64,000 nucleotides of DNA from Mycobacterium sp. SVM_VP21 (lineage in GTDB: Bacteria; Actinomycetota; Actinomycetes; Mycobacteriales; Mycobacteriaceae): positions 2,232,001-2,296,000 of the forward strand of contig CP101406.1 of the NCBI GenBank assembly GCA_024758765.1, read 5' to 3'. The position numbers and the translations under genes are program-made. This document shows positions 1 to 64,000 of this stretch, in pieces (the first letter of the stretch is position 1; every line of letters starts with the position of its first letter). The notes below the pieces were generated by a model, which had not been told where the DNA came from, made no database searches, and saw only the letters and a program-made list of their open reading frames with translations.

Positions 1-855
1 GACGCCGAAGATGGCGCCGACGATCCCACACGGGACCTCAGTGGCCACCGTCGTGCCAATCTGCGCGCCGGCATCCGCGAGCGTGGCCGGCAGGTCTGCA
101 GCCCCGTCCAGGGCTGCAGTTCCGTCCAGGAACGGGGTTATGTCGACGTCAAGCGGTATGTCACCAAGCGGCACGTCCGCGGGCACGTCAAGGGGCATAC
201 CGGCGGCTGCCAGGCTGAAACCGTCGGTCGCCGGATCGAACAGATTGACGGCATCGGTCGCAGCGGCCGAGCCGACTTCCGGTGCCCCCAAATTCAGAGC
301 GTCGGTCGCAGCGCCGGAACCGGCGTCGGTCGCAGCGGCGGAACCGGCGTCGGTCGCAGCGGCCGAACCGGCCTCGGCGGCGTTTGCGCCGGTGTTCGCG
401 CCCGATTGGGCCAACCCGCTCAGCATCGGGGTCATCAAGGGCGCGGCCAGCGAGGGCACCATCATCGCGACCATCGGCGCCATCATTGCCATGGACATAC
501 CGATCTGGGGGCCCATCGCAGCCATACTGGCGGTGCTGGCGCCGGCGGTGCTGGCGGACTGACCCATCTGACCCATCTGGTCGGCCTGCTGCTCGGCCTG
601 CTGGCGCTGCTGCTCGGCCTGGGCGTCCTGCATCATCTCTTGCTGGCCCGGCGCGATTGCTTGCTCGGCCGGCGCGACCTCGTGCTCGGCCGGCGCAGGA
701 GTAACCGCAGCTACAACTTCTGCGGGCTGAGGTTGCTGCTGGTTGTTGTTCGGCTCGTCGGCGTATGCAGTCGCGCTACCTGCAAATGCGACCGCAGCCA
801 AGACTGCTCCCGAGACTGCCACCAGACGTTTACTCACTGCCGCAATATATGCCAC
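1..855 (-). CDS. Secreted Ala/Gln/Met-rich repeat protein (3' end outside window)
   Basis: The open frame runs leftward off the window edge, so the C-terminus is missing; 285 codons are visible. I chose the GTG at 855-853 because AGGGGG lies about six bases upstream; a second in-frame GTG sits at 837. The N-terminus looks like a Sec signal peptide (SKRLVAVSGAVLAAVAFAG, then SATAYADE with an AxA-type cleavage site). Next come a Gln-rich segment (NNNQQQPQPAE), a Gln/Glu stretch that could form a coiled coil, a Met-rich hydrophobic segment (GMSMAMMAPMVAMM) and three in-frame copies of an eight-residue Ala/Ser/Thr/Asp repeat. No enzymatic domain is recognisable. It is divergent from cysS. The make-up resembles mycobacterial exported low-complexity proteins; the function is unknown. 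Confidence 0.7.
   Translation of the reverse strand, partial: MAYIAAVSKRLVAVSGAVLAAVAFAGSATAYADEPNNNQQQPQPAEVVAAVTPAPAEHEVAPAEQAIAPGQQEMMQDAQAEQQRQQAEQQADQMGQMGQSASTAGASTASMAAMGPQIGMSMAMMAPMVAMMVPSLAAPLMTPMLSGLAQSGANTGANAAEAGSAAATDAGSAAATDAGSGAATDALNLGAPEVGSAAATDAVNLFDPATDGFSLAAAGMPLDVPADVPLGDIPLDVDITPFLDGTAALDGAADLPATLADAGAQIGTTVATEVPCGIVGAIFGV
301..372. repeat. Three tandem 24-bp repeats inside the secreted-protein gene
   Basis: Units at 301-324, 325-348 and 349-372 each begin gtcggtcgcagcg and differ at one or two positions. Each is 24 bp, so copy-number change keeps the reading frame. On the minus strand each unit encodes eight residues of the type GSAAATDA. A diverged partial unit lies near 252-270. 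Confidence 0.85.
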
Positions 856-964
856 GTCACACCCCCTGTCCACCGATGCGCCGATCGGTATCCGGTCCTG
901 GGAAGCCCCTAGCTAGTGGCGCGCGTGGCGGTTGCCGGCTTAGCGCCCGGTAAGCTGGCCCGTC

Positions 965-2374
965 GTGACCGATCGCCCCAGCCTGCGGCTGCACGACACG
1001 GCAACCGGCGCCGTGCGTGAATTTGTCCCGCTGCGGCCCGGCCATGTGTCTATCTATCTCTGCGGTGCCACCGTCCAGGCGGCGCCCCATATCGGCCATG
1101 TCCGCAGCGGCGTGGCGTTCGATGTATTGCGCCGGTGGCTGACCGCCCGCGGCTATGACGTCGCCTTTGTGCGCAACGTGACCGACATCGACGACAAGAT
1201 TCTGGCCAAGGCCGCCGCAGCGGGGCGGCCGTGGTGGGAGTGGGCCGCCACCCACGAGCGTGAGTTCACCGCCGCGTATGAGGCGCTGGGGGTGCTGCCG
1301 CCGTCGGCCGAACCGCGCGCCACCGGACACATCACTCAGATGGTCGAGCTGATCGAGCGCCTGATTGAGCGCGGCCATGCCTATGCCGGCGGCGGCGACG
1401 TGTACTTCGACGTGCTCAGCTACCCCGAATACGGCCAGTTGTCCGGTCATCGCATCGACGACGTGCACCAGGGCGAGGGGGTCGCCACCGGTAAGCGCGA
1501 TCCGCGTGACTTCACGCTCTGGAAGGGCGCCAAGCCCGGTGAGCCCAGTTGGCCCACGCCGTGGGGCCCAGGCCGTCCGGGCTGGCACCTGGAGTGTTCG
1601 GCGATGGCCCGCTCCTACCTCGGTGCCGAATTCGACATTCACTGCGGCGGGATGGATCTGGTCTTCCCGCATCATGAGAACGAGATCGCTCAGAGTCGCG
1701 CCGCCGGAGACGGATTCGCGAACTACTGGCTGCACAACGGCTGGGTCACCCTGGGCGGCGAGAAGATGAGCAAGTCGCTGGGCAACGTGTTGTCGATGTC
1801 GGCGGTGCTGCAACGGGTCCGGCCGGCCGAGCTGCGCTACTACCTGGGCAGTGCGCACTACCGGTCGATGCTCGAGTTCTCCGAGACCGCGCTGCGCGAC
1901 GCGGTCAACGCCTACGTCGGTATCGAAGACTTCCTGCACCGGGTGCGCAGCCGGGTGGGTGCGGTGGTTCCCAGCACCTGGACGGACCGTTTCGCCGCAG
2001 CGCTCGACGACGATCTGTCGGTGCCGATCGCGCTGGCGGAGGTGCACCGGACGCGCGCGGAGGGCAACCGGGCGCTGGACTCCGGCGACCACGAGGGCGC
2101 GCTGGCCGCGGCCGGCGCGATCCGGGCGATGATGGACGTGCTGGGCTGCGACCCGCTCAACGAGCGTTGGGAGTCGCGCGATGAGACCTCGGCGGCGCTG
2201 GCTGCGGTCGACGTCTTGGTGCGGGCCGAGTTGGAACGCCGGGCGACCGCTCGCGCGGAACGGGATTGGCAGTTGGCCGACGAGATCCGCTGCAGGCTCA
2301 AGGATGCCGGTATCGAGGTCACCGACACCGGGGATGGTCCGCAATGGTCACTACTGGTGGAGGGGTCTGAGTAG
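965..2374 (+). CDS. cysS: Cysteinyl-tRNA synthetase
   Basis: Class I aminoacyl-tRNA synthetase that charges tRNA-Cys in the cytoplasm. The 469-residue length is normal for CysRS. The ATP-binding HIGH signature is present as PHIGH (residues 41-45), preceded by the conserved YLCGATVQ in which Cys33 is a zinc ligand; the KMSKS loop is at about residues 267-271 ([10 protein letters not shown]). WHLECSAMA and [17 protein letters not shown] supply the remaining zinc and substrate signatures. It starts with GTG. Its stop is directly followed by the ATG of the rlmB-like gene, so the two are very probably co-transcribed, the same order as M. tuberculosis Rv3580c-Rv3579c. Confidence 0.97.
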
Positions 2375-3316
2375 ATGGCCGGAAATTCCAAGCGCAAGGG
2401 TGCGGTGCGCAAGCCCGGCACCAAGAAGGGGCCGACGGTCGGCTCCGGCGGCCAGCGTCGCCGTGGGCTCGAAGGCCGCGGCGCCACCCCACCGGCGCAT
2501 CAGCGCGAATACCACCCGGCGGCCAAGGCGGCCAAGCGTGTGGCCAAGCAACGCGCCTACCGCACCTCCAAGCGCACCGACGAGAACGAGACCGTGTTGG
2601 GACGCAACCCGGTTCTGGAGTGCCTGCGCGCCGGAATCCCGGCCACCGCGCTGTATGTGGCGCTGGGCGCCGAGGCCGATGAGCGCCTGACCGAATCGGT
2701 GACTCGGGCAGCCGATTCCGGATTGCCGATCTTGGAGGTCCCGCGGTCCGACCTGGACAAGATGACCACCAACGGTCTGCATCAGGGCATCGCTCTGCAG
2801 GTTCCGCCGTACAGCTACGCGCATCCCGACGACCTGATCGCCGCGGCGCGCCGCGATGCGGCGCCGCCGTTGCTGGTCGCACTGGACAACATTTCTGACC
2901 CGCGCAATCTCGGCGCCATCGTGCGGTCGGTGGCGGCGTTCGGCGGCCACGGTGTGGTGATCCCGCAGCGTCGGTCGGCCTCGGTGACCGCGGTGGCCTG
3001 GCGTACCAGTGCCGGTGCGGCCGCGCGGGTTCCGATCGCGCGGGCGCCCAACCTGAACCAAACGTTGAAGGCGTGGGCAGATCGCGGCCTGCAGATCGTC
3101 GGGCTCGACGCCGGCGGCGACACGGTGGTCGATGAGCTGGACGGCACCAGCCCGATGGTGCTGGTCGTCGGTTCCGAGGGCAAGGGATTGTCCCGCCTGG
3201 TCCGGCAGAACTGCGACTCCATCGTGTCGATTCCGATGTCCGGGCCCACCGAGTCGCTCAACGCATCGGTGGCCGCCGGGGTGGTGCTGGCCGAGATCGC
3301 CCGTCAGCGAAGGTGA
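2375..3316 (+). CDS. rlmB: TrmH/SpoU-family 23S rRNA 2'-O-methyltransferase
   Basis: SAM-dependent ribose methyltransferase of the SPOUT (trefoil-knot) class. About 70 N-terminal residues are basic and Gly-rich ([19 protein letters not shown]), probably an RNA-binding extension. They are followed by the substrate-binding domain starting at [15 protein letters not shown]. The knot motifs are all visible: motif 1 [14 protein letters not shown] (about residues 171-185), motif 2 [12 protein letters not shown] and motif 3 [17 protein letters not shown]. The family includes RlmB, which modifies G2251 of 23S rRNA, but exact substrate cannot be told from sequence; TsnR-like annotation is an alternative. 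It abuts cysS and overlaps the extended frame of the next gene. Confidence 0.93.
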
Positions 3317-3381
3317 TTCGACGCGCTGCGGAGCGTTGCCTCCGCGAGCAGTCAGAGAATCGCATCAATCCGGCCAACTTC

Positions 3382-4275
3382 ATGCGACTTTGCGTCTGCT
3401 CGGCGCTGGTTGTGGCGTCGGCGATGATGGTCGCGCCGATTGCCGGTGCCGAACCCGCGGGCTTCGATCTGCAGGCGCATCGCGGAGGCCGGGGCGAGAC
3501 CACCGAGGAGTCGTTGCGCGCCTTCGCGAAATCGCTCGCGTTAGGTGTCAGCACCCTGGAGTTAGACATCGTGCTGACCCGCGACCGGCAGCCGTTGGTG
3601 TGGCACGATCCGGTGATCGAGCCGGCGAAGTGTGCCGACACCGGACCGGTGTTCGCCGGCGATCCCGATTACCCGTATGTGGGCAAGCGGGTAGTCGATC
3701 TCACCCTCGCCCAGATCCGAACCCTGGACTGCGGACACCTGCTGCCGGAATTCCCGGATGCGGAAGTGGTGGCGGGCAACGTGATCGCCACCTTGCCGGA
3801 GGTCTTTGCGCTCGCCGGTCACGCGGGCGTCCGCTACAACATCGAGACCAAGGTCGACGCCGAGAACCAGCAGCAGATCGTCGACGTGATCTTGGCGGCG
3901 GTGCGGACCGCCGGCCAGCTGGACGCCGTCGAGATCCAGAGTTTCGACTGGCGCACCCTGCCGTTGGTGCGGGCCGCCGAACCGGGCATTCCGTTGGTCG
4001 CGCTGTGGGAAGGGGGCCTCGACCCGATATCTGGGGCGGTGGCGGTCGGCGCCGACATTGTGTCCCCGGATTACTCGGTGGTGGATCGAGCATTCGTGGG
4101 ACGTGCACATGCGGCGGGGCTGCGGGTGATCCCGTGGACGGTCAACGATGCCGACGCCATGCGACAGCAGATTGCCGCGGGAGTCGACGGGCTCATCACC
4201 GACTATCCGAGCCGGCTGCGTGCGGTGCTGGCCGAGCTGGGCATGCCGCTGCCGGCGTCGTACCCGAGCCGCTAG
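3382..4275 (+). CDS. Exported glycerophosphodiester phosphodiesterase
   Basis: GDPD-family hydrolase that would split glycerophosphodiesters into an alcohol and glycerol-3-phosphate outside the membrane. The ATG at 3382 gives a clean signal peptide (MRLCVCSALVVASAMMVAPIAGA, in two blocks: a short polar start, then a hydrophobic core ending AGA). An in-frame GTG at 3313 overlapping the rlmB stop would add 23 residues, so the start is uncertain. Family signatures are present: LQAHRGGRGETTEES (catalytic His/Arg and Glu), TLELDIVLTRDRQPLVWHDP (metal-binding Glu/Asp and catalytic His), YNIETK, and VIPWTVND near the end. It reads with cysS-rlmB and converges on the permease gene, overlapping it by four bases. 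Confidence 0.88.
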   Translation: MRLCVCSALVVASAMMVAPIAGAEPAGFDLQAHRGGRGETTEESLRAFAKSLALGVSTLELDIVLTRDRQPLVWHDPVIEPAKCADTGPVFAGDPDYPYVGKRVVDLTLAQIRTLDCGHLLPEFPDAEVVAGNVIATLPEVFALAGHAGVRYNIETKVDAENQQQIVDVILAAVRTAGQLDAVEIQSFDWRTLPLVRAAEPGIPLVALWEGGLDPISGAVAVGADIVSPDYSVVDRAFVGRAHAAGLRVIPWTVNDADAMRQQIAAGVDGLITDYPSRLRAVLAELGMPLPASYPSR

Positions 4276-5540
4276 ACCCCCAGCAGTCGTGCGCTCGCCC
4301 ACAGTGCCAACACGGCCACCACCAGCGTGGCCGGAACGGTGCACAGCCCCAGGCGGGTGTATTCGCCGACGCCGGCCGGAACATCGTAGCGGCGCAACAC
4401 TCGGCGCCACAGCAGGTTGGACAGCGAGCCCGGGTAGCTGAGGTTGGGGCCGATGTTGACCCCGATCAACACCGCCAGCACCGCGACGGGGCCGCTGGCT
4501 GCCACCAATGGCACCAGCACCAGCGTCGCCGGCAGGTTATTGACCACGTTGGCCAGCAGTGCGGCGACCGCGGCGATGCCCAGCAGCGCCGGCAGGCCAG
4601 ATCCCGCGGGCAGCACCGCAGACATCTGGGCGCCCAGGCCGTTGTCGACGACGGCCCGCACCACCACGCCGAGGGCCAACACGAAAACCAGGAAGCCGGG
4701 GTTGGCGGCCCGCAGAATGCCGGCCGGGGTGCTGCGCCGCCGCGCCAGACCACGGGTGGCCAACACGGCCGCACCGGCGACGGCTGCCCATGCCGCCGGA
4801 ACCCCGAATGTCTCGGCGACCACGAAGCCGGCCAGCGTCAGTCCCAGTACCACCAGCACGAACACTGGAACCGGGGGCGGGGGCCCGGCGTGCTGGTGCA
4901 CCGGTGTGGCCCGCAGATCGGCCCGGAAAAACCAGCGGAAGATCAGGTAGACGACCGCGGTGGTGGCCAGCCATGGCGCCGCCATCAATGCGGTGAACCT
5001 GACGAACGACAGCCCGGCTTGGTTGAACGCCAGCAGATTGGTCAGGTTCGACACCGGCAACAGCAGTGACGCCGTGTTGGCCAGGTGCGCGGTCGCATAC
5101 GCGTGTGGGCGCATCGGGGCGTGGCGGCGGCGGGCCATCATCAGTACCACCGGCGTCAGCAGCACCACCGTCGCGTCCAGGCTCAGCACCGCGGTCAGGC
5201 CGGCGGCGATGACGAAGACGCGGCGCAGCAGATGTTGCGGCGGGCCGACGTCGGCGCGTGCCATCGCCGCGCCGGCCGCCTCGAACAGGCCCTCGTCGTC
5301 ACAGAGCTGCGCCAGCACCAGCACCGCGCCCAGGAAGACGACGACATGCAGCAGGGTGGCGGCTTCGGTGAGTGCGTCGTGCATCGAGATCGCGCCGGCG
5401 GCAATCAGGATGGCGGCGGCCGGCACCGCCGCGAACATCTCCGGCCAGCCCCTCGGGCGGGCCACCGCGAACCCCAGCACCACGGCAAGCAGCAGCAGCG
5501 CAAGAGCCAGGTTCAGGCCCACGGGTCCTCGCGACACCAC
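4272..5540 (-). CDS. arsB2: ArsB/SLC13-type integral membrane permease
   Basis: A 422-residue, strongly hydrophobic protein with about ten to twelve predicted transmembrane segments (for example NLALALLLLAVVLGFAVA near the N-terminus and LGLCTVPATLVVAVLAL at the C-terminus). It carries ion-transporter-superfamily features: LSLDATVVLLTPVVL and, near the end, NVVNNLPATLVLVPLVAAS and IGVNIGPNLSYPGSLSNLLW, the paired Asn/Pro-rich re-entrant signatures of ArsB/NhaD permeases. This is the equivalent of M. tuberculosis ArsB2 (Rv3578). The substrate is not shown; no ars regulator or reductase is adjacent. The start overlaps the upstream hydrolase gene by 28 bases, so translation is probably coupled; other GTG starts lie just inside. 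Confidence 0.88.
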   Translation of the reverse strand: MVSRGPVGLNLALALLLLAVVLGFAVARPRGWPEMFAAVPAAAILIAAGAISMHDALTEAATLLHVVVFLGAVLVLAQLCDDEGLFEAAGAAMARADVGPPQHLLRRVFVIAAGLTAVLSLDATVVLLTPVVLMMARRRHAPMRPHAYATAHLANTASLLLPVSNLTNLLAFNQAGLSFVRFTALMAAPWLATTAVVYLIFRWFFRADLRATPVHQHAGPPPPVPVFVLVVLGLTLAGFVVAETFGVPAAWAAVAGAAVLATRGLARRRSTPAGILRAANPGFLVFVLALGVVVRAVVDNGLGAQMSAVLPAGSGLPALLGIAAVAALLANVVNNLPATLVLVPLVAASGPVAVLAVLIGVNIGPNLSYPGSLSNLLWRRVLRRYDVPAGVGEYTRLGLCTVPATLVVAVLALWASARLLGV

Positions 5541-6433
5541 ACCGTCGGAAGGTGGAGTCCGACCCCGTCGGACTCGGCCAGCTCGGAGAGAACCCGCATC
5601 GTGAAGTTGAGATCGTCGCCGGCGTAGGGCAAGGCGCGCAGCGGCTTTGACAAGGGCAGGAAGAAGTCGTCCCAGTGGGTCAACACCACCGTCAACGCGC
5701 CGACGGCGCGGACCGTTTCGTTCCAGTAGTCGACCAGGTATTGCCGGGGCTGAATGCCGAGCTGGCCGATACCCAGGTAGACCACATCGGCGCTGCGGCC
5801 GGCCAGCGCCCCCGGGATGTAGCCCGCGCTGCCCATGATCAGCAGGTTGCGCCCCGAGGGGCGGTGGGACACCAACGCCGACCAGGCCTCACCGCACTTG
5901 TAGGCAGATGCTCGCACTGGTGGAACCACCGCCGCGGTGATGACGCCGGGGAACCGGTCTGGTGGGCAGTGTCGCGACTCGATGAGGGTGACGTCGTAGG
6001 CGCCCAACGTGATGGGCTCGCCCGAAGCCGCGACGATCAAGCGCTCGTCTGAGAGTCCTTGGCCCCGGCCGACATTGGCCGTCGACTCGCCACCCACCAG
6101 CGTCGCACCGGTACGTTCGGCCACCACAGCGGAGTCCAGCGCGTGATCGATGTGGGAGTGCAGGGGGATCACCCCCGCCAGCTCGTGCACGCCGGCTCGG
6201 GCCAGGCAGGCGTCGATGCGGGCAGCCGACGGCGACACCTTGCGCAGTGCCACCTGCGCCAGACTGGGGCGAGAGAAATAGCCGTCGGTCATCAGCGCCG
6301 AAGACCCGTCGTCGATCAGCAGGGTGGTCACGCCGAGCCACGTCACCGACAGCGGTGCGCCCGGCGCCGCGGGTGTGACGTCGAACCGGTCGGCGTACCG
6401 GCCGATGTCGGGGCGGCCGAGCTTGAGGCGCAT
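5513..6433 (-). CDS. Metallo-beta-lactamase-fold hydrolase
   Basis: A 306-residue cytoplasmic MBL-fold protein of the UlaG/NAPE-PLD-like type. The zinc-binding motif HSHIDH is at residues 92-97, preceded by TWLGVTTLLIDDGSSALMTDG, the typical first strands. Later signatures are a strand with HCPPDRFPG, GSAGYIPGAL, and LTHWDDF with the last metal-binding His. It corresponds to Rv3577, which also lies beside arsB2 in M. tuberculosis. It sits four bases after the MFS gene and overlaps the permease gene, so it is probably transcribed with kstR. Its substrate is unknown. Confidence 0.88.
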   Translation of the reverse strand: MRLKLGRPDIGRYADRFDVTPAAPGAPLSVTWLGVTTLLIDDGSSALMTDGYFSRPSLAQVALRKVSPSAARIDACLARAGVHELAGVIPLHSHIDHALDSAVVAERTGATLVGGESTANVGRGQGLSDERLIVAASGEPITLGAYDVTLIESRHCPPDRFPGVITAAVVPPVRASAYKCGEAWSALVSHRPSGRNLLIMGSAGYIPGALAGRSADVVYLGIGQLGIQPRQYLVDYWNETVRAVGALTVVLTHWDDFFLPLSKPLRALPYAGDDLNFTMRVLSELAESDGVGLHLPTVWCREDPWA

Positions 6434-6437
6434 CCGC

Positions 6438-7703
6438 TTAGGCTAACGGGGGTGCGGTGGCGCCGCTGCGTCTGGCCGTCTCGGGCATCGCGGTCAGGTA
6501 GAGCACGAAACCCGCGCCGGCTACCGCCGCCAGGGTGAAGAACGCCGCGTCGTAGCCTGCGGCCGAAACGATCTGGCCGGCGACGAAGTTCGACAATGCG
6601 GCGCCCACGCCCCATGCGGTAGTAATCGCCCCCAGGCTCACGTTGAATCGTCCGGTTCCGTGCGTGACATCTTGGACGACCAGCGGGAACAGTGCACCGA
6701 AGATGCCTGCTCCCACCCCGTCGAGCAACTGCACCCCGACCAGCCAGTAGGAGTTGTCCCAGACCGGGTAGAGCAGCCCGCGGACGGTCAGCACGGCGAA
6801 TCCCACCAGGAAGATCGGCTTGCGACCCCAGACGTCGGCTTTGGCCCCCGTCAGATAGGCCACTGGCACCATGACCAGCTGGGCGGCCACGATGCACACC
6901 GCCATCAGCGCGGTGCCTACCTCGGTGTTGACCAGCGCCAGTTCCTGGCCGACCAACGGCAGCATCGCCGCATTGGCGAAATGGAACATCACCACCGTCA
7001 CGGCGAACACCAGCAGGTGGCGGTTGCGCAGCAGCGCCGCGAATCCCGATGGCTGCCGATGGGGCTGGCCGGCCAGATGGTCCATGCCCCGGGCCACGTC
7101 GTGATCGATTGCCGACGCAGGGACGCGTAGGGTCGCCACGACACTGAGTGCAGCCATGGCGGCCAGCATCCAGAACACCACGATCGGGCCGTAGAAGTAG
7201 GCCAGGGCGCCGGTGGCGGCCGCGGTTGCGGCGTTGCCGGCGTGGTTGAACGATTCGTTGCGGCCAATACGTCTCGCGAACAGACGTGGGCCGACCACAC
7301 CGAGGGTGATCGCGGCCAGCGCCGGTGCGAACACCGAACCCGCTATTCCGGTCAGCAACTGCAACGCCGCGATGCTGTAGAAGCCGGGGAACAGCGGCAT
7401 CGCCAATGCCGCCGCTGTGATGGCCAGCGCACCGACCACCAGCAATGCTCGCTTGGCCGTGGTGCGGTCCACCAGCGCGCCCACCGGCGTCTGCGCCACG
7501 ACCGCGGCGACGCCGCCGATCGCCATCACGAGGCCGATCGACGCCTGGTCCCAATGGTGGGTCACCAGCAGGTAGATCGACAGATACGGGCCGAGCCCGT
7601 CGCGCACGTCGGCCAGGGTGAAGTTCAACAGGTCCAGCGCGTGCGCCAGCCTGCGCGGGATCGGATCCGCCACCGGTTTTGAATCTGTCGAACCGGTCCG
7701 CAT
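6438..7703 (-). CDS. MFS transporter
   Basis: A 421-residue major facilitator protein with about twelve hydrophobic segments. The loop between segments 2 and 3 carries the family signature as GALVDRTTAKRALLVVG, and a related loop in the second half reads YLTGAKADVWGRKPIFLVG. The order fits a drug/metabolite exporter, but no substrate can be assigned. It starts 16 bases after kstR on the same strand and ends four bases before the MBL-fold gene, so it is probably in the kstR transcript. Whether sterol signals control it is therefore an open question. Confidence 0.9.
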   Translation of the reverse strand: MRTGSTDSKPVADPIPRRLAHALDLLNFTLADVRDGLGPYLSIYLLVTHHWDQASIGLVMAIGGVAAVVAQTPVGALVDRTTAKRALLVVGALAITAAALAMPLFPGFYSIAALQLLTGIAGSVFAPALAAITLGVVGPRLFARRIGRNESFNHAGNAATAAATGALAYFYGPIVVFWMLAAMAALSVVATLRVPASAIDHDVARGMDHLAGQPHRQPSGFAALLRNRHLLVFAVTVVMFHFANAAMLPLVGQELALVNTEVGTALMAVCIVAAQLVMVPVAYLTGAKADVWGRKPIFLVGFAVLTVRGLLYPVWDNSYWLVGVQLLDGVGAGIFGALFPLVVQDVTHGTGRFNVSLGAITTAWGVGAALSNFVAGQIVSAAGYDAAFFTLAAVAGAGFVLYLTAMPETARRSGATAPPLA

Positions 7704-7719
7704 CTTCGTAGCGGTGGGG

Positions 7720-8391
7720 CTAGACCTTGGGGCTGTCGTCGTCGCCGATCAGCAGCCGGACTGCTAGGTCCAGCCGGGTGCTGAAATCGGTGGCCGACGC
7801 CCGTCGGGTCAACCAGGCGAGCAGATTGGACAGCCACACATCCGAGATCACCCGGGAGATGTGGTACTGCTCCTCGGTCGGTTCGCCGTCGCTCATGGCT
7901 CCGGCGAACATGCCGTCGATCAATTTCTGGACATGGTCGACCTCGCCGGCCGCCGAGGCGTCGGCGAAGACATATGCCCGGGTCATCGCCTCGGTCAGCA
8001 GCGGGTTGCGCTGCATGGCGCGGTTGAGTTTGTTGACCACCAGGTTCAGCCGTTGGTGGCGGGTGGTTGCGGCGAACGTCGCCGGGTCGGTCTTGGTGTC
8101 CACCCGCGCGATCTCTCGGCCCATCGCCGAGACCAGGAGGTGAACCTTCGACGGGAAGTAGCGGTACAAGGTGCCGACGGCCACGTCCGCGCGGTCGGCG
8201 ACGGCACGCATTTGCACCGCGTCGTAGCCGCCTTTCGAGGCGATCGCCAGCGTCGCGTCGAGGATGCGCTTGCGGCGTTCGCGCTGCGCTTCGGAGCCCA
8301 GGTCGGATTCAGTCAGCACAGCGACGTTGACCACCTCGCGTGGTTGGCTGCTCGATCCGCGGCCTGTGGTGCCCCCAGCTGGTGATGACAT
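7720..8391 (-). CDS. kstR: TetR-family sterol catabolism repressor KstR
   Basis: KstR represses the upper cholesterol-degradation regulon and is released by sterol-derived CoA thioesters. The sequence is almost collinear with mycobacterial KstR: SEAQRERRKRILDATLAIASK leads (in two parts) into the helix-turn-helix VQMRAVADRADVAVGTLYRYF with SKVHLLVSAMG, and the ligand domain holds MQRNPLLTEAMTRAYVFADAS and ISDVWLSNLLAWLTRRASATD. The ATG at 8391 gives 223 residues, including an N-terminal extension (about 22 residues) that ends PREVVNVAVL; the start used for the M. tuberculosis protein corresponds to the internal AVL position. It is divergent from fadE34, with a consensus KstR operator between them, so autoregulation is likely. 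Confidence 0.95.
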   Translation of the reverse strand: MSSPAGGTTGRGSSSQPREVVNVAVLTESDLGSEAQRERRKRILDATLAIASKGGYDAVQMRAVADRADVAVGTLYRYFPSKVHLLVSAMGREIARVDTKTDPATFAATTRHQRLNLVVNKLNRAMQRNPLLTEAMTRAYVFADASAAGEVDHVQKLIDGMFAGAMSDGEPTEEQYHISRVISDVWLSNLLAWLTRRASATDFSTRLDLAVRLLIGDDDSPKV

Positions 8392-8531
8392 GTGCTGCGC
8401 GGCTCCCTCCGTCGATCTACTGGCCCATAACGATACGCACCGCGCAGTTGAATTTTCCTACTCCCGACATCGCCCGGACCCAATGTGTCCAGCCACAACG
8501 GTTCGACTTGACGCTCGCACGCTGGCACTAT

Positions 8532-8545
8532 TAGAACACGTTCTA
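8532..8545. promoter_or_regulatory. KstR operator between kstR and fadE34
   Basis: The sequence TAGAACACGTTCTA is a perfect 14-bp palindrome matching the KstR consensus TnnAACnnGTTnnA at every fixed position. It lies about 65 bases upstream of the chosen fadE34 start and about 140 bases upstream of kstR. Confidence 0.9.
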
Positions 8546-8609
8546 GTGGATGGTGGGGGCGTTCGTGACCCGCCTCTCTCAAGCCCGTTTCGACCCGGAG
8601 GAGCCCAGC

Positions 8610-10751
8610 GTGTCAGTGAGTACCACGGAGACCAGTGCCGCCGAACAGCTCGCTGCCCGCGAGTTGGTCCGCGACTGGGCCGCCGCCGCGGGCACCGCCG
8701 AGGCGATACGTGCTGCGGAGTTAGGTGAAACCGATTCCTGGCGAGCCGTTTTCGCGCGCCTGGCCGACTTGGGCCTGTTCGGTGTGGCGGTGCCCGAGGA
8801 GTCCGGCGGGGCCGGTGGGCGACTCGAGGACCTGTGCGCGATGGTCGATGAGGCCGCCAAGGCCCTAGTCCCCGGGCCGGTGGCGACTACCGCGCTGGCC
8901 ACCCTGGTGGTCACCGATCCGGAGCTGGTCGAAGCTCTGGCAGCCGGCGAACGGGTTGCCGGGGTGGTAACCGACCCGTCCGCGGCAGCGGTGAGCTTCG
9001 ACGCCGCGACCGGCCAGGCCTCCGGCACTGCCGAGCGGGTGCTCGGCGCCACCGCCGACGGGTTGCTGTTGCTGCCGGCCGGTAAGGCGGGGGACACCTG
9101 GATACTGGTGGACGCCCGCGCGGACGGGGTGCACGTCGAGCCCCTCGCCGCCACCGACTTCTCCCGACCGCTGGCCAAGGTGACGTTGACCGCAGCGCCG
9201 GCAGTGGTCCTAGAGGCCGGCAACCGGGTAGAGAACCTGGTGGTCACGGTGCTGGCCGCCGAGGCCGCCGGGGTCGCCCGCTGGGCGTTGGACACCGCGG
9301 TCGAATACGCCAAGGTGCGTGAACAGTTCGGCAAGCCGATCGGCAGCTTTCAGGCCATCAAGCACCTCTGTGCGGAGATGCTGTGCCGGGCAGATCAGGC
9401 CGCAGTGGCGGCCAGCGACGTGGCGCGCGCCGCATCCGACCCCGATGACCAGCAGTTCACGATCGCGGCCGCGGTTGCCGCCGCGATCTGTATCGACGCC
9501 GCCAAGACCAACGCCAAGGACTGCATCCAGGTGCTCGGCGGTATCGGCATCACTTGGGAGCACGACGCGCACCTGTACCTGCGCCGGGCCTACGGCATCG
9601 GGCAGGCGCTGGGCGGGCCGCAGCGGTGGCTGCGCCGCACCGCCGCGCTGACCCGCGACGGCCTGCGCCGCCGGTTGGAGGTCGACCTCGGTGAGGCCAG
9701 CGACGTCCGGCCCGAGATCGCCGCGGAGGTGGCGCGCATCGCGGCGTTGCCGGCCGACCAGCGTCAGGTGGCGCTGGCCGAATCGGGTCTGCTGGCGCCG
9801 CACTGGCCGGCTCCCTACGGACGCGCGGCCGGCCCCGCCGAGCAGTTGGTGATCGACCAGGAACTCGCCGCGGCCGGCGTCGGGCGTCCCGACCTGGTGG
9901 TCGGCTGGTGGGCAGCCCCGACGATTCTCGAGCACGGCACGCCCGAGCAGATCGAGCGCTTCATCCCGGCCACCCTGACCGGCGAGGTGTTCTGGTGCCA
10001 GCTGTTCTCCGAGCCCGGCGCCGGCTCGGACTTGGCGGCGCTGCGCACCAAGGCGGTGAAGGTTGACGGCGGCTGGCGGCTGACCGGTCAGAAGGTGTGG
10101 ACGTCACGTGCCCACGACTCGCAATGGGGCGTCTGTCTGGCCAGAACCGATGCCGAAGCGCCGAAGCATAAGGGCATTACCTACTTCCTGGTCGACATGG
10201 CCGCCGAGGGCATCGACATCCGGCCGCTGCGGGAGATCACCGGAGAGGCCCTGTTCAACGAGGTCTTCCTCGACGACGTGTTTGTTCCGGACGAGATGGT
10301 GGTCGGCAACGTCAACGACGGCTGGCGGTTGGCCCGGACCACCTTGGCCAACGAGCGCGTCGCGATCGCCGGCGGCACCGCGCTGGGCAACCCGATGGAA
10401 GAGCTGCTGCGAGCCCTCGACGATCGGGAACCGGACACCGCCACCGCCGAGCGGCTGGCCCGGCTGATCATCGCCGCGCAGGCGGGTTCGCTGCTGGATC
10501 AACGCATCGCCCAGCTCGCTGTCGGCGGCCAAGACCCTGGCTCGGAGTCCTCGGTGCGCAAGCTGATCGGGGTGCGCTATCGCCAGGAGCTGGCCGAGTT
10601 CCGGATGGATGTGGCCGAGGGCGGCGGCGCGGTGGCCGGACGCGAGGTGCACGACTTCCTCAACACCCGGTGCCTGTCGATCGCCGGGGGCACCGAGCAG
10701 ATCCTGTTGACGCTGGCCGCTGAGCGGCTACTGGGGCTGCCGCGCGGGTAG
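8610..10751 (+). CDS. fadE34: Double-domain acyl-CoA dehydrogenase FadE34 (ChsE3)
   Basis: Sterol side-chain acyl-CoA dehydrogenase with two fused ACAD units, replacing the two-gene heteromeric arrangement of other steroid dehydrogenases. In M. tuberculosis FadE34 acts on the C5 side chain of 3-oxochol-4-en-24-oyl-CoA. I chose GTG at 8610 because GGAGGAG lies five bases upstream, giving 713 residues, close to the 711 of Rv3573c; an ATG at 8550 would add 20. The N-terminal unit ends with EYAKVREQFGKPIGSFQAIKH and QVLGGIGITWEHDAHLYLRR; the C-terminal unit has FSEPGAGSDLAALRTKA, GWRLTGQKVWTSRA and IAGGTEQILL. It is under the KstR operator. Confidence 0.94.
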   Translation: MSVSTTETSAAEQLAARELVRDWAAAAGTAEAIRAAELGETDSWRAVFARLADLGLFGVAVPEESGGAGGRLEDLCAMVDEAAKALVPGPVATTALATLVVTDPELVEALAAGERVAGVVTDPSAAAVSFDAATGQASGTAERVLGATADGLLLLPAGKAGDTWILVDARADGVHVEPLAATDFSRPLAKVTLTAAPAVVLEAGNRVENLVVTVLAAEAAGVARWALDTAVEYAKVREQFGKPIGSFQAIKHLCAEMLCRADQAAVAASDVARAASDPDDQQFTIAAAVAAAICIDAAKTNAKDCIQVLGGIGITWEHDAHLYLRRAYGIGQALGGPQRWLRRTAALTRDGLRRRLEVDLGEASDVRPEIAAEVARIAALPADQRQVALAESGLLAPHWPAPYGRAAGPAEQLVIDQELAAAGVGRPDLVVGWWAAPTILEHGTPEQIERFIPATLTGEVFWCQLFSEPGAGSDLAALRTKAVKVDGGWRLTGQKVWTSRAHDSQWGVCLARTDAEAPKHKGITYFLVDMAAEGIDIRPLREITGEALFNEVFLDDVFVPDEMVVGNVNDGWRLARTTLANERVAIAGGTALGNPMEELLRALDDREPDTATAERLARLIIAAQAGSLLDQRIAQLAVGGQDPGSESSVRKLIGVRYRQELAEFRMDVAEGGGAVAGREVHDFLNTRCLSIAGGTEQILLTLAAERLLGLPRG

Positions 10752-10832
10752 ACCCGCCGTTCGCATAGCTTCGGCCCGCCGCGGGTATCCCAGTCGGAAA
10801 GACGCAAGTCGATCCGACGAACAGGGAGCTCG

Positions 10833-13058
10833 GTGCTGGACCGAATCGAGGGCGACCGGCTGTTGTCCGGTGCCCATCACGACCCGCACGCGATCCTCGG
10901 TGCCCACGACAACGGTGAACGCACCGTGATCCGGGCCCTGCGCCCGGGCGCGAGTGCCGTGACGGTTCTGGTGGGCGGTGACCGGATCCCGATGCAACAC
11001 CTGGCCAACGGGCTGTTTGCCGCGACACTGCCCTTTGCGGGCCTGATCGACTATCGGCTGCAGATCGATTATCCCGGCGCCGCGGAACCGCACGTGGTGG
11101 CCGATGGGTATCGCTTTCTGCCGACGCTGGGCGAGATCGACCTGCACCTTTTCGCCGAGGGGCGACACGAACGGCTGTGGGAGGTCCTTGGCGCTCATCC
11201 GCGCACGTTCACCACACCGGACGGGACGGTGACCGGTGTGTCGTTCGCGGTGTGGGCGCCCAACGCCAAGGGAATCGGGTTGATCAGTGACGTCACCGGC
11301 TGGGACGGTATCGGAGCGCCCATGCGGGCACTCGGCTCTTCCGGTGTGTGGGAACTGTTCTGGCCGGGATTTCCGATCGACGGTCTGTACAAGTTCCGGG
11401 TTCACGGCGCAGACGATATGGTTACCGAGCGGGCTGACCCGATGGCGTTCGCAGCCGAAACCCCGCCGCACACCGCTTCACGCGTCACCACCAGTCGCTA
11501 CACCTGGAGCGACAGCGACTGGATGAATCGGCGTGCCACCGCTAATCCGGCCTTCGAAGCGATGAGCATCTACGAAGTGCACCTCGGGTCCTGGCGCCCT
11601 GGGCTCAGCTACCGGCAGCTTGCCACTGAACTGACGGACTACGTTGTGGAGCAAGGGTTCACCCACGTCGAACTGCTGCCGGTTGCCGAGCACCCATTCG
11701 GCGGATCGTGGGGCTATCAGGTCACCTCGTACTACGCGCCGACCGCGCGTTTCGGCACGCCCGACGATTTCCGTTGCTTGGTCGACGCGCTGCACCGCGC
11801 CGGCATCGGAGTCATTGTGGACTGGGTGCCGGCGCACTTTCCGAAAGATGCCTGGGCGCTGGGTCGGTTCGACGGCACCCCGCTGTATGAGCACGCTGAT
11901 CCGCGACGCGGTGAGCAGCTCGACTGGGGAACCTACGTGTTCGACTTCGGTCGACCTGAGGTGCGCAACTTTCTGGTGGCCAACGCGCTGTACTGGCTGC
12001 TGGAATTCCACATCGACGGGCTACGGGTGGACGCCGTGGCATCGATGCTCTACCTGGACTACTCGCGACCCCAGGGCGGCTGGACGCCCAATGTCTACGG
12101 CGGCCGCGAGAACCTGGAGGCGGTGCAGTTCTTGCAGGAGATGAACGCCACCGCACACAAGTCGGCGCCCGGCATTGTCACCATCGCCGAAGAGTCGACC
12201 TCGTGGCCCGGTGTGTCGAGGCCGACCAGCCTTGGCGGGCTAGGTTTTTCGATGAAGTGGAACATGGGCTGGATGCACGACACCCTCGCCTTTCTCGGTC
12301 ACGACCCGGTGCATCGCTCCTACCATCACCACGAGATGACCTTCTCGATGCTCTACGCCTACAGCGAGAACTTCGTGCTGCCGATCAGCCATGACGAAGT
12401 GGTGCACGGCAAGGGCACGCTGTGGAGCCGCATGCCCGGCGACGACCATGCCAAGGCGGCCGGGGTGCGCAGCCTGCTGGCTTATCAGTGGGCGCACCCT
12501 GGAAAGCAGCTGTTGTTCATGGGCCAGGAGTTCGGCCAGCGTGCCGAATGGTCCGAGGAACGCGGGTTGGACTGGTTCCAGCTCGACGCGCAGGGCGCGC
12601 AGGACGGGTTCTCCGCCGGAATTCAGTGCCTGGCCCGCGATCTCAATTCCGTCTACCGCGGCCGTCCCGCGCTGTGGAGCGAAGACATCAGCCCGGCCGG
12701 CTATTCCTGGATCGACGCCAACGACTCCGCCAATAATGTCCTGAGCTTCCTGCGTTACGCGTCGGACGGATCAGTGCTGGCGGCGGTGTTCAACTTCTCC
12801 GGTGTGGCCCATACCGACTACCACCTCGGTCTGCCGTTCGCGGGCCGGTGGAACGAGATACTCAACACCGATGCCGTCGATTACCACGGCGGCGGCGCAG
12901 GCAATTTCGGTGGTGTGGACGCCGTCGACGAGCCACGTCACGGGCGCCCGGCCTCTGCGGTGCTGGTGCTGCCGCCACTGTCGGCGTTGTGGCTGGAACC
13001 CGCTAGCGATCACCGTGCTGATGGCGGTGATCCGCTTCGCCCGGCTCCGCCGCGCTAG
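10833..13058 (+). CDS. glgB: 1,4-alpha-glucan branching enzyme
   Basis: GH13 enzyme that introduces alpha-1,6 branches into glycogen-like glucan; 741 residues. It has two N-terminal carbohydrate-binding-like modules ([20 protein letters not shown], then [19 protein letters not shown]) before the barrel. Catalytic residues are Asp400 ([19 protein letters not shown]) and Glu453 ([10 protein letters not shown]), with the same 53-residue spacing as in the E. coli enzyme, and the transition-state residue is in [15 protein letters not shown] start at 10833 follows AGGGAG. It converges on mak. In M. tuberculosis glgB follows glgE; here it does not. The last 17 residues ([16 protein letters not shown] end) arise from a local duplication. 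Confidence 0.96.
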
Positions 13059-13067
13059 CGATCACCG
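13001..13067. repeat. 15-bp direct repeats and a hairpin at the glgB/mak convergent ends
   Basis: CGCTAGCGATCACCG occurs at 13001-13015 and again at 13053-13067, 52 bp apart. The second copy supplies the glgB stop (TAG) and the mak stop on the other strand. In the first copy glgB reads through in another frame (52 is not a multiple of three). Within the unit GATCACCG (13008-13015) pairs with CGGTGATC (13025-13032), a possible transcription-termination hairpin for glgB. Confidence 0.6.
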
Positions 13068-14420
13068 CTCGCTGAGTCGACTCAGCGCCCGCAGCGGAAT
13101 CGGTAGCCAGGCGGGCCGGTGCCGGGCCTCGTAGCCGGCCTCGTAGACCGCCTTGTCCAATTCGTAGGCGGCCAGCAGCGCTGCGTAATCACGCGGGTCG
13201 GTGCCAGACTCCGCCCCGTAGCCCTCGCAGAAGGCGCTGCGGCAACGGTCCAGCCACTCACGGGCCCGGGTGGCCAGTTGCCGGTCTTGGCCGTCGCGGG
13301 ACAGGTCGGCCAGCTTCCCGTACGCGGCGTACTCGTAGGACCGCAGTACGCCGGCGACATCGCGCAGCGGCGAGTCCGGCCTGCGACGTTCCGACAACGG
13401 CGCGCCGGGCTCGCCTTCGAAGTCGATCAGCAGCCATCCGTTCGGGGTGCGCAGCACCTGGCCCAGGTGCAGGTCTCCATGGACTCGTTGCACAGTGATG
13501 GTCTCGCCGGCGAGTGCGGCGAATCGCTCTTCGATAGCAGCCAGGTGGGGGCGTACTTCGGGTACGTTCTGCGCGGTCGCCGACAACCGCGACAACAGCA
13601 CACCGGCAGGGAAGACCGACTGCGAAGTGCCCAAGGTGTCGGCAAGTGTCCGGTGCACCGATGCGACAGCTTCGCCGAGTCGGTACGACTCACCGGCGAA
13701 ATCGCCGCCCACTTCGTAGGCGTACAGATCGGCTTCGGCGAACAGGTCGCGCACGCTCGCGGTGGCCATCGCCCAACCTTCGGCGGAGTTCATCGCGTAC
13801 TCGCTGACCATGCCCAGCGCGTAGGGCAGCGCGCCAGAGTCGCCCGGCAACTCAATCTGGTAGGAGCCGAACAGTCGCGGCACGTGGGGGTTGGCGGCTC
13901 GGCCCAGCGCTGCGTTGAGTTCGATGTCCGGATTGATCCCAGCTCTGATTCGCCGGAACACCTTGAGGACCACTTTTTCCTCGACGATGACGCTGGTGTT
14001 GCTCTGCTCGGCTTCCGATACGCGAGAATCGGCGCGAACCGGCAGCGTCACCCCCGGCTCCGGAGTGAATGTGACGTCGCCCCGCTGGGCTGACGAATCG
14101 ATCAGTGACAACAACACTCGGGTTGCCGCGGCGTCATACAGTGCGTCGGAGGCGGTATGCCCCCCGTGGGTTCCGATCGTCGCGATCTGGGCGTACTCCG
14201 GTGCCAGGTCCACGTCCCAGCTGACTATCACTTGGTAGCGATCGGCGGTGCCGTCGGTGTAGCCGACGTCGATCAGCACCAGCTGCAGTCCGCCCCCCAA
14301 CTCCACCACGAGGAGGGGATCTGCCTGCACCAGTTGCCTATTCCGCCCCGCGTACCAACGTCGGGTCGGCAGCCATTCCGCCCACGGCAGGCCCGCTGGT
14401 TCGCCGGTGCCACCAGTCAT
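13062..14420 (-). CDS. mak: Maltokinase
   Basis: ATP-dependent kinase (Mak/Pep2) that makes maltose-1-phosphate from maltose, feeding GlgE-dependent alpha-glucan synthesis. The ATG at 14420 overlaps the treS stop as ATGA, giving 452 residues, close to the 455 of the M. tuberculosis protein; the open frame extends much further upstream but only as a shadow of treS. The N-terminus has the characteristic [19 protein letters not shown]. Kinase-fold motifs are [11 protein letters not shown] (ATP-binding Lys), VHGDLHLGQ (catalytic loop) and [10 protein letters not shown] (metal-binding Asp). TreS and Mak form a complex in mycobacteria, which fits the overlap. Confidence 0.95.
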
Positions 14421-16237
14421 GACAGGTCCTCCCTCGGCTCGCGTGGCTCGCATAGCTGAAACCAGTAGAAGCCGTGCCCGGGCAGCGTGAGTAGGTACGG
14501 CAGTTTTCCGATTCGGGGAAACTCCACCGAACCGGTGAGTTCTACCGGTATGTGGCCGTCCCAGTGCTGCAGATTCAACTCGATCGGCTGGGGAAACCGG
14601 GACAGGTTGTTGACGCACAAGACCGTGTCCCCCTGGACGCGCGCATTGCCGCCGGAGATTTCTCGCACCATCTCCCGCACGAAGGCCAGCACCGACGGAT
14701 TGGACCCGCCCAGTTCGCGGAATCCACCGAGGGCGAAGGCTTCGTACCGGCGTCGAATGGCGAGCATCGTGCGGGTCCAGTTGAGCAACGATGCGGAGGT
14801 GTCTCGTTGCGACTCGACGTTGACGGACTGATGACCGTAGACCGCGTCTTGAATGGGCGGCAGGTAAAGGCGGCCGGGGTTCGCGGTGGAGAAGCCCGCG
14901 TTGCGGTCGGGTGTCCACTGCATCGGGGTGCGCACCGCGTCGCGGTCGCCGAGCCAGATGATGTCGCCCATCCCTATCTCGTCACCGTAGTAGAGGATCG
15001 GGGAGCCGGGTAGCGACAGCAATAGAGCGGTGAACAGTTCGATCTGGTTGCGGTCCTTGTCCAGCAGTGGGGCCAGCCGGCGCCGGATTCCCACATTCGC
15101 CTTCATCCGCGGGTCTTTCGCGTATTCGGCGTACATGTAGTCACGCTCGTCGTCGGTGACCATCTCCAGGGTCAGTTCGTCGTGGTTACGCAGGAAGATT
15201 CCCCATTGCGCCAGGTGAGGTATCGGTGGTGTCTGCGCCATGATCTCCGAAATCGGGAAGCGTGACTCGCGTCGCACCGCCATGAAAATGCGTGGCATCA
15301 GCGGGAAGTGGAATGCCATGTGGCATTCATCGCCACCGGTGTCTGGGTTGCCGAAATACTCAACCACATCTGTGGGCCATTGATTGGCTTCGGCCAGCAG
15401 AACCCTGCCAGGGAACTCTTCGTCGACCACCTTGCGGCAGCGCTTCAGGAAATCATGTGTCTCGGGCAGGTTTTCGCAGTTCGTTCCCTCTCTTTCGAAC
15501 AGGTACGGCACTGCGTCCAAGCGAAACCCGTCGATGCCGAGGTTCAGCCAGAACCGCAGCACGTCGATCATGGCCTCTTGCACAGCCGGGTTGTCGTAGT
15601 TCAGGTCGGGCTGGTGGGAGAAGAACCGGTGCCAATAAAACTGCTTGCGTACCGCGTCGAACGTCCAGTTGGACTCCTCGGTGTCGACGAAGATGATTCG
15701 GGCATCGGCGTACCGTTCGCTGGTGTCACTCCACACGTAGTAGTCGCCGTGGGGGCCGTCCGGGTCTTGCCGCGACTGTTGAAACCAGGGGTGGCTGTCG
15801 GAGGTGTGGTTCATCACCAGGTCCGTGATAACCCGGATGCCGCGCCGGTGCGCCGCGTCGAGCAGTTCGACGAAGTCATCGACCGTGCCGAACTCCGGCA
15901 GCACCTTGTAGAAATCCCGGATGTCATAGCCGCCGTCGCGCAGCGGCGAGTCGTAGAACGGCGGCAGCCACAGACAGTCGACGCCGAGCCATTGCAGATA
16001 GTCCAGCTGCTCGGTCAGGCCCCGCAGGTCGCCGATGCCGTCCCCGTTGGAGTCGTAGAACGCCCGGACCAGCACCTCGTAGAACACCGCTCGCTTGAAC
16101 CAGACGGGATCCGCGGGCAGGGCCGCGGCATCGCCGAAGTCGTCCGCGCTCGGGTGCTCGACGATGCCGTCCTCGACATGGCTACCCGCCCCGGGGTCTA
16201 GGTCCTGACCAAATTCATCGTCAGCGTCGATGGCCAT
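14417..16237 (-). CDS. treS: Trehalose synthase (maltose/trehalose interconverting)
   Basis: GH13 enzyme that interconverts trehalose and maltose by intramolecular rearrangement; 606 residues. The catalytic residues are Asp241 ([16 protein letters not shown]), Glu283 (LLAEANQWP) and Asp353 ([13 protein letters not shown]). Early barrel motifs [19 protein letters not shown] and [16 protein letters not shown] are diagnostic for TreS against plain amylases. The N-terminal 40 residues are acidic and variable. Together with mak it would turn trehalose into maltose-1-phosphate. It starts 30 bases after malQ and overlaps mak by four bases, so malQ-treS-mak is probably one operon. Confidence 0.96.
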
Positions 16238-16267
16238 ATTTCGACATGTACCCCATTCCGGCCGTGA

Positions 16268-18265
16268 TTACCTGGCAGACGATTGATGACCTTGGTCGTG
16301 CGAGAAGAACGCTGCGGTGCGGGCGATCCTCGGGTCCGTCCGCAACTGCTCAAGAGACTCCGGCAGGGGCAGACGCCAGTTCGGATATTGATCGACGGTG
16401 CCGGGCAGGTTGGGCTGAGAAGGCTCGGCCAGCACGTCGTAGGGGGAGAGGAGTTTCAGCCGGCTCGGGGTGGCCGCCAGAAAGCGGTGCATGGCATCGA
16501 TGATCCGCGGCTCTGCCGGGGCCATGTCGTCCTGCTCGAGAAAACCTTCCGAGCGCAGCAGGGCGAGCCATTCGGCTCGCTCCTGCTCGGCGGCGCCTTG
16601 TGCGGCCGCCACGTCGTCGAGCAGACCCAGTTGGGCGCGTGCCCGTACGTGCTCGCCGCGAAAGAATCCAGCTGCCGTGGGCAGGTCGTGGGTGGAAATG
16701 CTGGCGGCCACTCGCGAAGGCCACGTCGACGGCGCAAGCAACGGCTGGCCGGGCGTCGATTCGTCACGGGTGAACCAGGAGACCGCGCACCCGAGCATTC
16801 CGTTGTCGGCCAGTGCCCGGCTGACTTCCGGTTCGACGGTTCCCAGGTCCTCGCCGATGACCACGGCGTTGGCGCGATGCGCCTCCAGCGCCAGCACCGC
16901 GAGCATGACGTCGGCGTCGTAGTGGACGTAGCTGCCCCGATCGGGGCTCTCGCCGGGCGGGATCCACCAAAGCCGCCACAAGCCGGCGACGTGATCGATG
17001 CGCACACCGTCCGCATGAGCCAGCACGGCTCGCAGCATCTCGCGTACCGCCTGGTAGCCGGTGTCCGCCAAGCGGTCCGGCCGCCAGGGCGGTAGCGACC
17101 AGTCCTGGCCGCGAGGGCTGAACGTATCCGGGGGCGCGCCGACACTGGCCTCAACGGCCAGTACGTCGGCCAGGGCCCATGCATCGGCGCCATCGCGGTC
17201 GACGCCGACTGCCAGGTCGTGCAGCACGCCCAGCGCCATGCCCGAGTCTTTGGCGGCGCGCTGTACCGCCAGCAGCTGCTCCACACAGCGCTGCTGCACC
17301 CAGGCATGAAACGCGACCCGCGGCGCGAGCTCGAGCCGCGCGGCTGCCACCGCGGCGCCGGTTGCGTCGTGCAGCGGCGCCGGCCACCTGGACCATCGAC
17401 CGCCATGGCGTTCGGCCAGCGCGCAGTAGGTCGCCCAGTCACGCAACGCCCGCGTTCGCGACGACTCGTCGAGCGGGCAGGGGCGCCCTTCAGCACGCCA
17501 GAGCAACTCCAGGGCCGCGCGTTTGGCCGCCCAGACCAGGTCGTAGTCGATCTTCGTGGTGTCCGCGGCAACTCGCAGCGCATCGACTTCCGAACGGGTG
17601 GCTGGGTCGCACCGGCGGTAGGCGTCGAGGTCTTCGATGCGCAGTGCCAGCGGGTTGGCGAACCGACGGCTCGACGGCGTATACGGCGACGGCTGCACCG
17701 GATGCGTCGGTCCCGGTGCGTGCAGCGGATTGAGCAGCACCGCCCCGGCGCCGTGCTCGGCTGCTGTCCAGGCCACCCAATCCCGCAGGTCTGACAGGTC
17801 GCCGATGCCCCAAGAGCGGGCGGACCGCAACGCGTAGAGCTGCAGCATCCATCCCCACGCGACCGGCGGCTGCGGAACCCGGGCGGGCGCCGCCACCAGC
17901 GTGACTTCCCGGCCATTGCGCAGGTGAAGTTGATACCAGCCCGGCGACAGATCGGCGGGCAACTCCTCGCGCACGACCGTGCGCTCGCCCTGTTCGTTCA
18001 CCAGAGCGGCGGCCCCGGGGAACGGTAGGGGAGTGCCCGTCACCCGCACGGCGGCCGTCGGAGCGGGAACGCCGGCACGTTCACGTTCGTCCAGCTTGAG
18101 CAACTCGCGACGACGAGCGGCGTCGCTGCCGGCCTCGACTTCGAGCAGTCGCAGGATCTGGACTACGACGTCGGCATCCACCTGCACCAACTCGCGCCGT
18201 TCGTTGCGGTAGGCGGTGGCTACGCCGTGCGCCGCCGCCAGCCGGCGTAGGTCATCGGGCGCCAC
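16268..18265 (-). CDS. malQ: 4-alpha-glucanotransferase (amylomaltase)
   Basis: GH77 disproportionating enzyme that transfers alpha-1,4-glucan segments between maltodextrins; 665 residues, somewhat shorter than M. tuberculosis MalQ (724). After an N-terminal alpha/beta module (LRRLAAAHGVATAYRNERRE), the barrel shows WGWMLQLYALRSARSWGIGD, VRIDHVAGLWRLWWIPPG with the nucleophile Asp, VIGEDLGTVEPEVSRAL with the acid/base Glu, and SISTHDLPTAAGFFRG. It heads the malQ-treS-mak run and is divergent from glgX across about 158 bases in which I see no clear promoter or operator. Confidence 0.95.
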   Translation of the reverse strand: MAPDDLRRLAAAHGVATAYRNERRELVQVDADVVVQILRLLEVEAGSDAARRRELLKLDERERAGVPAPTAAVRVTGTPLPFPGAAALVNEQGERTVVREELPADLSPGWYQLHLRNGREVTLVAAPARVPQPPVAWGWMLQLYALRSARSWGIGDLSDLRDWVAWTAAEHGAGAVLLNPLHAPGPTHPVQPSPYTPSSRRFANPLALRIEDLDAYRRCDPATRSEVDALRVAADTTKIDYDLVWAAKRAALELLWRAEGRPCPLDESSRTRALRDWATYCALAERHGGRWSRWPAPLHDATGAAVAAARLELAPRVAFHAWVQQRCVEQLLAVQRAAKDSGMALGVLHDLAVGVDRDGADAWALADVLAVEASVGAPPDTFSPRGQDWSLPPWRPDRLADTGYQAVREMLRAVLAHADGVRIDHVAGLWRLWWIPPGESPDRGSYVHYDADVMLAVLALEAHRANAVVIGEDLGTVEPEVSRALADNGMLGCAVSWFTRDESTPGQPLLAPSTWPSRVAASISTHDLPTAAGFFRGEHVRARAQLGLLDDVAAAQGAAEQERAEWLALLRSEGFLEQDDMAPAEPRIIDAMHRFLAATPSRLKLLSPYDVLAEPSQPNLPGTVDQYPNWRLPLPESLEQLRTDPRIARTAAFFSHDQGHQSSAR

Positions 18266-18423
18266 GACAACGCCTATACCCGCCTGGGACGCATTTCAAC
18301 TCCCCACCCCCCGCGAACCGATCGTAGTGTCCTTAGCCGGCGATAGTTTGACCGCCCGGCAAGCGGGTAGCCACCCTCGGCAAAGGCACGTGGAATCAGA
18401 TGTCGTGACGAGATTGGGCGAGT

Positions 18424-20622
18424 ATGGGCACTACCCGAAATCCGGCAAGGGTGGTCACCGCGGCCAGGGATTCAGCTGAGACCCCAGCTGTGTCGCCCAC
18501 CGTCTGGCCGGGCAGCAGTGCCCCGCTCGGGGCCAGCTACGACGGTGGCGGAACCAACTTCGCCCTTTTCTCGGAGATCGCCGAGCGGGTCGATCTGTGC
18601 CTGATCGACGAGGACGGTGACCAGGCCTGCGTACCGCTCGACGAGGTGGACGGCTACGTCTGGCACGCCTACCTGCCGACGGTGTCGCCAGGACAGAATT
18701 ACGGCTTTCGGGTGCACGGGCCGTTCGACCCGCCGGCGGGACATCGCTGTGATTCCAGCAAACTGTTGCTGGACCCCTACGGCAAGGCTTTCACCGGCGA
18801 TTTCGACTTCGGCCAGGCGCTGTTCTCCTACGACATGGCAGCCGGAGACGGGTCGCCGCGCAACGAGACGCTGCCGAGGGTCGACTCGCTCGGGCACACC
18901 ATGACCAGCGTGGTGATCAACCCGTACTTCGACTGGGCAACCGATCGGCCGCCGAAGACCCCCTACAACGAGACGATCATCTACGAGACACACGTCAAGG
19001 GCATGACGCAGACGCATCCGGACATCCCCGAGGAACTGCGCGGTACCTACGCCGGTTTGGCTCACCCGGTAGTCATCGACCACCTGCAGGCGCTCAATGT
19101 CACGGCTGTCGAGCTGATGCCGGTGCACCAATTCATGCACGATGACCGCTTGCTTCGGATGGGGCTGCGGAACTACTGGGGCTACAACACTTTTGGGTTC
19201 TTCGCCCCGCACAGCCAGTACGCGGCAAGCCGACAGCCGGGGGCGGCGGTCGCGGAATTCAAGGCGATGGTGCGCACCTTCCACGAAGCCGGCATCGAGG
19301 TGATCCTGGATGTGGTTTACAACCACACCGCCGAAGGCAACCACCTGGGCCCGACTATCAACTTCCGTGGCGTCGATAACGCCGCCTACTACCGCCTGGT
19401 CGACGACGACCGAACCATGTATATGGACTACACCGGAACGGGCAACAGTCTCAATGCGCGCAATCCGCACGCACTGCAGCTGATCATGGACTCACTGCGG
19501 TATTGGGTGACCGAGATGCACGTCGACGGGTTCCGTTTCGACCTGGCCTCGACGTTGGCCCGCGAATTCTATGATGTGGACCGACTTTCGGCGTTCTTCG
19601 ACCTGATCCAGCAGGACCCGGTGGTCAGCCAGGTCAAGCTGATCGCCGAACCGTGGGACGTCGGTGAGGGCGGTTACCAGGTCGGCAATTTTCCCGGCCT
19701 GTGGACCGAATGGAATGGAAAGTACCGCGACACCGTGCGCGATTATTGGCGCGGCGAACCGGAGACGTTGGGGGAGTTCGCCTCGCGGCTCACCGGGTCG
19801 TCAGACCTTTACGAGGCCACCGGGCGCCGGCCGGGTGCCAGCATCAACTTCGTCGTCGCCCACGACGGATTCACGTTGCGCGACCTGGTCTCTTACAACG
19901 CAAAGCACAACGAGGCCAACGGCGACGACAACTCCGACGGGGAGGACCACAACCGGTCGTGGAACTGCGGCGTCGAAGGCCCCACCGACGATCCGAAGGT
20001 TCAGGAACTGCGGGCTCGCCAGATGCGCAACATCCTGGCCACCCTGCTGCTGTCCCAAGGCACGCCGATGATCGCGCACGGTGATGAGCTGGGACGCACT
20101 CAGCAGGGCAACAACAACACCTACTGTCAGGACTCCGAACTCGCCTGGATGGATTGGTCGCTGGCCGACACCAATGCTGACCTGCTGTCCTTCGCCCGCC
20201 ACGTGACGCAGCTTCGCAAAGAGCATCCGGTGTTTCGCCGTCGCCGGTTTTTCGAGGGCCGCCCGGTACGCCACGAAGACGAGATCGGCGACATCGCGTG
20301 GTTCACCACCACCGGTCAGGAGATGAGCCAAGACGATTGGGACAACGGCTTCGACAAGTGCATCATGGTCTTCCTCAACGGCGAGGCGATCCGCGAACCT
20401 GACATGCGCGGCCAGCGGGTAGTGGATGACTCCTTCCTGCTGTGCTTCAATGCGCACGAGGAGACGGTCGAGTTCGCCGTTCCTGGCAAGGATTACGCTC
20501 AAGAATGGACGAAAGAATTGGACACCGCCGAGCCGACATCCCGGGCTGAGCAGGGTGCGCAGACCGGGGACGAGCTGCCTGTTGCGGGGCGTTCGCTGCT
20601 CGTCCTGCGGAAAGTGCGCTAA
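18424..20622 (+). CDS. glgX: Glycogen debranching enzyme GlgX/TreX
   Basis: GH13 isoamylase-type debranching enzyme that cuts alpha-1,6 branches and so supplies linear malto-oligosaccharides to TreY; 732 residues. It matches M. tuberculosis TreX (Rv1564c) almost block for block: VWPGSSAPLGASYDGGGTNF, VILDVVYNHTAEGNHLGP, VDGFRFDLASTLAREFYDVD with the nucleophile at about Asp373, LIAEPWDVGEGGYQVGNFPG with the acid/base Glu, and NFVVAHDGFTLRDLVSYN. The ATG at 18424 is the earliest start; the first 25 residues are not conserved, so a start further in is possible. It is the first gene of glgX-treY-treZ. Confidence 0.95.
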   Translation: MGTTRNPARVVTAARDSAETPAVSPTVWPGSSAPLGASYDGGGTNFALFSEIAERVDLCLIDEDGDQACVPLDEVDGYVWHAYLPTVSPGQNYGFRVHGPFDPPAGHRCDSSKLLLDPYGKAFTGDFDFGQALFSYDMAAGDGSPRNETLPRVDSLGHTMTSVVINPYFDWATDRPPKTPYNETIIYETHVKGMTQTHPDIPEELRGTYAGLAHPVVIDHLQALNVTAVELMPVHQFMHDDRLLRMGLRNYWGYNTFGFFAPHSQYAASRQPGAAVAEFKAMVRTFHEAGIEVILDVVYNHTAEGNHLGPTINFRGVDNAAYYRLVDDDRTMYMDYTGTGNSLNARNPHALQLIMDSLRYWVTEMHVDGFRFDLASTLAREFYDVDRLSAFFDLIQQDPVVSQVKLIAEPWDVGEGGYQVGNFPGLWTEWNGKYRDTVRDYWRGEPETLGEFASRLTGSSDLYEATGRRPGASINFVVAHDGFTLRDLVSYNAKHNEANGDDNSDGEDHNRSWNCGVEGPTDDPKVQELRARQMRNILATLLLSQGTPMIAHGDELGRTQQGNNNTYCQDSELAWMDWSLADTNADLLSFARHVTQLRKEHPVFRRRRFFEGRPVRHEDEIGDIAWFTTTGQEMSQDDWDNGFDKCIMVFLNGEAIREPDMRGQRVVDDSFLLCFNAHEETVEFAVPGKDYAQEWTKELDTAEPTSRAEQGAQTGDELPVAGRSLLVLRKVR

Positions 20623-20625
20623 CGC

Positions 20626-22923
20626 ATGGCCCGCCCGGTGCTGTCCACCTACCGGTTACAGCTGCGGGGCGCAGACAGCGGTTTCGCGTTCACCTTCGCC
20701 GACGCCGAGAAACTACTCGACTATTTCGATGCACTTGGCATTTCGCACCTTTACCTCTCACCGATCATGACCGCGGTGCACGGATCGACGCACGGTTACG
20801 ACGTCGTCGATCCGACTACGGTCTCTGCCGAACTGGGCGGCGCGCCGGGTTTGGCGCGGTTGTCGGCGGCTGCACGTGCCCGGGGGATCGGTCTGATCAT
20901 CGACATCGTGCCCAATCATGTCGGGGTGCAAAAGCCGGAGCAGAACCCGTGGTGGTGGGATGTGCTGAAGCACGGCCGCTCCTCGCGGTACGCCGCATTC
21001 TTCGACATCGACTGGGACCTCGGTGACGGCCGAATCATTCTGCCGGTGTTGGGATCTGACGACGATATTGCCGACCTGGCCGTCGACGGCGAGTCGCTGC
21101 GTCTGGGGGATCTGGTGTTTCCGATCGCGCCCGGAACCGGCGGCGGCAGCGGCGCCCAAGTCCACGATCGCCAGCACTATCGTCTGATCGGCTGGCGCAA
21201 CGGCAGCTGTGGATACCGCCGCTTCTTTTCGATCACGTCGCTGGCCGGCCTGCGTCAAGAGGATCGAGCAGTCTTCGATGCCTGGCACGTCGAGTTGGCG
21301 CGCTGGTTCGATGCTGGTCTTGTCGATGGTGTGCGGGTCGATCACCCGGACGGACTGTCGGATCCGCGGGGGTATCTGGAATGGCTGCGTGCGCTGGTCG
21401 GACCGGACGCGTGGATCGTCGTCGAAAAGATTCTGGCCGTTGACGAGTCGCTTGACCCAAGCCTGCCGGTGGCCGGCTCCACCGGGTACGACGCCCTGCG
21501 GGAGATCGGCGGGCTGTTCATCGACCCGAACGGTGAGCCGGCACTGACCGAGTTGTGCGAGACCGCTGGGGTAGACTATCGCGCGATGCCGGCCCTGCTG
21601 GCCGAGCAGAAGGAGATCGCGGCTGCTGAAACACTGGGCAGCGAGCTGGCGCGGCTGTGCCGCTGTGTGGCCAACGCTACCGGCGCTGATCATCCGTTAC
21701 TGGCCGACGCCGTCCTGGCCTTGCTAGCGCACATCGGTGTCTATCGCAGCGACTATCGCGGGTTGGCGGCGATACTGCCGGTAGCGCTGGCACACACGCT
21801 TGCGCAGCGGCCGGAACTCGATGAGCCGCTGGCACTGCTCGTCGCAGGGATCTCCGACGGTGGTGAAGCTGCCGCACGGCTGCAGCAGCTGTGCGGAGCG
21901 GTGACCGCCAAGGCAACCGAAGACTGCGTGTTCTACCGGGACGCCAGACTGGTGTCGCTCAACGAGGTCGGCGGCAACCCGCAGTATTTCGGTGTGGGTT
22001 CGGCCGAGTTTCATCACCGGGCCGCCACCCGGGCGCGACGCTGGCCGCACACGATGATCACGCTGTCCACCCACGACACCAAACGCGGCGAGGATGTGCG
22101 GGCGCGCATCGGGGTGTTGTCCCAGGTTCCGTCGCTATGGGCGGAGTTCGTCGCCCGTTGGGAATCCACGGCGCCCTCACGCGATCTGGCAACCGGAATA
22201 TTCCTGTGGCAGAACATTTTCGGTGTGTGGCCACTCGACGGTCGGGTGACCACCGCACTGCGCGAGCGACTGCACGCCTATGCGGAAAAGGCGGCACGCG
22301 AGGCCGACCGGCGGACATCGTGGCTCGACCCCGACACAGAGTTCGAGGGCGCGCTGCACCAATGGCTCGACGACATACTGGATGGTCCTATCGCTCGGGA
22401 ACTGACCGAGTTCGTCGCTGAACTCGCTCCGCATATCGAAAGCGACATCCTGGGCCAGAAATTACTGTCTTTGACCGTCCCCGGCGTCCCGGACGTCTAC
22501 CAGGGCACCGAGCTCTGCGATGACAGTTTGGTCGACCCGGACAATCGGCGGCCGGTCGACTACGACGCGTGCCGGGCGGCGCTGGAGTCCTTGGATCACC
22601 CGAAAATGCGGGTGGTCGCTGCGGCATTGCAGATGCGACGAGCCCGTCCCGACACGTTCCTGCACGGCAGTTATCGGCCCGTGCCGGCGTCGGGTGCGGC
22701 CGGAGAACACGTCGTGGCCTTTCGCCGGGGCGATGACGTGGTGGTGGCGGTCAGCCGGTGGACGGTGCGCCTGCAGGGCACCGGATGGGGCGATACGGTT
22801 GTCGCGCTGCCTCCCGGTACGTGGTCCGACGCGCTCGGCGGCGTCAGGCACAGCGGACCGGTCCTGGCCGTCGAGTTGTTCGCCGAACTACCGGTTGTGC
22901 TGCTGGAGCGTGTCGATGAGTGA
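20626..22923 (+). CDS. treY: Maltooligosyltrehalose synthase
   Basis: GH13 enzyme that turns the reducing-end glucose of a malto-oligosaccharide into a terminal trehalosyl unit; 765 residues, the normal length. It begins with the TreY signature STYRLQL and YLSPIMTAVHGSTHGYDVVDP, then IDIVPNHVGV, with the nucleophile at Asp239 (VDGVRVDHPDGLSDPRGYL) and the acid/base in WIVVEKILAVDESL. The C-terminal part has STHDTKRGEDVRARIGVLS and PGVPDVYQGTELCDDSLVDPDNRR in adjacent blocks. It starts three bases after glgX and overlaps treZ by eight bases, so coupled expression is expected. Confidence 0.96.
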   Translation: MARPVLSTYRLQLRGADSGFAFTFADAEKLLDYFDALGISHLYLSPIMTAVHGSTHGYDVVDPTTVSAELGGAPGLARLSAAARARGIGLIIDIVPNHVGVQKPEQNPWWWDVLKHGRSSRYAAFFDIDWDLGDGRIILPVLGSDDDIADLAVDGESLRLGDLVFPIAPGTGGGSGAQVHDRQHYRLIGWRNGSCGYRRFFSITSLAGLRQEDRAVFDAWHVELARWFDAGLVDGVRVDHPDGLSDPRGYLEWLRALVGPDAWIVVEKILAVDESLDPSLPVAGSTGYDALREIGGLFIDPNGEPALTELCETAGVDYRAMPALLAEQKEIAAAETLGSELARLCRCVANATGADHPLLADAVLALLAHIGVYRSDYRGLAAILPVALAHTLAQRPELDEPLALLVAGISDGGEAAARLQQLCGAVTAKATEDCVFYRDARLVSLNEVGGNPQYFGVGSAEFHHRAATRARRWPHTMITLSTHDTKRGEDVRARIGVLSQVPSLWAEFVARWESTAPSRDLATGIFLWQNIFGVWPLDGRVTTALRERLHAYAEKAAREADRRTSWLDPDTEFEGALHQWLDDILDGPIARELTEFVAELAPHIESDILGQKLLSLTVPGVPDVYQGTELCDDSLVDPDNRRPVDYDACRAALESLDHPKMRVVAAALQMRRARPDTFLHGSYRPVPASGAAGEHVVAFRRGDDVVVAVSRWTVRLQGTGWGDTVVALPPGTWSDALGGVRHSGPVLAVELFAELPVVLLERVDE

Positions 22924-24658
22924 CTTTGCCGTCTGGGCACCCACACCGGCAGTTGTCGGCCTCGATGTCGATGGGGTGGCATACCCGATGACCCGCGCGG
23001 CTGGTGGGTGGTGGCGGACGACGCTCGACGTGGCGCCCGATGCCCGTTACGGCTATCTGCTCGATGACGACCCGCAGGTTCTCCCGGATCCGCGGTCCGC
23101 CCGCCAGCCCGACGGCGTGCACGCTCGCTCGGCGGTGTGGGATGAAGCCAGCCCGACCTGGACCGACGAGGACTGGGCGGGCAGGCCAGTCGAAGGTGCG
23201 GTGATCTATGAACTGCACGTCGGCACATTCACGCCCGCGGGCACATTCGATTCCGCCGTCGACAAGCTGGAACACCTGGTCGATCTGGGCGTCGATTTCG
23301 TAGAATTGATGCCGGTCAACGCCTTTTCCGGCGCGCACGGCTGGGGATATGACGGTGTGCTGTGGTACGCGGTGCATGAACCCTACGGCGGCCCGAACGG
23401 GTTGGCGCGCTTTGTCGACGCCTGCCACGGCCGGGGCCTGGGGGTGCTGATCGATGCCGTCTTCAACCACCTTGGGCCGTCCGGGAATTACCTTCCTCGC
23501 TTCGGGCCGTACCTGTCGGACGCACGTAACCCGTGGGGTAACGCCATCAACATCGATGGACCGGACTCCGACGAAGTGCGCCGCTACATCATCGACTGTG
23601 CGCTGCGCTGGATGCGGGTCTTCCACGTCGATGGCCTACGGCTGGATGCCGTGCACGCGCTGGTGGACACCACAGCGATCAATATTCTTGAAGAGCTGTC
23701 GGCCGAAACCGACGCGCTTGCCGCGCAGTTGGGTCGTCCGCTGTCGCTTATCGCGGAAAGCGATCGTAACGATCCCCGCACCATCACCCGTCGCAAGGAC
23801 GGTGGCTACGGGATCACCGCGCAATGGGACGACGACATCCACCACGCCATCCACACCGCGGTATCCGGTGAGCGGCAGGGCTATTACGCCGACTTCGGCA
23901 GCATGGCCACCTTGGCGACCACCTTGCGTAACGGGTTTTTTCATGCGGCCACGTACTCCTCGTTTCGCCGCCGGCGTCACGGCCGGCCGCTGCCGATCTC
24001 GCAGATTCCGGCTACCCGCCTGTTGGCCTACACCTGCACCCACGATCAGGTCGGTAACCGAGCACTCGGTGACCGCCCGTCGCAGAACCTGACCGCCGGA
24101 CAACTCGCGGTCAAGGCTGCACTGGTACTGCTGTCGCCTTATACCGCAATGCTTTTCATGGGAGAGGAATGGGGCGCGCGCACCCCGTTTCAATTCTTCA
24201 CGTCACATGAGGACCCGCAGGTGGCACGCGCCACCGCCGAAGGCCGCAAAGCCGAGTTCGCCGAGCACGGCTGGAACGCCGACGAGATCCCCGACCCGCA
24301 GGATCCCGAAACCTTCCACCGGTCCAAGCTGGCCTGGAGTGAGCTGGAGAAGCAACACCATCTGGAGCTGCTGCGCGTCTACCGGGAGCTGATCGGGCTA
24401 CGCACTGAAATCGATCCGGCCGGTCCCTGGCTGAGCCAGCTGGTGATCGACTACGACGAGGACAGGCGATGGATCGCCATGCGCCGCGGTCCGCTTCTGC
24501 TCGTGTGCAATCTCAGCGAGGACCCGGTGAGTGTGCCGGTCTGCGGCGATCTGGTACTGGCGTGGGGATCACCAAGGTTTGAGACCGATAGCACCCGGTT
24601 GCCAGGACATTCGTTCGCGGTGCTGCGTCTGGGCCAGAAGCCCTTGGTCGCGGAGTGA
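22916..24658 (+). CDS. treZ: Maltooligosyltrehalose trehalohydrolase
   Basis: GH13 enzyme that releases trehalose from the maltooligosyltrehalose made by TreY. The ATG at 22916 overlaps the treY end and gives 580 residues, identical in length to M. tuberculosis TreZ; the frame is open upstream but that part is a treY shadow. It has the N-terminal immunoglobulin-like module (FAVWAPTPAVVGLDVDGVA), VIYELHVGTFTPAGTFDSA, AVFNHLGPSGNYL, the nucleophile at about Asp244 (VDGLRLDAVHAL), the acid/base in LIAESDRNDPRT and CTHDQVGNRALGDRPSQ. TreX, TreY and TreZ convert storage glucan to free trehalose. Confidence 0.96.
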   Translation: MSDFAVWAPTPAVVGLDVDGVAYPMTRAAGGWWRTTLDVAPDARYGYLLDDDPQVLPDPRSARQPDGVHARSAVWDEASPTWTDEDWAGRPVEGAVIYELHVGTFTPAGTFDSAVDKLEHLVDLGVDFVELMPVNAFSGAHGWGYDGVLWYAVHEPYGGPNGLARFVDACHGRGLGVLIDAVFNHLGPSGNYLPRFGPYLSDARNPWGNAINIDGPDSDEVRRYIIDCALRWMRVFHVDGLRLDAVHALVDTTAINILEELSAETDALAAQLGRPLSLIAESDRNDPRTITRRKDGGYGITAQWDDDIHHAIHTAVSGERQGYYADFGSMATLATTLRNGFFHAATYSSFRRRRHGRPLPISQIPATRLLAYTCTHDQVGNRALGDRPSQNLTAGQLAVKAALVLLSPYTAMLFMGEEWGARTPFQFFTSHEDPQVARATAEGRKAEFAEHGWNADEIPDPQDPETFHRSKLAWSELEKQHHLELLRVYRELIGLRTEIDPAGPWLSQLVIDYDEDRRWIAMRRGPLLLVCNLSEDPVSVPVCGDLVLAWGSPRFETDSTRLPGHSFAVLRLGQKPLVAE

Positions 24659-24734
24659 TTCACGCAACACTTCTCCCGCGATGAAGTCGGCATCACCCCC
24701 GGTCAGCAACTCCGCAGGAATATCGCAACGCGTG

Positions 24735-24761
24735 GTAATGGTCCGGAAATGATCTTGAAAC
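24735..24761 (+). promoter_or_regulatory. Possible GlnR-type box upstream of the nitrate reductase
   Basis: Three half-sites spaced 11 bp start to start are seen: GTAAT at 24735, GAAAT at 24746 and GAAAC at 24757, each separated by six bases. A weaker element (CGCAA) falls in register at 24724. This resembles the actinobacterial GlnR pattern gTnAC-n6-GaAAC, although two half-sites end in T rather than C. Position, 52-78 bases before the start codon of a nitrogen-assimilation gene, supports the idea; binding is inference. Confidence 0.35.
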
Positions 24762-24813
24762 CTGGGCGCGGCAGGGTGGCGGCAAGTCCCGCAACCGCAG
24801 GAGGTGACCTTTC

Positions 24814-27800
24814 GTGCCCACCCCCGACGATTCCCAGTGCGCAGAGGCCGTCAGTACTCTCTGCGCCTACTGTGGGGTCGGATGCGGCATGGTGCTGCAG
24901 GTCGAAACCGATGCGGCCACCGGGCGCCGCCGAGTAGCCAAATCCAGCGGCGACCAATCTCATCCGACCAACTTCGGCCGGTTGTGCACCAAGGGCGCCA
25001 CCACCGCCGATCTGCTCGCCGCGCCCGGCCGAATGGAGTCGGCGTTCATGCGACCCGGCCGCGACGAACCCGTCGAGCCGACCGACGTCGATACCGCCAT
25101 CACCCACTGCGCCAGCCGGTTACGGGCGATCATCGACGAGCACGGGCCCGACGCCGTAGCGCTCTACGTCTCCGGGCAGATGTCCACCGAGGCGCAATAC
25201 CTGGCGAACAAGCTCGCCAAGGGCTTTATCGGCACCAACCAGATCGAGTCCAACTCGCGGCTGTGTATGGCCAGCGCGGGCAGCGGCTACAAACAGTCGC
25301 TCGGCGCCGACGGGCCGCCCGGCTCCTATCAGGACTTCGACCACGCCGACGTTTTCTTCGTGATCGGCGCGAATATGGCCGACTGCCATCCGATTCTGTT
25401 CCTGCGGATGATGGACCGCGTCAAGGCCGGCGCCAAGCTGATCGTCGTCGACCCGCGCCGCACTGCCACCGCGGAGAAGGCCGACCTGTTTTTGCAGATC
25501 GCGCCCGGAACCGATCTGGCGCTGCTCAATGGGCTGCTGCACCTGCTCGTCGCGAATGGCCACCTCGACGACGAGTTCATCGCCGAGTACACCCAGGGTT
25601 GGGAGGTCATGCCCAGCTTCCTTGAGCAGTTCACACCGCAGGCGGTGGCTGAGCTCACCGGAATCCCCGAGGCGGACATCCGCACCGCCGCAGCGTGGAT
25701 CGGCGAGGCGGACAACTGGATGAGCTGCTGGACAATGGGACTCAACCAGAGCACCCACGGAACCTGGAACACCAACGCCATCTGCAATCTGCACCTGGCC
25801 ACCGGGGCCATCTGCAAGACCGGCAGCGGGCCGTTCTCCCTGACCGGTCAGCCCAATGCGATGGGTGGCCGGGAGATGGGCTACATGGGTCCGGGCCTAC
25901 CCGGCCAGCGCAGCCTCGTCTGCGCCGACGACCGTGAATTCGTCGAGGGCATCTGGGGTATCCCGCCCGGCTCGCTGCGCACCGAGGTGGGCGCCGGCAC
26001 CATCGACATGTTCTCGCGGATGGCCGATGGCGAGATCAAAGCGTGCTGGATCATCTGCACCAACCCGGTTGCGACGGTGGCGAATCGGAAGACCGTGCTG
26101 GAAGGCCTGGAACGAGCCGAGTTGGTGATCGCCCAGGATGCATTCACCGAGACCGAGACCAGCGCCTACGCCGACGTGCTGCTGCCGGCGGCGCTGTGGA
26201 GCGAGTGCGACGGAGTGATGGTCAACTCCGAGCGCAATGTCACGCTCTTTCAACAGGCGGTCGACCCGGTCGGGCAGTCGCTGCCGGACTGGCAGATCAT
26301 CGCCCGCGTCGCGGCAGAAATGGGATACGCCAAGGCGTTCGACTATTCCAGCGCCGAAGAGGTGTTCGAAGAGATCAAACGATTCGCCAACCCCAAGACC
26401 GGCTACGACCTACGCGGCATCACCTACGAGCGATTGCGTCAGACGCCGATCCAGTGGCCGTGCCCGCCGGAGAGCGCCCAAGACCGTCACCCGATCCGCT
26501 ACCTCAACGACGGGGCCAGTCAGACGCAGCTGGTACGCGAGGACGGCAGCGTGCCGCGGTTGGCGTTCGCGACCGAGTCCGGCCGCGCGGTCTTCTTCGC
26601 CCGCCCGCACCTGCTGCCCGACGAGATGCCCGATGACGACTATCCGTTCCTGCTCAACACCGGACGGCTGCCGCATCAGTGGCACACCATGACCAAGACC
26701 GGAAAGGTCGCCAAGCTCAACAAGCTCAACCCGGGACCGTTCGTGGAGATCCACCCCGACGACGCCGCCCGGCTGGGCATCGTCGGCGACGACCCGGTGG
26801 AGATCGCCTCGCGCCGGGGCCGGGCCGTGCTGCCGGCGGTGATCACCGACCGGGTGCGTCCGGGGAACTGCTTCGCACCGTTCCACTGGAATGACGCGTT
26901 CGGTGAGTACCTGTCGATCAACGCTGTCACCAATGACGCCGTCGACCCGACATCGCAACAGCCCGAGTACAAGGCGTGTGCGGTGACCTTGGCCAAGGTG
27001 GTTGTGGAATCGCCGCTCGAACTGGAAGCGCCCGGTATGCCTCAGTCGGGGGAGACAGGCCTGGACCGAGTGGACACCCTTATCGAATTATTCGGGCTCA
27101 GTGGGGAATCCGTGACCACGGTGCCCTCATTCGCTCCCATGGAGCGCATCTATTTGAGTGGATTGCTGACCGCACTCCGCACCGAGGCGGGGCGCAGCGC
27201 AACCGGTGTGCCGACAGTGCCGGCCAATGCCCCGCTGGAGCCGGCCACCCGAATGTGGGTCGACGGACTGCTGGCCGGGCTGTACTCCCGGCACCCCACG
27301 CCGGCGGCTCCCTCGCCGTCGACCCGACCTCAGGCCGACGGGTCGCGGCATGAGTCAATCGTGGTGTTGTGGGCCTCGCAGACCGGTAATGCCGAAGAGG
27401 TGGCGACCCGCTGTGCGGCTCACCTCGGCGAGGCCGGACTGCCGGTCGCGTTGCACACGATGAACGACTTCCCGGTGACCGGCCTGTCGGCAACCCGACA
27501 GCTGATCGTGGTCTCGAGCACCACCGGTGACGGTGACCCGCCCGACAACGGCGCTGTCTTATGGGAGGAGTTGTCCGCCGACGGGACACTACAACTCACC
27601 GATACCCGCTACGCCGTGTTGGCGCTGGGCGACTCCAACTACGACGACTTCTGTGGTTACGGGCGCAAGCTCGACACCCGGCTTGCCGAACTCGGCGCTA
27701 CCCGAATCCTGGACCGTGTCGACTGCGAGCCCGATTACGACGACGCCGTGGATGAGTGGTTCAGAACGCTCCGCGGGGCCCTGAGCGCCGTGCCGACCCC

Positions 27801-28974
27801 GGCTGTGGACGAGGTTGCGGCCGGAGTCGCGGTCCGCTCGTCGAGGGAACCGCGTCGGTACAGTAGGAAAAATCCGCTGCTCACCCGGCTGCTGCGTAAC
27901 ACCGTGCTCAGCGGCCCGGGTTCGACGAAAGAGGTCCGGCAGCTGGTGTTCGCGCTTCCCGAAGCGACGCTGAGCTATCAGGCCGGTGATGCACTCGGGG
28001 TGTGGCCACGCAACAGCGCCGCGCTGGTAGACGAATGGCTGACGGTGACCGGCCTCGATGGCACCCACGTCGTCGAGCTCGCCGAGCACGGTTCGATGCC
28101 GTTGCGTCAGGCGCTGGTCGAGCGATTCGAAATCGCCCGTATCACCGGTGATTTGCTGCGGCTCGTGGCGCAGCGCAGCCAAGATCATGAGCTCGTCGAA
28201 CTGTTGCGGCCGGAGAACAAGGCTGCGCTGTCGGATTGGATGTGGGGTCGTCAGTCGGTGGATGTGCTGGCCGCAATCCCGATCCGGGCCACCGTCGAAG
28301 ACTGGCTTGGCGTGCTCAAACCGCTGACACCGCGGATGTACTCGATTTCGTCGGCATGCATCGACAACCCCGGCGAGGTGCACGTGACGGTAGGCGCGGT
28401 GCGCTACGAGTGTCGGGGGGTGCCGCGCGGCGGCGTCTGCTCGACATATCTGGCGGACCGAAGCGATGATGCTGAGATCGGCATATTCGTGCAGCCCGCC
28501 AACCATTTCCGGCCGCCGGCGGACCCCAATGCTCCGATGATCATGATCGGGCCGGGTACCGGCGTCGCGCCGTTCCGCGGTTTTCTGCAGCAGCGCCGCG
28601 CGCTCGGGCATCGCGGGCGCAACTGGTTGTTCTTCGGCGAACGCAATGCCGCCACGGATTTCTACTATCGCGACGAGCTCAGGGACATGCACGCCACCGG
28701 TTTTCTAACCGAACTCGATCTGGCGTTCTCCCGCGACCAGCCCGAGAAGGTCTACGTACAAGACCTGCTCCGCGCGCGCGGCGCGCAAGTGTGGGAGTGG
28801 TTGCAGGACGGCGCGCACCTCTACGTGTGCGGCGACGCCAGCCAGATGGCCAAGGAGGTCGACCGCGCGATCTGCGATATCGCCGCGCGACATGGGCTGC
28901 TCGCCCGCGACGCCGCGAAAGCCCATGTGCGGGCGCTGTCGTCCGCCGGGCGCTACCAGCGCGACGTGTACTGA
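24814..28974 (+). CDS. Assimilatory nitrate reductase fused to a CysJ-like diflavin reductase
   Basis: One 1386-residue polypeptide. Residues about 1-720 are a molybdopterin oxidoreductase of the NasA/NarB type, with a 4Fe-4S motif (Cys17, Cys20, Cys24, Cys58; CAYCGVGCG) and a candidate molybdenum-ligand Cys in SNSRLCMASAGSG. After a linker (about 750-840) come a flavodoxin domain (ASQTGNAEEVATRC, about residue 850; SSTTGDGDPPDN), an FAD-binding domain (PRMYSISSA, about 1173) and an NADPH domain (GPGTGVAPFRGFLQQRRA), ending in RYQRDVY as in sulfite reductase flavoprotein. The likely job is NADPH-to-nitrate electron transfer for nitrogen assimilation without a separate reductase. The GTG start follows AGGAGGTGA. 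No nitrite reductase or nitrate transporter is adjacent. Confidence 0.92.
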   Translation: MPTPDDSQCAEAVSTLCAYCGVGCGMVLQVETDAATGRRRVAKSSGDQSHPTNFGRLCTKGATTADLLAAPGRMESAFMRPGRDEPVEPTDVDTAITHCASRLRAIIDEHGPDAVALYVSGQMSTEAQYLANKLAKGFIGTNQIESNSRLCMASAGSGYKQSLGADGPPGSYQDFDHADVFFVIGANMADCHPILFLRMMDRVKAGAKLIVVDPRRTATAEKADLFLQIAPGTDLALLNGLLHLLVANGHLDDEFIAEYTQGWEVMPSFLEQFTPQAVAELTGIPEADIRTAAAWIGEADNWMSCWTMGLNQSTHGTWNTNAICNLHLATGAICKTGSGPFSLTGQPNAMGGREMGYMGPGLPGQRSLVCADDREFVEGIWGIPPGSLRTEVGAGTIDMFSRMADGEIKACWIICTNPVATVANRKTVLEGLERAELVIAQDAFTETETSAYADVLLPAALWSECDGVMVNSERNVTLFQQAVDPVGQSLPDWQIIARVAAEMGYAKAFDYSSAEEVFEEIKRFANPKTGYDLRGITYERLRQTPIQWPCPPESAQDRHPIRYLNDGASQTQLVREDGSVPRLAFATESGRAVFFARPHLLPDEMPDDDYPFLLNTGRLPHQWHTMTKTGKVAKLNKLNPGPFVEIHPDDAARLGIVGDDPVEIASRRGRAVLPAVITDRVRPGNCFAPFHWNDAFGEYLSINAVTNDAVDPTSQQPEYKACAVTLAKVVVESPLELEAPGMPQSGETGLDRVDTLIELFGLSGESVTTVPSFAPMERIYLSGLLTALRTEAGRSATGVPTVPANAPLEPATRMWVDGLLAGLYSRHPTPAAPSPSTRPQADGSRHESIVVLWASQTGNAEEVATRCAAHLGEAGLPVALHTMNDFPVTGLSATRQLIVVSSTTGDGDPPDNGAVLWEELSADGTLQLTDTRYAVLALGDSNYDDFCGYGRKLDTRLAELGATRILDRVDCEPDYDDAVDEWFRTLRGALSAVPTPAVDEVAAGVAVRSSREPRRYSRKNPLLTRLLRNTVLSGPGSTKEVRQLVFALPEATLSYQAGDALGVWPRNSAALVDEWLTVTGLDGTHVVELAEHGSMPLRQALVERFEIARITGDLLRLVAQRSQDHELVELLRPENKAALSDWMWGRQSVDVLAAIPIRATVEDWLGVLKPLTPRMYSISSACIDNPGEVHVTVGAVRYECRGVPRGGVCSTYLADRSDDAEIGIFVQPANHFRPPADPNAPMIMIGPGTGVAPFRGFLQQRRALGHRGRNWLFFGERNAATDFYYRDELRDMHATGFLTELDLAFSRDQPEKVYVQDLLRARGAQVWEWLQDGAHLYVCGDASQMAKEVDRAICDIAARHGLLARDAAKAHVRALSSAGRYQRDVY

Positions 28975-28982
28975 GTGCGCCG

Positions 28983-29540
28983 CTAAAAAACCGTCTGGGC
29001 GCAGGTGGACGGCGTGGTCAGGTTGACCCCGGCGTAGACCACCTGCACGTGGGTGCAGACGATCACGTTGGCATCGGTCTTGGGACGGCCGGTGGAGTAT
29101 TCCAGGACGTCGATGCTGCCGTTGGTCTGGTATTTCTCCGGCGGACCCTCGCCGAAGTACATCGACTGGATCACCGCGCCGGTGCCGTCCTTGAACACCT
29201 TGGTGTTCGGGCCGCCGCGGTCCTTGAACCAGCCCTCACCGCCGTCGGTGTGCACGTCCAGATAGGCGGTGCGCTTCGACGAGCGAATCTCGGTGCTCTG
29301 GCGGGCCCACAGATCCGGCGGGAACCCGGCCATCCCCTCGGGCGTCTGCAACTGCACCCCGACGGTGAACCGGCACAGCGGCGGTGCGCTGCAGTCGACC
29401 CAGCTGTGAGTCTGCAGTTGATCGGCGTCGTTCACCGGGAACAACGTGGTCTTGGTGTCACTGGCCGCCGACGCGGTTGCGGCCGGGATCAGCGCCGCCA
29501 ACAGCGTCAAGGCCGCTGGGATGATCAGCAACCGCTTCAT
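28983..29540 (-). CDS. Secreted conserved protein of unknown function (Rv3572-like)
   Basis: A 185-residue protein with a clear signal peptide: MKRLLIIPAALTLLAALIPA followed by ATASAAS. The ATG at 29540 was chosen because it begins the signal sequence; an in-frame start at 29567 adds nine residues. The mature part is rich in Thr/Gly, has four Cys (DCSAPPLCRF, VIVCTHVQV, STCAQTVF) that could form two disulfides, and no catalytic motif that I recognise. It starts 23 bases after kshB, the same neighbour relation as Rv3571-Rv3572, so it is likely co-expressed under KstR. A sterol-related envelope role is only inference. Confidence 0.8.
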   Translation of the reverse strand: MKRLLIIPAALTLLAALIPAATASAASDTKTTLFPVNDADQLQTHSWVDCSAPPLCRFTVGVQLQTPEGMAGFPPDLWARQSTEIRSSKRTAYLDVHTDGGEGWFKDRGGPNTKVFKDGTGAVIQSMYFGEGPPEKYQTNGSIDVLEYSTGRPKTDANVIVCTHVQVVYAGVNLTTPSTCAQTVF

Positions 29541-29563
29541 GTCGCACCAACCTAGACCGGACA

Positions 29564-30652
29564 TCACTCGTCGTAGGTCACTTCCACCGAATCGGTCTCG
29601 GGATGGGCTTGGCAGGCCAGGATCAGCCCTTCGGCGAGGTCCTGGGGTTCCAGCACGTCGTTGATCTCCATGGTGACCTTGCCCTTCTTGAGCTCGCAGG
29701 CGCAGGCGCCGCAGTGCCCCTCCCGGCAGGAGAACGGGGCATCAAGGCCCTTGTTGAGCAGCAGGTCGAGCAGCTTGACGTGCCGCGGCCACTCCAGTTC
29801 ATGCTTCTCGCCGTCCAGCTCGACGATGACGGTGGCCGGCGCGGCGGCCTGTTCGCCTTCGGGTGCGGCGGCGATCTTGACCGCGGCGAATGGGTCGCTG
29901 TCCAGCGACTTGAACACCTCGAGGTGGACCTGCTCGGCCGGCACTTTGCAGGCATCCAGGGCCTCGCGGGCGGCCTGCATGAACGGGCCGGGGCCGCAGA
30001 TGAAGACCTGGCGGTCGGTATAGGGGGCGGCCAGGTTGGCCAGTGCCGCGCGACTCGGCAGGCCCTGCACCGACTCCAGCCAGTGCACGACGGTCAACCG
30101 GTCGGGGTACTTGTCGGCCAGCTCGCGTAGCGCGGCACCGAAGATCACCGACCGCTCGTCACGGTTGGCGTAGACCAGCACCACCTTGCCGCTGCCCTGC
30201 GACAGCGCCGACTTGCAGATCGCCATCATCGGGGTGATCCCGCTGCCGGCGGCCAGCAGCAGAAAGTCGGTGTCCAGGGACTTCGGCACAAAGGTGCCTG
30301 ACGGCGCCAGCACGTGGATGCGCATGCCGGGGCGCGCGTTGTCGCACAGCCAGTTCGATGCGTAGCCGTCGGCGGTCCGCTTGACGGTGACCGCCAGCGA
30401 GTCATCGGTGAACGGCGAACTGCACAGCGAGTAGCAGCGGGCCACCGAGCCGGTCTGGTCGCTGGGGATTCGCAGCGTCAGGAACTGGCCCGGCGAGTAC
30501 TTCAACCGCTGCTCGGGGATCTCCGGGTCGTCCGGCCCGTCTGGCACGCCGAACACGAGCGAGCGTGCGTCGTCGGTTTCGGTGACGACGTCGGTGATCT
30601 GCAGTTCCAGCACGTGACTGCCGAGTGGTTCGTCCGGAATGGTCTCCGTCAC
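29564..30652 (-). CDS. kshB: 3-ketosteroid 9-alpha-hydroxylase, reductase component
   Basis: KshB moves electrons from NADH through FAD and a plant-type [2Fe-2S] centre to the Rieske oxygenase KshA, which opens ring B of the steroid. The order is FAD-binding domain (GSVARCYSLCSSPFTDD), NAD-binding domain (LAAGSGITPMMAICKSAL; VFICGPGPFMQAAREAL) and C-terminal ferredoxin domain with the cluster ligands in CREGHCGACAC and a last Cys in LILACQA. I chose GTG at 30652 (362 residues) because it aligns with the M. tuberculosis N-terminus and has GAAGGG upstream; ATG at 30676 adds eight residues but would sit only four bases from the operator. kshA is not in the window. Confidence 0.95.
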   Translation of the reverse strand: MTETIPDEPLGSHVLELQITDVVTETDDARSLVFGVPDGPDDPEIPEQRLKYSPGQFLTLRIPSDQTGSVARCYSLCSSPFTDDSLAVTVKRTADGYASNWLCDNARPGMRIHVLAPSGTFVPKSLDTDFLLLAAGSGITPMMAICKSALSQGSGKVVLVYANRDERSVIFGAALRELADKYPDRLTVVHWLESVQGLPSRAALANLAAPYTDRQVFICGPGPFMQAAREALDACKVPAEQVHLEVFKSLDSDPFAAVKIAAAPEGEQAAAPATVIVELDGEKHELEWPRHVKLLDLLLNKGLDAPFSCREGHCGACACELKKGKVTMEINDVLEPQDLAEGLILACQAHPETDSVEVTYDE

Positions 30653-30679
30653 GGGCCGCCCTTCATCTTCGGTCATAAC

Positions 30680-30693
30680 TAGAACAGGTTACA
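30680..30693. promoter_or_regulatory. KstR operator proximal to kshB
   Basis: TAGAACAGGTTACA matches TnnAACnnGTTnnA at all fixed positions. It lies 28 bases upstream of the chosen kshB start, in the divergent kshB-hsaA region. Confidence 0.8.
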
Positions 30694-30747
30694 GAAAAGT
30701 GGTCCGGTATTGCTACCAGCTGCAGGAACACCCCGCTCGACACAAAT

Positions 30748-30761
30748 CGGAACGTGTTCTA
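30748..30761. promoter_or_regulatory. KstR operator in the kshB-hsaA region
   Basis: CGGAACGTGTTCTA has the AACnnGTT core and the trailing A of the KstR consensus; only the first base (C for T) deviates. It is 65 bases before the hsaA start. Confidence 0.7.
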
Positions 30762-30794
30762 ATCTCACTCTAGGCTGGTTGGAAAACGGGCCGG

Positions 30795-30808
30795 AAGAAC
30801 CTGTTCAC
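30795..30808. promoter_or_regulatory. Possible third KstR half-match before hsaA
   Basis: The core GAACCTGTTC (30797-30806) is a palindrome with the KstR AACnnGTT pattern but both outer consensus bases differ. It is just upstream of the hsaA ribosome-binding site, so it could assist repression or be chance. Confidence 0.35.
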
Positions 30809-30825
30809 TTCTGGGAGGCAATCTA

Positions 30826-32016
30826 GTGACGTCCATTCAACAGCGTGACGCGCAGTCGGTGTTGGCCGCCATCGACGACCTTCTGCCGCAGTTGCGCGAG
30901 CGCGCCCAGGAGACCGAAGACCTGCGCAAGCTGCCCGACGCCAACGTCAAGGCGCTTGAGGACGCCGGTTTCTTCCGGCTGCTGCAGCCCGAGCAGTGGG
31001 GCGGCCTGCAGTGCGACCCCACCCTCTTCTACGAGGCAGTGCGCCGGCTGGCCAGTGCCTGCGGCTCCACCGGTTGGGTTGCCGGCATCATCGGCGTGCA
31101 CAACTGGCACCTGGCGCTGTTCGACCAGCAGGCCCAGGAAGACGTCTGGGGTGAGGACACAGGCGTCCGGATCTCGTCGTCCTACGCGCCGATGGGCGCC
31201 GGTGTGGTCACCGAAACCGCCGACGGCTACATCGTCAACGGTTCGTGGAACTGGTCGTCGGGCTGTGACCACGCCACCTGGGCGTTCCTGGGCGGTCCGG
31301 TGATCAAGGACGGCAAGCCGGTCGACTTCGGCAGCTTCCTGATCCCGATCTCCGACTACCGCATCGACGACGTCTGGCACGTGGTCGGCCTGCGCGGCAC
31401 CGGCAGCAACACCGTCGTGGTCAAGGACGCCTTCGTGCCGCGGCACCGTTTCTTGTCCTACCGGGCGATGAACGACGGCACCGCCGGCGGCTACCAGACC
31501 AACACCGCGCCGGTCTACAAGATGCCGTGGGGCACCATTCACCCGACCACCATCTCGACGCCGATCATGGGCATGGCCTACGGCGCCTACGAGGCGCACG
31601 TCGAGCACCAGGGCAAGCGGGTGCGTGCGGCGTTCGCCGGCGAGAAGGCCAAGGACGACCCGTTCGCTAAGGTCCGGATCGCCGAGGCCGCCAGTGACAT
31701 CGACGCCGGCTGGCGTCAGCTGATCGGCAACGTCGGCGACGAGTACGCGCTGCTGTCCGCCGGCCAGGAGATCCCGTTCGAGCTGCGGGCCCGGGCCCGG
31801 CGTGACCAGGTCCGTGCCACCGGCCGGGCCATCGCCTCCATCGACCGGCTCTTCGAGGCGGCCGGTGCCACCGCGCTGTCCAACGACGCTCCGGTGCAGC
31901 GGTTCTGGCGCGACGCGCATGCGGGTCGGGTGCACGCCGCCAACGACCCGGAGCGCGCATACATGATCTTCGGTAACCACGAGTTCGGGTTGCCGCCCGG
32001 CGACACCATGGTCTGA
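30826..32016 (+). CDS. hsaA: 3-HSA hydroxylase, oxygenase subunit
   Basis: HsaA is the flavin-dependent monooxygenase that hydroxylates 3-HSA to the catechol 3,4-DHSA during ring A degradation; its reduced flavin comes from HsaB. It is a 396-residue member of the acyl-CoA-dehydrogenase-like group D monooxygenases. Blocks shared with the M. tuberculosis protein include LRKLPDANVKALEDAGFFRL, GSTGWVAGIIGVHNWHLALF, WNWSSGCDHATWAFLGGPV, VVGLRGTGSNTVVVKDAFVP and the C-terminal AYMIFGNHEFGLPPGDTMV. GTG start at 30826 follows GGGAGG by seven bases. It is first in hsaA-hsaC-hsaB. Confidence 0.95.
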   Translation: MTSIQQRDAQSVLAAIDDLLPQLRERAQETEDLRKLPDANVKALEDAGFFRLLQPEQWGGLQCDPTLFYEAVRRLASACGSTGWVAGIIGVHNWHLALFDQQAQEDVWGEDTGVRISSSYAPMGAGVVTETADGYIVNGSWNWSSGCDHATWAFLGGPVIKDGKPVDFGSFLIPISDYRIDDVWHVVGLRGTGSNTVVVKDAFVPRHRFLSYRAMNDGTAGGYQTNTAPVYKMPWGTIHPTTISTPIMGMAYGAYEAHVEHQGKRVRAAFAGEKAKDDPFAKVRIAEAASDIDAGWRQLIGNVGDEYALLSAGQEIPFELRARARRDQVRATGRAIASIDRLFEAAGATALSNDAPVQRFWRDAHAGRVHAANDPERAYMIFGNHEFGLPPGDTMV

Positions 32017-32041
32017 TCGACCGGACCTGGCTGGGACATAG

Positions 32042-32965
<924 letters not shown>

Positions 32966-32967
32966 CA

Positions 32968-33537
32968 GTGACTGACGACCTCTCGATCGACCCGCGTGCG
33001 TTCCGCAACGTACTCGGCCAGTTCTGCACCGGCATCACGATTATCACCACCGTGGATGACGATGCGCCGGTCGGCTTTGCCTGTCAGTCGTTCGCCGCGC
33101 TGTCGCTGGACCCACCACTGGTGCTGTTCTGCCCGACCAAGCAGTCGCGGTCCTGGCAGGCCATCGAATCCAGCGGAAAGTTCTGCGTCAACATCCTGGC
33201 CGAAGAGCAGAAGGACGTCTGCGCCCGCTTCGGCTCGCGGGAACCAGACAAGTTCGCCGGGGTGGACTGGAACCCGTCCCCGCTGGGGTCGCCGATCCTG
33301 GCCGGGTCCCTGGCCCACATCGACTGCACGGTGGCCTCGGTGCACGACGGTGGCGACCACTTCGTGGTGTTCGGCGCGGTGCAGTCACTATCGGACGTCC
33401 CGGAGGTGAAGCCGCGGCCGCTGCTGTTCTATCGCGGCGACTACACCGGCATCGAGCCGGACAAGACCACTCCGGCGCACTGGCGCGACGACCTGGAGGC
33501 GTTCCTCACCGCCACCACCGACGACACCTGGCTGTAA
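32968..33537 (+). CDS. hsaB: Flavin reductase partner of HsaA
   Basis: HsaB supplies reduced FMN to the oxygenase HsaA. It is a 189-residue flavin reductase-like (split-barrel) protein: FRNVLGQFCTGITIITTVDD, VGFACQSFAALSLDPPLVLF and SGKFCVNILAEEQKDVCARF are the flavin-binding strands, and HFVVFGAVQSLSDVPEVKPR leads to the conserved LLFYRGDYTGIE. It starts with GTG two bases after hsaC and ends the hsaACB run. In M. tuberculosis the next genes are Rv3566A and nat; here a palindromic repeat and an unrelated membrane protein follow. Confidence 0.95.
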   Translation: MTDDLSIDPRAFRNVLGQFCTGITIITTVDDDAPVGFACQSFAALSLDPPLVLFCPTKQSRSWQAIESSGKFCVNILAEEQKDVCARFGSREPDKFAGVDWNPSPLGSPILAGSLAHIDCTVASVHDGGDHFVVFGAVQSLSDVPEVKPRPLLFYRGDYTGIEPDKTTPAHWRDDLEAFLTATTDDTWL

Positions 33538-33547
33538 ATTCTCGCCC

Positions 33548-33603
33548 CGAGAGTGAAACCGGCGACGCCGACGCGGCGTGTCGCGTCGTGAGATTGCGTC
33601 TCG
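33548..33603. repeat. 56-bp imperfect palindrome, copy A (degenerate left arm)
   Basis: The right arm (33584-33603, cgtcgtgagattgcgtctcg) and centre share a 22-base run, ggcgtgtcgcgtcgtgagat plus tg, with the copies at 50171-50226 and 51154-51209. The left arm pairs at only about 13 of 20 positions. It follows hsaB and could act as its terminator. Confidence 0.65.
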
Positions 33604-33632
33604 CGCAGAGGGCGGCGCCTAACATCCACCGG

Positions 33633-34103
33633 GTGAAGCGACTCGGCTGGTCGGCGGCGGCATATGTCGGCTACAGCGTTGTGATGCTGGTGCTGGAGCG
33701 CGGGATGCGCAAGACGGGTGGCCCCGGCATCATCCCGTTCGAGCTGGCCGGCAATGCCGAACGGGTTCAGGAGATCTTGGCGGCCTGGGGCGAGCAGGGC
33801 CGTCGGTGGGCGCGGTGGTCACTGTGGCTCGACTTCGGTTACATGCTGACCTACGGCACCCTGGCGATGTTGCTGATCGAGCGGGCGCGCAGTCGGCACG
33901 GTCATCCGGTAGCGCTGCGGCTGCTGCCGATCGGCGCTGTGGCCGGTGACGCGATCGAGGGGGTGGCATTGCTCAAGGCCCTCGACGGCGTCGACGTCGA
34001 CACCAATGCCCGGGTCGCCCGTAGTGCGGCACTTGCCAAGTTCGCGATGTTGGCAGTGGCTCACGCCTACCTCCTCAGCGCGGTGGTTCGCCAGCGATCA
34101 TGA
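33633..34103 (+). CDS. Small integral membrane protein of unknown function
   Basis: A 156-residue protein with about four hydrophobic segments: WSAAAYVGYSVVMLVLE, WLDFGYMLTYGTLAMLLI, LLPIGAVAGDAIEGVALL and LAKFAMLAVAHAYLLSAVV. I chose GTG at 33633 (VKRLGWS); an in-frame GTG at 33588 lies inside the palindromic repeat and would add 15 Arg-rich residues derived from it. I recognise no family. It stands where M. tuberculosis has nat and converges on the next gene with a six-base overlap. Confidence 0.6.
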   Translation: MKRLGWSAAAYVGYSVVMLVLERGMRKTGGPGIIPFELAGNAERVQEILAAWGEQGRRWARWSLWLDFGYMLTYGTLAMLLIERARSRHGHPVALRLLPIGAVAGDAIEGVALLKALDGVDVDTNARVARSAALAKFAMLAVAHAYLLSAVVRQRS

Positions 34104-35372
34104 GCCGTGCCAGCATCGCTGGTGCTCGGCGTGGGTGCGCAGATACGCTCCGGGGCCGTAGAACTCGTCATAGAAGTCGGTGTCCAGGTGCTGGGCCTGC
34201 AGGTACATCAGCACGTGCACGGTCGGGACGGTGCCCGGCAGTTTCCCGAAGGTGTCATAAATGTAGGACGCCTCGCAGGTGACCAGTTCGGCGATGCCGT
34301 CGGGTGCCAGCGCCGAACCGCGCACGGCTGGGCTGTCCGACCAGGGGCCCGGGGTGCCGGCGTGCGACGGACCGCCCGGACCGAACTTGCGGGCCACCAG
34401 CTTGCGCACTCCCTCGGCGACCGAAGTGACATGCGGTGGACACAGCGTCTCGAAGTAGCCGGGTAACCCAGTGACATTCGGGAACGGCCAACGCGGATCG
34501 GTGTCAGCGACGAATCCCAGCCCGGGGGCGCGCGGGTCGCCGGAGCCGCCCAACACCGACAACCGGTCCAGGCCGTCGAAGATCCAGCCGCCCAATCCCA
34601 TTGCCTGCAAGCCGAGTGCTCCATTGTGGGCCGCGATGGACAACTCGGCGCTGGCCTCGGTCAGGGTGTACTGCTCCACGAACGACAGCGGGATCGGGTC
34701 GTCGGCGTGCGCCAAACCGGAAAAGGCTTGCACGCCGGGGATGTCGCGGCCAGTGATGTCATCGGTGATCGGATAGCCGTTGGCCGCGAAGAACCACAGA
34801 TTCTCCAGCAGATGGTCGGCAAGGTCAGCCACGTTGAATGCCAGCAGACTGCCCGGGTGGTTGCCGATCCAGGTGTTGTGGCCCTCCATGTAGGGCTCTT
34901 CGGCGGGCAGCTCCAGGCGGGAATCCGAGAGGCGCACATAGCAATCGGCGGTGTGGCTGATCCAATCTTCGACGGTCTCGAACCGCTGGGGCGGCTGGTC
35001 GCGAGTGGGCAGCAGGTAGCAGCCGGTGTCGTCGGTGAAGAACAGCTGACTGGTGTGGAATCCCGCCGCCGACGGCATCGCCCGCCCGGTGGCGCTGCCG
35101 GGGTAGTTCGGCAGCGCCGGGGCGTACCCGGGATGGTGCGCGATACCGTCGTGCCAGCCGGTGGTGCCGGCCATCAGCGACAGCAGCAGCGCCCGTTCGA
35201 CCTCGGACAACGGCTGCACCGGACGGCGGCTGCTGTAGGCCAGCGCACCGTCTGGAATGGCGCCGCCCACCGGGAACCGCCGCGACCGGCGTCCGGTGAT
35301 CGCGGCGAACAGCCCGAAACCGGCCGCCTGCGCCAGCGCGGCCCGTTCGTGGTCACTGATAGCCAGGGCCAT
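34098..35372 (-). CDS. Conserved protein of unknown function (424 aa)
   Basis: No signal peptide or membrane segment. I do not recognise the family. The N-terminus (RRSRRFPVGGAIPDGALAY, then PLSEVERALLLSLMAGTTGW) faintly recalls nitroreductase-type flavoproteins, where an RRSxR element contacts FMN, but the rest gives no confirmation. Notable blocks are YMEGHNTWIGNHPGSLLAF, NLWFFAANGYPITDD and CEASYIYDTFGKLPGTVP near the C-terminus. Base composition and codon use match the neighbours. It starts nine bases after the haemophore-like gene, as the last member of the minus-strand run that begins with fadD3. Confidence 0.65.
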   Translation of the reverse strand: MALAISDHERAALAQAAGFGLFAAITGRRSRRFPVGGAIPDGALAYSSRRPVQPLSEVERALLLSLMAGTTGWHDGIAHHPGYAPALPNYPGSATGRAMPSAAGFHTSQLFFTDDTGCYLLPTRDQPPQRFETVEDWISHTADCYVRLSDSRLELPAEEPYMEGHNTWIGNHPGSLLAFNVADLADHLLENLWFFAANGYPITDDITGRDIPGVQAFSGLAHADDPIPLSFVEQYTLTEASAELSIAAHNGALGLQAMGLGGWIFDGLDRLSVLGGSGDPRAPGLGFVADTDPRWPFPNVTGLPGYFETLCPPHVTSVAEGVRKLVARKFGPGGPSHAGTPGPWSDSPAVRGSALAPDGIAELVTCEASYIYDTFGKLPGTVPTVHVLMYLQAQHLDTDFYDEFYGPGAYLRTHAEHQRCWHGS

Positions 35373-35381
35373 GGCCCGGAC

Positions 35382-35834
35382 CTACTTGCTGACGGTCTCC
35401 AGCAGCGTGGCCAGCTGGGTCGGCGAGACCGCGATCCCGCACTGGCTCTTCAGGTCGGTGAGCGGCTGGGCGATGCCCTGCAGCGTCGACAGCTGGTCGA
35501 GGTGCCCGATGAAGTAACCCTGCACCGAAGACTTGGCCTGGTCCGGGGGCATGCTGGCCGCGTTGGTCAGCACGTCGTTGGTCTCCGGGTGGTCGTTGAG
35601 GAATCCGCCGGCCTGGCTCAGCACGCCGCTGGCAGTGTTGGCGAGCCCGGCAGCCGTGCAGGCACCGGGTGCGGCGTGGGCCGGGTTGCTGGCCGTCAGC
35701 GTGGATGCGGCCACCGCCCCGAGGATGCCGAGGGCTGCCGCGCCGAGCGCCAGGCGGTTCAGCGAGCCTCGACGGAGGAGAGGCGAAGCTGGGACCGCCG
35801 CGAGAGCAGGGCCAGAAGTCGTGGTGATGCGCAT
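35382..35834 (-). CDS. Haemophore-related exported protein
   Basis: A 150-residue exported protein. The first 33 or so residues are unusually long before a hydrophobic stretch, LALGAAALGILGAVAASTL, and a cleavage site near AHAAPGA. The mature domain has the mycobacterial haemophore pattern: an early Cys (GACTAAGLANTASGVLSQAG), FLNDHPETNDVLTNA, and a second Cys (LKSQCGIAVSP), so one disulfide is likely. This is the family of Rv0203, which binds haem outside the cell, but haem binding by this member is inference. It lies 45 bases after aspB. Confidence 0.8.
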   Translation of the reverse strand: MRITTTSGPALAAVPASPLLRRGSLNRLALGAAALGILGAVAASTLTASNPAHAAPGACTAAGLANTASGVLSQAGGFLNDHPETNDVLTNAASMPPDQAKSSVQGYFIGHLDQLSTLQGIAQPLTDLKSQCGIAVSPTQLATLLETVSK

Positions 35835-35879
35835 AGCAGTGGTCCCTTCGATCAGGTATTTCCAGCTTGGAAGCTAAAC

Positions 35880-37061
35880 CTACCGGAGTGGCAGCCAACC
35901 GCGGAGTCGGCGCAATGCTTCCTCGATGTCGGCGGTGGGGCCGGCGAACGACAGCCGGACGTAGGTGTTGCCGCGTTCGGTGTCGAAGTCGACTCCCGGG
36001 GTCAGCGCAAGACCGGTGTCGGCCAACAGGCGCGCGCAGAATGCCAGCGAATCGTCGGTGTGCGCTGCGAGGTCGGCATAGACATAGAACGCCCCGTCGG
36101 TGGGCGCCAACCGATCGATGCCCATGCTCCGCAGGCCGCCCAGCAGCAGCTCCCGGTTGGCGGCGTAGTGCCGCAGGTGGCCATCGGATTCGACGATCGC
36201 CTCCGGCGTGAACGCGGCGACCGCCGCGTATTGGGCCAGTACCGGAGGGCAGATGGTGAAGTTGCCGGTCAGGCAGTCCACCGCGCGGCGCAGTGCCGGC
36301 GGCACCAGCAGCCAGCCCAACCGCCAGCCGGTCATCGCAAAGTACTTCGAGAAGCTGTTGGCCACCACCGCGTTTCGTGAGGTCTCCCATGCACAGCTGG
36401 TCTGCGGGGCGCCCTCGTAGACCAGGCCGTGATACACCTCGTCGCTGATCAGTCGCACCCCGGCGGCGTCGCACCAGGCGGCGATCGCGGCCAGTTCCGC
36501 CGGCTCCATGACGGTGCCGGTCGGATTGGCCGGGCTGGCGACGATCACCCCGGCCAACGGCCCGGTTTCAGCGAGCGCTGTGAGCGCCGCTGCGGTGGGC
36601 TGGAAGCGGGTCTCGGGTCCGCACGGGATCTCGATCACCTCGCAGCCCAGGGCGGTCAGGATGTTGCGGTAGCAGGGATAGCCGGGGCTGGCGATTGCCA
36701 CCCGGTCGCCGGCGTCGAAACAGGCCAAAAAGGCCAGCAGGAATCCGCCCGACGAGCCGGTGGTCACCACCACGTCGTCGGGGTCGACGGACAGGCCGTA
36801 GCGATCGGCGTACGAGCCGGCAATGGCCGAGCGCAGCTCCGGGATGCCCAGCGCGACGGTGTAGCCCAGTTCGTTGGCCTGCAGCGCCGCGGCCGCTGCG
36901 GCGCGCACCGGTTCGGGGGCTCCCACACTGGGCTGGCCGGCCGACAGGTTCACCAAGTCGCCATGGCTGCGCTGGCGTTCGGCGGCGGCCAGCCACACGT
37001 CCATCACGTGGAATGGCGGAATGCCGGCGCGCAGCGCCGTGCGGTCGAGACGGTGGGTCAT
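35880..37061 (-). CDS. aspB: Class I/II pyridoxal-phosphate aminotransferase AspB-like
   Basis: A 393-residue fold-type I aminotransferase. PLP-site elements are visible: VTTGSSGGFLLAF (phosphate loop), ASPANPTGTVMEP, ISDEVYHGLVYEG (Asp and Tyr contacts) and NSFSKYFAMTGWRLGWLLVP containing the Schiff-base Lys; the substrate-binding Arg is in TYVRLSFAG. The ATG at 37061 was preferred because AGGGTGA precedes it by five bases; an in-frame GTG overlaps the lipase stop. It corresponds to Rv3565, which lies next to fadE33 in M. tuberculosis. Amino-acid substrate is not determined by sequence, and its role in the steroid operon is unknown. Confidence 0.88.
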   Translation of the reverse strand: MTHRLDRTALRAGIPPFHVMDVWLAAAERQRSHGDLVNLSAGQPSVGAPEPVRAAAAAALQANELGYTVALGIPELRSAIAGSYADRYGLSVDPDDVVVTTGSSGGFLLAFLACFDAGDRVAIASPGYPCYRNILTALGCEVIEIPCGPETRFQPTAAALTALAETGPLAGVIVASPANPTGTVMEPAELAAIAAWCDAAGVRLISDEVYHGLVYEGAPQTSCAWETSRNAVVANSFSKYFAMTGWRLGWLLVPPALRRAVDCLTGNFTICPPVLAQYAAVAAFTPEAIVESDGHLRHYAANRELLLGGLRSMGIDRLAPTDGAFYVYADLAAHTDDSLAFCARLLADTGLALTPGVDFDTERGNTYVRLSFAGPTADIEEALRRLRGWLPLR

Positions 37062-37066
37062 GCAAT

Positions 37067-38254
37067 TCACCCTGTCATCAGTTGCTGGAGGAACCGGGTG
37101 GAGTCCGGCATGGAGGCGAGCACCGTGCCGGAATGGTCCTGGTCGGGATAGATGTGCAGCTGCACATTCTGGTGATTGTCGATCAGCTGCTGATACAGCG
37201 TCTGACTGGAGCGGGGCGGCACGTCGGCGTCGCGCAGGCCGTGTCCGAGAAAGATCGGCCGGTCATATCCGTCGGTCGGGGTGCCCATATAGCCGTCGAG
37301 CGCGGCGCCGATGCCGTCCAGTGACGCCACCGGTGCGCTGAAGAGCTCGTTGAGTGTGGTTCCCGCCACCTGTTTGTCCAGCTCCGGTTTGCACACCGTT
37401 TCCGCCCGGTCCGCCAGCTCACGCCCGCGCGGAGTCAGCACGCGGTCGACGGGAATATCGGGATGCGCTTCGCGTAGGGCGGCCAGGATGAACGCGGTAT
37501 AGCTGATCGCCGCGGCAGGTACCTGCTGTGGCGGCAGGTCGGGCCCGGCCTCCATGACCAATCGCTCGATGTTGGCCGGAGTCCCGGTGGCGACCACCCC
37601 GCGATAGTCCAGGCCGGTGCCGGCGGTGAGCCTGTCGGCCCACCAGGCACTGTTGATCGCCGCGCCGCCGCCCTGCGACTGGCCGACGATCGCCCACTTG
37701 GGGGACAGCGGCAGATCCATCTGGTGGACGGCGCGCACGGAGTCGATCACCGAGTGCGCTTCGGTGGCGCTGTTGAGGTAGCTCATCAGCCCCGGCGTGC
37801 CGAGCCCGACGTAGTCGGTGCCGACCACCGCGTAGCCCTGGTCCAGCCAGTGCGACAGGTATTCGTCGTCGCGGGCGCTGCGTGGCCGAGCCGACGGGGT
37901 GCAGTCGTCGCCGAGACCGACGGTGCCGTGTGCCCACGCGATCACCGGCCATCCCCCCGCCGGGGGCGCACCATGCGGAACGAAGACCGCGGCGGTGCTC
38001 ACTGCGGGCCGGGCGTGCTGGTCAGGCGTGGCGTAGAGGATCCGGAATGCTTGGGCGGCGCCGGTCACTGACAAAGCCGGGTCGAGCGGTACCGAGGTGA
38101 TCAGCTCGCCCTCGGCGGGAATGGGACCGCCATACGCGCGCGCGTCCAGTCCGGACCACCGCGGCCCCGGGTCAGCGGCCGCCGATGCGGCCAGCGCCAG
38201 GGCGACCAGCCCAGCTGACAGCGAGGCGGCAGCCAAGCGGCGTGCCGCGCTCAC
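37067..38254 (-). CDS. Secreted alpha/beta-hydrolase of the secretory lipase type
   Basis: A 395-residue exported hydrolase. The N-terminus is a signal peptide (RLAAASLSAGLVALALAASA, then AADPG). The catalytic serine is in GQSQGGGAA, preceded by WPVIAWAHGTVGLGDDCTPS (oxyanion region); the probable Asp and His are in GHGLRDADVPP and YPDQDHSGTVLA. This pattern matches the LIP/secretory lipase family that hydrolyses acylglycerols or esters. GTG start overlaps the stop of the upstream gene (GTGA). It lies between fadE33 and aspB, a place without a lipase in M. tuberculosis; it might release fatty acids or sterols from esters, which is inference. Confidence 0.85.
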   Translation of the reverse strand: MSAARRLAAASLSAGLVALALAASAAADPGPRWSGLDARAYGGPIPAEGELITSVPLDPALSVTGAAQAFRILYATPDQHARPAVSTAAVFVPHGAPPAGGWPVIAWAHGTVGLGDDCTPSARPRSARDDEYLSHWLDQGYAVVGTDYVGLGTPGLMSYLNSATEAHSVIDSVRAVHQMDLPLSPKWAIVGQSQGGGAAINSAWWADRLTAGTGLDYRGVVATGTPANIERLVMEAGPDLPPQQVPAAAISYTAFILAALREAHPDIPVDRVLTPRGRELADRAETVCKPELDKQVAGTTLNELFSAPVASLDGIGAALDGYMGTPTDGYDRPIFLGHGLRDADVPPRSSQTLYQQLIDNHQNVQLHIYPDQDHSGTVLASMPDSTRFLQQLMTG

Positions 38255-39237
38255 GTGTTCAGGGCCAGGAAGGTGAATGGTTCGGCGACGTCGAAATCCG
38301 CCGATGTCTCACCGGCGAAAATGTTGCTGTCGTCGGAACCGAGTGTGAGTTTGCGCGCGGGCGCGTCTTCGGCGAAGTCGAGTTTGTTCAGATCCACCCA
38401 GAAGACGTTGGGCGTCAACGCCGACTCGAAGAAGTACAGCTTGCGGGTGTGGTGGGCAACCGTGCGCCAGCGGGTCGAGGAGATATTCGGCTCGTCCGGG
38501 GTGGAGATGCCGAATGGCACCGACACGTTGCGTACCACGCTGAGCACCGAGGCGAGTGCGAGCTTCATGTCGTCGGATTTCGGAATCGCGTTGACGTAGA
38601 ACGAAGCTCGGGCGAACCGGTCCGCGGCCCGATTGGTGCCCGGCAGCATGACGGTGCCGCCGAGCTGCTCCCAATAGGCGTTGACCGCGAGCTGTTGTTC
38701 GAAGATCGGCGAGTTCGTCATCACCTGGTACTGCCGACCATGGTGGATGACCTGTTTGCCGTCAACGTATTCCACGATCGCACTGTCGCCGGTCACGTCC
38801 GACAGCGACAGATGCAGCGTGGCCAGCCGGTCCTCGCCGGGCACGCCGTCGGTGACCACCTGGAACGGTTCGGTGCGCAGCGCCGCGACGGCTTCGGCGA
38901 CCGTGGCGAAGTTGTCCAGGGCGTACTGCGCCCAGACCGAGATGCACAGGCCGGGCCGGCTGCCGTCGTATTTCGGATATACCGACTCCGCCAGCCAGAG
39001 CAGGTTGGCGGACAATCCGGCTTCGTTCAAGCCGTCGGTGGTGCAGATGTCGTAGCCGGTGGCCACCACACTGCCGTACTTTGCGGTCCACTCAACGGAG
39101 TTCGCCCCGGCCCGACCATCGCGTTTCACGCCTCGCGGCAACGACCACAAATTGGTCGCCAAATCCAGCTTCCAGTCCATGGACCGTCCGGTGATGATGT
39201 TGCCGTTCGGGCCGAGATAAACCAGTCGAGTGCACAT
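38251..39237 (-). CDS. Choloylglycine-hydrolase-family linear amide C-N hydrolase
   Basis: A 328-residue Ntn hydrolase of the bile-salt hydrolase/penicillin V acylase family. Cys2 becomes the N-terminal nucleophile after Met removal (MCTRLVYLGPNGNIITGRSM, followed by DW with the conserved Asp). Further family elements are DGLNEAGLSANLLWL and VMTNSPIFEQQL with the oxyanion Asn, and SSTRWRTVAHHTRKLYFFES with the conserved Arg. No signal peptide, so it is cytoplasmic. It sits 20 bases after fadE33 and overlaps the lipase gene, inside the KstR2-controlled run. The family splits amides such as conjugated bile acids, penicillin V or acyl-homoserine lactones; the bile-acid option fits the context but is inference. 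Confidence 0.88.
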   Translation of the reverse strand: MCTRLVYLGPNGNIITGRSMDWKLDLATNLWSLPRGVKRDGRAGANSVEWTAKYGSVVATGYDICTTDGLNEAGLSANLLWLAESVYPKYDGSRPGLCISVWAQYALDNFATVAEAVAALRTEPFQVVTDGVPGEDRLATLHLSLSDVTGDSAIVEYVDGKQVIHHGRQYQVMTNSPIFEQQLAVNAYWEQLGGTVMLPGTNRAADRFARASFYVNAIPKSDDMKLALASVLSVVRNVSVPFGISTPDEPNISSTRWRTVAHHTRKLYFFESALTPNVFWVDLNKLDFAEDAPARKLTLGSDDSNIFAGETSADFDVAEPFTFLALNT

Positions 39238-39257
39238 GCGGCTACCGTACGGGGCTG

Positions 39258-40208
39258 CTACAGCACCTCGGCCTGCAACCGGCGAAGATGCTGTGCCGGC
39301 AGGCCGAACAACTGTGAACTGCCGTGCGCGCGTTTGAAGTACAGCTGGATGTCGCTTTCCCAGGTGATCGCGATGCCGCCGTGCAGCTGCACGGCCTCGC
39401 CGGCCACCTTGGAAAATGCCTCGCTGGCCACCACCCGTGCCAGCGCGGCCGAGGTCGCCGACGGCTCGGCGAGGGCGTCGTCGACAACGGCGCGGGCAGC
39501 CGACACGGCCACGTGCAGGTCGGCCATCCGGTGCTTGAGCGCCTGGAAACTGCCGATCGGCCGGCCGAACTGCACCCGGCTCTTGGTGTACTCCACGGTC
39601 AGGTCCAGGCAGCGGGCCGCGGCGCCGATCTGCTCGGCTGCCAACAGGATCGCCGCGTAGTCCGCGATGCCGGGGTCATCACCGATGGGCGTGGTCGCGG
39701 CGGCGGTGATCCGGCCCAGGCGCCGGGTCGGGTCCATGGTGGCCACCGGCTCGGTGCTGAACTCGGTCCAGCGCCGCAATTGGCCGTCCTGGGCGCCCAC
39801 GACGACATCCGCGATATCACCGTTGGCCACGGTGTTGTCGTCGCCGAAGACGACCGCTCCGATCGCGCCGCCTTCCGCCAGCTGTTCCAATGCTTCGGCA
39901 TCGGGCTCGGCCGCAGCCAGCAGCGCCAGCTCGGCCAGAATGGTTCCCAGCAGCGGAGTGGGCACCAATGCCTTGCCCAGCTCCTCGAGAACGACTGCGG
40001 CGTCGCCCAGTTCGCCCCCGGCGCCGCCGAGCTCCTCGGGCACCACCAGGGCAGCGGCGCCGACCTGCTCGCACAGCAGTTGCCATAGCGTCTCGTCGTA
40101 GCCGCGCTCGGATTCCATCGCCGCCCGTACTGCCTCTCCGGTGGCGTGCTTGTCGACCAGTGCGGCCACGGTCTGGCGCAGCAGGTCGCGTTCGTCGTTA
40201 CGGGCCAT
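39258..40208 (-). CDS. fadE33: Acyl-CoA dehydrogenase subunit FadE33
   Basis: A 316-residue ACAD subunit, matching the length of Rv3564 (318). It is shorter than a normal ACAD and lacks the full catalytic set expected for a stand-alone enzyme, as is typical of subunits of the alpha2beta2 steroid dehydrogenases. Visible blocks are VVPEELGGAGGELGDAAVVL, AARCLDLTVEYTKSRVQFGR, PIGSFQALKHRMADLHVAVS and QLHGGIAITWESDIQLYFKR. FadE31 can pair with FadE32 or FadE33 in M. tuberculosis. It starts directly after fadE32. It is implicated in C/D-ring (HIP-derived) acyl-CoA dehydrogenation. Confidence 0.92.
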   Translation of the reverse strand: MARNDERDLLRQTVAALVDKHATGEAVRAAMESERGYDETLWQLLCEQVGAAALVVPEELGGAGGELGDAAVVLEELGKALVPTPLLGTILAELALLAAAEPDAEALEQLAEGGAIGAVVFGDDNTVANGDIADVVVGAQDGQLRRWTEFSTEPVATMDPTRRLGRITAAATTPIGDDPGIADYAAILLAAEQIGAAARCLDLTVEYTKSRVQFGRPIGSFQALKHRMADLHVAVSAARAVVDDALAEPSATSAALARVVASEAFSKVAGEAVQLHGGIAITWESDIQLYFKRAHGSSQLFGLPAQHLRRLQAEVL

Positions 40209-41174
40209 TTAGATCGCCTCCAACACTCGCCGCCGGTGGGCGGTCGCATCCCCCCACGCGGGACGCAGGGCCTGCACCCGCAGCAGCCACAGCGACAGAT
40301 CGCACTCGCTGGTGAAGCCGATCGCGCCGTGGGTCTGCAACGCCGAATGCGCGGCCAGCAGGGCGGCGTCGGACGCGGCCACCTTGGCGGCGCTGACGTC
40401 GCGGGCGGTGTCGGGGGAGCTGTCCGCAAAAGCGAGCGCCGCCCCGTACACCAGCGGGCGGGCCAACTCGAGCGCGATGTGCACGTCGGCCAGCTTGTGC
40501 TTGATGGCCTGGTAGCCGCCGATCACCCGACCGAACTGGGTGCGCTGCTTGGCGTAGTCGACGGCGGTGTTCAGCATCGCCTGACCGGCCCCGATGAGCT
40601 GTGCAGCAGTGGCCAGGGCGCCCACTTCGTAGGCGCGGGCGGTGTCGGCCTCCCAGGTCGCTCCGGTCGCGGTGACGTCGAAGACGCTGCGGCTGGGGTC
40701 CACTGAGGCGTGACGGGTGCCGACCTGTGCCGAGCCGGCCTGGCCGTTCTCGGCGAGCAGCACCAGGTCGGCGGACTGAGCATCCAGGGCCCGCGGGGTG
40801 TGCGGCGGCAGCGCCACCGTGGCGATGAGCTCACCGGCGGCGAGGGCTGCCAGCTGCGACCCGGCATCAGGTGAGCCGGCCAGCAGGATCGGTGCCACCG
40901 CGATGGACTCCACCACCGGCCCGGGCACGCACCAGCGGCCGAGTGCCTCGATAGCCAACACCAGGTCGACGGGATGGGCGCCGATGCCGTCGAACTCCTC
41001 CGGCACGGCCAACGCGGTCACGCCGAGTTCGGCCAGCTGATTCCACACCGCGCGACCCGGCTCGGCGTCACCCTGCGACCAGGCGCGCACCGCGCCGGGC
41101 ACGTCGGCGGCACCCAGGGCGGCGTCGATGCTGGCCGCAAAGTCGCGCTGCTCTTGGTCTAGATCGAATTTCAT
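40209..41174 (-). CDS. fadE32: Acyl-CoA dehydrogenase subunit FadE32
   Basis: A 321-residue ACAD subunit, similar in length to Rv3563 (319). Blocks include MKFDLDQEQRDFAASIDAAL, VTALAVPEEFDGIGAHPVDL, LNTAVDYAKQRTQFGRVIGG with YQAIKHKLADVHIALE, and ALQTHGAIGFTSECDLSLWL. The His-Gly-Ala-Ile-Gly-Phe-Thr segment matches the ACAD C-terminal region. The start overlaps the fadE31 stop by four bases and the stop abuts fadE33, so the three genes are translationally coupled. It probably forms a heterotetramer with FadE31 acting on a ring-C/D intermediate. Confidence 0.92.
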   Translation of the reverse strand: MKFDLDQEQRDFAASIDAALGAADVPGAVRAWSQGDAEPGRAVWNQLAELGVTALAVPEEFDGIGAHPVDLVLAIEALGRWCVPGPVVESIAVAPILLAGSPDAGSQLAALAAGELIATVALPPHTPRALDAQSADLVLLAENGQAGSAQVGTRHASVDPSRSVFDVTATGATWEADTARAYEVGALATAAQLIGAGQAMLNTAVDYAKQRTQFGRVIGGYQAIKHKLADVHIALELARPLVYGAALAFADSSPDTARDVSAAKVAASDAALLAAHSALQTHGAIGFTSECDLSLWLLRVQALRPAWGDATAHRRRVLEAI

Positions 41175-42313
41175 TTCTTCTCCCGGGGCAGGCCCAGCAG
41201 CCGCTCGGCGATGATATTGCGCTGAATCTCGTTGGTGCCGGCGTAGATCGGGCCGCCGAGCGAGAACAGGTAACCGTGGGTCCAGGCGTCGGCGAGTTCG
41301 CCGTCAGCGCCGCGGATGTCCAGGCCGGTCTGGTGCAGGGCAACGTCGAGGTCGGACCAGAACACCTTGGTCACTGAGGACTCCGCGCCCAACTCGCCAC
41401 CGGCAGCCAGCCGGGTCACGGTGCCGAACGTCTGCAACCGGTAGGCCTGCGCCTTGATCCAGGCGTCGGCGACGCGGTCGGTGAACACCGGATCGCTGCC
41501 GTGCTGCTTCCACATGGCGGCCAACTTTTCGGCGCCCACCAGGAACCGGGCCGGGCTGCGCAGGCTCATGCCGCGCTCGTTGCTCGACGTGCTCATCGCC
41601 GCGCGCCAGCCTTCGTTCGGCACGCCGATCACGTCGTTGTCCGGCACGAAGACATCGTCGAGGAAGATCTCGCCGAAGCCGGTCTCGCCGCCGAGCTGCT
41701 CGATGGCACGCACGGTGATCCCGTCGGCCTTCAGATCGAACATGAAGTAGGTCAGGCCGTGGTGGCGCTGGGCTTCGGGGTCGGAGCGGAACAGCCCGAA
41801 GCCGCGCTCACCGAACGGGGCCCGCGAGCTCCAGATCTTCTGCCCGTTGAGTTTCCAGCCGCCGTCGACTTTGGTCGCCGTCGAGCGCAGCGACGCCAAG
41901 TCGCTGCCGGACTCCGGCTCCGACCATGCCTGTGCCCAGATCTCCTCGCCGCTGGCCATCTTCGGAAGGATGCGGTCCAGCTGCTCTTGGGTGCCGTGCG
42001 CGAACAGCGTCGGTGCCAGCATCGAGGTGCCGTTGGCGCTGGCCCGGCCGGGCGCCCCGGAGGCGAAGTACTCCTCCTCGTACACCACCCACTGCAGCAT
42101 GGTGGCGTCGCGGCCGCCGTATTTCTTCGGCCAGGCGATCACCGACAGGCCGGCGTCGAAGAGCACCTTGTCCCAGCGGCGGTGCTGCTCGAAACCCTCG
42201 GCGGTGTCGTAGGACTCAGTCGGGAACTTGTCGGAGTTCGCGGCCAGGAAGTCGCGGACCTCGGCGCGAAAGGCCTCGGTCTCATCATCGAAATTCAGGT
42301 CCATCAGGCCCAC
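41171..42313 (-). CDS. fadE31: Acyl-CoA dehydrogenase subunit FadE31
   Basis: A 380-residue full-length ACAD subunit equivalent to Rv3562 (376). It has the FAD and substrate blocks AQAWSEPESGSDLASLRSTA, GWKLNGQKIWSSRAPFGERG, GFGEIFLDDVFVPDNDVIG and the C-terminal GGPIYAGTNEIQRNIIAERL with LGLPREKK. This is the partner that supplies most of the active site for FadE32 or FadE33. Its start overlaps the fadD3 stop by ten bases. It belongs to the KstR2-type minus-strand operon for HIP catabolism. Confidence 0.93.
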   Translation of the reverse strand: MGLMDLNFDDETEAFRAEVRDFLAANSDKFPTESYDTAEGFEQHRRWDKVLFDAGLSVIAWPKKYGGRDATMLQWVVYEEEYFASGAPGRASANGTSMLAPTLFAHGTQEQLDRILPKMASGEEIWAQAWSEPESGSDLASLRSTATKVDGGWKLNGQKIWSSRAPFGERGFGLFRSDPEAQRHHGLTYFMFDLKADGITVRAIEQLGGETGFGEIFLDDVFVPDNDVIGVPNEGWRAAMSTSSNERGMSLRSPARFLVGAEKLAAMWKQHGSDPVFTDRVADAWIKAQAYRLQTFGTVTRLAAGGELGAESSVTKVFWSDLDVALHQTGLDIRGADGELADAWTHGYLFSLGGPIYAGTNEIQRNIIAERLLGLPREKK

Positions 42314-43848
42314 TCTCTCAATTCATGCTTGACCACCTTGCCGCCAGGATTGCGCGGTAGGGAGTCGGTGAAGATCACCGATCTCGGTGCCTTGAAGTTC
42401 GCCAAATGCTCACGGGCGTATGCGATCACCGCTTGTTCGTCGAGCGTCGATCCGGGCCGGCGGACGATGAAGGCGCGGCCCACTTCGCCCATCCGTTCAT
42501 CGGGAACGCCGATCACCGCCACGTCGGCCACCCCGTCGAGGCGGGCCAGTGTCTGCTCGATCTCGGCCGGGTAGACGTTGAAGCCGCCGGAGATGTACAT
42601 GTCCTTGAGCCGGTCGGTGATCCGCAGGTTCCCGGCCGCGTCCACGGTCCCGATATCGCCGGTGTGCAGCCACCCTTCGGCGTCGATCGCCGCAGCGGTC
42701 GCGTCGGCGTCATCGAGGTAGCCGAGCATGATGTTGGCGCTGCGCAGGAGCACTTCGCCGGAATCCGAATCGCCGCCCGTGCTTTCCAGCCGCAGCTCGA
42801 AGTCGCCGATCGGACGCCCGCAGGTGGTGGCGACGGTGACGGCGTCGTCATCGGCCCGGCACATGGTGCCGAACCCGCCGGACTCAGTCAGCCCGTAGGC
42901 GGTGAGCACGATGTCGATGTCGAGTTCGGTCTGCATCCGCTCGATCAGTACTACCGGCACGGTGGCCGCTCCAGTGACCGCGAATCGCAGCGAGCTCAGG
43001 TCGTGTTGGTCACGCTCGGGGTGATCCAGCAGGGTTTGGTAGATGGTGGGCGGCCCGGGCAGCACGGTGATCCGGTGGGATTCGATGGCGCGCAGCGCAC
43101 CGGCCGGGTCGAAGGTGAGCTGCGGAATCAGGGTGGCCCCGGTCTGCAGGCAGGCCAGAATGCCGGCTTTGTAGCCGAAGTTGTGAAAGAACGGGTTGAT
43201 GCACAGGTAGCGGTCCCGCGAGGTCATCTGGCCACACTCGGCCCAGGCCGCCGGGCCGGCCAGCGACTGCCGGTGCGCGCAGAGCACGCCCTTGCTGCGG
43301 CCAGTGGTGCCGGAGGTGAACAGGATGTCGGACAGATCATCGGGTCCGACGCCGGCGGCGCGGGCGTCGACGTCGGCGGCCGGCACTGCGGCACCGGCGG
43401 CGATGAATTCGTCCCAGGTTCCGTCCTCCGTCTCTACCGGCACCCGGATCACGTGCTGCAGATCCGGCAGCTGGTCGCGATCCAGTTCGGTGAGGCGGTC
43501 GGTCTTGAGGAACCGGCCCATGCCGACCAGCACCTTGGCCTTGCTGCGGGTCAGGATGTCGGTGGCCTCTGCCGCGGTGTAGCGCGTGTTCAGCGGCACC
43601 AGCACGCCGCCGGCGTAGTGAGTGCCCAGGCAGGTGATCACCCAGTGCCAGGTGTTGGGCGACCAGAGCGCAACCCGCTCGCCGGGTTGCACGCCAAGGG
43701 CGATCAGAGCCGCGGCGGCCCGCCGCACTTCGTCGCGCAGGGTCGCGTAGGTGAAGCGCTTGTCCTCGGTGACCAGGGCGTCATGGTCGGGCAGCGCACG
43801 CGCGATGTGGTCCAGGGCCGCAGGTGTGGTCTGCGGTTCTGTACTCAT
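42304..43848 (-). CDS. fadD3: HIP-CoA ligase FadD3
   Basis: ANL-superfamily acyl-CoA synthetase that activates HIP (the propionate side chain left on the C/D rings) with CoA, the entry to the lower pathway. It has 514 residues. Motifs: P-loop ILFTSGTTGRSKGVLCAH, VLTAYGLTESGGFGTM, GWLHTGDIGTVDAAGNLRI with the ATP-binding Asp, RLKDMYISGGFNVYPAEIEQ at the hinge, and the catalytic Lys in LPRNPGGKVVKHELREWA. It leads the minus-strand run through fadE31-33 and beyond, and is divergent from fadE30 with a KstR2 operator between them. Confidence 0.95.
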   Translation of the reverse strand: MSTEPQTTPAALDHIARALPDHDALVTEDKRFTYATLRDEVRRAAAALIALGVQPGERVALWSPNTWHWVITCLGTHYAGGVLVPLNTRYTAAEATDILTRSKAKVLVGMGRFLKTDRLTELDRDQLPDLQHVIRVPVETEDGTWDEFIAAGAAVPAADVDARAAGVGPDDLSDILFTSGTTGRSKGVLCAHRQSLAGPAAWAECGQMTSRDRYLCINPFFHNFGYKAGILACLQTGATLIPQLTFDPAGALRAIESHRITVLPGPPTIYQTLLDHPERDQHDLSSLRFAVTGAATVPVVLIERMQTELDIDIVLTAYGLTESGGFGTMCRADDDAVTVATTCGRPIGDFELRLESTGGDSDSGEVLLRSANIMLGYLDDADATAAAIDAEGWLHTGDIGTVDAAGNLRITDRLKDMYISGGFNVYPAEIEQTLARLDGVADVAVIGVPDERMGEVGRAFIVRRPGSTLDEQAVIAYAREHLANFKAPRSVIFTDSLPRNPGGKVVKHELREWA

Positions 43849-43924
43849 AGGCGCTGCTCCTCCCCGTCGCTGAACTCTGCATCGCCGTCAGCGCGGGCTC
43901 CCTGGGCTCGACGGCTCGTAGCCG

Positions 43925-43938
43925 AGCAAGTGCTTGGT
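43925..43938. promoter_or_regulatory. KstR2 operator between fadD3 and fadE30
   Basis: AGCAAGTGCTTGGT matches the KstR2 consensus AnCAAGnnCTTGnT at all fixed positions. It ends 16 bases before the fadE30 GTG and is 77 bases from the fadD3 start, so one site can control both. Confidence 0.88.
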
Positions 43939-43954
43939 AGGTTAGCCTACAAGG

Positions 43955-45103
43955 GTGCAAGCAGTCGAGGAGTTCCGGGCCGAGGTCCGTGCATGGCTGG
44001 CCGACAACCTGGTCGGGGAGTTCGCCGAGCTCAAGGGGCTCGGCGGTCCGGGGCGCGAGCATGAGGCGTTCGAGGAGCGGATGGCGTGGAACCGCCATCT
44101 CGCCGACGCCGGGCTGACCTGCCTGGGCTGGCCGGTGGAACACGGCGGTCGCGGCCTGTCGGTGGCGCACCGGGTGGCGTTCTATGAGGAGTACGCCAAG
44201 GCTGACGCGCCCGACAAGGTCAACCACCTGGGCGAAGAGCTGCTGGGGCCGACCCTGATCGCGTTCGGTAGTCCCGAACAGCAGAAGCGCTTCCTGCCGG
44301 GCATCCGCAACGTCACCGAACTGTGGTGCCAGGGCTACTCCGAGCCCGGCGCCGGCAGTGACCTGGCCAACGTGGCCACCACCGCGGTGCTCGACGGAGA
44401 TGCCTGGGTGATTAATGGCCAGAAGGTCTGGACGTCACTGGCACACCTGTCGCAGTGGTGTTTCGTGGTCGCCCGCACCGAGAAGGGCTCCAAGCGGCAC
44501 AACGGACTGTCTTACCTGTTGGTGCCACTGGACCAGCCCGGCGTCGAGATCCGGCCGATCGTGCAACTGACCGGCACCTCGGAGTTCAACGAGGTGTTCT
44601 TCGACGACGCCCGCACCGACGCCGACCTGGTGGTCGGTGAGCCCGGCGACGGCTGGAAGGTCGCCATGGGCACGCTCACCTTCGAACGAGGCGTGTCGAC
44701 CCTGGGCCAGCAGATCCGTTACGCCCGTGAACTTTCCGCACTCGCCGAGCTCGCACAGCGCAACGGCGCCGCCGACGACCCGTTGATCCGTGAGCGGTTG
44801 ACCCGCTCCTGGGTGGGCCTGCGGTCGATGCGGTCGTATGCGATGGCCACCATGGACGTCGAGCAGCCCGGTCAGGACAACGTGTCGAAGCTGTTGTGGG
44901 CCAACTGGCATCGCGATCTCGGTGAGCTGGCGATGGACGTGATCGGTCGCGACTCGATGGTGCTGGCGGACGGCGAGTTCGACGAGTGGCAGCGGCTCTA
45001 CCTGTTCACCCGCAGCGACACCATCTACGGCGGGTCGAACGAGATTCAGCGCAACATCATCGCCGAGCGGGTTCTCGGCCTACCCCGGGAGGCAAAGGGA
45101 TGA
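43955..45103 (+). CDS. fadE30: Acyl-CoA dehydrogenase FadE30
   Basis: A 382-residue ACAD equivalent to Rv3560c (385), proposed to dehydrogenate a HIP-CoA-derived thioester early in ring C/D breakdown. Blocks: LTCLGWPVEHGGRGLSVAHR, WCQGYSEPGAGSDLANVATT, WVINGQKVWTSLAHLSQWCF, TSEFNEVFFDDARTDADLVV and the terminal DTIYGGSNEIQRNIIAERVL. The GTG at 43955 begins VQAVEEFRAEVRAWL, the conserved start. No obvious Shine-Dalgarno sequence and a close operator suggest a short or leaderless transcript. It overlaps ipdF as ATGA. Confidence 0.94.
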   Translation: MQAVEEFRAEVRAWLADNLVGEFAELKGLGGPGREHEAFEERMAWNRHLADAGLTCLGWPVEHGGRGLSVAHRVAFYEEYAKADAPDKVNHLGEELLGPTLIAFGSPEQQKRFLPGIRNVTELWCQGYSEPGAGSDLANVATTAVLDGDAWVINGQKVWTSLAHLSQWCFVVARTEKGSKRHNGLSYLLVPLDQPGVEIRPIVQLTGTSEFNEVFFDDARTDADLVVGEPGDGWKVAMGTLTFERGVSTLGQQIRYARELSALAELAQRNGAADDPLIRERLTRSWVGLRSMRSYAMATMDVEQPGQDNVSKLLWANWHRDLGELAMDVIGRDSMVLADGEFDEWQRLYLFTRSDTIYGGSNEIQRNIIAERVLGLPREAKG

Positions 45104-45903
45104 GCTCGACGTCCAAGGATCTGTCCAAGACGCCGGAAGAGATTGCCGGGCATGGCTTATTGGCGGGCAAGACGGTTCTGGTTACCGCCGCCGCCGGCAC
45201 CGGCATCGGCTCCACCACCGCGCGGCGTGCACTGCTCGAAGGCGCCGACGTCGTCGTCTCCGACTACCACGAGCGCCGCCTCGGCGAGACCCGCGACGAA
45301 CTGGCCGGCCTCGGGCTGGGCCGGGTCGAGGCGGTGGTCTGCGACGTCACCTCCACCGCCGCGGTGGACGCATTGTTCGACGAGGCCGTGGCGAAGATGG
45401 GTCGGCTCGATGTGCTGGTCAACAATGCCGGGCTCGGCGGGCAGACCCCGGTCATCGACATGACTGACGACGAGTGGGACCGGGTGCTCAACGTGACCCT
45501 TACCTCGGTGATGCGGGCGACCCGGGCGGCGCTGCGCTACTTCCGCGGTGCCGAACACGGTGGGGTGATCGTCAACAACGCCAGCGTATTGGGTTGGCGT
45601 GCACAGCATTCGCAGTCGCACTACGCCGCGGCCAAGGCCGGCGTGATGGCGCTGACCCGGTGCAGTGCGATTGAGGCCGTCGAGTACGGGGTGCGGATCA
45701 ACGCCGTCTCGCCGTCTATCGCCCGGCACAAGTTCCTGGAGAAGACCAGCTCGGCAGAACTGCTGGACCGCCTCGCCGACGGCGAGGCGTTCGGCCGGGC
45801 GGCCGAGCCGTGGGAGATCGCCACCACCATCGCGTTCTTGGCGAGTGACTACTCCAGTTACCTCACCGGCGAGGTCATCTCGGTTTCCAGCCAGCGCGCC
45901 TGA
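45100..45903 (+). CDS. ipdF: Short-chain dehydrogenase IpdF
   Basis: A 267-residue SDR equivalent to Rv3559c, assigned to an oxidoreduction step on HIP-CoA-derived intermediates. The cofactor motif is TAAAGTGIGSTTARRALLEG, followed by VNNAGLGG; the active-site residues are in NNASVLGWRAQ and YAAAKAG (Tyr and Lys). The ATG at 45100 overlaps the fadE30 stop; the longer upstream frame is only a shadow of fadE30. The first 20 residues (SKDLSKTPEEIAGHGLLAG) are typical of this subfamily. It is followed after four bases by kstR2, without the PPE gene found between them in M. tuberculosis. Confidence 0.92.
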   Translation: MSSTSKDLSKTPEEIAGHGLLAGKTVLVTAAAGTGIGSTTARRALLEGADVVVSDYHERRLGETRDELAGLGLGRVEAVVCDVTSTAAVDALFDEAVAKMGRLDVLVNNAGLGGQTPVIDMTDDEWDRVLNVTLTSVMRATRAALRYFRGAEHGGVIVNNASVLGWRAQHSQSHYAAAKAGVMALTRCSAIEAVEYGVRINAVSPSIARHKFLEKTSSAELLDRLADGEAFGRAAEPWEIATTIAFLASDYSSYLTGEVISVSSQRA

Positions 45904-45907
45904 TGCC

Positions 45908-46486
45908 ATGACACGCCGTGACGAACTCCTGAACCTGGCAGCGGCGATGATCGCCGAGCGTGGCCTGCGTGCCACGACTGTGCGTGATATCGCCGACGCC
46001 GCCGGGATCCTGTCCGGCAGTCTGTATCACCACTTCTCCTCCAAAGAGGAGATGGTCGACGAGGTGCTGCGTGACTTTCTGGACTGGCTGTTCGCCCGGT
46101 ACCAGCAGATCGTCGATCATGAAACCGATCCGCTGGAACGCCTCAAGGGACTGTTCCTGGCCTCGTTCGACGCGATCGAGCATCGGCACGCTCAAGTGGT
46201 CATCTACCAGGACGAAGCCAAGCGGCTGTCGTCACACGAACGGTTCTCCTACGTCGACGAACGCAACCGTCAGCAACGCAAGATGTGGCTCGACGTACTG
46301 CAGCAGGGCATCGAAGCGGGAATATTCCGGCCCGACCTCGACGTCGACCTGGTCTATCGCTTCATCCGCGACACCACCTGGGTATCGGTGCGCTGGTACC
46401 AACCGGGTGGTCCACTGACCGCCGAACAAGTCGGCAGACAATACCTCGCCATCGTGCTGGGTGGTATCACCAAAGAAGGAGTCTGA
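45908..46486 (+). CDS. kstR2: TetR-family repressor KstR2
   Basis: KstR2 represses the HIP (C/D-ring) regulon and is induced by HIP-CoA. The ATG at 45908 gives 192 residues, slightly shorter than the 200 of M. tuberculosis KstR2. The DNA-binding region reads RGLRATTVRDIADAAGILSG then SLYHHFSSKEEMVDEVL; the ligand domain has HAQVVIYQDEAKRL, RNRQQRKMWLDVLQQGIEAG and the C-terminus QYLAIVLGGITKEGV, near-identical to the known protein. It lies between ipdF and fadA6 in one plus-strand run and so is under the same operator. Confidence 0.95.
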   Translation: MTRRDELLNLAAAMIAERGLRATTVRDIADAAGILSGSLYHHFSSKEEMVDEVLRDFLDWLFARYQQIVDHETDPLERLKGLFLASFDAIEHRHAQVVIYQDEAKRLSSHERFSYVDERNRQQRKMWLDVLQQGIEAGIFRPDLDVDLVYRFIRDTTWVSVRWYQPGGPLTAEQVGRQYLAIVLGGITKEGV

Positions 46487-46487
46487 A

Positions 46488-47654
46488 ATGGCCGCACAAG
46501 TCTCTGAAGCGTATGTCATCGACGCTGTTCGCACCGCCGTCGGCAAGCGCAACGGATCGCTGGCCACCTATCACCCGATTGACTTGGGCGCGTTGGCGTT
46601 TCGCGGTCTGTTGGACCGAGTCGGCGTCGACCCGGCGGCCGTCGATGATGTGATCGCCGGCTGCGTGGACGCCGTTGGTGGCCAGGCCGGCAACATCGGC
46701 CGGCTCGCGTGGCTGGCGGCCGGCTTCCCCGAAGGGGTTCCCGGCGTCACCGTCGACCGGCAGTGCGGCTCCAGCCAGCAGGCCATCTCATTCGGCGCGC
46801 AGGCGATCATGTCGCGCACCGCGGATCTGATCGTGGCCGGCGGCGTGCAGAACATGAGCTGGATCCCGATCTCGTCGGCAATGGTCGTCGGCGAGCAGTT
46901 CGGCTTCACCTCGCCGACTAACGAGTCGAAGAAGTGGCTGGAACGCTACGGGGACGAAGAGGTCTCGCAGTTCCGCGGCGCCGAGATGATCGCCGAGCGC
47001 TGGGACATCTCCCGCGAGGACATGGAGCGTTTCGCCCTGCAGAGCCACCAGCGGGCGTTCGCCGCGATCGCCGAAGGCCGCTTCGACAACGAGATCATTG
47101 ATGTCGACGGCTTCCGGGTCGACGAGTGCCCGCGCGAGTCCACCCTGGAGAAGATGGCCGGCCTCAAGACGCTGGTCGAGGGCGGCCGGCTGACCGCCGC
47201 GCTCTCCAGCCAGATCTGTGACGGCTCGGCAGCGGTGCTGCTCGCCTCCGAGCAAGCCGTGTCCGACCATGGCCTGAAGCCGCGCGCCCGCATCCACCAC
47301 ATCAGCGCCCGTGGTGACGACCCGGTGATCATGCTGACCGGCCCGATTCCGGCCACCCGCTACGCGCTGGAAAAGACCGGCCTGAGCATCGACGACATCG
47401 ACGTCGTGGAGATCAACGAGGCGTTTGCTCCGGTGGTGCAGGCCTGGATGAAGGAGTTCCCGATCGACCCGGCCAAGGTCAACCCCAACGGTGGGGCAAT
47501 CGCGCTGGGTCACCCGCTGGGGGCGACCGGTGCCAAGTTGTTCACCACCATGCTCAACGAATTGGAGCGCACCGGCGGCCGGTACGGTTTGCAGACGATG
47601 TGCGAAGGCGGCGGCACAGCTAACGTCACGATCATCGAGCGCCTCGGCGGCTAA
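46488..47654 (+). CDS. fadA6: Acetyl-CoA acyltransferase FadA6
   Basis: A 388-residue thiolase equivalent to Rv3556c (386), which acts late in C/D-ring catabolism to release acetyl-CoA. The nucleophile Cys is in VTVDRQCGSSQQAISFGAQA; the C-terminal catalytic residues are in NPNGGAIALGHPLGATGAKL (His) and MCEGGGTANVTII (Cys); VVEINEAFAPVVQAW is also conserved. The ATG at 46488 follows GAAGGAG; an in-frame start at 46461 lies inside kstR2. It is the last gene of fadE30-ipdF-kstR2-fadA6. Confidence 0.95.
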   Translation: MAAQVSEAYVIDAVRTAVGKRNGSLATYHPIDLGALAFRGLLDRVGVDPAAVDDVIAGCVDAVGGQAGNIGRLAWLAAGFPEGVPGVTVDRQCGSSQQAISFGAQAIMSRTADLIVAGGVQNMSWIPISSAMVVGEQFGFTSPTNESKKWLERYGDEEVSQFRGAEMIAERWDISREDMERFALQSHQRAFAAIAEGRFDNEIIDVDGFRVDECPRESTLEKMAGLKTLVEGGRLTAALSSQICDGSAAVLLASEQAVSDHGLKPRARIHHISARGDDPVIMLTGPIPATRYALEKTGLSIDDIDVVEINEAFAPVVQAWMKEFPIDPAKVNPNGGAIALGHPLGATGAKLFTTMLNELERTGGRYGLQTMCEGGGTANVTIIERLGG

Positions 47655-47665
47655 AATTGCGGGTT

Positions 47666-48340
47666 ATGGAAGGACCGACTCCGACGGCGCCAGGGGGACG
47701 CCGGATTCGTGGGCTCGACGCTGATCAGCGCCGAGCTCAGCGTCGTGAGCAACTCTTGACCGCAGCGTTCGAATTGTTTGCCCGAGACGGTTACGTCAAT
47801 ACCTCTATCGAGCAGATCTGCCAAACGGCCTACGTCGGCAACAAGGCGTTCTACGAGCTGTTCGACAGCAAGGAAGACTGTTACCTGTCGCTGATGAACG
47901 AGATCGGCGACCGCATCGAGGCAAGGGTCGAGGAGGAGTTGCTTCACGGTGCTCCCGACGACACCGAAGAGACTGAAGAGGCGACGGTGCGTCGCGTTTT
48001 GACGGTGTTCGCCCATGAGCTGGTCGTCGATCCTCGGGTTGCGGTCGTTGTGTTCCGGGAGAGCACCGGAATCTCGCCGCGGGTGGAGGCGCAACGGCGG
48101 GCGAACCGCAAGTGGGCCGCGAACTTCATCGAGTCGTTCTGGCGCAGCAGGGCTCAACCCGGTGAGGCCGCCGACTATCGGGCGATGGCAGTGGCCACCG
48201 TCGGGGGACTCTTCGAGATCATCGCCGATTTCCTGTATCAGACCGACCCGCCGCGGTCGATGGACGACCTCACGCATGACCTCACCGCGTTCCTGATCAC
48301 CGTCAGCAACGGGATCCATCTGCCCGCCCACGTCAGCTGA
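47666..48340 (+). CDS. TetR-family transcriptional regulator
   Basis: A 224-residue TetR regulator. The helix-turn-helix is in QLLTAAFELFARDGYVNTSI, then EQICQTAYVGNKAFYELFDS and KEDCYLSL; the first 30 residues are Arg-rich. The ligand domain carries VVFRESTGISPRVEAQRRAN. I chose ATG at 47666; a TTG at 47657 is the other option. It starts 11 bases after fadA6 on the same strand, so it may be read from the KstR2 operon, yet M. tuberculosis has no such gene here. Its targets are unknown. Confidence 0.85.
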   Translation: MEGPTPTAPGGRRIRGLDADQRRAQRREQLLTAAFELFARDGYVNTSIEQICQTAYVGNKAFYELFDSKEDCYLSLMNEIGDRIEARVEEELLHGAPDDTEETEEATVRRVLTVFAHELVVDPRVAVVVFRESTGISPRVEAQRRANRKWAANFIESFWRSRAQPGEAADYRAMAVATVGGLFEIIADFLYQTDPPRSMDDLTHDLTAFLITVSNGIHLPAHVS

Positions 48341-48358
48341 AGCCGCGCAGTCGCCGCC

Positions 48359-48964
48359 TCACCCAACCAGACCGGCGATGATGTCGTCGACCGTTCGTTG
48401 TGCCAACGCGTCCAGATCGGGGCGGGGGGCGCCGCGCAGCGGCCCGCGCAGGGCCAGCTCGGCGAATCCGTGCACGGCCGACCAGCACGGCCACTCCGCG
48501 CCGGCGCGCCGGTCCGCGTGCAGCACACCGGAATCGGCCATCGCATCGAGTGCGTCGACCAGCGCGCGAAATGGTGGTGGGACTCCGTCGTCGTCGACTG
48601 AGGTGACCCCGGAGCCGAAGAAGGCCACGGTGAACCACCCCGGCTCGTCCAACGCGAACCCGATGTAGCCGAGTCCGACTGCGCGGAGCCGGTTGCGTGC
48701 CCGGTTCTGTGGTGAGCCGCGTCGGCTTACCGGTGGGAGCATGCGGGCGGCCATCCGGTCTCCGATGGCGATCGCGACGGCCCTCAACAGTGCCTCGCGG
48801 TCGGCGAAGTGGCGGTAGGCGGCGTTGGGGGAGACCCCGACGCGCCGGGTCGCCTCTCGGACCGTGAGAGCCTCTGGACCGCCGAGCCGGGTCAGCTGCA
48901 GGCCGGCGTCGATCAGCGCCGCGCCCAGGTCGCCATGGTGATAACCGGTCTTTGTCGCAGTCAC
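48359..48964 (-). CDS. TetR-family regulator divergent from DUF899 gene
   Basis: A 201-residue TetR regulator: YHHGDLGAALIDAGLQLTRL, then ALTVREATRRVGVSPNAAYR with HFADREALLRAVA is the DNA-binding region, and DEPGWFTVAFFGSG belongs to a TetR C-terminal ligand domain. I chose the GTG at 48964; an in-frame start at 49030 would put the probable operator inside the gene. It is divergent from the DUF899 gene with an inverted repeat between them, so it likely controls that gene and itself. It converges with the preceding TetR gene, 18 bases apart. Confidence 0.82.
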   Translation of the reverse strand: MTATKTGYHHGDLGAALIDAGLQLTRLGGPEALTVREATRRVGVSPNAAYRHFADREALLRAVAIAIGDRMAARMLPPVSRRGSPQNRARNRLRAVGLGYIGFALDEPGWFTVAFFGSGVTSVDDDGVPPPFRALVDALDAMADSGVLHADRRAGAEWPCWSAVHGFAELALRGPLRGAPRPDLDALAQRTVDDIIAGLVG

Positions 48965-48990
48965 CTCTTGACAGCCCCCTCGGGTCCAAG

Positions 48991-49027
48991 TGTACGGTGT
49001 GAACATATCCAATGTAGACGCCGTACA
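48991..49027. promoter_or_regulatory. Probable TetR operator in the divergent promoter
   Basis: TGTACGGTGT (48991-49000) pairs with ACGCCGTACA (49018-49027), nine of ten positions complementary, separated by 17 bases. TTGACA at 48968-48973 lies just upstream on the plus strand and could be a -35 element for the DUF899 gene. Confidence 0.6.
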
Positions 49028-49050
49028 CATACCAATGGGGGTTTTCGCCG

Positions 49051-49737
49051 ATGACTGGTTTCAAGGCGCCGCCGATCGTGGATCACCAGGCCTGGCAACG
49101 GGAACTCGACGCGTTGCGCGTCCGGGAGAAGGCGGCCACCCGTGAACTAGACGCGATCGCAGCGCTGCGCCGGCGCCTGCCGATGGTCGCCATGGACGAC
49201 TATGTGCTCGATGGTGAGCGGGGGCCGGTGCGCCTGCCTGAGGTATTCGAGGGCAAGAGTCAACTGATCGTCTACCACCACATGTGGTCGCCGGGTCAGG
49301 AATGGCAGTGCCCGGGGTGCACCGGCTACACCGCGCAGTTCACCCGACTCGACTTCCTCGACGCCTATGACGCACGGTTCGTCATCGTGACGCAGGGGCC
49401 GATCGACGAAGCGATCGCGTACAAGCGGCGTGTCGGCAATCAAATGGCGTGGTACAGCACTGCCAACAGTCCGTTCGGGGCTGATGTCGGGGTACCGCCG
49501 GGCGGCCAGTTCGCGGTGAATGTCTTTCTCCGCCAGGGTGATACGGTCTACCGCACCTGGTTCACCAACCACCGCGGGGTTGAACAACTCAGCCACGTGT
49601 TTCCGCTGATCGACGTGCTGCCCTATGGGCGTCAGGAACAGTGGCAGGACTCGCCCGACGGCTGGCCGCAGGGCCCCACCTACAGTCGCTGGGCCAGCTC
49701 GCCGGAGATCGCTGCGCTATACGGCTCGAATTCGTAG
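49051..49737 (+). CDS. DUF899 thioredoxin-like protein
   Basis: A 228-residue cytoplasmic protein of the DUF899 family, which has a thioredoxin-like fold. Typical blocks are QAWQRELDALRVREKAATRE, RRRLPMVAMDDYVLDGERGP, LIVYHHMWSPGQEWQCPGCT (with a CxxC) and a tail with YSRWASSPEIAALYG. No reaction is established for the family. It is divergent from a TetR regulator whose operator lies in its promoter, so it is likely inducible. It is followed after 34 bases by the VOC gene. Confidence 0.85.
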   Translation: MTGFKAPPIVDHQAWQRELDALRVREKAATRELDAIAALRRRLPMVAMDDYVLDGERGPVRLPEVFEGKSQLIVYHHMWSPGQEWQCPGCTGYTAQFTRLDFLDAYDARFVIVTQGPIDEAIAYKRRVGNQMAWYSTANSPFGADVGVPPGGQFAVNVFLRQGDTVYRTWFTNHRGVEQLSHVFPLIDVLPYGRQEQWQDSPDGWPQGPTYSRWASSPEIAALYGSNS

Positions 49738-49771
49738 TTTGCCCAACCCATCCCAACCCAGAAGGAGCATG

Positions 49772-50161
49772 ATGAGCACTGCCAAGATCGGCCTGAAGAC
49801 GATCAACCTGGTGTGTGTGCCGACCGTTGAGCAGGACAAAGCGGTGGCGTTCTACGAGTCGCTGGGCTTCGAGAAGCGAACCGACATCGACATGGGTGAT
49901 GGCTACCGCTGGGTGGAGGTCTACCCGCCCGAGGGGAATACCGGGATCGCGCTGGCTCCACCGCCGCCGGAGAGTGGGCCGGTCGAGCCGACCGACACCG
50001 GCATCGCGCTGACCACCGACGACATCGACGCCACGCACGCTGCGATCCGTGAGCTAGGTGTCGACGTGGACGACCAGGTTGCCCGGATGGGTGACCCGGT
50101 TCCGCCGATGTTCTGGCTTCGTGACCCGACCGGGCACACCCTGATGGTGGTGGAGGCTTAA
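49772..50161 (+). CDS. VOC-family (glyoxalase-like) protein
   Basis: A 129-residue single-module vicinal-oxygen-chelate protein. It begins KTINLVCVPTVEQDKAVAFY with ESLGFEKRTDI, and ends MFWLRDPTGHTLMVVEA, the standard paired strands; only some of the usual metal-binding His/Glu positions are visible, so catalysis is uncertain. The ATG at 49772 follows GAAGGAG by four bases; an ATG at 49769 is the alternative. It is probably co-transcribed with the DUF899 gene. Members include glyoxalase, resistance and dioxygenase proteins; the role here is unknown. Confidence 0.85.
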   Translation: MSTAKIGLKTINLVCVPTVEQDKAVAFYESLGFEKRTDIDMGDGYRWVEVYPPEGNTGIALAPPPPESGPVEPTDTGIALTTDDIDATHAAIRELGVDVDDQVARMGDPVPPMFWLRDPTGHTLMVVEA

Positions 50162-50170
50162 CCACCGCGC

Positions 50171-50226
50171 CGAGCGCCAATCTCCCGACGCCGCCACGGC
50201 GTGTCGCGTCGTGAGATTGGCGTTCG
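50171..50226. repeat. 56-bp palindrome, copy B
   Basis: The arms 50171-50190 and 50207-50226 are complementary at 18 of 20 positions around a 16-base centre. It precedes the DUF559 gene; the longer possible start of that gene (GTG at 50211) lies inside it. Confidence 0.85.
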
Positions 50227-50237
50227 GTCGCCTGTGG

Positions 50238-51197
50238 ATGGATGTCAGCGCTGATCGGCACCGGCGAGCATGCTTTCAGGCTGTGGGCGAATTGGGATGG
50301 CCATTCCTGGGTCAGGAGGCGCTGGCCGCCAGGGCCATCCCCGAGCGGGCGATGCGGGCGCTCTACGAACCGGTTTATCCGGGGGTCTACGCGCCATGGG
50401 GTGTCGAGCTGACCGCCCGGCAGCGGGCGGAAGCGGCGTGGCTGTGGTCACGGCGCCGGGGGGTAGTCGCGGGTGACTCAGCCGCGGCGCTGCTCGGCAC
50501 GAAGTGGGTGAGCGGCGCGCTGGACGCCGAGCTGGTGTACGGCAGCCGGGTGCCCCCGCAGAAACTCGTCGTACACCGCGACATCCTGAAGCCGGGTGAG
50601 GTGGTAGACGTCGACGGGATTGCGGTCACCTCTCCGGCGCGCACCGCTTTCGACATCGGGCGGCGTACGTCGTCACGGCTTCGGGCACTCCAACGGCTTG
50701 ACGCACTAGCGAACGCCACCGGCGTCGGGGTTGCGGAAGTCGAGGCCGTCATCGACGCGCATCGTGGCGCGCGGGGCCTGAATCGGCTTCGCCGGGTGCT
50801 GCCGCTCGTCGACCGCGGAGCGGAGTCGCCGCAGGAAACGCGTACGCGATTGGTCTTGATCGACGCTGGCTTGCCGCGACCGGACACCCAGATCGTGGTG
50901 CGCGACAGCTACGGCGAATTCGTGGGCCGGGTCGATATGGGATACCGACAATTGAAGGTCGGCATCGAATACGACGGTCAGCAGCACTGGGCCAATCCGA
51001 AACAGCGGCAACGCGACATCGACCGCCAGGTAGGGCTGGCCGAGCAAGGCTGGGTGATCATCCGGGTCAGCGCGGAGTTGCTGAGCTACCGCCGCGGGAC
51101 GCTTATTGCCCGGGTGGAGGACGCGATGTATACCGCCGGTTGGCCCGGCCGCGCGAGTGCCAATCTCACGACGGTGACACGGCGTGTCGCGTCGTGA
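50238..51197 (+). CDS. DUF559/Vsr-fold endonuclease-like protein with AbiEi-like N-terminus
   Basis: A 319-residue protein from ATG 50238; the frame is open from GTG 50211 inside copy B of the palindrome. The N-terminal half (GELGWPFLGQEALAARAIPE and RGVVAGDSAAALLGTKWVSG) resembles winged-helix AbiEi-type antitoxin regions; EVVDVDGIAVTSPARTAFDI is the usual middle block. The C-terminus is a very-short-patch-repair/restriction-like nuclease: ETRTRLVLIDAGLPRPDTQI, FVGRVDMGYRQLKVGIEYDG and QQHWANPKQRQRDIDRQ, giving a plausible Glu...Asp...Glu-x-Asp active site. Its last residues and stop codon lie inside copy C. No toxin partner is adjacent. Nuclease activity is a family inference. Confidence 0.8.
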   Translation: MDVSADRHRRACFQAVGELGWPFLGQEALAARAIPERAMRALYEPVYPGVYAPWGVELTARQRAEAAWLWSRRRGVVAGDSAAALLGTKWVSGALDAELVYGSRVPPQKLVVHRDILKPGEVVDVDGIAVTSPARTAFDIGRRTSSRLRALQRLDALANATGVGVAEVEAVIDAHRGARGLNRLRRVLPLVDRGAESPQETRTRLVLIDAGLPRPDTQIVVRDSYGEFVGRVDMGYRQLKVGIEYDGQQHWANPKQRQRDIDRQVGLAEQGWVIIRVSAELLSYRRGTLIARVEDAMYTAGWPGRASANLTTVTRRVAS

Positions 51198-51209
51198 GAT
51201 TGGCGCTCG
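51154..51209. repeat. 56-bp palindrome, copy C
   Basis: The arms 51154-51173 and 51190-51209 are complementary at 19 of 20 positions around a 16-base centre. It is in the same orientation as copy B, 983 bp further on. It encodes the end of the DUF559 protein (TGA at 51195-51197) and lies between two convergent genes, so it could also terminate transcription from both sides. Confidence 0.88.
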
Positions 51210-51212
51210 GGG

Positions 51213-52283
51213 CTAGACGACGAAGGAGTTGGCGCTGCGCAGGTGCTCGACGGCCTCGTCGACGATCGAGGTGATCAGCTCGGCGCACGACGGCAGGCTG
51301 TCCAGGATGCCCGCCACCTGACCCGAGGCCAGCACGCCGGCTTCGGTGTTGCCTTCTACCAGGCCGGCTTTGAGCAGCATCGGGGTGTTGGCGGCCATCA
51401 GCACCTGCGACCAGGTGAGCTCCTTGCCGTGCCGCATCGCCAGCCCGTCGCGCACCATGGTCGGCCAGCTCATCTGCGACATCTTCTTGAACTTGGCGGC
51501 GTTGCGGATGGCGGCGCTGAAACCACGTGCCCGCGAACCGCTTTCAAGTTTGTTCACCAGTTCAGTGCGCAGCACCCGGTGCGGCATGCCGTCTACCCGG
51601 GTGGAGACCACGGTGCCGCTCAGGTCGGCGGCCAGGTAGCGCTGCTTGACCGAGTCCGGAACGGTGGAGTCGCTGGTCAACAGGAATCGGGTGCCCATCG
51701 CGACGCCGGTCGCGCCGTAGGACAGCGCGGCGGCCAGACCGCGGCCGTCGAAGAATCCGCCGGCGGCGATCACCTGCACCCCGGTACCGGCAACCGCGTC
51801 CAGCACCGACGGCAGCAGCAATGTGGTGGCGACCGGGCCGGTGTGCCCGCCGCCCTCTCCGCCCTGCACGATCACCGCGTCGGCGCCCCAGGACGCCACC
51901 TTCTTGGCGTGCTTGGCCGCGCCCACTGACGGGATCACCACGGATCCGGCCTCTTTGAGCTTCGCGATCAGCTCGGCCTTGGGCGCCAGCGCAAACGACG
52001 CCACCTTGACGCCCTCGCGGATCATCAGGTCCACCCGGTCGCCGGCGTCGGCGCCGTCGGCACGGATGTTGACCCCGAACGGCTTGTCGGTGGCGGCCTT
52101 CACCTTGGCGATCGCGGTGGCCAGCTCATCGATCGTCATGGTCGCCGAGGCCAGGATGCCCAGCCCGCCGGCATTGGCGGTCGCCGAGACCAGCCGCGCA
52201 CCGGCTACCCAGCCCATCCCGGTCTGCACCACCGGGTGTTCGATACCGACCAGTTGGGTCAGCGGGGTTTTGATGCGGCTCAT
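51213..52283 (-). CDS. ipdC: NMO-type flavoenzyme IpdC
   Basis: IpdC is a FMN-dependent reductase of the nitronate monooxygenase-like family acting on an unsaturated HIP-derived CoA thioester. The ATG at 52283 gives 356 residues, close to Rv3553; a longer frame upstream overlaps a palindromic repeat. Blocks: PLTQLVGIEHPVVQTGMGWV, SATANAGGLGILASATMTID, VIVQGGEGGGHTGPVATTLL (flavin phosphate binding), GGFFDGRGLAAALSYGATGV and MGTRFLLTSDSTV. It is the last gene of echA20-ipdA-ipdB-ipdC and converges on the DUF559 gene. Confidence 0.94.
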   Translation of the reverse strand: MSRIKTPLTQLVGIEHPVVQTGMGWVAGARLVSATANAGGLGILASATMTIDELATAIAKVKAATDKPFGVNIRADGADAGDRVDLMIREGVKVASFALAPKAELIAKLKEAGSVVIPSVGAAKHAKKVASWGADAVIVQGGEGGGHTGPVATTLLLPSVLDAVAGTGVQVIAAGGFFDGRGLAAALSYGATGVAMGTRFLLTSDSTVPDSVKQRYLAADLSGTVVSTRVDGMPHRVLRTELVNKLESGSRARGFSAAIRNAAKFKKMSQMSWPTMVRDGLAMRHGKELTWSQVLMAANTPMLLKAGLVEGNTEAGVLASGQVAGILDSLPSCAELITSIVDEAVEHLRSANSFVV

Positions 52284-52304
52284 TGGCCACCGCCGACGAT
52301 GCAG

Positions 52305-52318
52305 TGGGGGTACCCCCA
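52305..52318. repeat. Perfect 14-bp palindrome between ipdB and ipdC
   Basis: TGGGGGTACCCCCA is self-complementary, and it is followed by a weaker pair tcgc/gcga around 52320-52333. It lies in the 82-base ipdB-ipdC gap and may form an intra-operon hairpin. Confidence 0.7.
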
Positions 52319-52365
52319 GTCGCGAAGCGGCGAGGGGGACGGAGCGATGAGGAGGAGGCGGATCA

Positions 52366-53118
52366 TCATGCTCTGACCTCTTTGTCCCGCAATGACTTGG
52401 GGTCGATGACCTCACGGATCAGCCGCAACTCTTCGACGGTCGGCTCCCGGGTCACCGCGGCTTCGGCCAGACCGTGCACCTCGAAGCTGGTGTTCTCGGT
52501 GACCTCGTCGGCGGTGACGCCGGGGTGCAGCGAGACCGCACGCATCTCATGCGAGGGGCCGCCGAAGTCGAACACACCGAGGTTGGTCACCACCCCGCCC
52601 AGGTTGAAGAACCGGAATGCCGGGTTGGCCGGGTCCACCTTGTCGTAGCCGATGCCGCAGACGATGTCCACGGCCTCGCAGAACACCCGCGACGAGTGCG
52701 CGCCCACCCAGTAACTGGTTGTGTGGTTGATGGTGTTGCCCGGCGCCCCGCGGACCCCGAACATCTGCCGGGTCGGCTGCTGCAGCGCACCGAACGCGGA
52801 CAGGTTCTGGTTGCCGTAGCGGTCGATCTGGTTGGCGCCCATGATCACATGGCGCCGGCCCCACGACAGGGTTTCGAAGACCCGGTTGAACGGCATCCAG
52901 CCTTCCAGTGGACCGACCTTGCCGATCGCCGGGGTGTCGGCCAGGATGCGGGCCTCCCCGTCGGTGAGCACCAGGTCGGGGGAGAAGGTGAGGCGGGCCA
53001 GCCGGGCGCCGACCGAGGGCACGGTGGCCATGGGTGAGGCCATGATTTCGCCGGCGTCGCGGAACAGCTCGGCGCAGGCGACGGCGCAGATCTCGGCGCG
53101 TGTGGGTGAGTCGGTCAT
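52366..53118 (-). CDS. ipdB: IpdB, beta subunit of the ring-C-opening CoA hydrolase
   Basis: IpdAB opens the last steroid ring (ring C) of COCHEA-CoA in the HIP pathway. IpdB is a 250-residue class I CoA-transferase-like subunit: ICAVACAELFRDAGEIMASP, GEARILADTPAIGKVGPLEG, HVIMGANQIDRYGNQNLSAF and SSRVFCEAVDIVCGIGYD. The start overlaps the ipdA stop as ATGA, so the two subunits are made together. It equals Rv3552. A palindromic repeat separates it from ipdC by 82 bases, the only sizeable gap in this operon. Confidence 0.94.
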   Translation of the reverse strand: MTDSPTRAEICAVACAELFRDAGEIMASPMATVPSVGARLARLTFSPDLVLTDGEARILADTPAIGKVGPLEGWMPFNRVFETLSWGRRHVIMGANQIDRYGNQNLSAFGALQQPTRQMFGVRGAPGNTINHTTSYWVGAHSSRVFCEAVDIVCGIGYDKVDPANPAFRFFNLGGVVTNLGVFDFGGPSHEMRAVSLHPGVTADEVTENTSFEVHGLAEAAVTREPTVEELRLIREVIDPKSLRDKEVRA

Positions 53119-53993
53119 GTGAGTGCCTCCGCTCCGAATTTCTTGACCGCAGCCTGGTAGTCGTCCTCGCTGCCGGACAGGTAGGTGGCCTTGAACTCCG
53201 CCCAGGTCTCGTCGGAGCGGGCGGCTTCGGCGTAGTGCCGCTGGAACTTCTCGTCTCGGCCGTAATCGGCTGCGCCGATGGTGAAGTGGGCGCCATTCGG
53301 GGCCTCGACGACCTTGTCCACCATCATCCGGTTGATCACCTGGGTCTGCGGTGACGTGCTGGCGATCAGCTCCTGGGTGGGCACGATCTTCTCCACCGAC
53401 AGGAACCGGCGCTGCGCCGACATCAGGAACAGGTCGTCGAAGTACGGGTCGATCCCGGTGTAGGCGGCGTTGCCGCGCTCATCGCCGATGTTCATGTGCA
53501 CGAACGCGGCGTCCAGGTTCAGCGCGGGCATCGCGACCAGCGTCTCGTGCCCACCCTCAACGGGATACGGCGACACCACGGTCTTGAGTTCACCTTCCCA
53601 GAAGTCGATCACCGAGCTGCCCAGCCCGGCGCGGATCGGCAGGAACGGCAGCCGCTGGGCGGCGGCCTGCAGTCCGCAGCGCAGCATGCCCTCGTCCATC
53701 TCGCGGGCCTCGATGGCCCCGGTGGTGCGGGCGTGCGCGAACCACGGGTCGTAGAACGGCGCGGAGTCCAGGGAGACGAATCCGTAGTAGGCCCGGCGCA
53801 CCTTGCCCGCCGAACACAGCAAACCCAGATCCGGTCCGCCGTAAGTCACTACGGTCAGATCCTTGACGTCGGTGCGCAGGATGGCGCGGACGAACGCCAT
53901 GGGCTTACGGCGCGAGCCCCAGCCGCCGATACCGATCGTCATGCCGTCGCGCAGTTCCGCGACGGCGTCGTCGAGGGTCGTTACCTTGCTCAT
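53115..53993 (-). CDS. ipdA: IpdA, alpha subunit of the ring-C-opening CoA hydrolase
   Basis: A 292-residue class I CoA-transferase-like subunit equivalent to Rv3551. Blocks: VAELRDGMTIGIGGWGSRRK with PMAFVRAIL, VVTYGGPDLGLLCSAGKVRR, GAIEAREMDEGMLRCGLQAA, PALNLDAAFVHMNIGDERGN and ANYTG-like AAYTGIDPYFDDLFLM. Despite the fold, IpdAB in M. tuberculosis works as a hydrolase rather than a CoA transferase. It overlaps the echA20 end and the ipdB start by four bases each. Confidence 0.94.
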   Translation of the reverse strand: MSKVTTLDDAVAELRDGMTIGIGGWGSRRKPMAFVRAILRTDVKDLTVVTYGGPDLGLLCSAGKVRRAYYGFVSLDSAPFYDPWFAHARTTGAIEAREMDEGMLRCGLQAAAQRLPFLPIRAGLGSSVIDFWEGELKTVVSPYPVEGGHETLVAMPALNLDAAFVHMNIGDERGNAAYTGIDPYFDDLFLMSAQRRFLSVEKIVPTQELIASTSPQTQVINRMMVDKVVEAPNGAHFTIGAADYGRDEKFQRHYAEAARSDETWAEFKATYLSGSEDDYQAAVKKFGAEALT

Positions 53994-54748
53994 TTCTTAG
54001 CGCCCTTCTCGGTCCCGGCGAACTCGTCGCGGTGCTCGTCGGCGACACCGGAGAGGTTGAGCTCGAAGGTGAAGCCCTGCTCCATGCGGTAGCTGCTGTT
54101 GACCTTCTGCACATCGATGAGGTTGAGGGCTTCCTTGGCCGCCCGGATCACTCGGGTGTCCTTGGATGCGATGTCGCGGGCCACTCGCAGCGCGGCCTCG
54201 TCGAGCTCGGCGCGCGGCACCACCTCGTGCACCGAGCCGTAGTTGGCCAGGACCGAGGCGGGGACGGTGGCCGCGGTGTAGAACAACCGGCGCATCATGT
54301 GCTGCGGCACCAGCCGGGAGAGGTGGGTGGCCGCGCCCAGTGCGCCGCGTTCGACCTCCGGCAGGCCGAACTTGGCGTCGTCGGAGGCCACGATCACATC
54401 GGCGTTGCCGACCAGGCCGATCCCGCCGCCGACGCAGAAACCGTTGACCGCGGCGATCACCGGCACCGCGCACTCGTAGACGGCCTTGAACGCCGCGAAG
54501 CAGCCGCGGTTGGCGTCGATCAGCGCGGTGAAGCCCTCGGTGGCCTGCATCTCCTTGATGTCCACGCCGGCGTTGAAGCCGCGGCCCTCGGCGCGCAGGA
54601 TCACCGCGTGGGTCTTCATGTCGTTGCCGGCGGCGGTGATGACCTCGCCGAGCTCGAACCAGGCCCGCGACGGCAGCGCATTGACCGGCGGGTAGTCGAC
54701 GGTGACCGCGACGATCCCCGGTTCGACGGTTTTGGATGTGATCGGCAT
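53990..54748 (-). CDS. echA20: Crotonase-fold ring-D hydrolase EchA20
   Basis: EchA20 opens ring D in the HIP pathway by hydrolytic cleavage of a beta-diketone-type CoA thioester. It is a 252-residue crotonase-superfamily protein: VDYPPVNALPSRAWFELGEV, ILRAEGRGFNAGVDIKEMQA (first oxyanion element), AAVNGFCVGGGIGLVGNADV (second), and KFGLPEVERGALGAATHLSR. It equals Rv3550. It is the first gene of echA20-ipdA-ipdB-ipdC and is divergent from an SDR gene across a KstR2 operator. Confidence 0.94.
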   Translation of the reverse strand: MPITSKTVEPGIVAVTVDYPPVNALPSRAWFELGEVITAAGNDMKTHAVILRAEGRGFNAGVDIKEMQATEGFTALIDANRGCFAAFKAVYECAVPVIAAVNGFCVGGGIGLVGNADVIVASDDAKFGLPEVERGALGAATHLSRLVPQHMMRRLFYTAATVPASVLANYGSVHEVVPRAELDEAALRVARDIASKDTRVIRAAKEALNLIDVQKVNSSYRMEQGFTFELNLSGVADEHRDEFAGTEKGAKK

Positions 54749-54787
54749 GGGCGGACTTCCCTGTCGTATTGGGGCCTTAGATACCTA

Positions 54788-54801
54788 AGCAAGCACTTGC
54801 T
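54788..54801. promoter_or_regulatory. KstR2 operator between echA20 and the SDR genes
   Basis: AGCAAGCACTTGCT matches AnCAAGnnCTTGnT exactly and sits in a 16-bp palindrome (54787-54802). It is 15 bases before the SDR start and 39 bases from the echA20 start. Confidence 0.92.
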
Positions 54802-54816
54802 TGGTACGCTAGCACA

Positions 54817-55581
54817 GTGGGTGAAGCGATCAACCTCGGATTGACCGGCAAGGTGGTCCTGGTGACCGGCGGAGTGCGCGGCGTCGGCGCGGGCATCAGT
54901 GCCGTCTTCGCCGATCAGGGCGCAACGGTGGTGACCTGCGCCCGGCGCCCGGTGGACGGCTCCCCCTATGAGTTCCATTCCTGCGACGTCCGCGACGACG
55001 ACGCCGTGAGGGGTCTGATCGGGGCGATCGTGGCCACCCACGGCCGGATCGACATCGTGGTCAACAACGCCGGCGGCTCCCCGTTCGCACTTGCGGCAGA
55101 TGCGTCGGCCAATTTCAGCCGCAAGATCATCGAGCTCAATTTGCTCAGCGCCCTGCTGGTGTCCACGCACGCTAACGCGGTCATGCAGGCCCAGGACACC
55201 GGCGGCTCGATCGTCAACATCACCAGTGTCAGCGGCCACCGACCGTCCCCTGGCACCGCGGCCTACGGTGCGGCCAAGGCCGGGGTGGATAGCCTGACCA
55301 CATCGTTAGCCGTCGAATGGGCTCCGAAGGTGCGGATCAACTCGATCGTGGTCGGCATGGTCGAAACCGAACAGTCCGAGCTGTTCTACGGCGACGCCGA
55401 ATCGGTAGCAGCCGTCGGCGCCACCGTGCCACTGGGCCGGTTGGCCAAACCATCCGAAATCGGTTGGGCAGCAGCATTTTTGAGTTCCGACCTGGCGTCC
55501 TATGTCAGCGGCGCCAGCCTGACCGTGCACGGCGGCGGAGAGAACCCCGCCTACCTCGACGCATCCAGCGCTAACAAATAG
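54817..55581 (+). CDS. Short-chain dehydrogenase/reductase (Rv3549c-like)
   Basis: A 254-residue SDR. The NAD(P)-binding motif is VTGGVRGVGAGISAVFADQG, followed by VNNAGGSPF; the catalytic Ser is in NITSVSGHRPS and the Tyr/Lys pair in YGAAKAG. LSSDLASYVSGASLTVHGGG is the usual C-terminal dimer block. The GTG at 54817 lies right after the KstR2 operator, so control by KstR2 is expected, as for Rv3549c. Substrate is presumably a hydroxy or keto acyl-CoA from HIP, but this is not shown by the sequence. The stop lies in a 13-bp tandem duplication. Confidence 0.9.
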   Translation: MGEAINLGLTGKVVLVTGGVRGVGAGISAVFADQGATVVTCARRPVDGSPYEFHSCDVRDDDAVRGLIGAIVATHGRIDIVVNNAGGSPFALAADASANFSRKIIELNLLSALLVSTHANAVMQAQDTGGSIVNITSVSGHRPSPGTAAYGAAKAGVDSLTTSLAVEWAPKVRINSIVVGMVETEQSELFYGDAESVAAVGATVPLGRLAKPSEIGWAAAFLSSDLASYVSGASLTVHGGGENPAYLDASSANK

Positions 55582-55592
55582 CGCTAACAAAT
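55567..55592. repeat. 13-bp tandem duplication at the end of the SDR gene
   Basis: AGCGCTAACAAAT occurs twice in direct succession (55567-55579 and 55580-55592). The stop TAG spans the junction, and the ribosome-binding site of the next gene follows immediately. Confidence 0.85.
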
Positions 55593-55607
55593 AAGGAGAG
55601 AGCAGCC

Positions 55608-56513
55608 ATGGGACTTCTTGACGGCCGCGTAGTCATCGTCACCGGAGCCGGCGGCGGAATCGGGCGGGCGCACGCGCTGGCCTTCGCCGCCGAGGGCGCC
55701 CGAGTGGTGGTCAACGACATCGGCGTCGGCCTGGACGGTTCGCCGGCCGGCGGCGGTAGCGCCGCCCAGAACGTGGTCGACGAGATCGTCGCGGCCGGTG
55801 GCGAAGCCGTCGCCAACGGTTCCAACGTCGCCGACTGGGGCCAGGCCGAGGCGCTGATCAAGCAGGCTGTCGACACCTACGGCACACTCGACGTGCTGGT
55901 CAACAACGCCGGTATCGTGCGGGACCGGATGTTCGCCAACGCCACCGAAGAGGAATTCGACGCCGTCACCGCCGTGCACCTCAAAGGCCACTTCGCCACC
56001 ATGAAGCACGCCGCCGCCTACTGGCGGGCCAAGTCCAAGGCCGGCGAAACTGTCGACGCCCGCATCATCAACACCAGCTCGGGCGCCGGCCTGCAGGGCA
56101 GCGTCGGGCAGGCCACCTACAGCGCCTCCAAGGCCGGCATCGCCGCGCTGACCCTGGTCGCCGCGGCCGAAATGGGCCGCTACGGAGTCACCGCCAACGC
56201 CATCGCCCCGTCAGCGCGCACCCGGATGACCGAGACCGTGTTCGCCGACATGATGAACACCCAGGGCCAGACCTTCGACGCGATGGCGCCGGAGAACGTC
56301 AGTCCACTGGTGGTGTGGCTGGGGAGTGTGGAATCCAAGGACGTGACCGGCAAGGTCTTCGAGGTCGAGGGCGGCAAGATCCGCGTCGCCGAGGGTTGGG
56401 CGCACGGCCCGCAGGCCGACAAGGGCGCCCGCTGGGATCCCGCGGAGTTGGGGCCGGTCGTCGCCGACCTGTTAGCTCAATCACGTCCGCCGGTGCCGGT
56501 GTACGGAGCCTAA
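55608..56513 (+). CDS. Short-chain dehydrogenase/reductase (Rv3548c-like)
   Basis: A 301-residue SDR longer than its neighbour, of the type related to the dehydrogenase domain of peroxisomal multifunctional enzyme 2. Cofactor motif VTGAGGGIGRAHALAFAAEG, acidic loop VNDIGVGLDGS, VNNAGIVRDRMFANAT, catalytic Ser in NTSSGAGLQGS and Tyr/Lys in YSASKAG. It ends with an extension (KIRVAEGWAHGPQADKGARW) common in this subfamily, which handles 3-hydroxyacyl-CoAs. The ATG follows AAGGAG. It lies 26 bases after the first SDR and is probably under the same KstR2 operator. Confidence 0.9.
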   Translation: MGLLDGRVVIVTGAGGGIGRAHALAFAAEGARVVVNDIGVGLDGSPAGGGSAAQNVVDEIVAAGGEAVANGSNVADWGQAEALIKQAVDTYGTLDVLVNNAGIVRDRMFANATEEEFDAVTAVHLKGHFATMKHAAAYWRAKSKAGETVDARIINTSSGAGLQGSVGQATYSASKAGIAALTLVAAAEMGRYGVTANAIAPSARTRMTETVFADMMNTQGQTFDAMAPENVSPLVVWLGSVESKDVTGKVFEVEGGKIRVAEGWAHGPQADKGARWDPAELGPVVADLLAQSRPPVPVYGA

Positions 56514-56698
56514 AGTCCTGGGGACGAAAGTCCTGATGCGCGGACCAGCGGCGTTATACGTTGGCGTCAATATTGTGATACTTACTTAGCCGGCCATTGC
56601 AGGCTTGCGTCCCAAGCCTGGCCGGGGCGTGACGTAGGCTCTCAGTTGTTCTCGTTTTGCATGCCCGTTTTTCATGAATTGCTGTCGCTGGAGGTCGT

Positions 56699-57664
56699 GT
56701 GTCGGTGCTCGAGACGGCGGAAGACCCGCCGGCGACGACCCGACGTCAGCGGCACCCGCATCCTGGCGAGGGGATGCCGGCCTTCGCGTGGCCTACCTTC
56801 GGGCTTGCGTTGGGGGCACTGGCTGTTTTCGTGCTGGTGGTGGCCGGCACTGTCGACGGGTTCCTTCCGATTTGGGCCGCGGTCCCACTGAGCACCGCGG
56901 TCACCTATGTGATGTTCTCGGTGGCGCACGAGGCGTTGCACCGCTCGCTGTGTTCGGTGCGCTGGGTGAACACGGTGGTCGGTCGACTGGCCTGGCTGTT
57001 TGTCATATTGCCGTTCTCGTTGCCGGCGTTCGGGTATGTGCACGGTGAGCACCACCGCCACACCAACGACCCGGACCGGGACCCGGACATGTTCGCCACG
57101 CACGCGCCGGCCTGGCAGCTGCCGTTCCGTTGGGCGCTGATCGACCTCTTCTACGCGTCCTGGTACATCCGCAAGCTCTGGAAGCGAGTGCGTCATTCCT
57201 GGCGTCGCCCGGTGGCCGAGGTGGCCGAAACGCTGCTGCTGTCCATGGCGACGGTGGTCGGTATCGGCGCTGCTGTCGTTAGTGAACATTTCTGGACTCT
57301 TGCGATAGTCCTGTTGATTCCGCAGCGCATCGGCATCTTCATCATCGGGTGGTCCTTCGATTGGCTTCCGCATCACGGGCTCGATGAGACCCAGCGGGGA
57401 AACCGATACCGTGCCACCCGGCTGCGGGTGGGGATGGAATGGCTGTTGGCGCCGTTGATGCTGTCGCAGAATTACCACCTGATCCACCATCTGCATCCGT
57501 GGTTGCCGTTCTACCGCTATCTGCAGGCATGGCGACGCAACGAGGAGCTCTACCTGGAGCACAGTGTCGCTGTCACCAATCTGCTCGGCCGGGAACTGAG
57601 CGCCGAGGAATACCGGCACTGGAAGCGGTGGGCGCAAGTCGAACCCGACTCTCGTATCGCCTAG
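56699..57664 (+). CDS. Membrane fatty acid desaturase/hydroxylase
   Basis: A 321-residue di-iron membrane enzyme. All three histidine boxes are present: HEALH (residues 77-81), HGEHHRH (115-121) and HLIHHLHP near residue 265. Hydrophobic segments include LALGALAVFVLVVAG, WLFVILPFSLPAFGYV and LLIPQRIGIFIIGWSF. The family covers acyl-lipid desaturases and carotene ketolase/hydroxylase-like proteins; the substrate cannot be told. GTG start at 56699 follows GGAG. It stands alone: 185 bases from the SDR gene (no clear promoter seen), and it converges on the LuxR gene with a four-base gap. Confidence 0.88.
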   Translation: MSVLETAEDPPATTRRQRHPHPGEGMPAFAWPTFGLALGALAVFVLVVAGTVDGFLPIWAAVPLSTAVTYVMFSVAHEALHRSLCSVRWVNTVVGRLAWLFVILPFSLPAFGYVHGEHHRHTNDPDRDPDMFATHAPAWQLPFRWALIDLFYASWYIRKLWKRVRHSWRRPVAEVAETLLLSMATVVGIGAAVVSEHFWTLAIVLLIPQRIGIFIIGWSFDWLPHHGLDETQRGNRYRATRLRVGMEWLLAPLMLSQNYHLIHHLHPWLPFYRYLQAWRRNEELYLEHSVAVTNLLGRELSAEEYRHWKRWAQVEPDSRIA

Positions 57665-57668
57665 TGCA

Positions 57669-60600
57669 TCAGGTGTGTTGCGCCGCTTCTTGAGCGAGTT
57701 GCAGGCGGGACGAGATGTTGAGCTTGGTGTAGATCCGGCTCAGGTGCGAGTGCACGGTTCGGGGTGAGAGGCTCAGTTCGGCGGCGATTTCCTTGTCGCG
57801 GAGACCGGCACTGATGAGCCGGACGACATTGCGCTCGGCCGGGGTCAACGAGGCCCAACCGCTGGACGGGCGTCTGGATTCGCCCTTGCCCTTTGCGTCA
57901 CCGCGGCGCGCGTGGGTGATCGCCTCCGCCGGCGGCATTGCGGCGCCCTCGGCCCACCGGCTCTCAAAATCCTGCTGCCCCATCGATTTTCGCACGGTGT
58001 CGACCGCTACGGTGTAGTCGGCGTCATAGATCTTGAAGCGGACGGCACCGGTGTGGTCGCGGATGGCAACTGCCGATCCGAACAGTCGCGCCGCGTCGCG
58101 GTATCGACCGGCGCTCGCCGCCAGCGTTGCCAGGCACTCGATCACCTCGGGAATCGCCAGATATGCGCCGGTCTGGCTGGCGATCTCCAAGGCCTCGAGG
58201 GCGTCTTGTTTGGCCCGCTTGAAGTCGCCTTCGACGATAGCGATCCGAATACGTGTCTCCAGCGGTAAGAGCCGGTTCACCCCCGACGATAACGAGAGCG
58301 CTTCGTCGGACCGGTGGCGCGCTGCGACCGTATCACCGGATGCCAGCGCAGCCCTGGCCACCGGGTTGCCGTTGATGGCCAGCAGGTGCGGTAGGGCGCA
58401 CGCCTCGCACGCAATATCGCTGGCCAGTTGTCCCGCCGGCACATCACCGGCAGCCAACGCTGCGTCCACCAACGCACCCAGACTGATGCCGCGGTGGAAG
58501 GCGGCTTGGTTGACAGTGGTGTCGGCGCTTGCTTGTGCAGCGCGGCGAGCTCCGCTGGTGTCACCTTGGCGTGCCAGGGCCTCGGCCAGCAGCATCAGGC
58601 CCTTCGCTGCGAAAAACGGCTCGTGTGTCGCGGCCGCCTCGGCGGCCATTTCCTGGCCCGCAGTGGCAGCTTTCGCCAGCTCCCCGGACAGCAGGTCTGC
58701 TAAGCCCAGGCAAAATCGGCAGAGTCGTGAGGCTGACCAGTCGCCGACCGCTTCCGCCAGGTTACGTCCTTGTTCGGCGGCTTGACGCAGGGTGTCCAGG
58801 TCGCCCGCGACGAAGGCGGCGTAGGCGTAGGCGCCGTATATCTGGCTTAAGCGCCAGTCGCCGGGAACGGGAGCGGGAGCGAGTTCGAGCGCCTCGTGGA
58901 AGTAGGGTAGGGCGATCTCGGGGCTATAGCAGTTGGTGAAGGCGCAGGCGGCCAGCGCCCAAGACAACAATGCCGGGTCGTCGAGGTCGCGTGCGATCGC
59001 CACGGCCTGCTCGGCCTGATCGAGGCGATCGTAGGACCCGCTCCACCCCTCGAAAACGGTTTTGTCGGCGAGCAGGCGGCTACGGATGGCGGGTGCCACC
59101 GCGGCGCCGCCGGTCAGAACGGCGTTGAACCAGGCGAGTCCTTCCAGGCTCCGGCTGTGGATCCACAGTGGCAGCAGCCCTGATACGAGGCGAGCGGCCA
59201 GCTCGGTATCACCGTGTTCGTGACTCCAGGTGAACGCTGCCCGCAGGTTGTCAATCTCGATTTCGGCCTGCTTGATATGCCATTGATAGCCGTCAGGCGA
59301 TTGGGTTTCGAACAGTGCGGTGTAGTGGTCGCGGTGGCGGCGGCCAAGCGTATCGGTCTCGCCGGCTTCGTCGACCTTCTCCAGCGCGTACTGGCGCACC
59401 GTCTCCAGCATCGAATAGCGTGTGGTGGGTCCGGTGCTATCGGCTGTCACCAGCGATTTGTCGACCAGCTGAGTAATCCAGGCAAGGGTCTGATTGCGCG
59501 TCAGATCAGTGCCGGCGACGACCGCGTGGGCGGCACTGAGGTCGAACCCACCCAAAAATACCGCCAGCCGGCGAAAGGCGACCCTTTCCGGTTCGCTGAG
59601 CAGGTCGTGTGACCAGTCAATTGAGGCGCGCAGGGTCTGCTGGCGCGGCACCACCGTGCGTGCACCACCGGTCAACAGCTGCAATCGCTCATCGAGTCCG
59701 TCGCGGATCTCGGTCAGCGACAACGCTCGAACCCGTGTCGCGGCAAGTTCGATCGCCAACGGCACCCCGTCCAAGCGTCGACAGATCTCAACTATCGTGG
59801 CGGCCCCGTCGTCGGTGCTGGCGAATTCGGGCCGGACCAGCCAGGCGCGCTGGGTGAACAATTCCACTGCTTCGTCGGCTAGCGACAGAGACGGAGTTGG
59901 CCAGGTCACCTCGCCGGCCACCCCGAGGGGTTCCCGACTGGTCGCCACGATGATCAGTTCCGCGCTGGCCGCCAACAGCGTGTCGATCAGCCGCGCACAC
60001 GCATCCAGCAGATGCTCGCAATTGTCGAGCACCATCAGCAATTGCTGGTCGGCGACGAAGCGGGCCAGGGTGTCGACCGGGGAGCGGTCAGTCTGATCCG
60101 GCAGGCCGAACGTGTGCGCTATTCGCTCGGCGACCAGATCCGGATCGGTGATCGGCGCCAGGTCCACGCACCAGGCTCCGTCGCGGAACTTGTCGACAAA
60201 ATCATCGGCCAGTTGCAGCGCCAGCCGCGTCTTGCCGACTCCGCCGGAGCCGGTCAATGTCACGAGACGGTTGGAGGCAACCAATAGCCTCAGTTCGTTC
60301 AGCTCGGCTTCGCGTCCGACGAAACTTGTCAGCGGAGTTGGAAAATACCGCTCAGGCAACGCTTTTCCGGCTCGAAGCGGCGGAAAGTCAGTGGGGAGGT
60401 CAGGGTGGCAGAGCTGCGTGACCCGTTCCGGATACGGTATGCCGCGTAGCCGGTACACCCCGAGATCAACCAGCCATGCCGTCGGTGGCAGCCGATTCGC
60501 GATCGATTGCTGGGCTGTCTCCGACAACACCGTCTGCCCGCCGTGGGTCAGATCGCACAGCCGCGCCGCGCGCTTCACCAGGGCTCGCAGGCGTGCGCAG

Positions 60601-60929
60601 GGGTCAACTAGCGGCAGCTCGTCGGTGTGTATTGCGATCCGGGGCCGGATCGGCTCCGAGGGCGCACGCTGCAAAGCCAGTGCACAGGCCACCGCGTCGT
60701 CAGCTTCCACGAACCCGGCGGCAAACTTGTCTCCGCGGTCCTGCGCCGCTAGACGTTCGCCACGATGGGCGGTCACGACCTCGGCGAGCGTGCTTTGTAG
60801 TCCTGAGAGGCCGGTCGTCGACGACTCCGTCAGAGATTGCCAGGGTGGGCGGAGGTCGCCGGGACCGACCACGAGGACTGTTCGCGCTGTGGAAGACGGC
60901 GAATGCGCTTCGCTCGGGTTCGCTGACAT
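57669..60929 (-). CDS. Large LuxR-type ATPase regulator with degenerate cyclase-like N-terminus
   Basis: A 1086-residue regulator. Residues 1-160 resemble a degenerate class III nucleotide cyclase domain (AAQDRGDKFAAGFVEADDAV; PIRPRIAIHTDE). A P-loop ATPase of the STAND type follows: TGSGGVGKT at 226-234, LLMVLDNCEHLLDACARL, IIVATSREPLGVAGE and RRLDGVPLAIELAATRVRAL. Residues about 500-1000 are helical TPR-like repeats. The C-terminal 65 residues are a LuxR helix-turn-helix: LTPAERNVVRLISAGLRDKE then IAAELSLSPRTVHSHLSRIY. M. tuberculosis has similar proteins (for example Rv0890c, Rv2488c). Ligand and targets are unknown. A close paralogue lies just upstream. Confidence 0.9.
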   Translation of the reverse strand: MSANPSEAHSPSSTARTVLVVGPGDLRPPWQSLTESSTTGLSGLQSTLAEVVTAHRGERLAAQDRGDKFAAGFVEADDAVACALALQRAPSEPIRPRIAIHTDELPLVDPCARLRALVKRAARLCDLTHGGQTVLSETAQQSIANRLPPTAWLVDLGVYRLRGIPYPERVTQLCHPDLPTDFPPLRAGKALPERYFPTPLTSFVGREAELNELRLLVASNRLVTLTGSGGVGKTRLALQLADDFVDKFRDGAWCVDLAPITDPDLVAERIAHTFGLPDQTDRSPVDTLARFVADQQLLMVLDNCEHLLDACARLIDTLLAASAELIIVATSREPLGVAGEVTWPTPSLSLADEAVELFTQRAWLVRPEFASTDDGAATIVEICRRLDGVPLAIELAATRVRALSLTEIRDGLDERLQLLTGGARTVVPRQQTLRASIDWSHDLLSEPERVAFRRLAVFLGGFDLSAAHAVVAGTDLTRNQTLAWITQLVDKSLVTADSTGPTTRYSMLETVRQYALEKVDEAGETDTLGRRHRDHYTALFETQSPDGYQWHIKQAEIEIDNLRAAFTWSHEHGDTELAARLVSGLLPLWIHSRSLEGLAWFNAVLTGGAAVAPAIRSRLLADKTVFEGWSGSYDRLDQAEQAVAIARDLDDPALLSWALAACAFTNCYSPEIALPYFHEALELAPAPVPGDWRLSQIYGAYAYAAFVAGDLDTLRQAAEQGRNLAEAVGDWSASRLCRFCLGLADLLSGELAKAATAGQEMAAEAAATHEPFFAAKGLMLLAEALARQGDTSGARRAAQASADTTVNQAAFHRGISLGALVDAALAAGDVPAGQLASDIACEACALPHLLAINGNPVARAALASGDTVAARHRSDEALSLSSGVNRLLPLETRIRIAIVEGDFKRAKQDALEALEIASQTGAYLAIPEVIECLATLAASAGRYRDAARLFGSAVAIRDHTGAVRFKIYDADYTVAVDTVRKSMGQQDFESRWAEGAAMPPAEAITHARRGDAKGKGESRRPSSGWASLTPAERNVVRLISAGLRDKEIAAELSLSPRTVHSHLSRIYTKLNISSRLQLAQEAAQHT

Positions 60930-60980
60930 CTATCGTCCTCTAGCCCTGTGCTTTCGTGCCGGTTGCATGTTGTGAATGAG

Positions 60981-61051
60981 GGAAGGTGCTCTGAGCTGGG
61001 ATAATTCGACTTGCCAAACGTTGAATCAGTCCAGTTCGAGGAGCACCTTTC
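60981..61051. repeat. Inverted repeat pair in the gap between the two LuxR genes
   Basis: GGAAGGTGCTC (60981-60991) and GAGCACCTTTC (61041-61051) are complementary at ten of eleven positions, about 49 bases apart. They sit next to the transposase remnant and may be leftover IS ends or a stem-loop. Confidence 0.5.
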
Positions 61052-61071
61052 TGGTGAGTTAAGTCTATGTC

Positions 61072-61182
61072 GTGTTGCCCAGGGTGCTCACCGAACTGCG
61101 CAACCGGGGTGGACGTAACATCCTGTTCGTCTGCTGTGACGGCTTGCCGGGCCTGCCTGAATCGATCACCGCGCAGACGGCT
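61072..61182 (+). pseudogene. IS256-family transposase remnant
   Basis: About 35 codons read VLTELRNRGGRNILFVCCDG then LPGLPESITAQ, which matches the conserved central block of IS256-family (IS6120-like) transposases, usually LTELRNRGV..V..CCDGL.GLPEAI. There is no start region, no catalytic remainder and no downstream continuation: the frame runs into the end of the next LuxR gene. This is a decayed internal fragment. Confidence 0.75.
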
Positions 61183-61203
61183 CGCGGGAATAACACCGTT
61201 GTG

Positions 61204-64000
61204 TCAGGTGTGTTGCGCTTGCGCTGCTGCTTGAGCGAGTTGCAGGCGGGACGAGATGTTGAGCTTGGTGTAGATCCGGTTCAGGTGCGAATGCACCGTT
61301 CGGGGTGAGACGTTCAGTTGCGCAGCGATGTCTTTGTCTCGGAGACCAGCACTGATAAGCCGAACGACGTTACGTTCGGCCGGGGTCAGCGACGCCCAAC
61401 CGCTAGACGGGCGTCTGGATTTGTCCTTGCCCTTTTCGTCGCCTCGGCAGGCGTACGCAATGGCCTCAGCCGTCGACAGGGCATTGCCCTGAGCCCAAAG
61501 CCGCTCAAAGTCATTCTGCTGCATCACTTCTCGCAGCGTTCCGACAGCGGTTTCGTAGCTGGCGTCGTAGACCCTGGCACGGACCGCACCGGTGCGATCA
61601 CGGGCGCTCACCGCTGAGCCGAACAGCCGTGCTGCGTCGTGGTGTCGCCCAGTGGCCGCGGCCACCGATGCCAGTAGTTCGATCAGATCCGGGACGCCCA
61701 GAGTTGCCTCAGTGTCGGCCGCCACCGCCAGCGCGTCCCTGGCATCTCGTTCGGCTTGATCAAACCCACCCTCGGCCATGGCCACTCGGCCACGAATCTC
61801 CAGCAGCAGTATCCGATGCATACCCGAACTCACGGACAATGCGTCGTCGGCCCAACGGCGCGCCGCGGCCAGGTCGCCGGATGCCAGTGCGGCGCGAGCG
61901 ACCGGATTGCCGTTTATCGCCAGTAGTTGGGGCAGCGCGCACGCGTCGCATGCCGCCCGAGCTGCACTGAGCGCCCCGGCCACATCACCGGCGGCGAGGA
62001 ATGTGTCCGTAACCGCGCCGAAGCCGAACGCGCGGTGGAAGTCGATCAGTTCGGCAGCGGCCTCGACACATGCACCTGCCGCCGCGTGCGCCCCGCGGAT
62101 ATCCCCCTGGCACGCGAGGGCTTCGGCCAGGACGGTCAGACTCTGGGAGCTGAACAGCGGGTCGTGTGCAGCCTCGGCCTCGGTGGCTACCTGGCGGGCC
62201 TGCTCGGCCGCCAGCGTGAGCTCTGCGCGGTGCAGATGCGCCAGTGCCAGGCAAAGGCGGCACAGTCGAGCAACCGACCAGTCACCGACCGCATCGCCGA
62301 GGACTGCCCCTTTTTCAGCGGCGAGCCGCATCGTATCGAGGTCCCCGGCCACGAACGCCGAATACGCCTGCACGCCATAGATCTGGCTCAACCGCCAATC
62401 GTCGTTCATTGCCGGGGACAGCGCGATGGCCTGTTCAAAGTAGGGCAGGGCGAGTTCGGGGCTGTAGCTACAGGTGAAGCCGCAGGCGGCCAGCGCCCAG
62501 GCAAGCAGTCCCGGTTCATCGAGGTGCCGTGCGATCGAAACCGATTCCTCTGCCTGCTCGACCTGCCCGTAATTCCCGATCAACGCGTCGAAGATCGCTT
62601 TGTCCGCGAGTGCGCGGGCACGCGCGCCAGGCGCCATCGTGGCGCCGACGAGCACCGCGTTGAACCATGCCAGTCCTTCCAGCGTCCGGCTGTGGATCCA
62701 CAGCGGGAGTAGTGATGAGGCGAGACGTGCGGCAAGCTCCGGCTCGCCATGGTTGCGGCTCCACGTGAAAGCCGCCCTGAGGTTGTCGATCTCGAGTTCC
62801 GCCTGCGCAATGTGCCAGCCGTACCCAGCGGTCACCTCGGAGCCGAACAGGGCTGTGTAGTGATCACGGTGGCGTGCCCGGATGGCGTCTGATTCCCCGG
62901 CCTTCTCGAGCTTCTCCAAGGCGTACTGCTGCACGGTCTGCAACATTCGGAAGCGTGTCGATTCTCCGGTGCTGTCGGCTATCACCAGCGATTTGTCCAC
63001 TAGCTGGGTGAGTTTGTCGATGATCAGTCCGCGCGGCAGGTCAGTGCCGCCAGCCACAGCATGGGCCGCATCAAGGTCGAAACCACCCCGAAATGGCGCC
63101 AAACGGCGAAACACCACGCGCTCGGGTTCGCTCAACAAGTCGTGAGACCAGTCCTCCGAAGCCCTCAGTGTCTGTTGGCGTGGGACCACCGTGCGCGCAC
63201 CACCGGTCAACAGTTGGAAGCGCTCGTCCAGCCCGTCGGCGATCTCGGCCAGTGACAACGCTCGAACCCGGGTCGCGGCAAGTTCGATCGCCAACGGCAC
63301 CCCGTCTAGGCGCCGACAGATCTCGGCTACCAAGGCAGCATCACCATCGGTGTCGGTGAAACCCGGCCGGACCAGCCGAGCGCGCTGCCGGAACAACTCG
63401 ACAGCCTCGTCGCCGAGCGAGAGCGAAGGGGTTTTCCAGGTCACTTCGCCGGCTACGCCGAGAGGTTCGCGACTGGTCGCCACGATGGTCAGCTCTGCGC
63501 CGGCGGCCAACAAGGTATCGGTCAGTCGCGCGCACGCGTCCAGTAGATGCTCGCAATTGTCGAGCACCAGCATCAATTGCCGGTCTGCGATGAAGTGCAC
63601 CAGGGCGTCGACCGGGGAGCGGTCCGGTCGATCAGGCAGGCCCAACACGTGTGTCACTCGTTCGGGAATCCGATCCGGATCACTGATCGGCGCCAGGTCC
63701 ACGCACCATGCCCCATCGCGGAAACGGTCGACAAACTCCTCGGCCACTTGCAGCGCGAGCCGCGTCTTGCCCACTCCGCCAGAGCCGGTCAGCGTCACAA
63801 GACGGTTGCCATCAACCAGCCGACGCAGCTCGGTCAACTCCGCATCGCGTCCGACGAAACTCGTCAGCGGCGTCGGAAAGTAAGGCTCGTGCCCCGCATT
63901 TCCGGTTCGAAGCGGCGGAAAGTCGATCGCAAGATCGCGGTGGCAGAGCTGCGCCACCCGCTCCGGATACGGTATGCCACGCAGCCGAAAGGATCCCAGC
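61204..64000 (-). CDS. Second large LuxR-type ATPase regulator (5' end outside window)
   Basis: The frame enters from the right edge (first full codons LGSFRLRGIPYPERV) and ends at 61204; 932 codons are visible. It is a close paralogue of the gene at 57669-60929: the same order of STAND ATPase (TGSGGVGKTRLALQVAEEFV; MLVLDNCEHLLDACARL; IVATSREPLGVAGEVTWKTP), TPR-like middle and LuxR helix-turn-helix (DKDIAAQLNVSPRTVHSHLN, RIYTKLNISSRLQLAQ). By eye about three quarters of residues agree, with the DNA-binding end closest. The missing N-terminus presumably holds the cyclase-like region. An internal GTG at 63957 is not the true start because homology continues upstream. Confidence 0.88.
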   Translation of the reverse strand, partial: LGSFRLRGIPYPERVAQLCHRDLAIDFPPLRTGNAGHEPYFPTPLTSFVGRDAELTELRRLVDGNRLVTLTGSGGVGKTRLALQVAEEFVDRFRDGAWCVDLAPISDPDRIPERVTHVLGLPDRPDRSPVDALVHFIADRQLMLVLDNCEHLLDACARLTDTLLAAGAELTIVATSREPLGVAGEVTWKTPSLSLGDEAVELFRQRARLVRPGFTDTDGDAALVAEICRRLDGVPLAIELAATRVRALSLAEIADGLDERFQLLTGGARTVVPRQQTLRASEDWSHDLLSEPERVVFRRLAPFRGGFDLDAAHAVAGGTDLPRGLIIDKLTQLVDKSLVIADSTGESTRFRMLQTVQQYALEKLEKAGESDAIRARHRDHYTALFGSEVTAGYGWHIAQAELEIDNLRAAFTWSRNHGEPELAARLASSLLPLWIHSRTLEGLAWFNAVLVGATMAPGARARALADKAIFDALIGNYGQVEQAEESVSIARHLDEPGLLAWALAACGFTCSYSPELALPYFEQAIALSPAMNDDWRLSQIYGVQAYSAFVAGDLDTMRLAAEKGAVLGDAVGDWSVARLCRLCLALAHLHRAELTLAAEQARQVATEAEAAHDPLFSSQSLTVLAEALACQGDIRGAHAAAGACVEAAAELIDFHRAFGFGAVTDTFLAAGDVAGALSAARAACDACALPQLLAINGNPVARAALASGDLAAARRWADDALSVSSGMHRILLLEIRGRVAMAEGGFDQAERDARDALAVAADTEATLGVPDLIELLASVAAATGRHHDAARLFGSAVSARDRTGAVRARVYDASYETAVGTLREVMQQNDFERLWAQGNALSTAEAIAYACRGDEKGKDKSRRPSSGWASLTPAERNVVRLISAGLRDKDIAAQLNVSPRTVHSHLNRIYTKLNISSRLQLAQAAAQAQHT

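Follow-up and report, generated by a model that had tools for sequence, protein, structure and literature searches.

The window, the whole 64,000-nucleotide stretch of Mycobacterium sp. SVM_VP21 DNA analysed in this study, contains a nuclease gene between two palindromes and a third, solitary copy of the same palindrome. All features lie on the forward strand.

33547..33605, + strand: palindrome copy A (family F1), solo and decayed, directly past a stop codon
50170..50227, + strand: palindrome copy B (F1), upstream of the nuclease gene, with 22-bp arms and a 14-nt loop
50283..51197, + strand: AbiEi-like/Vsr-like nuclease gene (DUF559/MTES_1575), 304 aa if it starts where the length of P0001 implies
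50292..50813, + strand: predicted AbiEi-like fold (DNA-binding antitoxin type), P0001 residues 4-177
50826..51143, + strand: predicted Vsr/homing-endonuclease fold, P0001 residues 182-287, with conserved D218, E229, D231 and H235
51154..51209, + strand: palindrome copy C (F1), overlapping the 3' end of the gene and containing its stop codon

B and C are imperfect palindromes with arms of 20-22 bp and a total length of about 57 bp. They lie 983 bp apart and are 89% identical over 57 bp; they have the same orientation and nearly the same sequence, as the original prediction had described. Copy B was asymmetric, its right half being better conserved. B and C alone reached a score of at least 11 in the 64-kb window with our own palindrome finder, and a separate repeat search gave one extra, weaker arm pair (20 nt, 80% complementary, 31807-31878). 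When folded as single-stranded DNA, both copies had z-scores of -6.3 to -8.6 against shuffled sequences. The F1 covariance model, built from 22 copies with A, B and C among them, gave no match in the window besides A, B and C, the next candidate having an E-value of 0.15. A Rfam scan of the window gave nothing that reached the gathering score.

A third copy distant from the nuclease had also been predicted, and it was found as the decayed copy A. Its pairing is gone (fold z -0.13), and it aligns with better-kept F1 elements at the equivalent site behind the stop codon in G110, G023 and G001. A palindrome was sought at this site in G142 and G112 and none was found; the site there (L107, L102/L103) carries about 0.7-1.1 kb of extra sequence, alike over about 0.85 kb. 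In G127, an unrelated strong palindrome with 24-bp arms (CGAGCAGTCGCGAAAGCCCCC..) occupies the site (L099 5090-5147, equal to G127:C66:25090-25147), and its arms resemble, by eye, those beside the DUF559 genes of L123, L137, L144 and L151. A different conserved palindrome, GTGTACGGTGTGAACAT..ATGTAGACGCCGTACAC, lies at 48990-49028 of the window between what we take to be a TetR-like gene and a divergent ORF. Of six relatives, five have it at the equivalent place and one has a diverged version, and it is perhaps the operator of a regulator.

The longest open reading frame (50211-51197) runs from a GTG within B to a TGA at the equivalent position in C, and the original prediction had given this frame for the gene. 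The stop stood: it lies inside C in the nearest relatives as well, which match up to residue 328. The start is doubtful. The database entry for the window's own protein, P0001, has 304 aa, and this length corresponds to a start at about 50283, on the downstream side of B. Among the matches listed, relatives were mostly 286-310 aa long. Since P0001 and these shorter relatives conflict with the second-best match (319 aa) and with the nearest relative, whose frame matches the longest frame of the window from residue 7, the true start codon is uncertain.

In Pfam scans, the window protein scored 22.8 bits for DUF559, above the cut-off of 20.6, and 33.2 bits for MTES_1575, below the cut-off of 38.2. 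Among 58 relatives, matches at E<=0.01 were found to MTES_1575 in 39 and to DUF559 in 36. The scans returned MTES_1575, DUF559, AbiEi and a weak HofP match, and no tyrosine transposase model. In the alignment of relatives, E229 was invariant and D218, D231 and H235 were at least 90% conserved. The predicted fold of the one protein modelled matched AbiEi and Vsr-like structures, and one of the two solved structures that best matched the nuclease half was the homing endonuclease I-Bth0305I; Foldseek taken alone gave weak E-values of 0.03 and above. The fold match and the four conserved residues agree with the Vsr-type nuclease fold that had been proposed. By sequence and model, the window protein belongs to the DUF559/MTES_1575 Vsr-like nucleases, and its activity is predicted.

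Distribution of the F1 palindrome

The closest relatives of the gene were collected as 20 own-clade loci, from 19 genomes with a gene of at least 63% identity and from G024 (62%); G049 was excluded because its gene runs past the contig end. At 19 of the 20 loci, the covariance model placed F1 palindromes both before and after the gene; L068 is the single locus with an element on one side only. All 41 of these elements scored better on the strand of the gene, six of the 41 having been in the training set of the model.

The surroundings of the gene were conserved. In eight of the 20 loci (L031, L032, L033, L061-L065), the gene has the two neighbours that it has in the window, presumably ipdC-like and ipdB-like, and the other 12 share a different upstream neighbour. 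Because of these conserved neighbours, a hopping nuclease cassette was rejected for this clade, and the suggestion that the cassette itself is mobile was not supported. The nuclease gene looks, from its conserved neighbours, vertically inherited with its locus while the palindromes disperse.

A 21-mer from the right half of F1, with up to three mismatches, matched in 23 of 100 relatives, with up to 16 matches per genome; the reversed 21-mer gave 0-1 matches, and some of the single matches are chance. With the covariance model (E<=0.01), at least one match was found in 109 of the 148 genomes of the genus, and homologues of the gene at E<=1e-90 were found in 50 of the 148. At most 37 candidates per genome were scored, so that a count of 37 means at least 37, and genomes without a match were counted as 0. 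The median was 26 (range 6 to at least 37) in the 19 genomes with a gene of at least 63% identity, the G049 fragment being omitted, and 2 (range 0 to at least 37) in the other 129 (p 1e-10). The element had been expected to go with the gene when mapped across genomes, and the counts do track it, with ten exceptions: G046, G158, G056, G115, G058, G157, G016, G154, G138 and G009 have at least 10 F1 matches and no listed homologue at E<=1e-90. G158, despite its many F1 elements, has a frameshifted F1 gene (L166 3330-4267). All four homologues found in G046 are distant, the best being 47% identical.

Covariation within F1 gave mixed evidence. Double changes were seen in 6 pairs and in 5.5 pairs in shuffles; the covariation score was 0.135 against 0.101, a value reached in 1 of 500 shuffles. 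Pairing was 79%, compared with 25-48% when the alignment was slid as a control.

The position of dispersed copies was examined at 61 loci from G163, G148, G110 and G001, which are not independent, those of G163 and G148 being mostly orthologous. The cassette loci L292 and L309 and the doubtful G001 matches L363 and L367 were omitted beforehand. For 59 of the 61 loci, a predicted high-GC3 ORF had its 3' end no more than 150 bp away; two had no ORF 3' end nearby, and none lay solely inside an ORF. Among random points that such ORFs leave uncovered, 17% lay within this distance; this control is rough, as uncovered sequence includes missed genes and the ORF limits were slightly different. Most solo palindromes are only tens of bases away from the 3' end of a gene, a bias far above random uncovered positions.

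DUF559-type genes and palindromes of other lineages

Paralogues were analysed in seven genomes represented by one to three contigs each (G005, G007, G010, G023, G030, G040 and G046). In these, 58 homologues were counted, and all 51 that were listed with positions were analysed. A strong palindrome (score of at least 12, arm of at least 14) flanked 35 of the 51 genes and 6 of 234 control ORFs (Fisher 2e-26). Repeats from flank to flank (score of at least 20) were found at 37 of the 51 genes and 15 of the 234 controls. At least one of the two signs was present at 43 genes and neither at eight. The controls were ORFs of at least 200 aa from the window and six relatives, after removal of those that overlapped a DUF559 gene or a region end or were no more than 400 bp from either, and G023 alone was in both sets. 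Two of the six positive controls flank the solo palindrome of G127. By these counts, the association of gene and palindrome is statistically strong and general within the genus.

Of 93 loci, 61 had a strong palindrome, and among these 61 palindrome similarity followed protein identity (Mantel r 0.78, 0 of 2000 permutations). Within genomes, none of 86 palindrome pairs reached a similarity of 0.5; G005 has nine genes with nine different palindromes, although those of L118 and L119 look related by eye. Many palindromes have the outer tips CGAG..CTCG, and several have a loop stretch like CTACTCGCACTTTCG (both by eye). Between different nuclease lineages the palindrome arms are unrelated, and therefore each nuclease probably recognises its own palindrome. 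Some of the match between palindrome and protein lineages is expected from common descent alone; dispersed copies and a link between copy number and gene are not.

Two further families, F3 and F4, were followed through the genus. F3 (arm CGAGTGTGCGTTTTGGTCGGC) flanks the L055 gene of G023. Its arm gave 9-14 matches in each of G001, G023, G110, G119 and G142, compared with 0-2 in each of the 143 remaining genomes, and the reversed control gave 0-2. At the F3-flanked places in G119 and G001, the gene was nearest to L055 among three queries (75% identity in G119 and, for a truncated gene, 81% in G001). An F3-type nuclease gene in G001 is truncated (L163 974-1402), with F3 arms on both sides.

F4 (arm CGAAATTGCATTCCAGCAGGC) flanks the L048 gene of G040, and by eye its tips are CGAAA..TTTCG where those of F1 are CGAG..CTCG. 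The F4 arm had 106 matches in G180, 100 in G038 and 80 in G164, against 0-1 in the reversed control. F4-flanked places hold genes nearest to L048, of the three queries, in G122 (97%), G186 (89%), G014 (65%), G050 (64%) and G038 (57%, one flank seen). Ten of 12 genomes with a gene of at least 64% identity had at least five F4 arms, compared with 16 of the 136 remaining genomes (p 3e-7). When the criterion for the gene was relaxed to E<=1e-95, the corresponding numbers were 20 of 58 and 6 of 90 (p 3e-5). Exceptions occurred on both sides: 38 of the 58 genomes with an F4 gene at this cut-off had fewer than five F4 arms, and G021, G143, G155, G160, G166 and G169 had at least five arms and no such gene. 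F1, F3 and F4, the three families tested, are thus all dispersed, and copy number tracks the cognate gene for F1 and F4, with exceptions. The solo copies that had been expected elsewhere are found across genomes in this way.

The class was represented by 118 genomes, some of them from this genus, and 84 of these had PF18741 matches. Outside the genus, flank-to-flank repeats were present at 13 of 20 genes and strong palindromes at 8 of 20; these genes of about 300 aa were picked by hand from the PF18741 matches by frame length, several of their ORF limits are doubtful, and they had no separate control. At L205, a Nocardioides gene lies between two palindromes of the ACGGTTCCCACG type. The association probably extends beyond the genus. 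Palindromes based on TTGATCATGG flank or lie close to DUF559-type genes in three genomes outside the genus (L244, L246 and L247), which suggests another widespread family.

Filled and empty sites

G148 and its sister G163 are 96% identical at the cassette locus. Since 16 of 19 element loci of G163 and 16 of 17 fetched from G148 are common to the pair, any movement of the palindrome is rare. Empty-site alleles in relatives, to which the original prediction had pointed, were found for two elements. The site G148:C3:55703 is filled in G148 and empty in both G163 and the more distant outgroup G106. In the empty alleles the sequence continues without interruption from TGAGGC; the filled site is longer by about 60 bp, with a small deletion nearby and no target duplication beyond 2-3 bp. 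As neither G163 nor G106 has the element, these alignments are most simply read as a gain in G148. The site G110:419568 is filled in G110 and empty in G001, with a 66-bp difference after TGTGAT and no duplication, and gain and loss are alike compatible with it. Both filled/empty pairs also differ by small indels or substitutions, and neither has a duplication of more than 2-3 bp.

Twelve loci were queried, and these two were counted. L351 and L357 are common to both genomes, judging from the spacing alone. At L288 a partly decayed copy is present in G148, and at L370 there is a deletion between short repeats in G110. L346 was too diverged, L286, L349, L358 and L364 had longer unrelated differences, and L291 was split across contigs in G148. 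Base-precise empty sites were also sought in relatives of G038, which were too diverged.

Fast turnover of element interiors had seemed likely by eye and was rejected: the mean identity of element and flank was 0.96 and 0.92 in 15 G163/G148 pairs, and 0.875 and 0.856 in six G110/G001 pairs, with L352/L366 far lower (0.61). Compared with L352, L366 (about 700-742) has a shortened palindrome with an apparent internal deletion of about 20 bp, and the sister has the full element. Spread by phages or plasmids was likewise dropped, as the few queries tried found no match: the cassette, F4 and one further palindrome in plasmid collections, the cassette and that further palindrome in phage collections, and exact F1 and F4 patterns in viral contigs.

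Comparison with known systems and possible mechanisms

The arrangement resembles REP repeats and their RAYT transposases. In both, the gene lies between two palindromes, extragenic copies are mostly behind genes, the repeat type tracks the protein lineage, and the gene is mostly vertical at the species level. The available part of PMC3116915 describes lateral transfer of RAYT genes as infrequent at the species level, and that of PMC3733652 places REPs mostly downstream of coding regions. F1, F3 and F4 are dispersed, the lineages match across the 61 genes compared, and a pair of copies flanks the gene at 19 of 20 F1 loci. These flanking copies are direct, whereas RAYT genes are flanked by REPs in inverted orientation, according to the part of PMC2817692 available. 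The enzymes also differ: RAYTs are IS200/IS605-type tyrosine transposases, and the window protein is not one of these but has a predicted AbiEi-like part and a Vsr/PD-(D/E)XK fold. The repeats here are mostly 56-65 bp with CGAG-type tips, unlike REPs of 20-40 bp with a GTAG head, and by eye F1 and F4 have no GT(A/G)G head. The proposed REP-like logic with a different enzyme therefore finds agreement in the flanking pair, the dispersed copies, the lineage match and the non-transposase fold.

Other known systems share single traits. CGTC-tagged REPs of other phyla are also dispersed palindromes unlinked to a transposase gene; in the available part of PMC3733652, they have stems of 8-9 bp and no cognate gene is reported, whereas a candidate gene is present here. 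The same part mentions untagged REP-like families for M. tuberculosis. Vsr-fold (EDxHD) homing endonucleases such as I-Bth0305I differ in that here no intron or intein was seen and the nuclease has an AbiEi-like half and palindrome families. From AbiEi antitoxins of type IV toxin-antitoxin systems (Rv2827c-like), the protein differs by the fusion of the AbiEi part to a nuclease and by the pairing with palindromes. The statement that no such system has been described agrees with the open-access papers listed in the literature searches, judged by title and abstract, in which DUF559 or MTES_1575 proteins were not linked to palindromic repeats; subscription papers lay mostly, and bioRxiv wholly, outside this scope.

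The main rival explanation is that the palindromes are terminators or 3' mRNA hairpins, operators for autoregulation by the AbiEi half, or both, and that the nuclease does not move them. The 59 of 61 solo copies close to an ORF 3' end, with none solely inside an ORF, fit this, given the 17% of the rough random control, and AbiEi antitoxins autoregulate by binding to repeats. However, terminators need neither a conserved family sequence nor an asymmetric conserved half, and they are not expected as paralogue-specific families that flank the matching gene and rise in number with it. Autoregulation requires no downstream or distant copies, and the 3' position is not distinctive, as REPs have it too (PMC3733652, available part). 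We regard this explanation as unlikely. Cutting without copying is another possibility: the nuclease would cut sites in 3' regions in a homing- or addiction-like manner, the palindromes would form where breaks are repaired or would protect sites, and the flanking copies would shield the gene's own locus. The match to I-Bth0305I, the toxin-antitoxin type of the AbiEi half, the missing clear target duplication and the small deletion at G148:C3:55703 are consistent with it, but the two empty sites have, by eye, no common recognition sequence, and we judge it quite unlikely. Elements that are short, palindromic, dispersed and non-coding could also be ordinary MITEs left by a DDE or HUH transposon that has since been lost, the nuclease gene being a passenger between two copies, and one such cassette could arise by chance. 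This is very improbable in view of the many distinct palindromes paired with one protein family, the lack of clear target duplication at the two sites, which also differ by small indels or substitutions, and the lack of matches to a few queries in phage and plasmid collections.

The best reading, by analogy, is a REP/RAYT-like system that would have been built independently on an enzyme of Vsr/homing-endonuclease fold. Palindromes accompany the genes, have diversified with them and are dispersed in the genomes; we infer from analogy and the modelled fold that the nuclease binds and cuts its cognate palindrome and mobilises it. The AbiEi-like half, together with the nuclease half, would bind the palindrome, perhaps as an extruded hairpin, and the nuclease would cut the palindrome or a target. 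Repair or hairpin copying would then put a new copy of about 60-66 bp elsewhere without a clear target duplication, and copies would be retained at positions where a 3' hairpin does no harm or is of use. These results suggest that the repeat of each lineage is spread or maintained by the enzyme of that lineage.

We consider it rather probable that this is a widespread actinobacterial system, in which a chromosomal AbiEi-like plus Vsr/homing-endonuclease-like nuclease has its own palindromes, mostly of about 56-65 bp, and solo copies. The further view, that actinobacteria have a very large number of independent pairs in which an AbiEi-Vsr nuclease recognises one hairpin, copies it to new places and co-evolves with it in recognition, in convergence with RAYT/REPIN, may have an even chance of being right. 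To our knowledge, REP-like repeats have so far been found with one kind of dedicated enzyme. The actinobacterial system would add to this a second enzyme family, unrelated to the first, that has cognate palindromes. A large family that so far has no other name than 'DUF559' or 'endonuclease domain-containing protein' would gain a role that can be tested, and the system may provide dozens of natural protein-palindrome pairs for testing the evolution of hairpin recognition.
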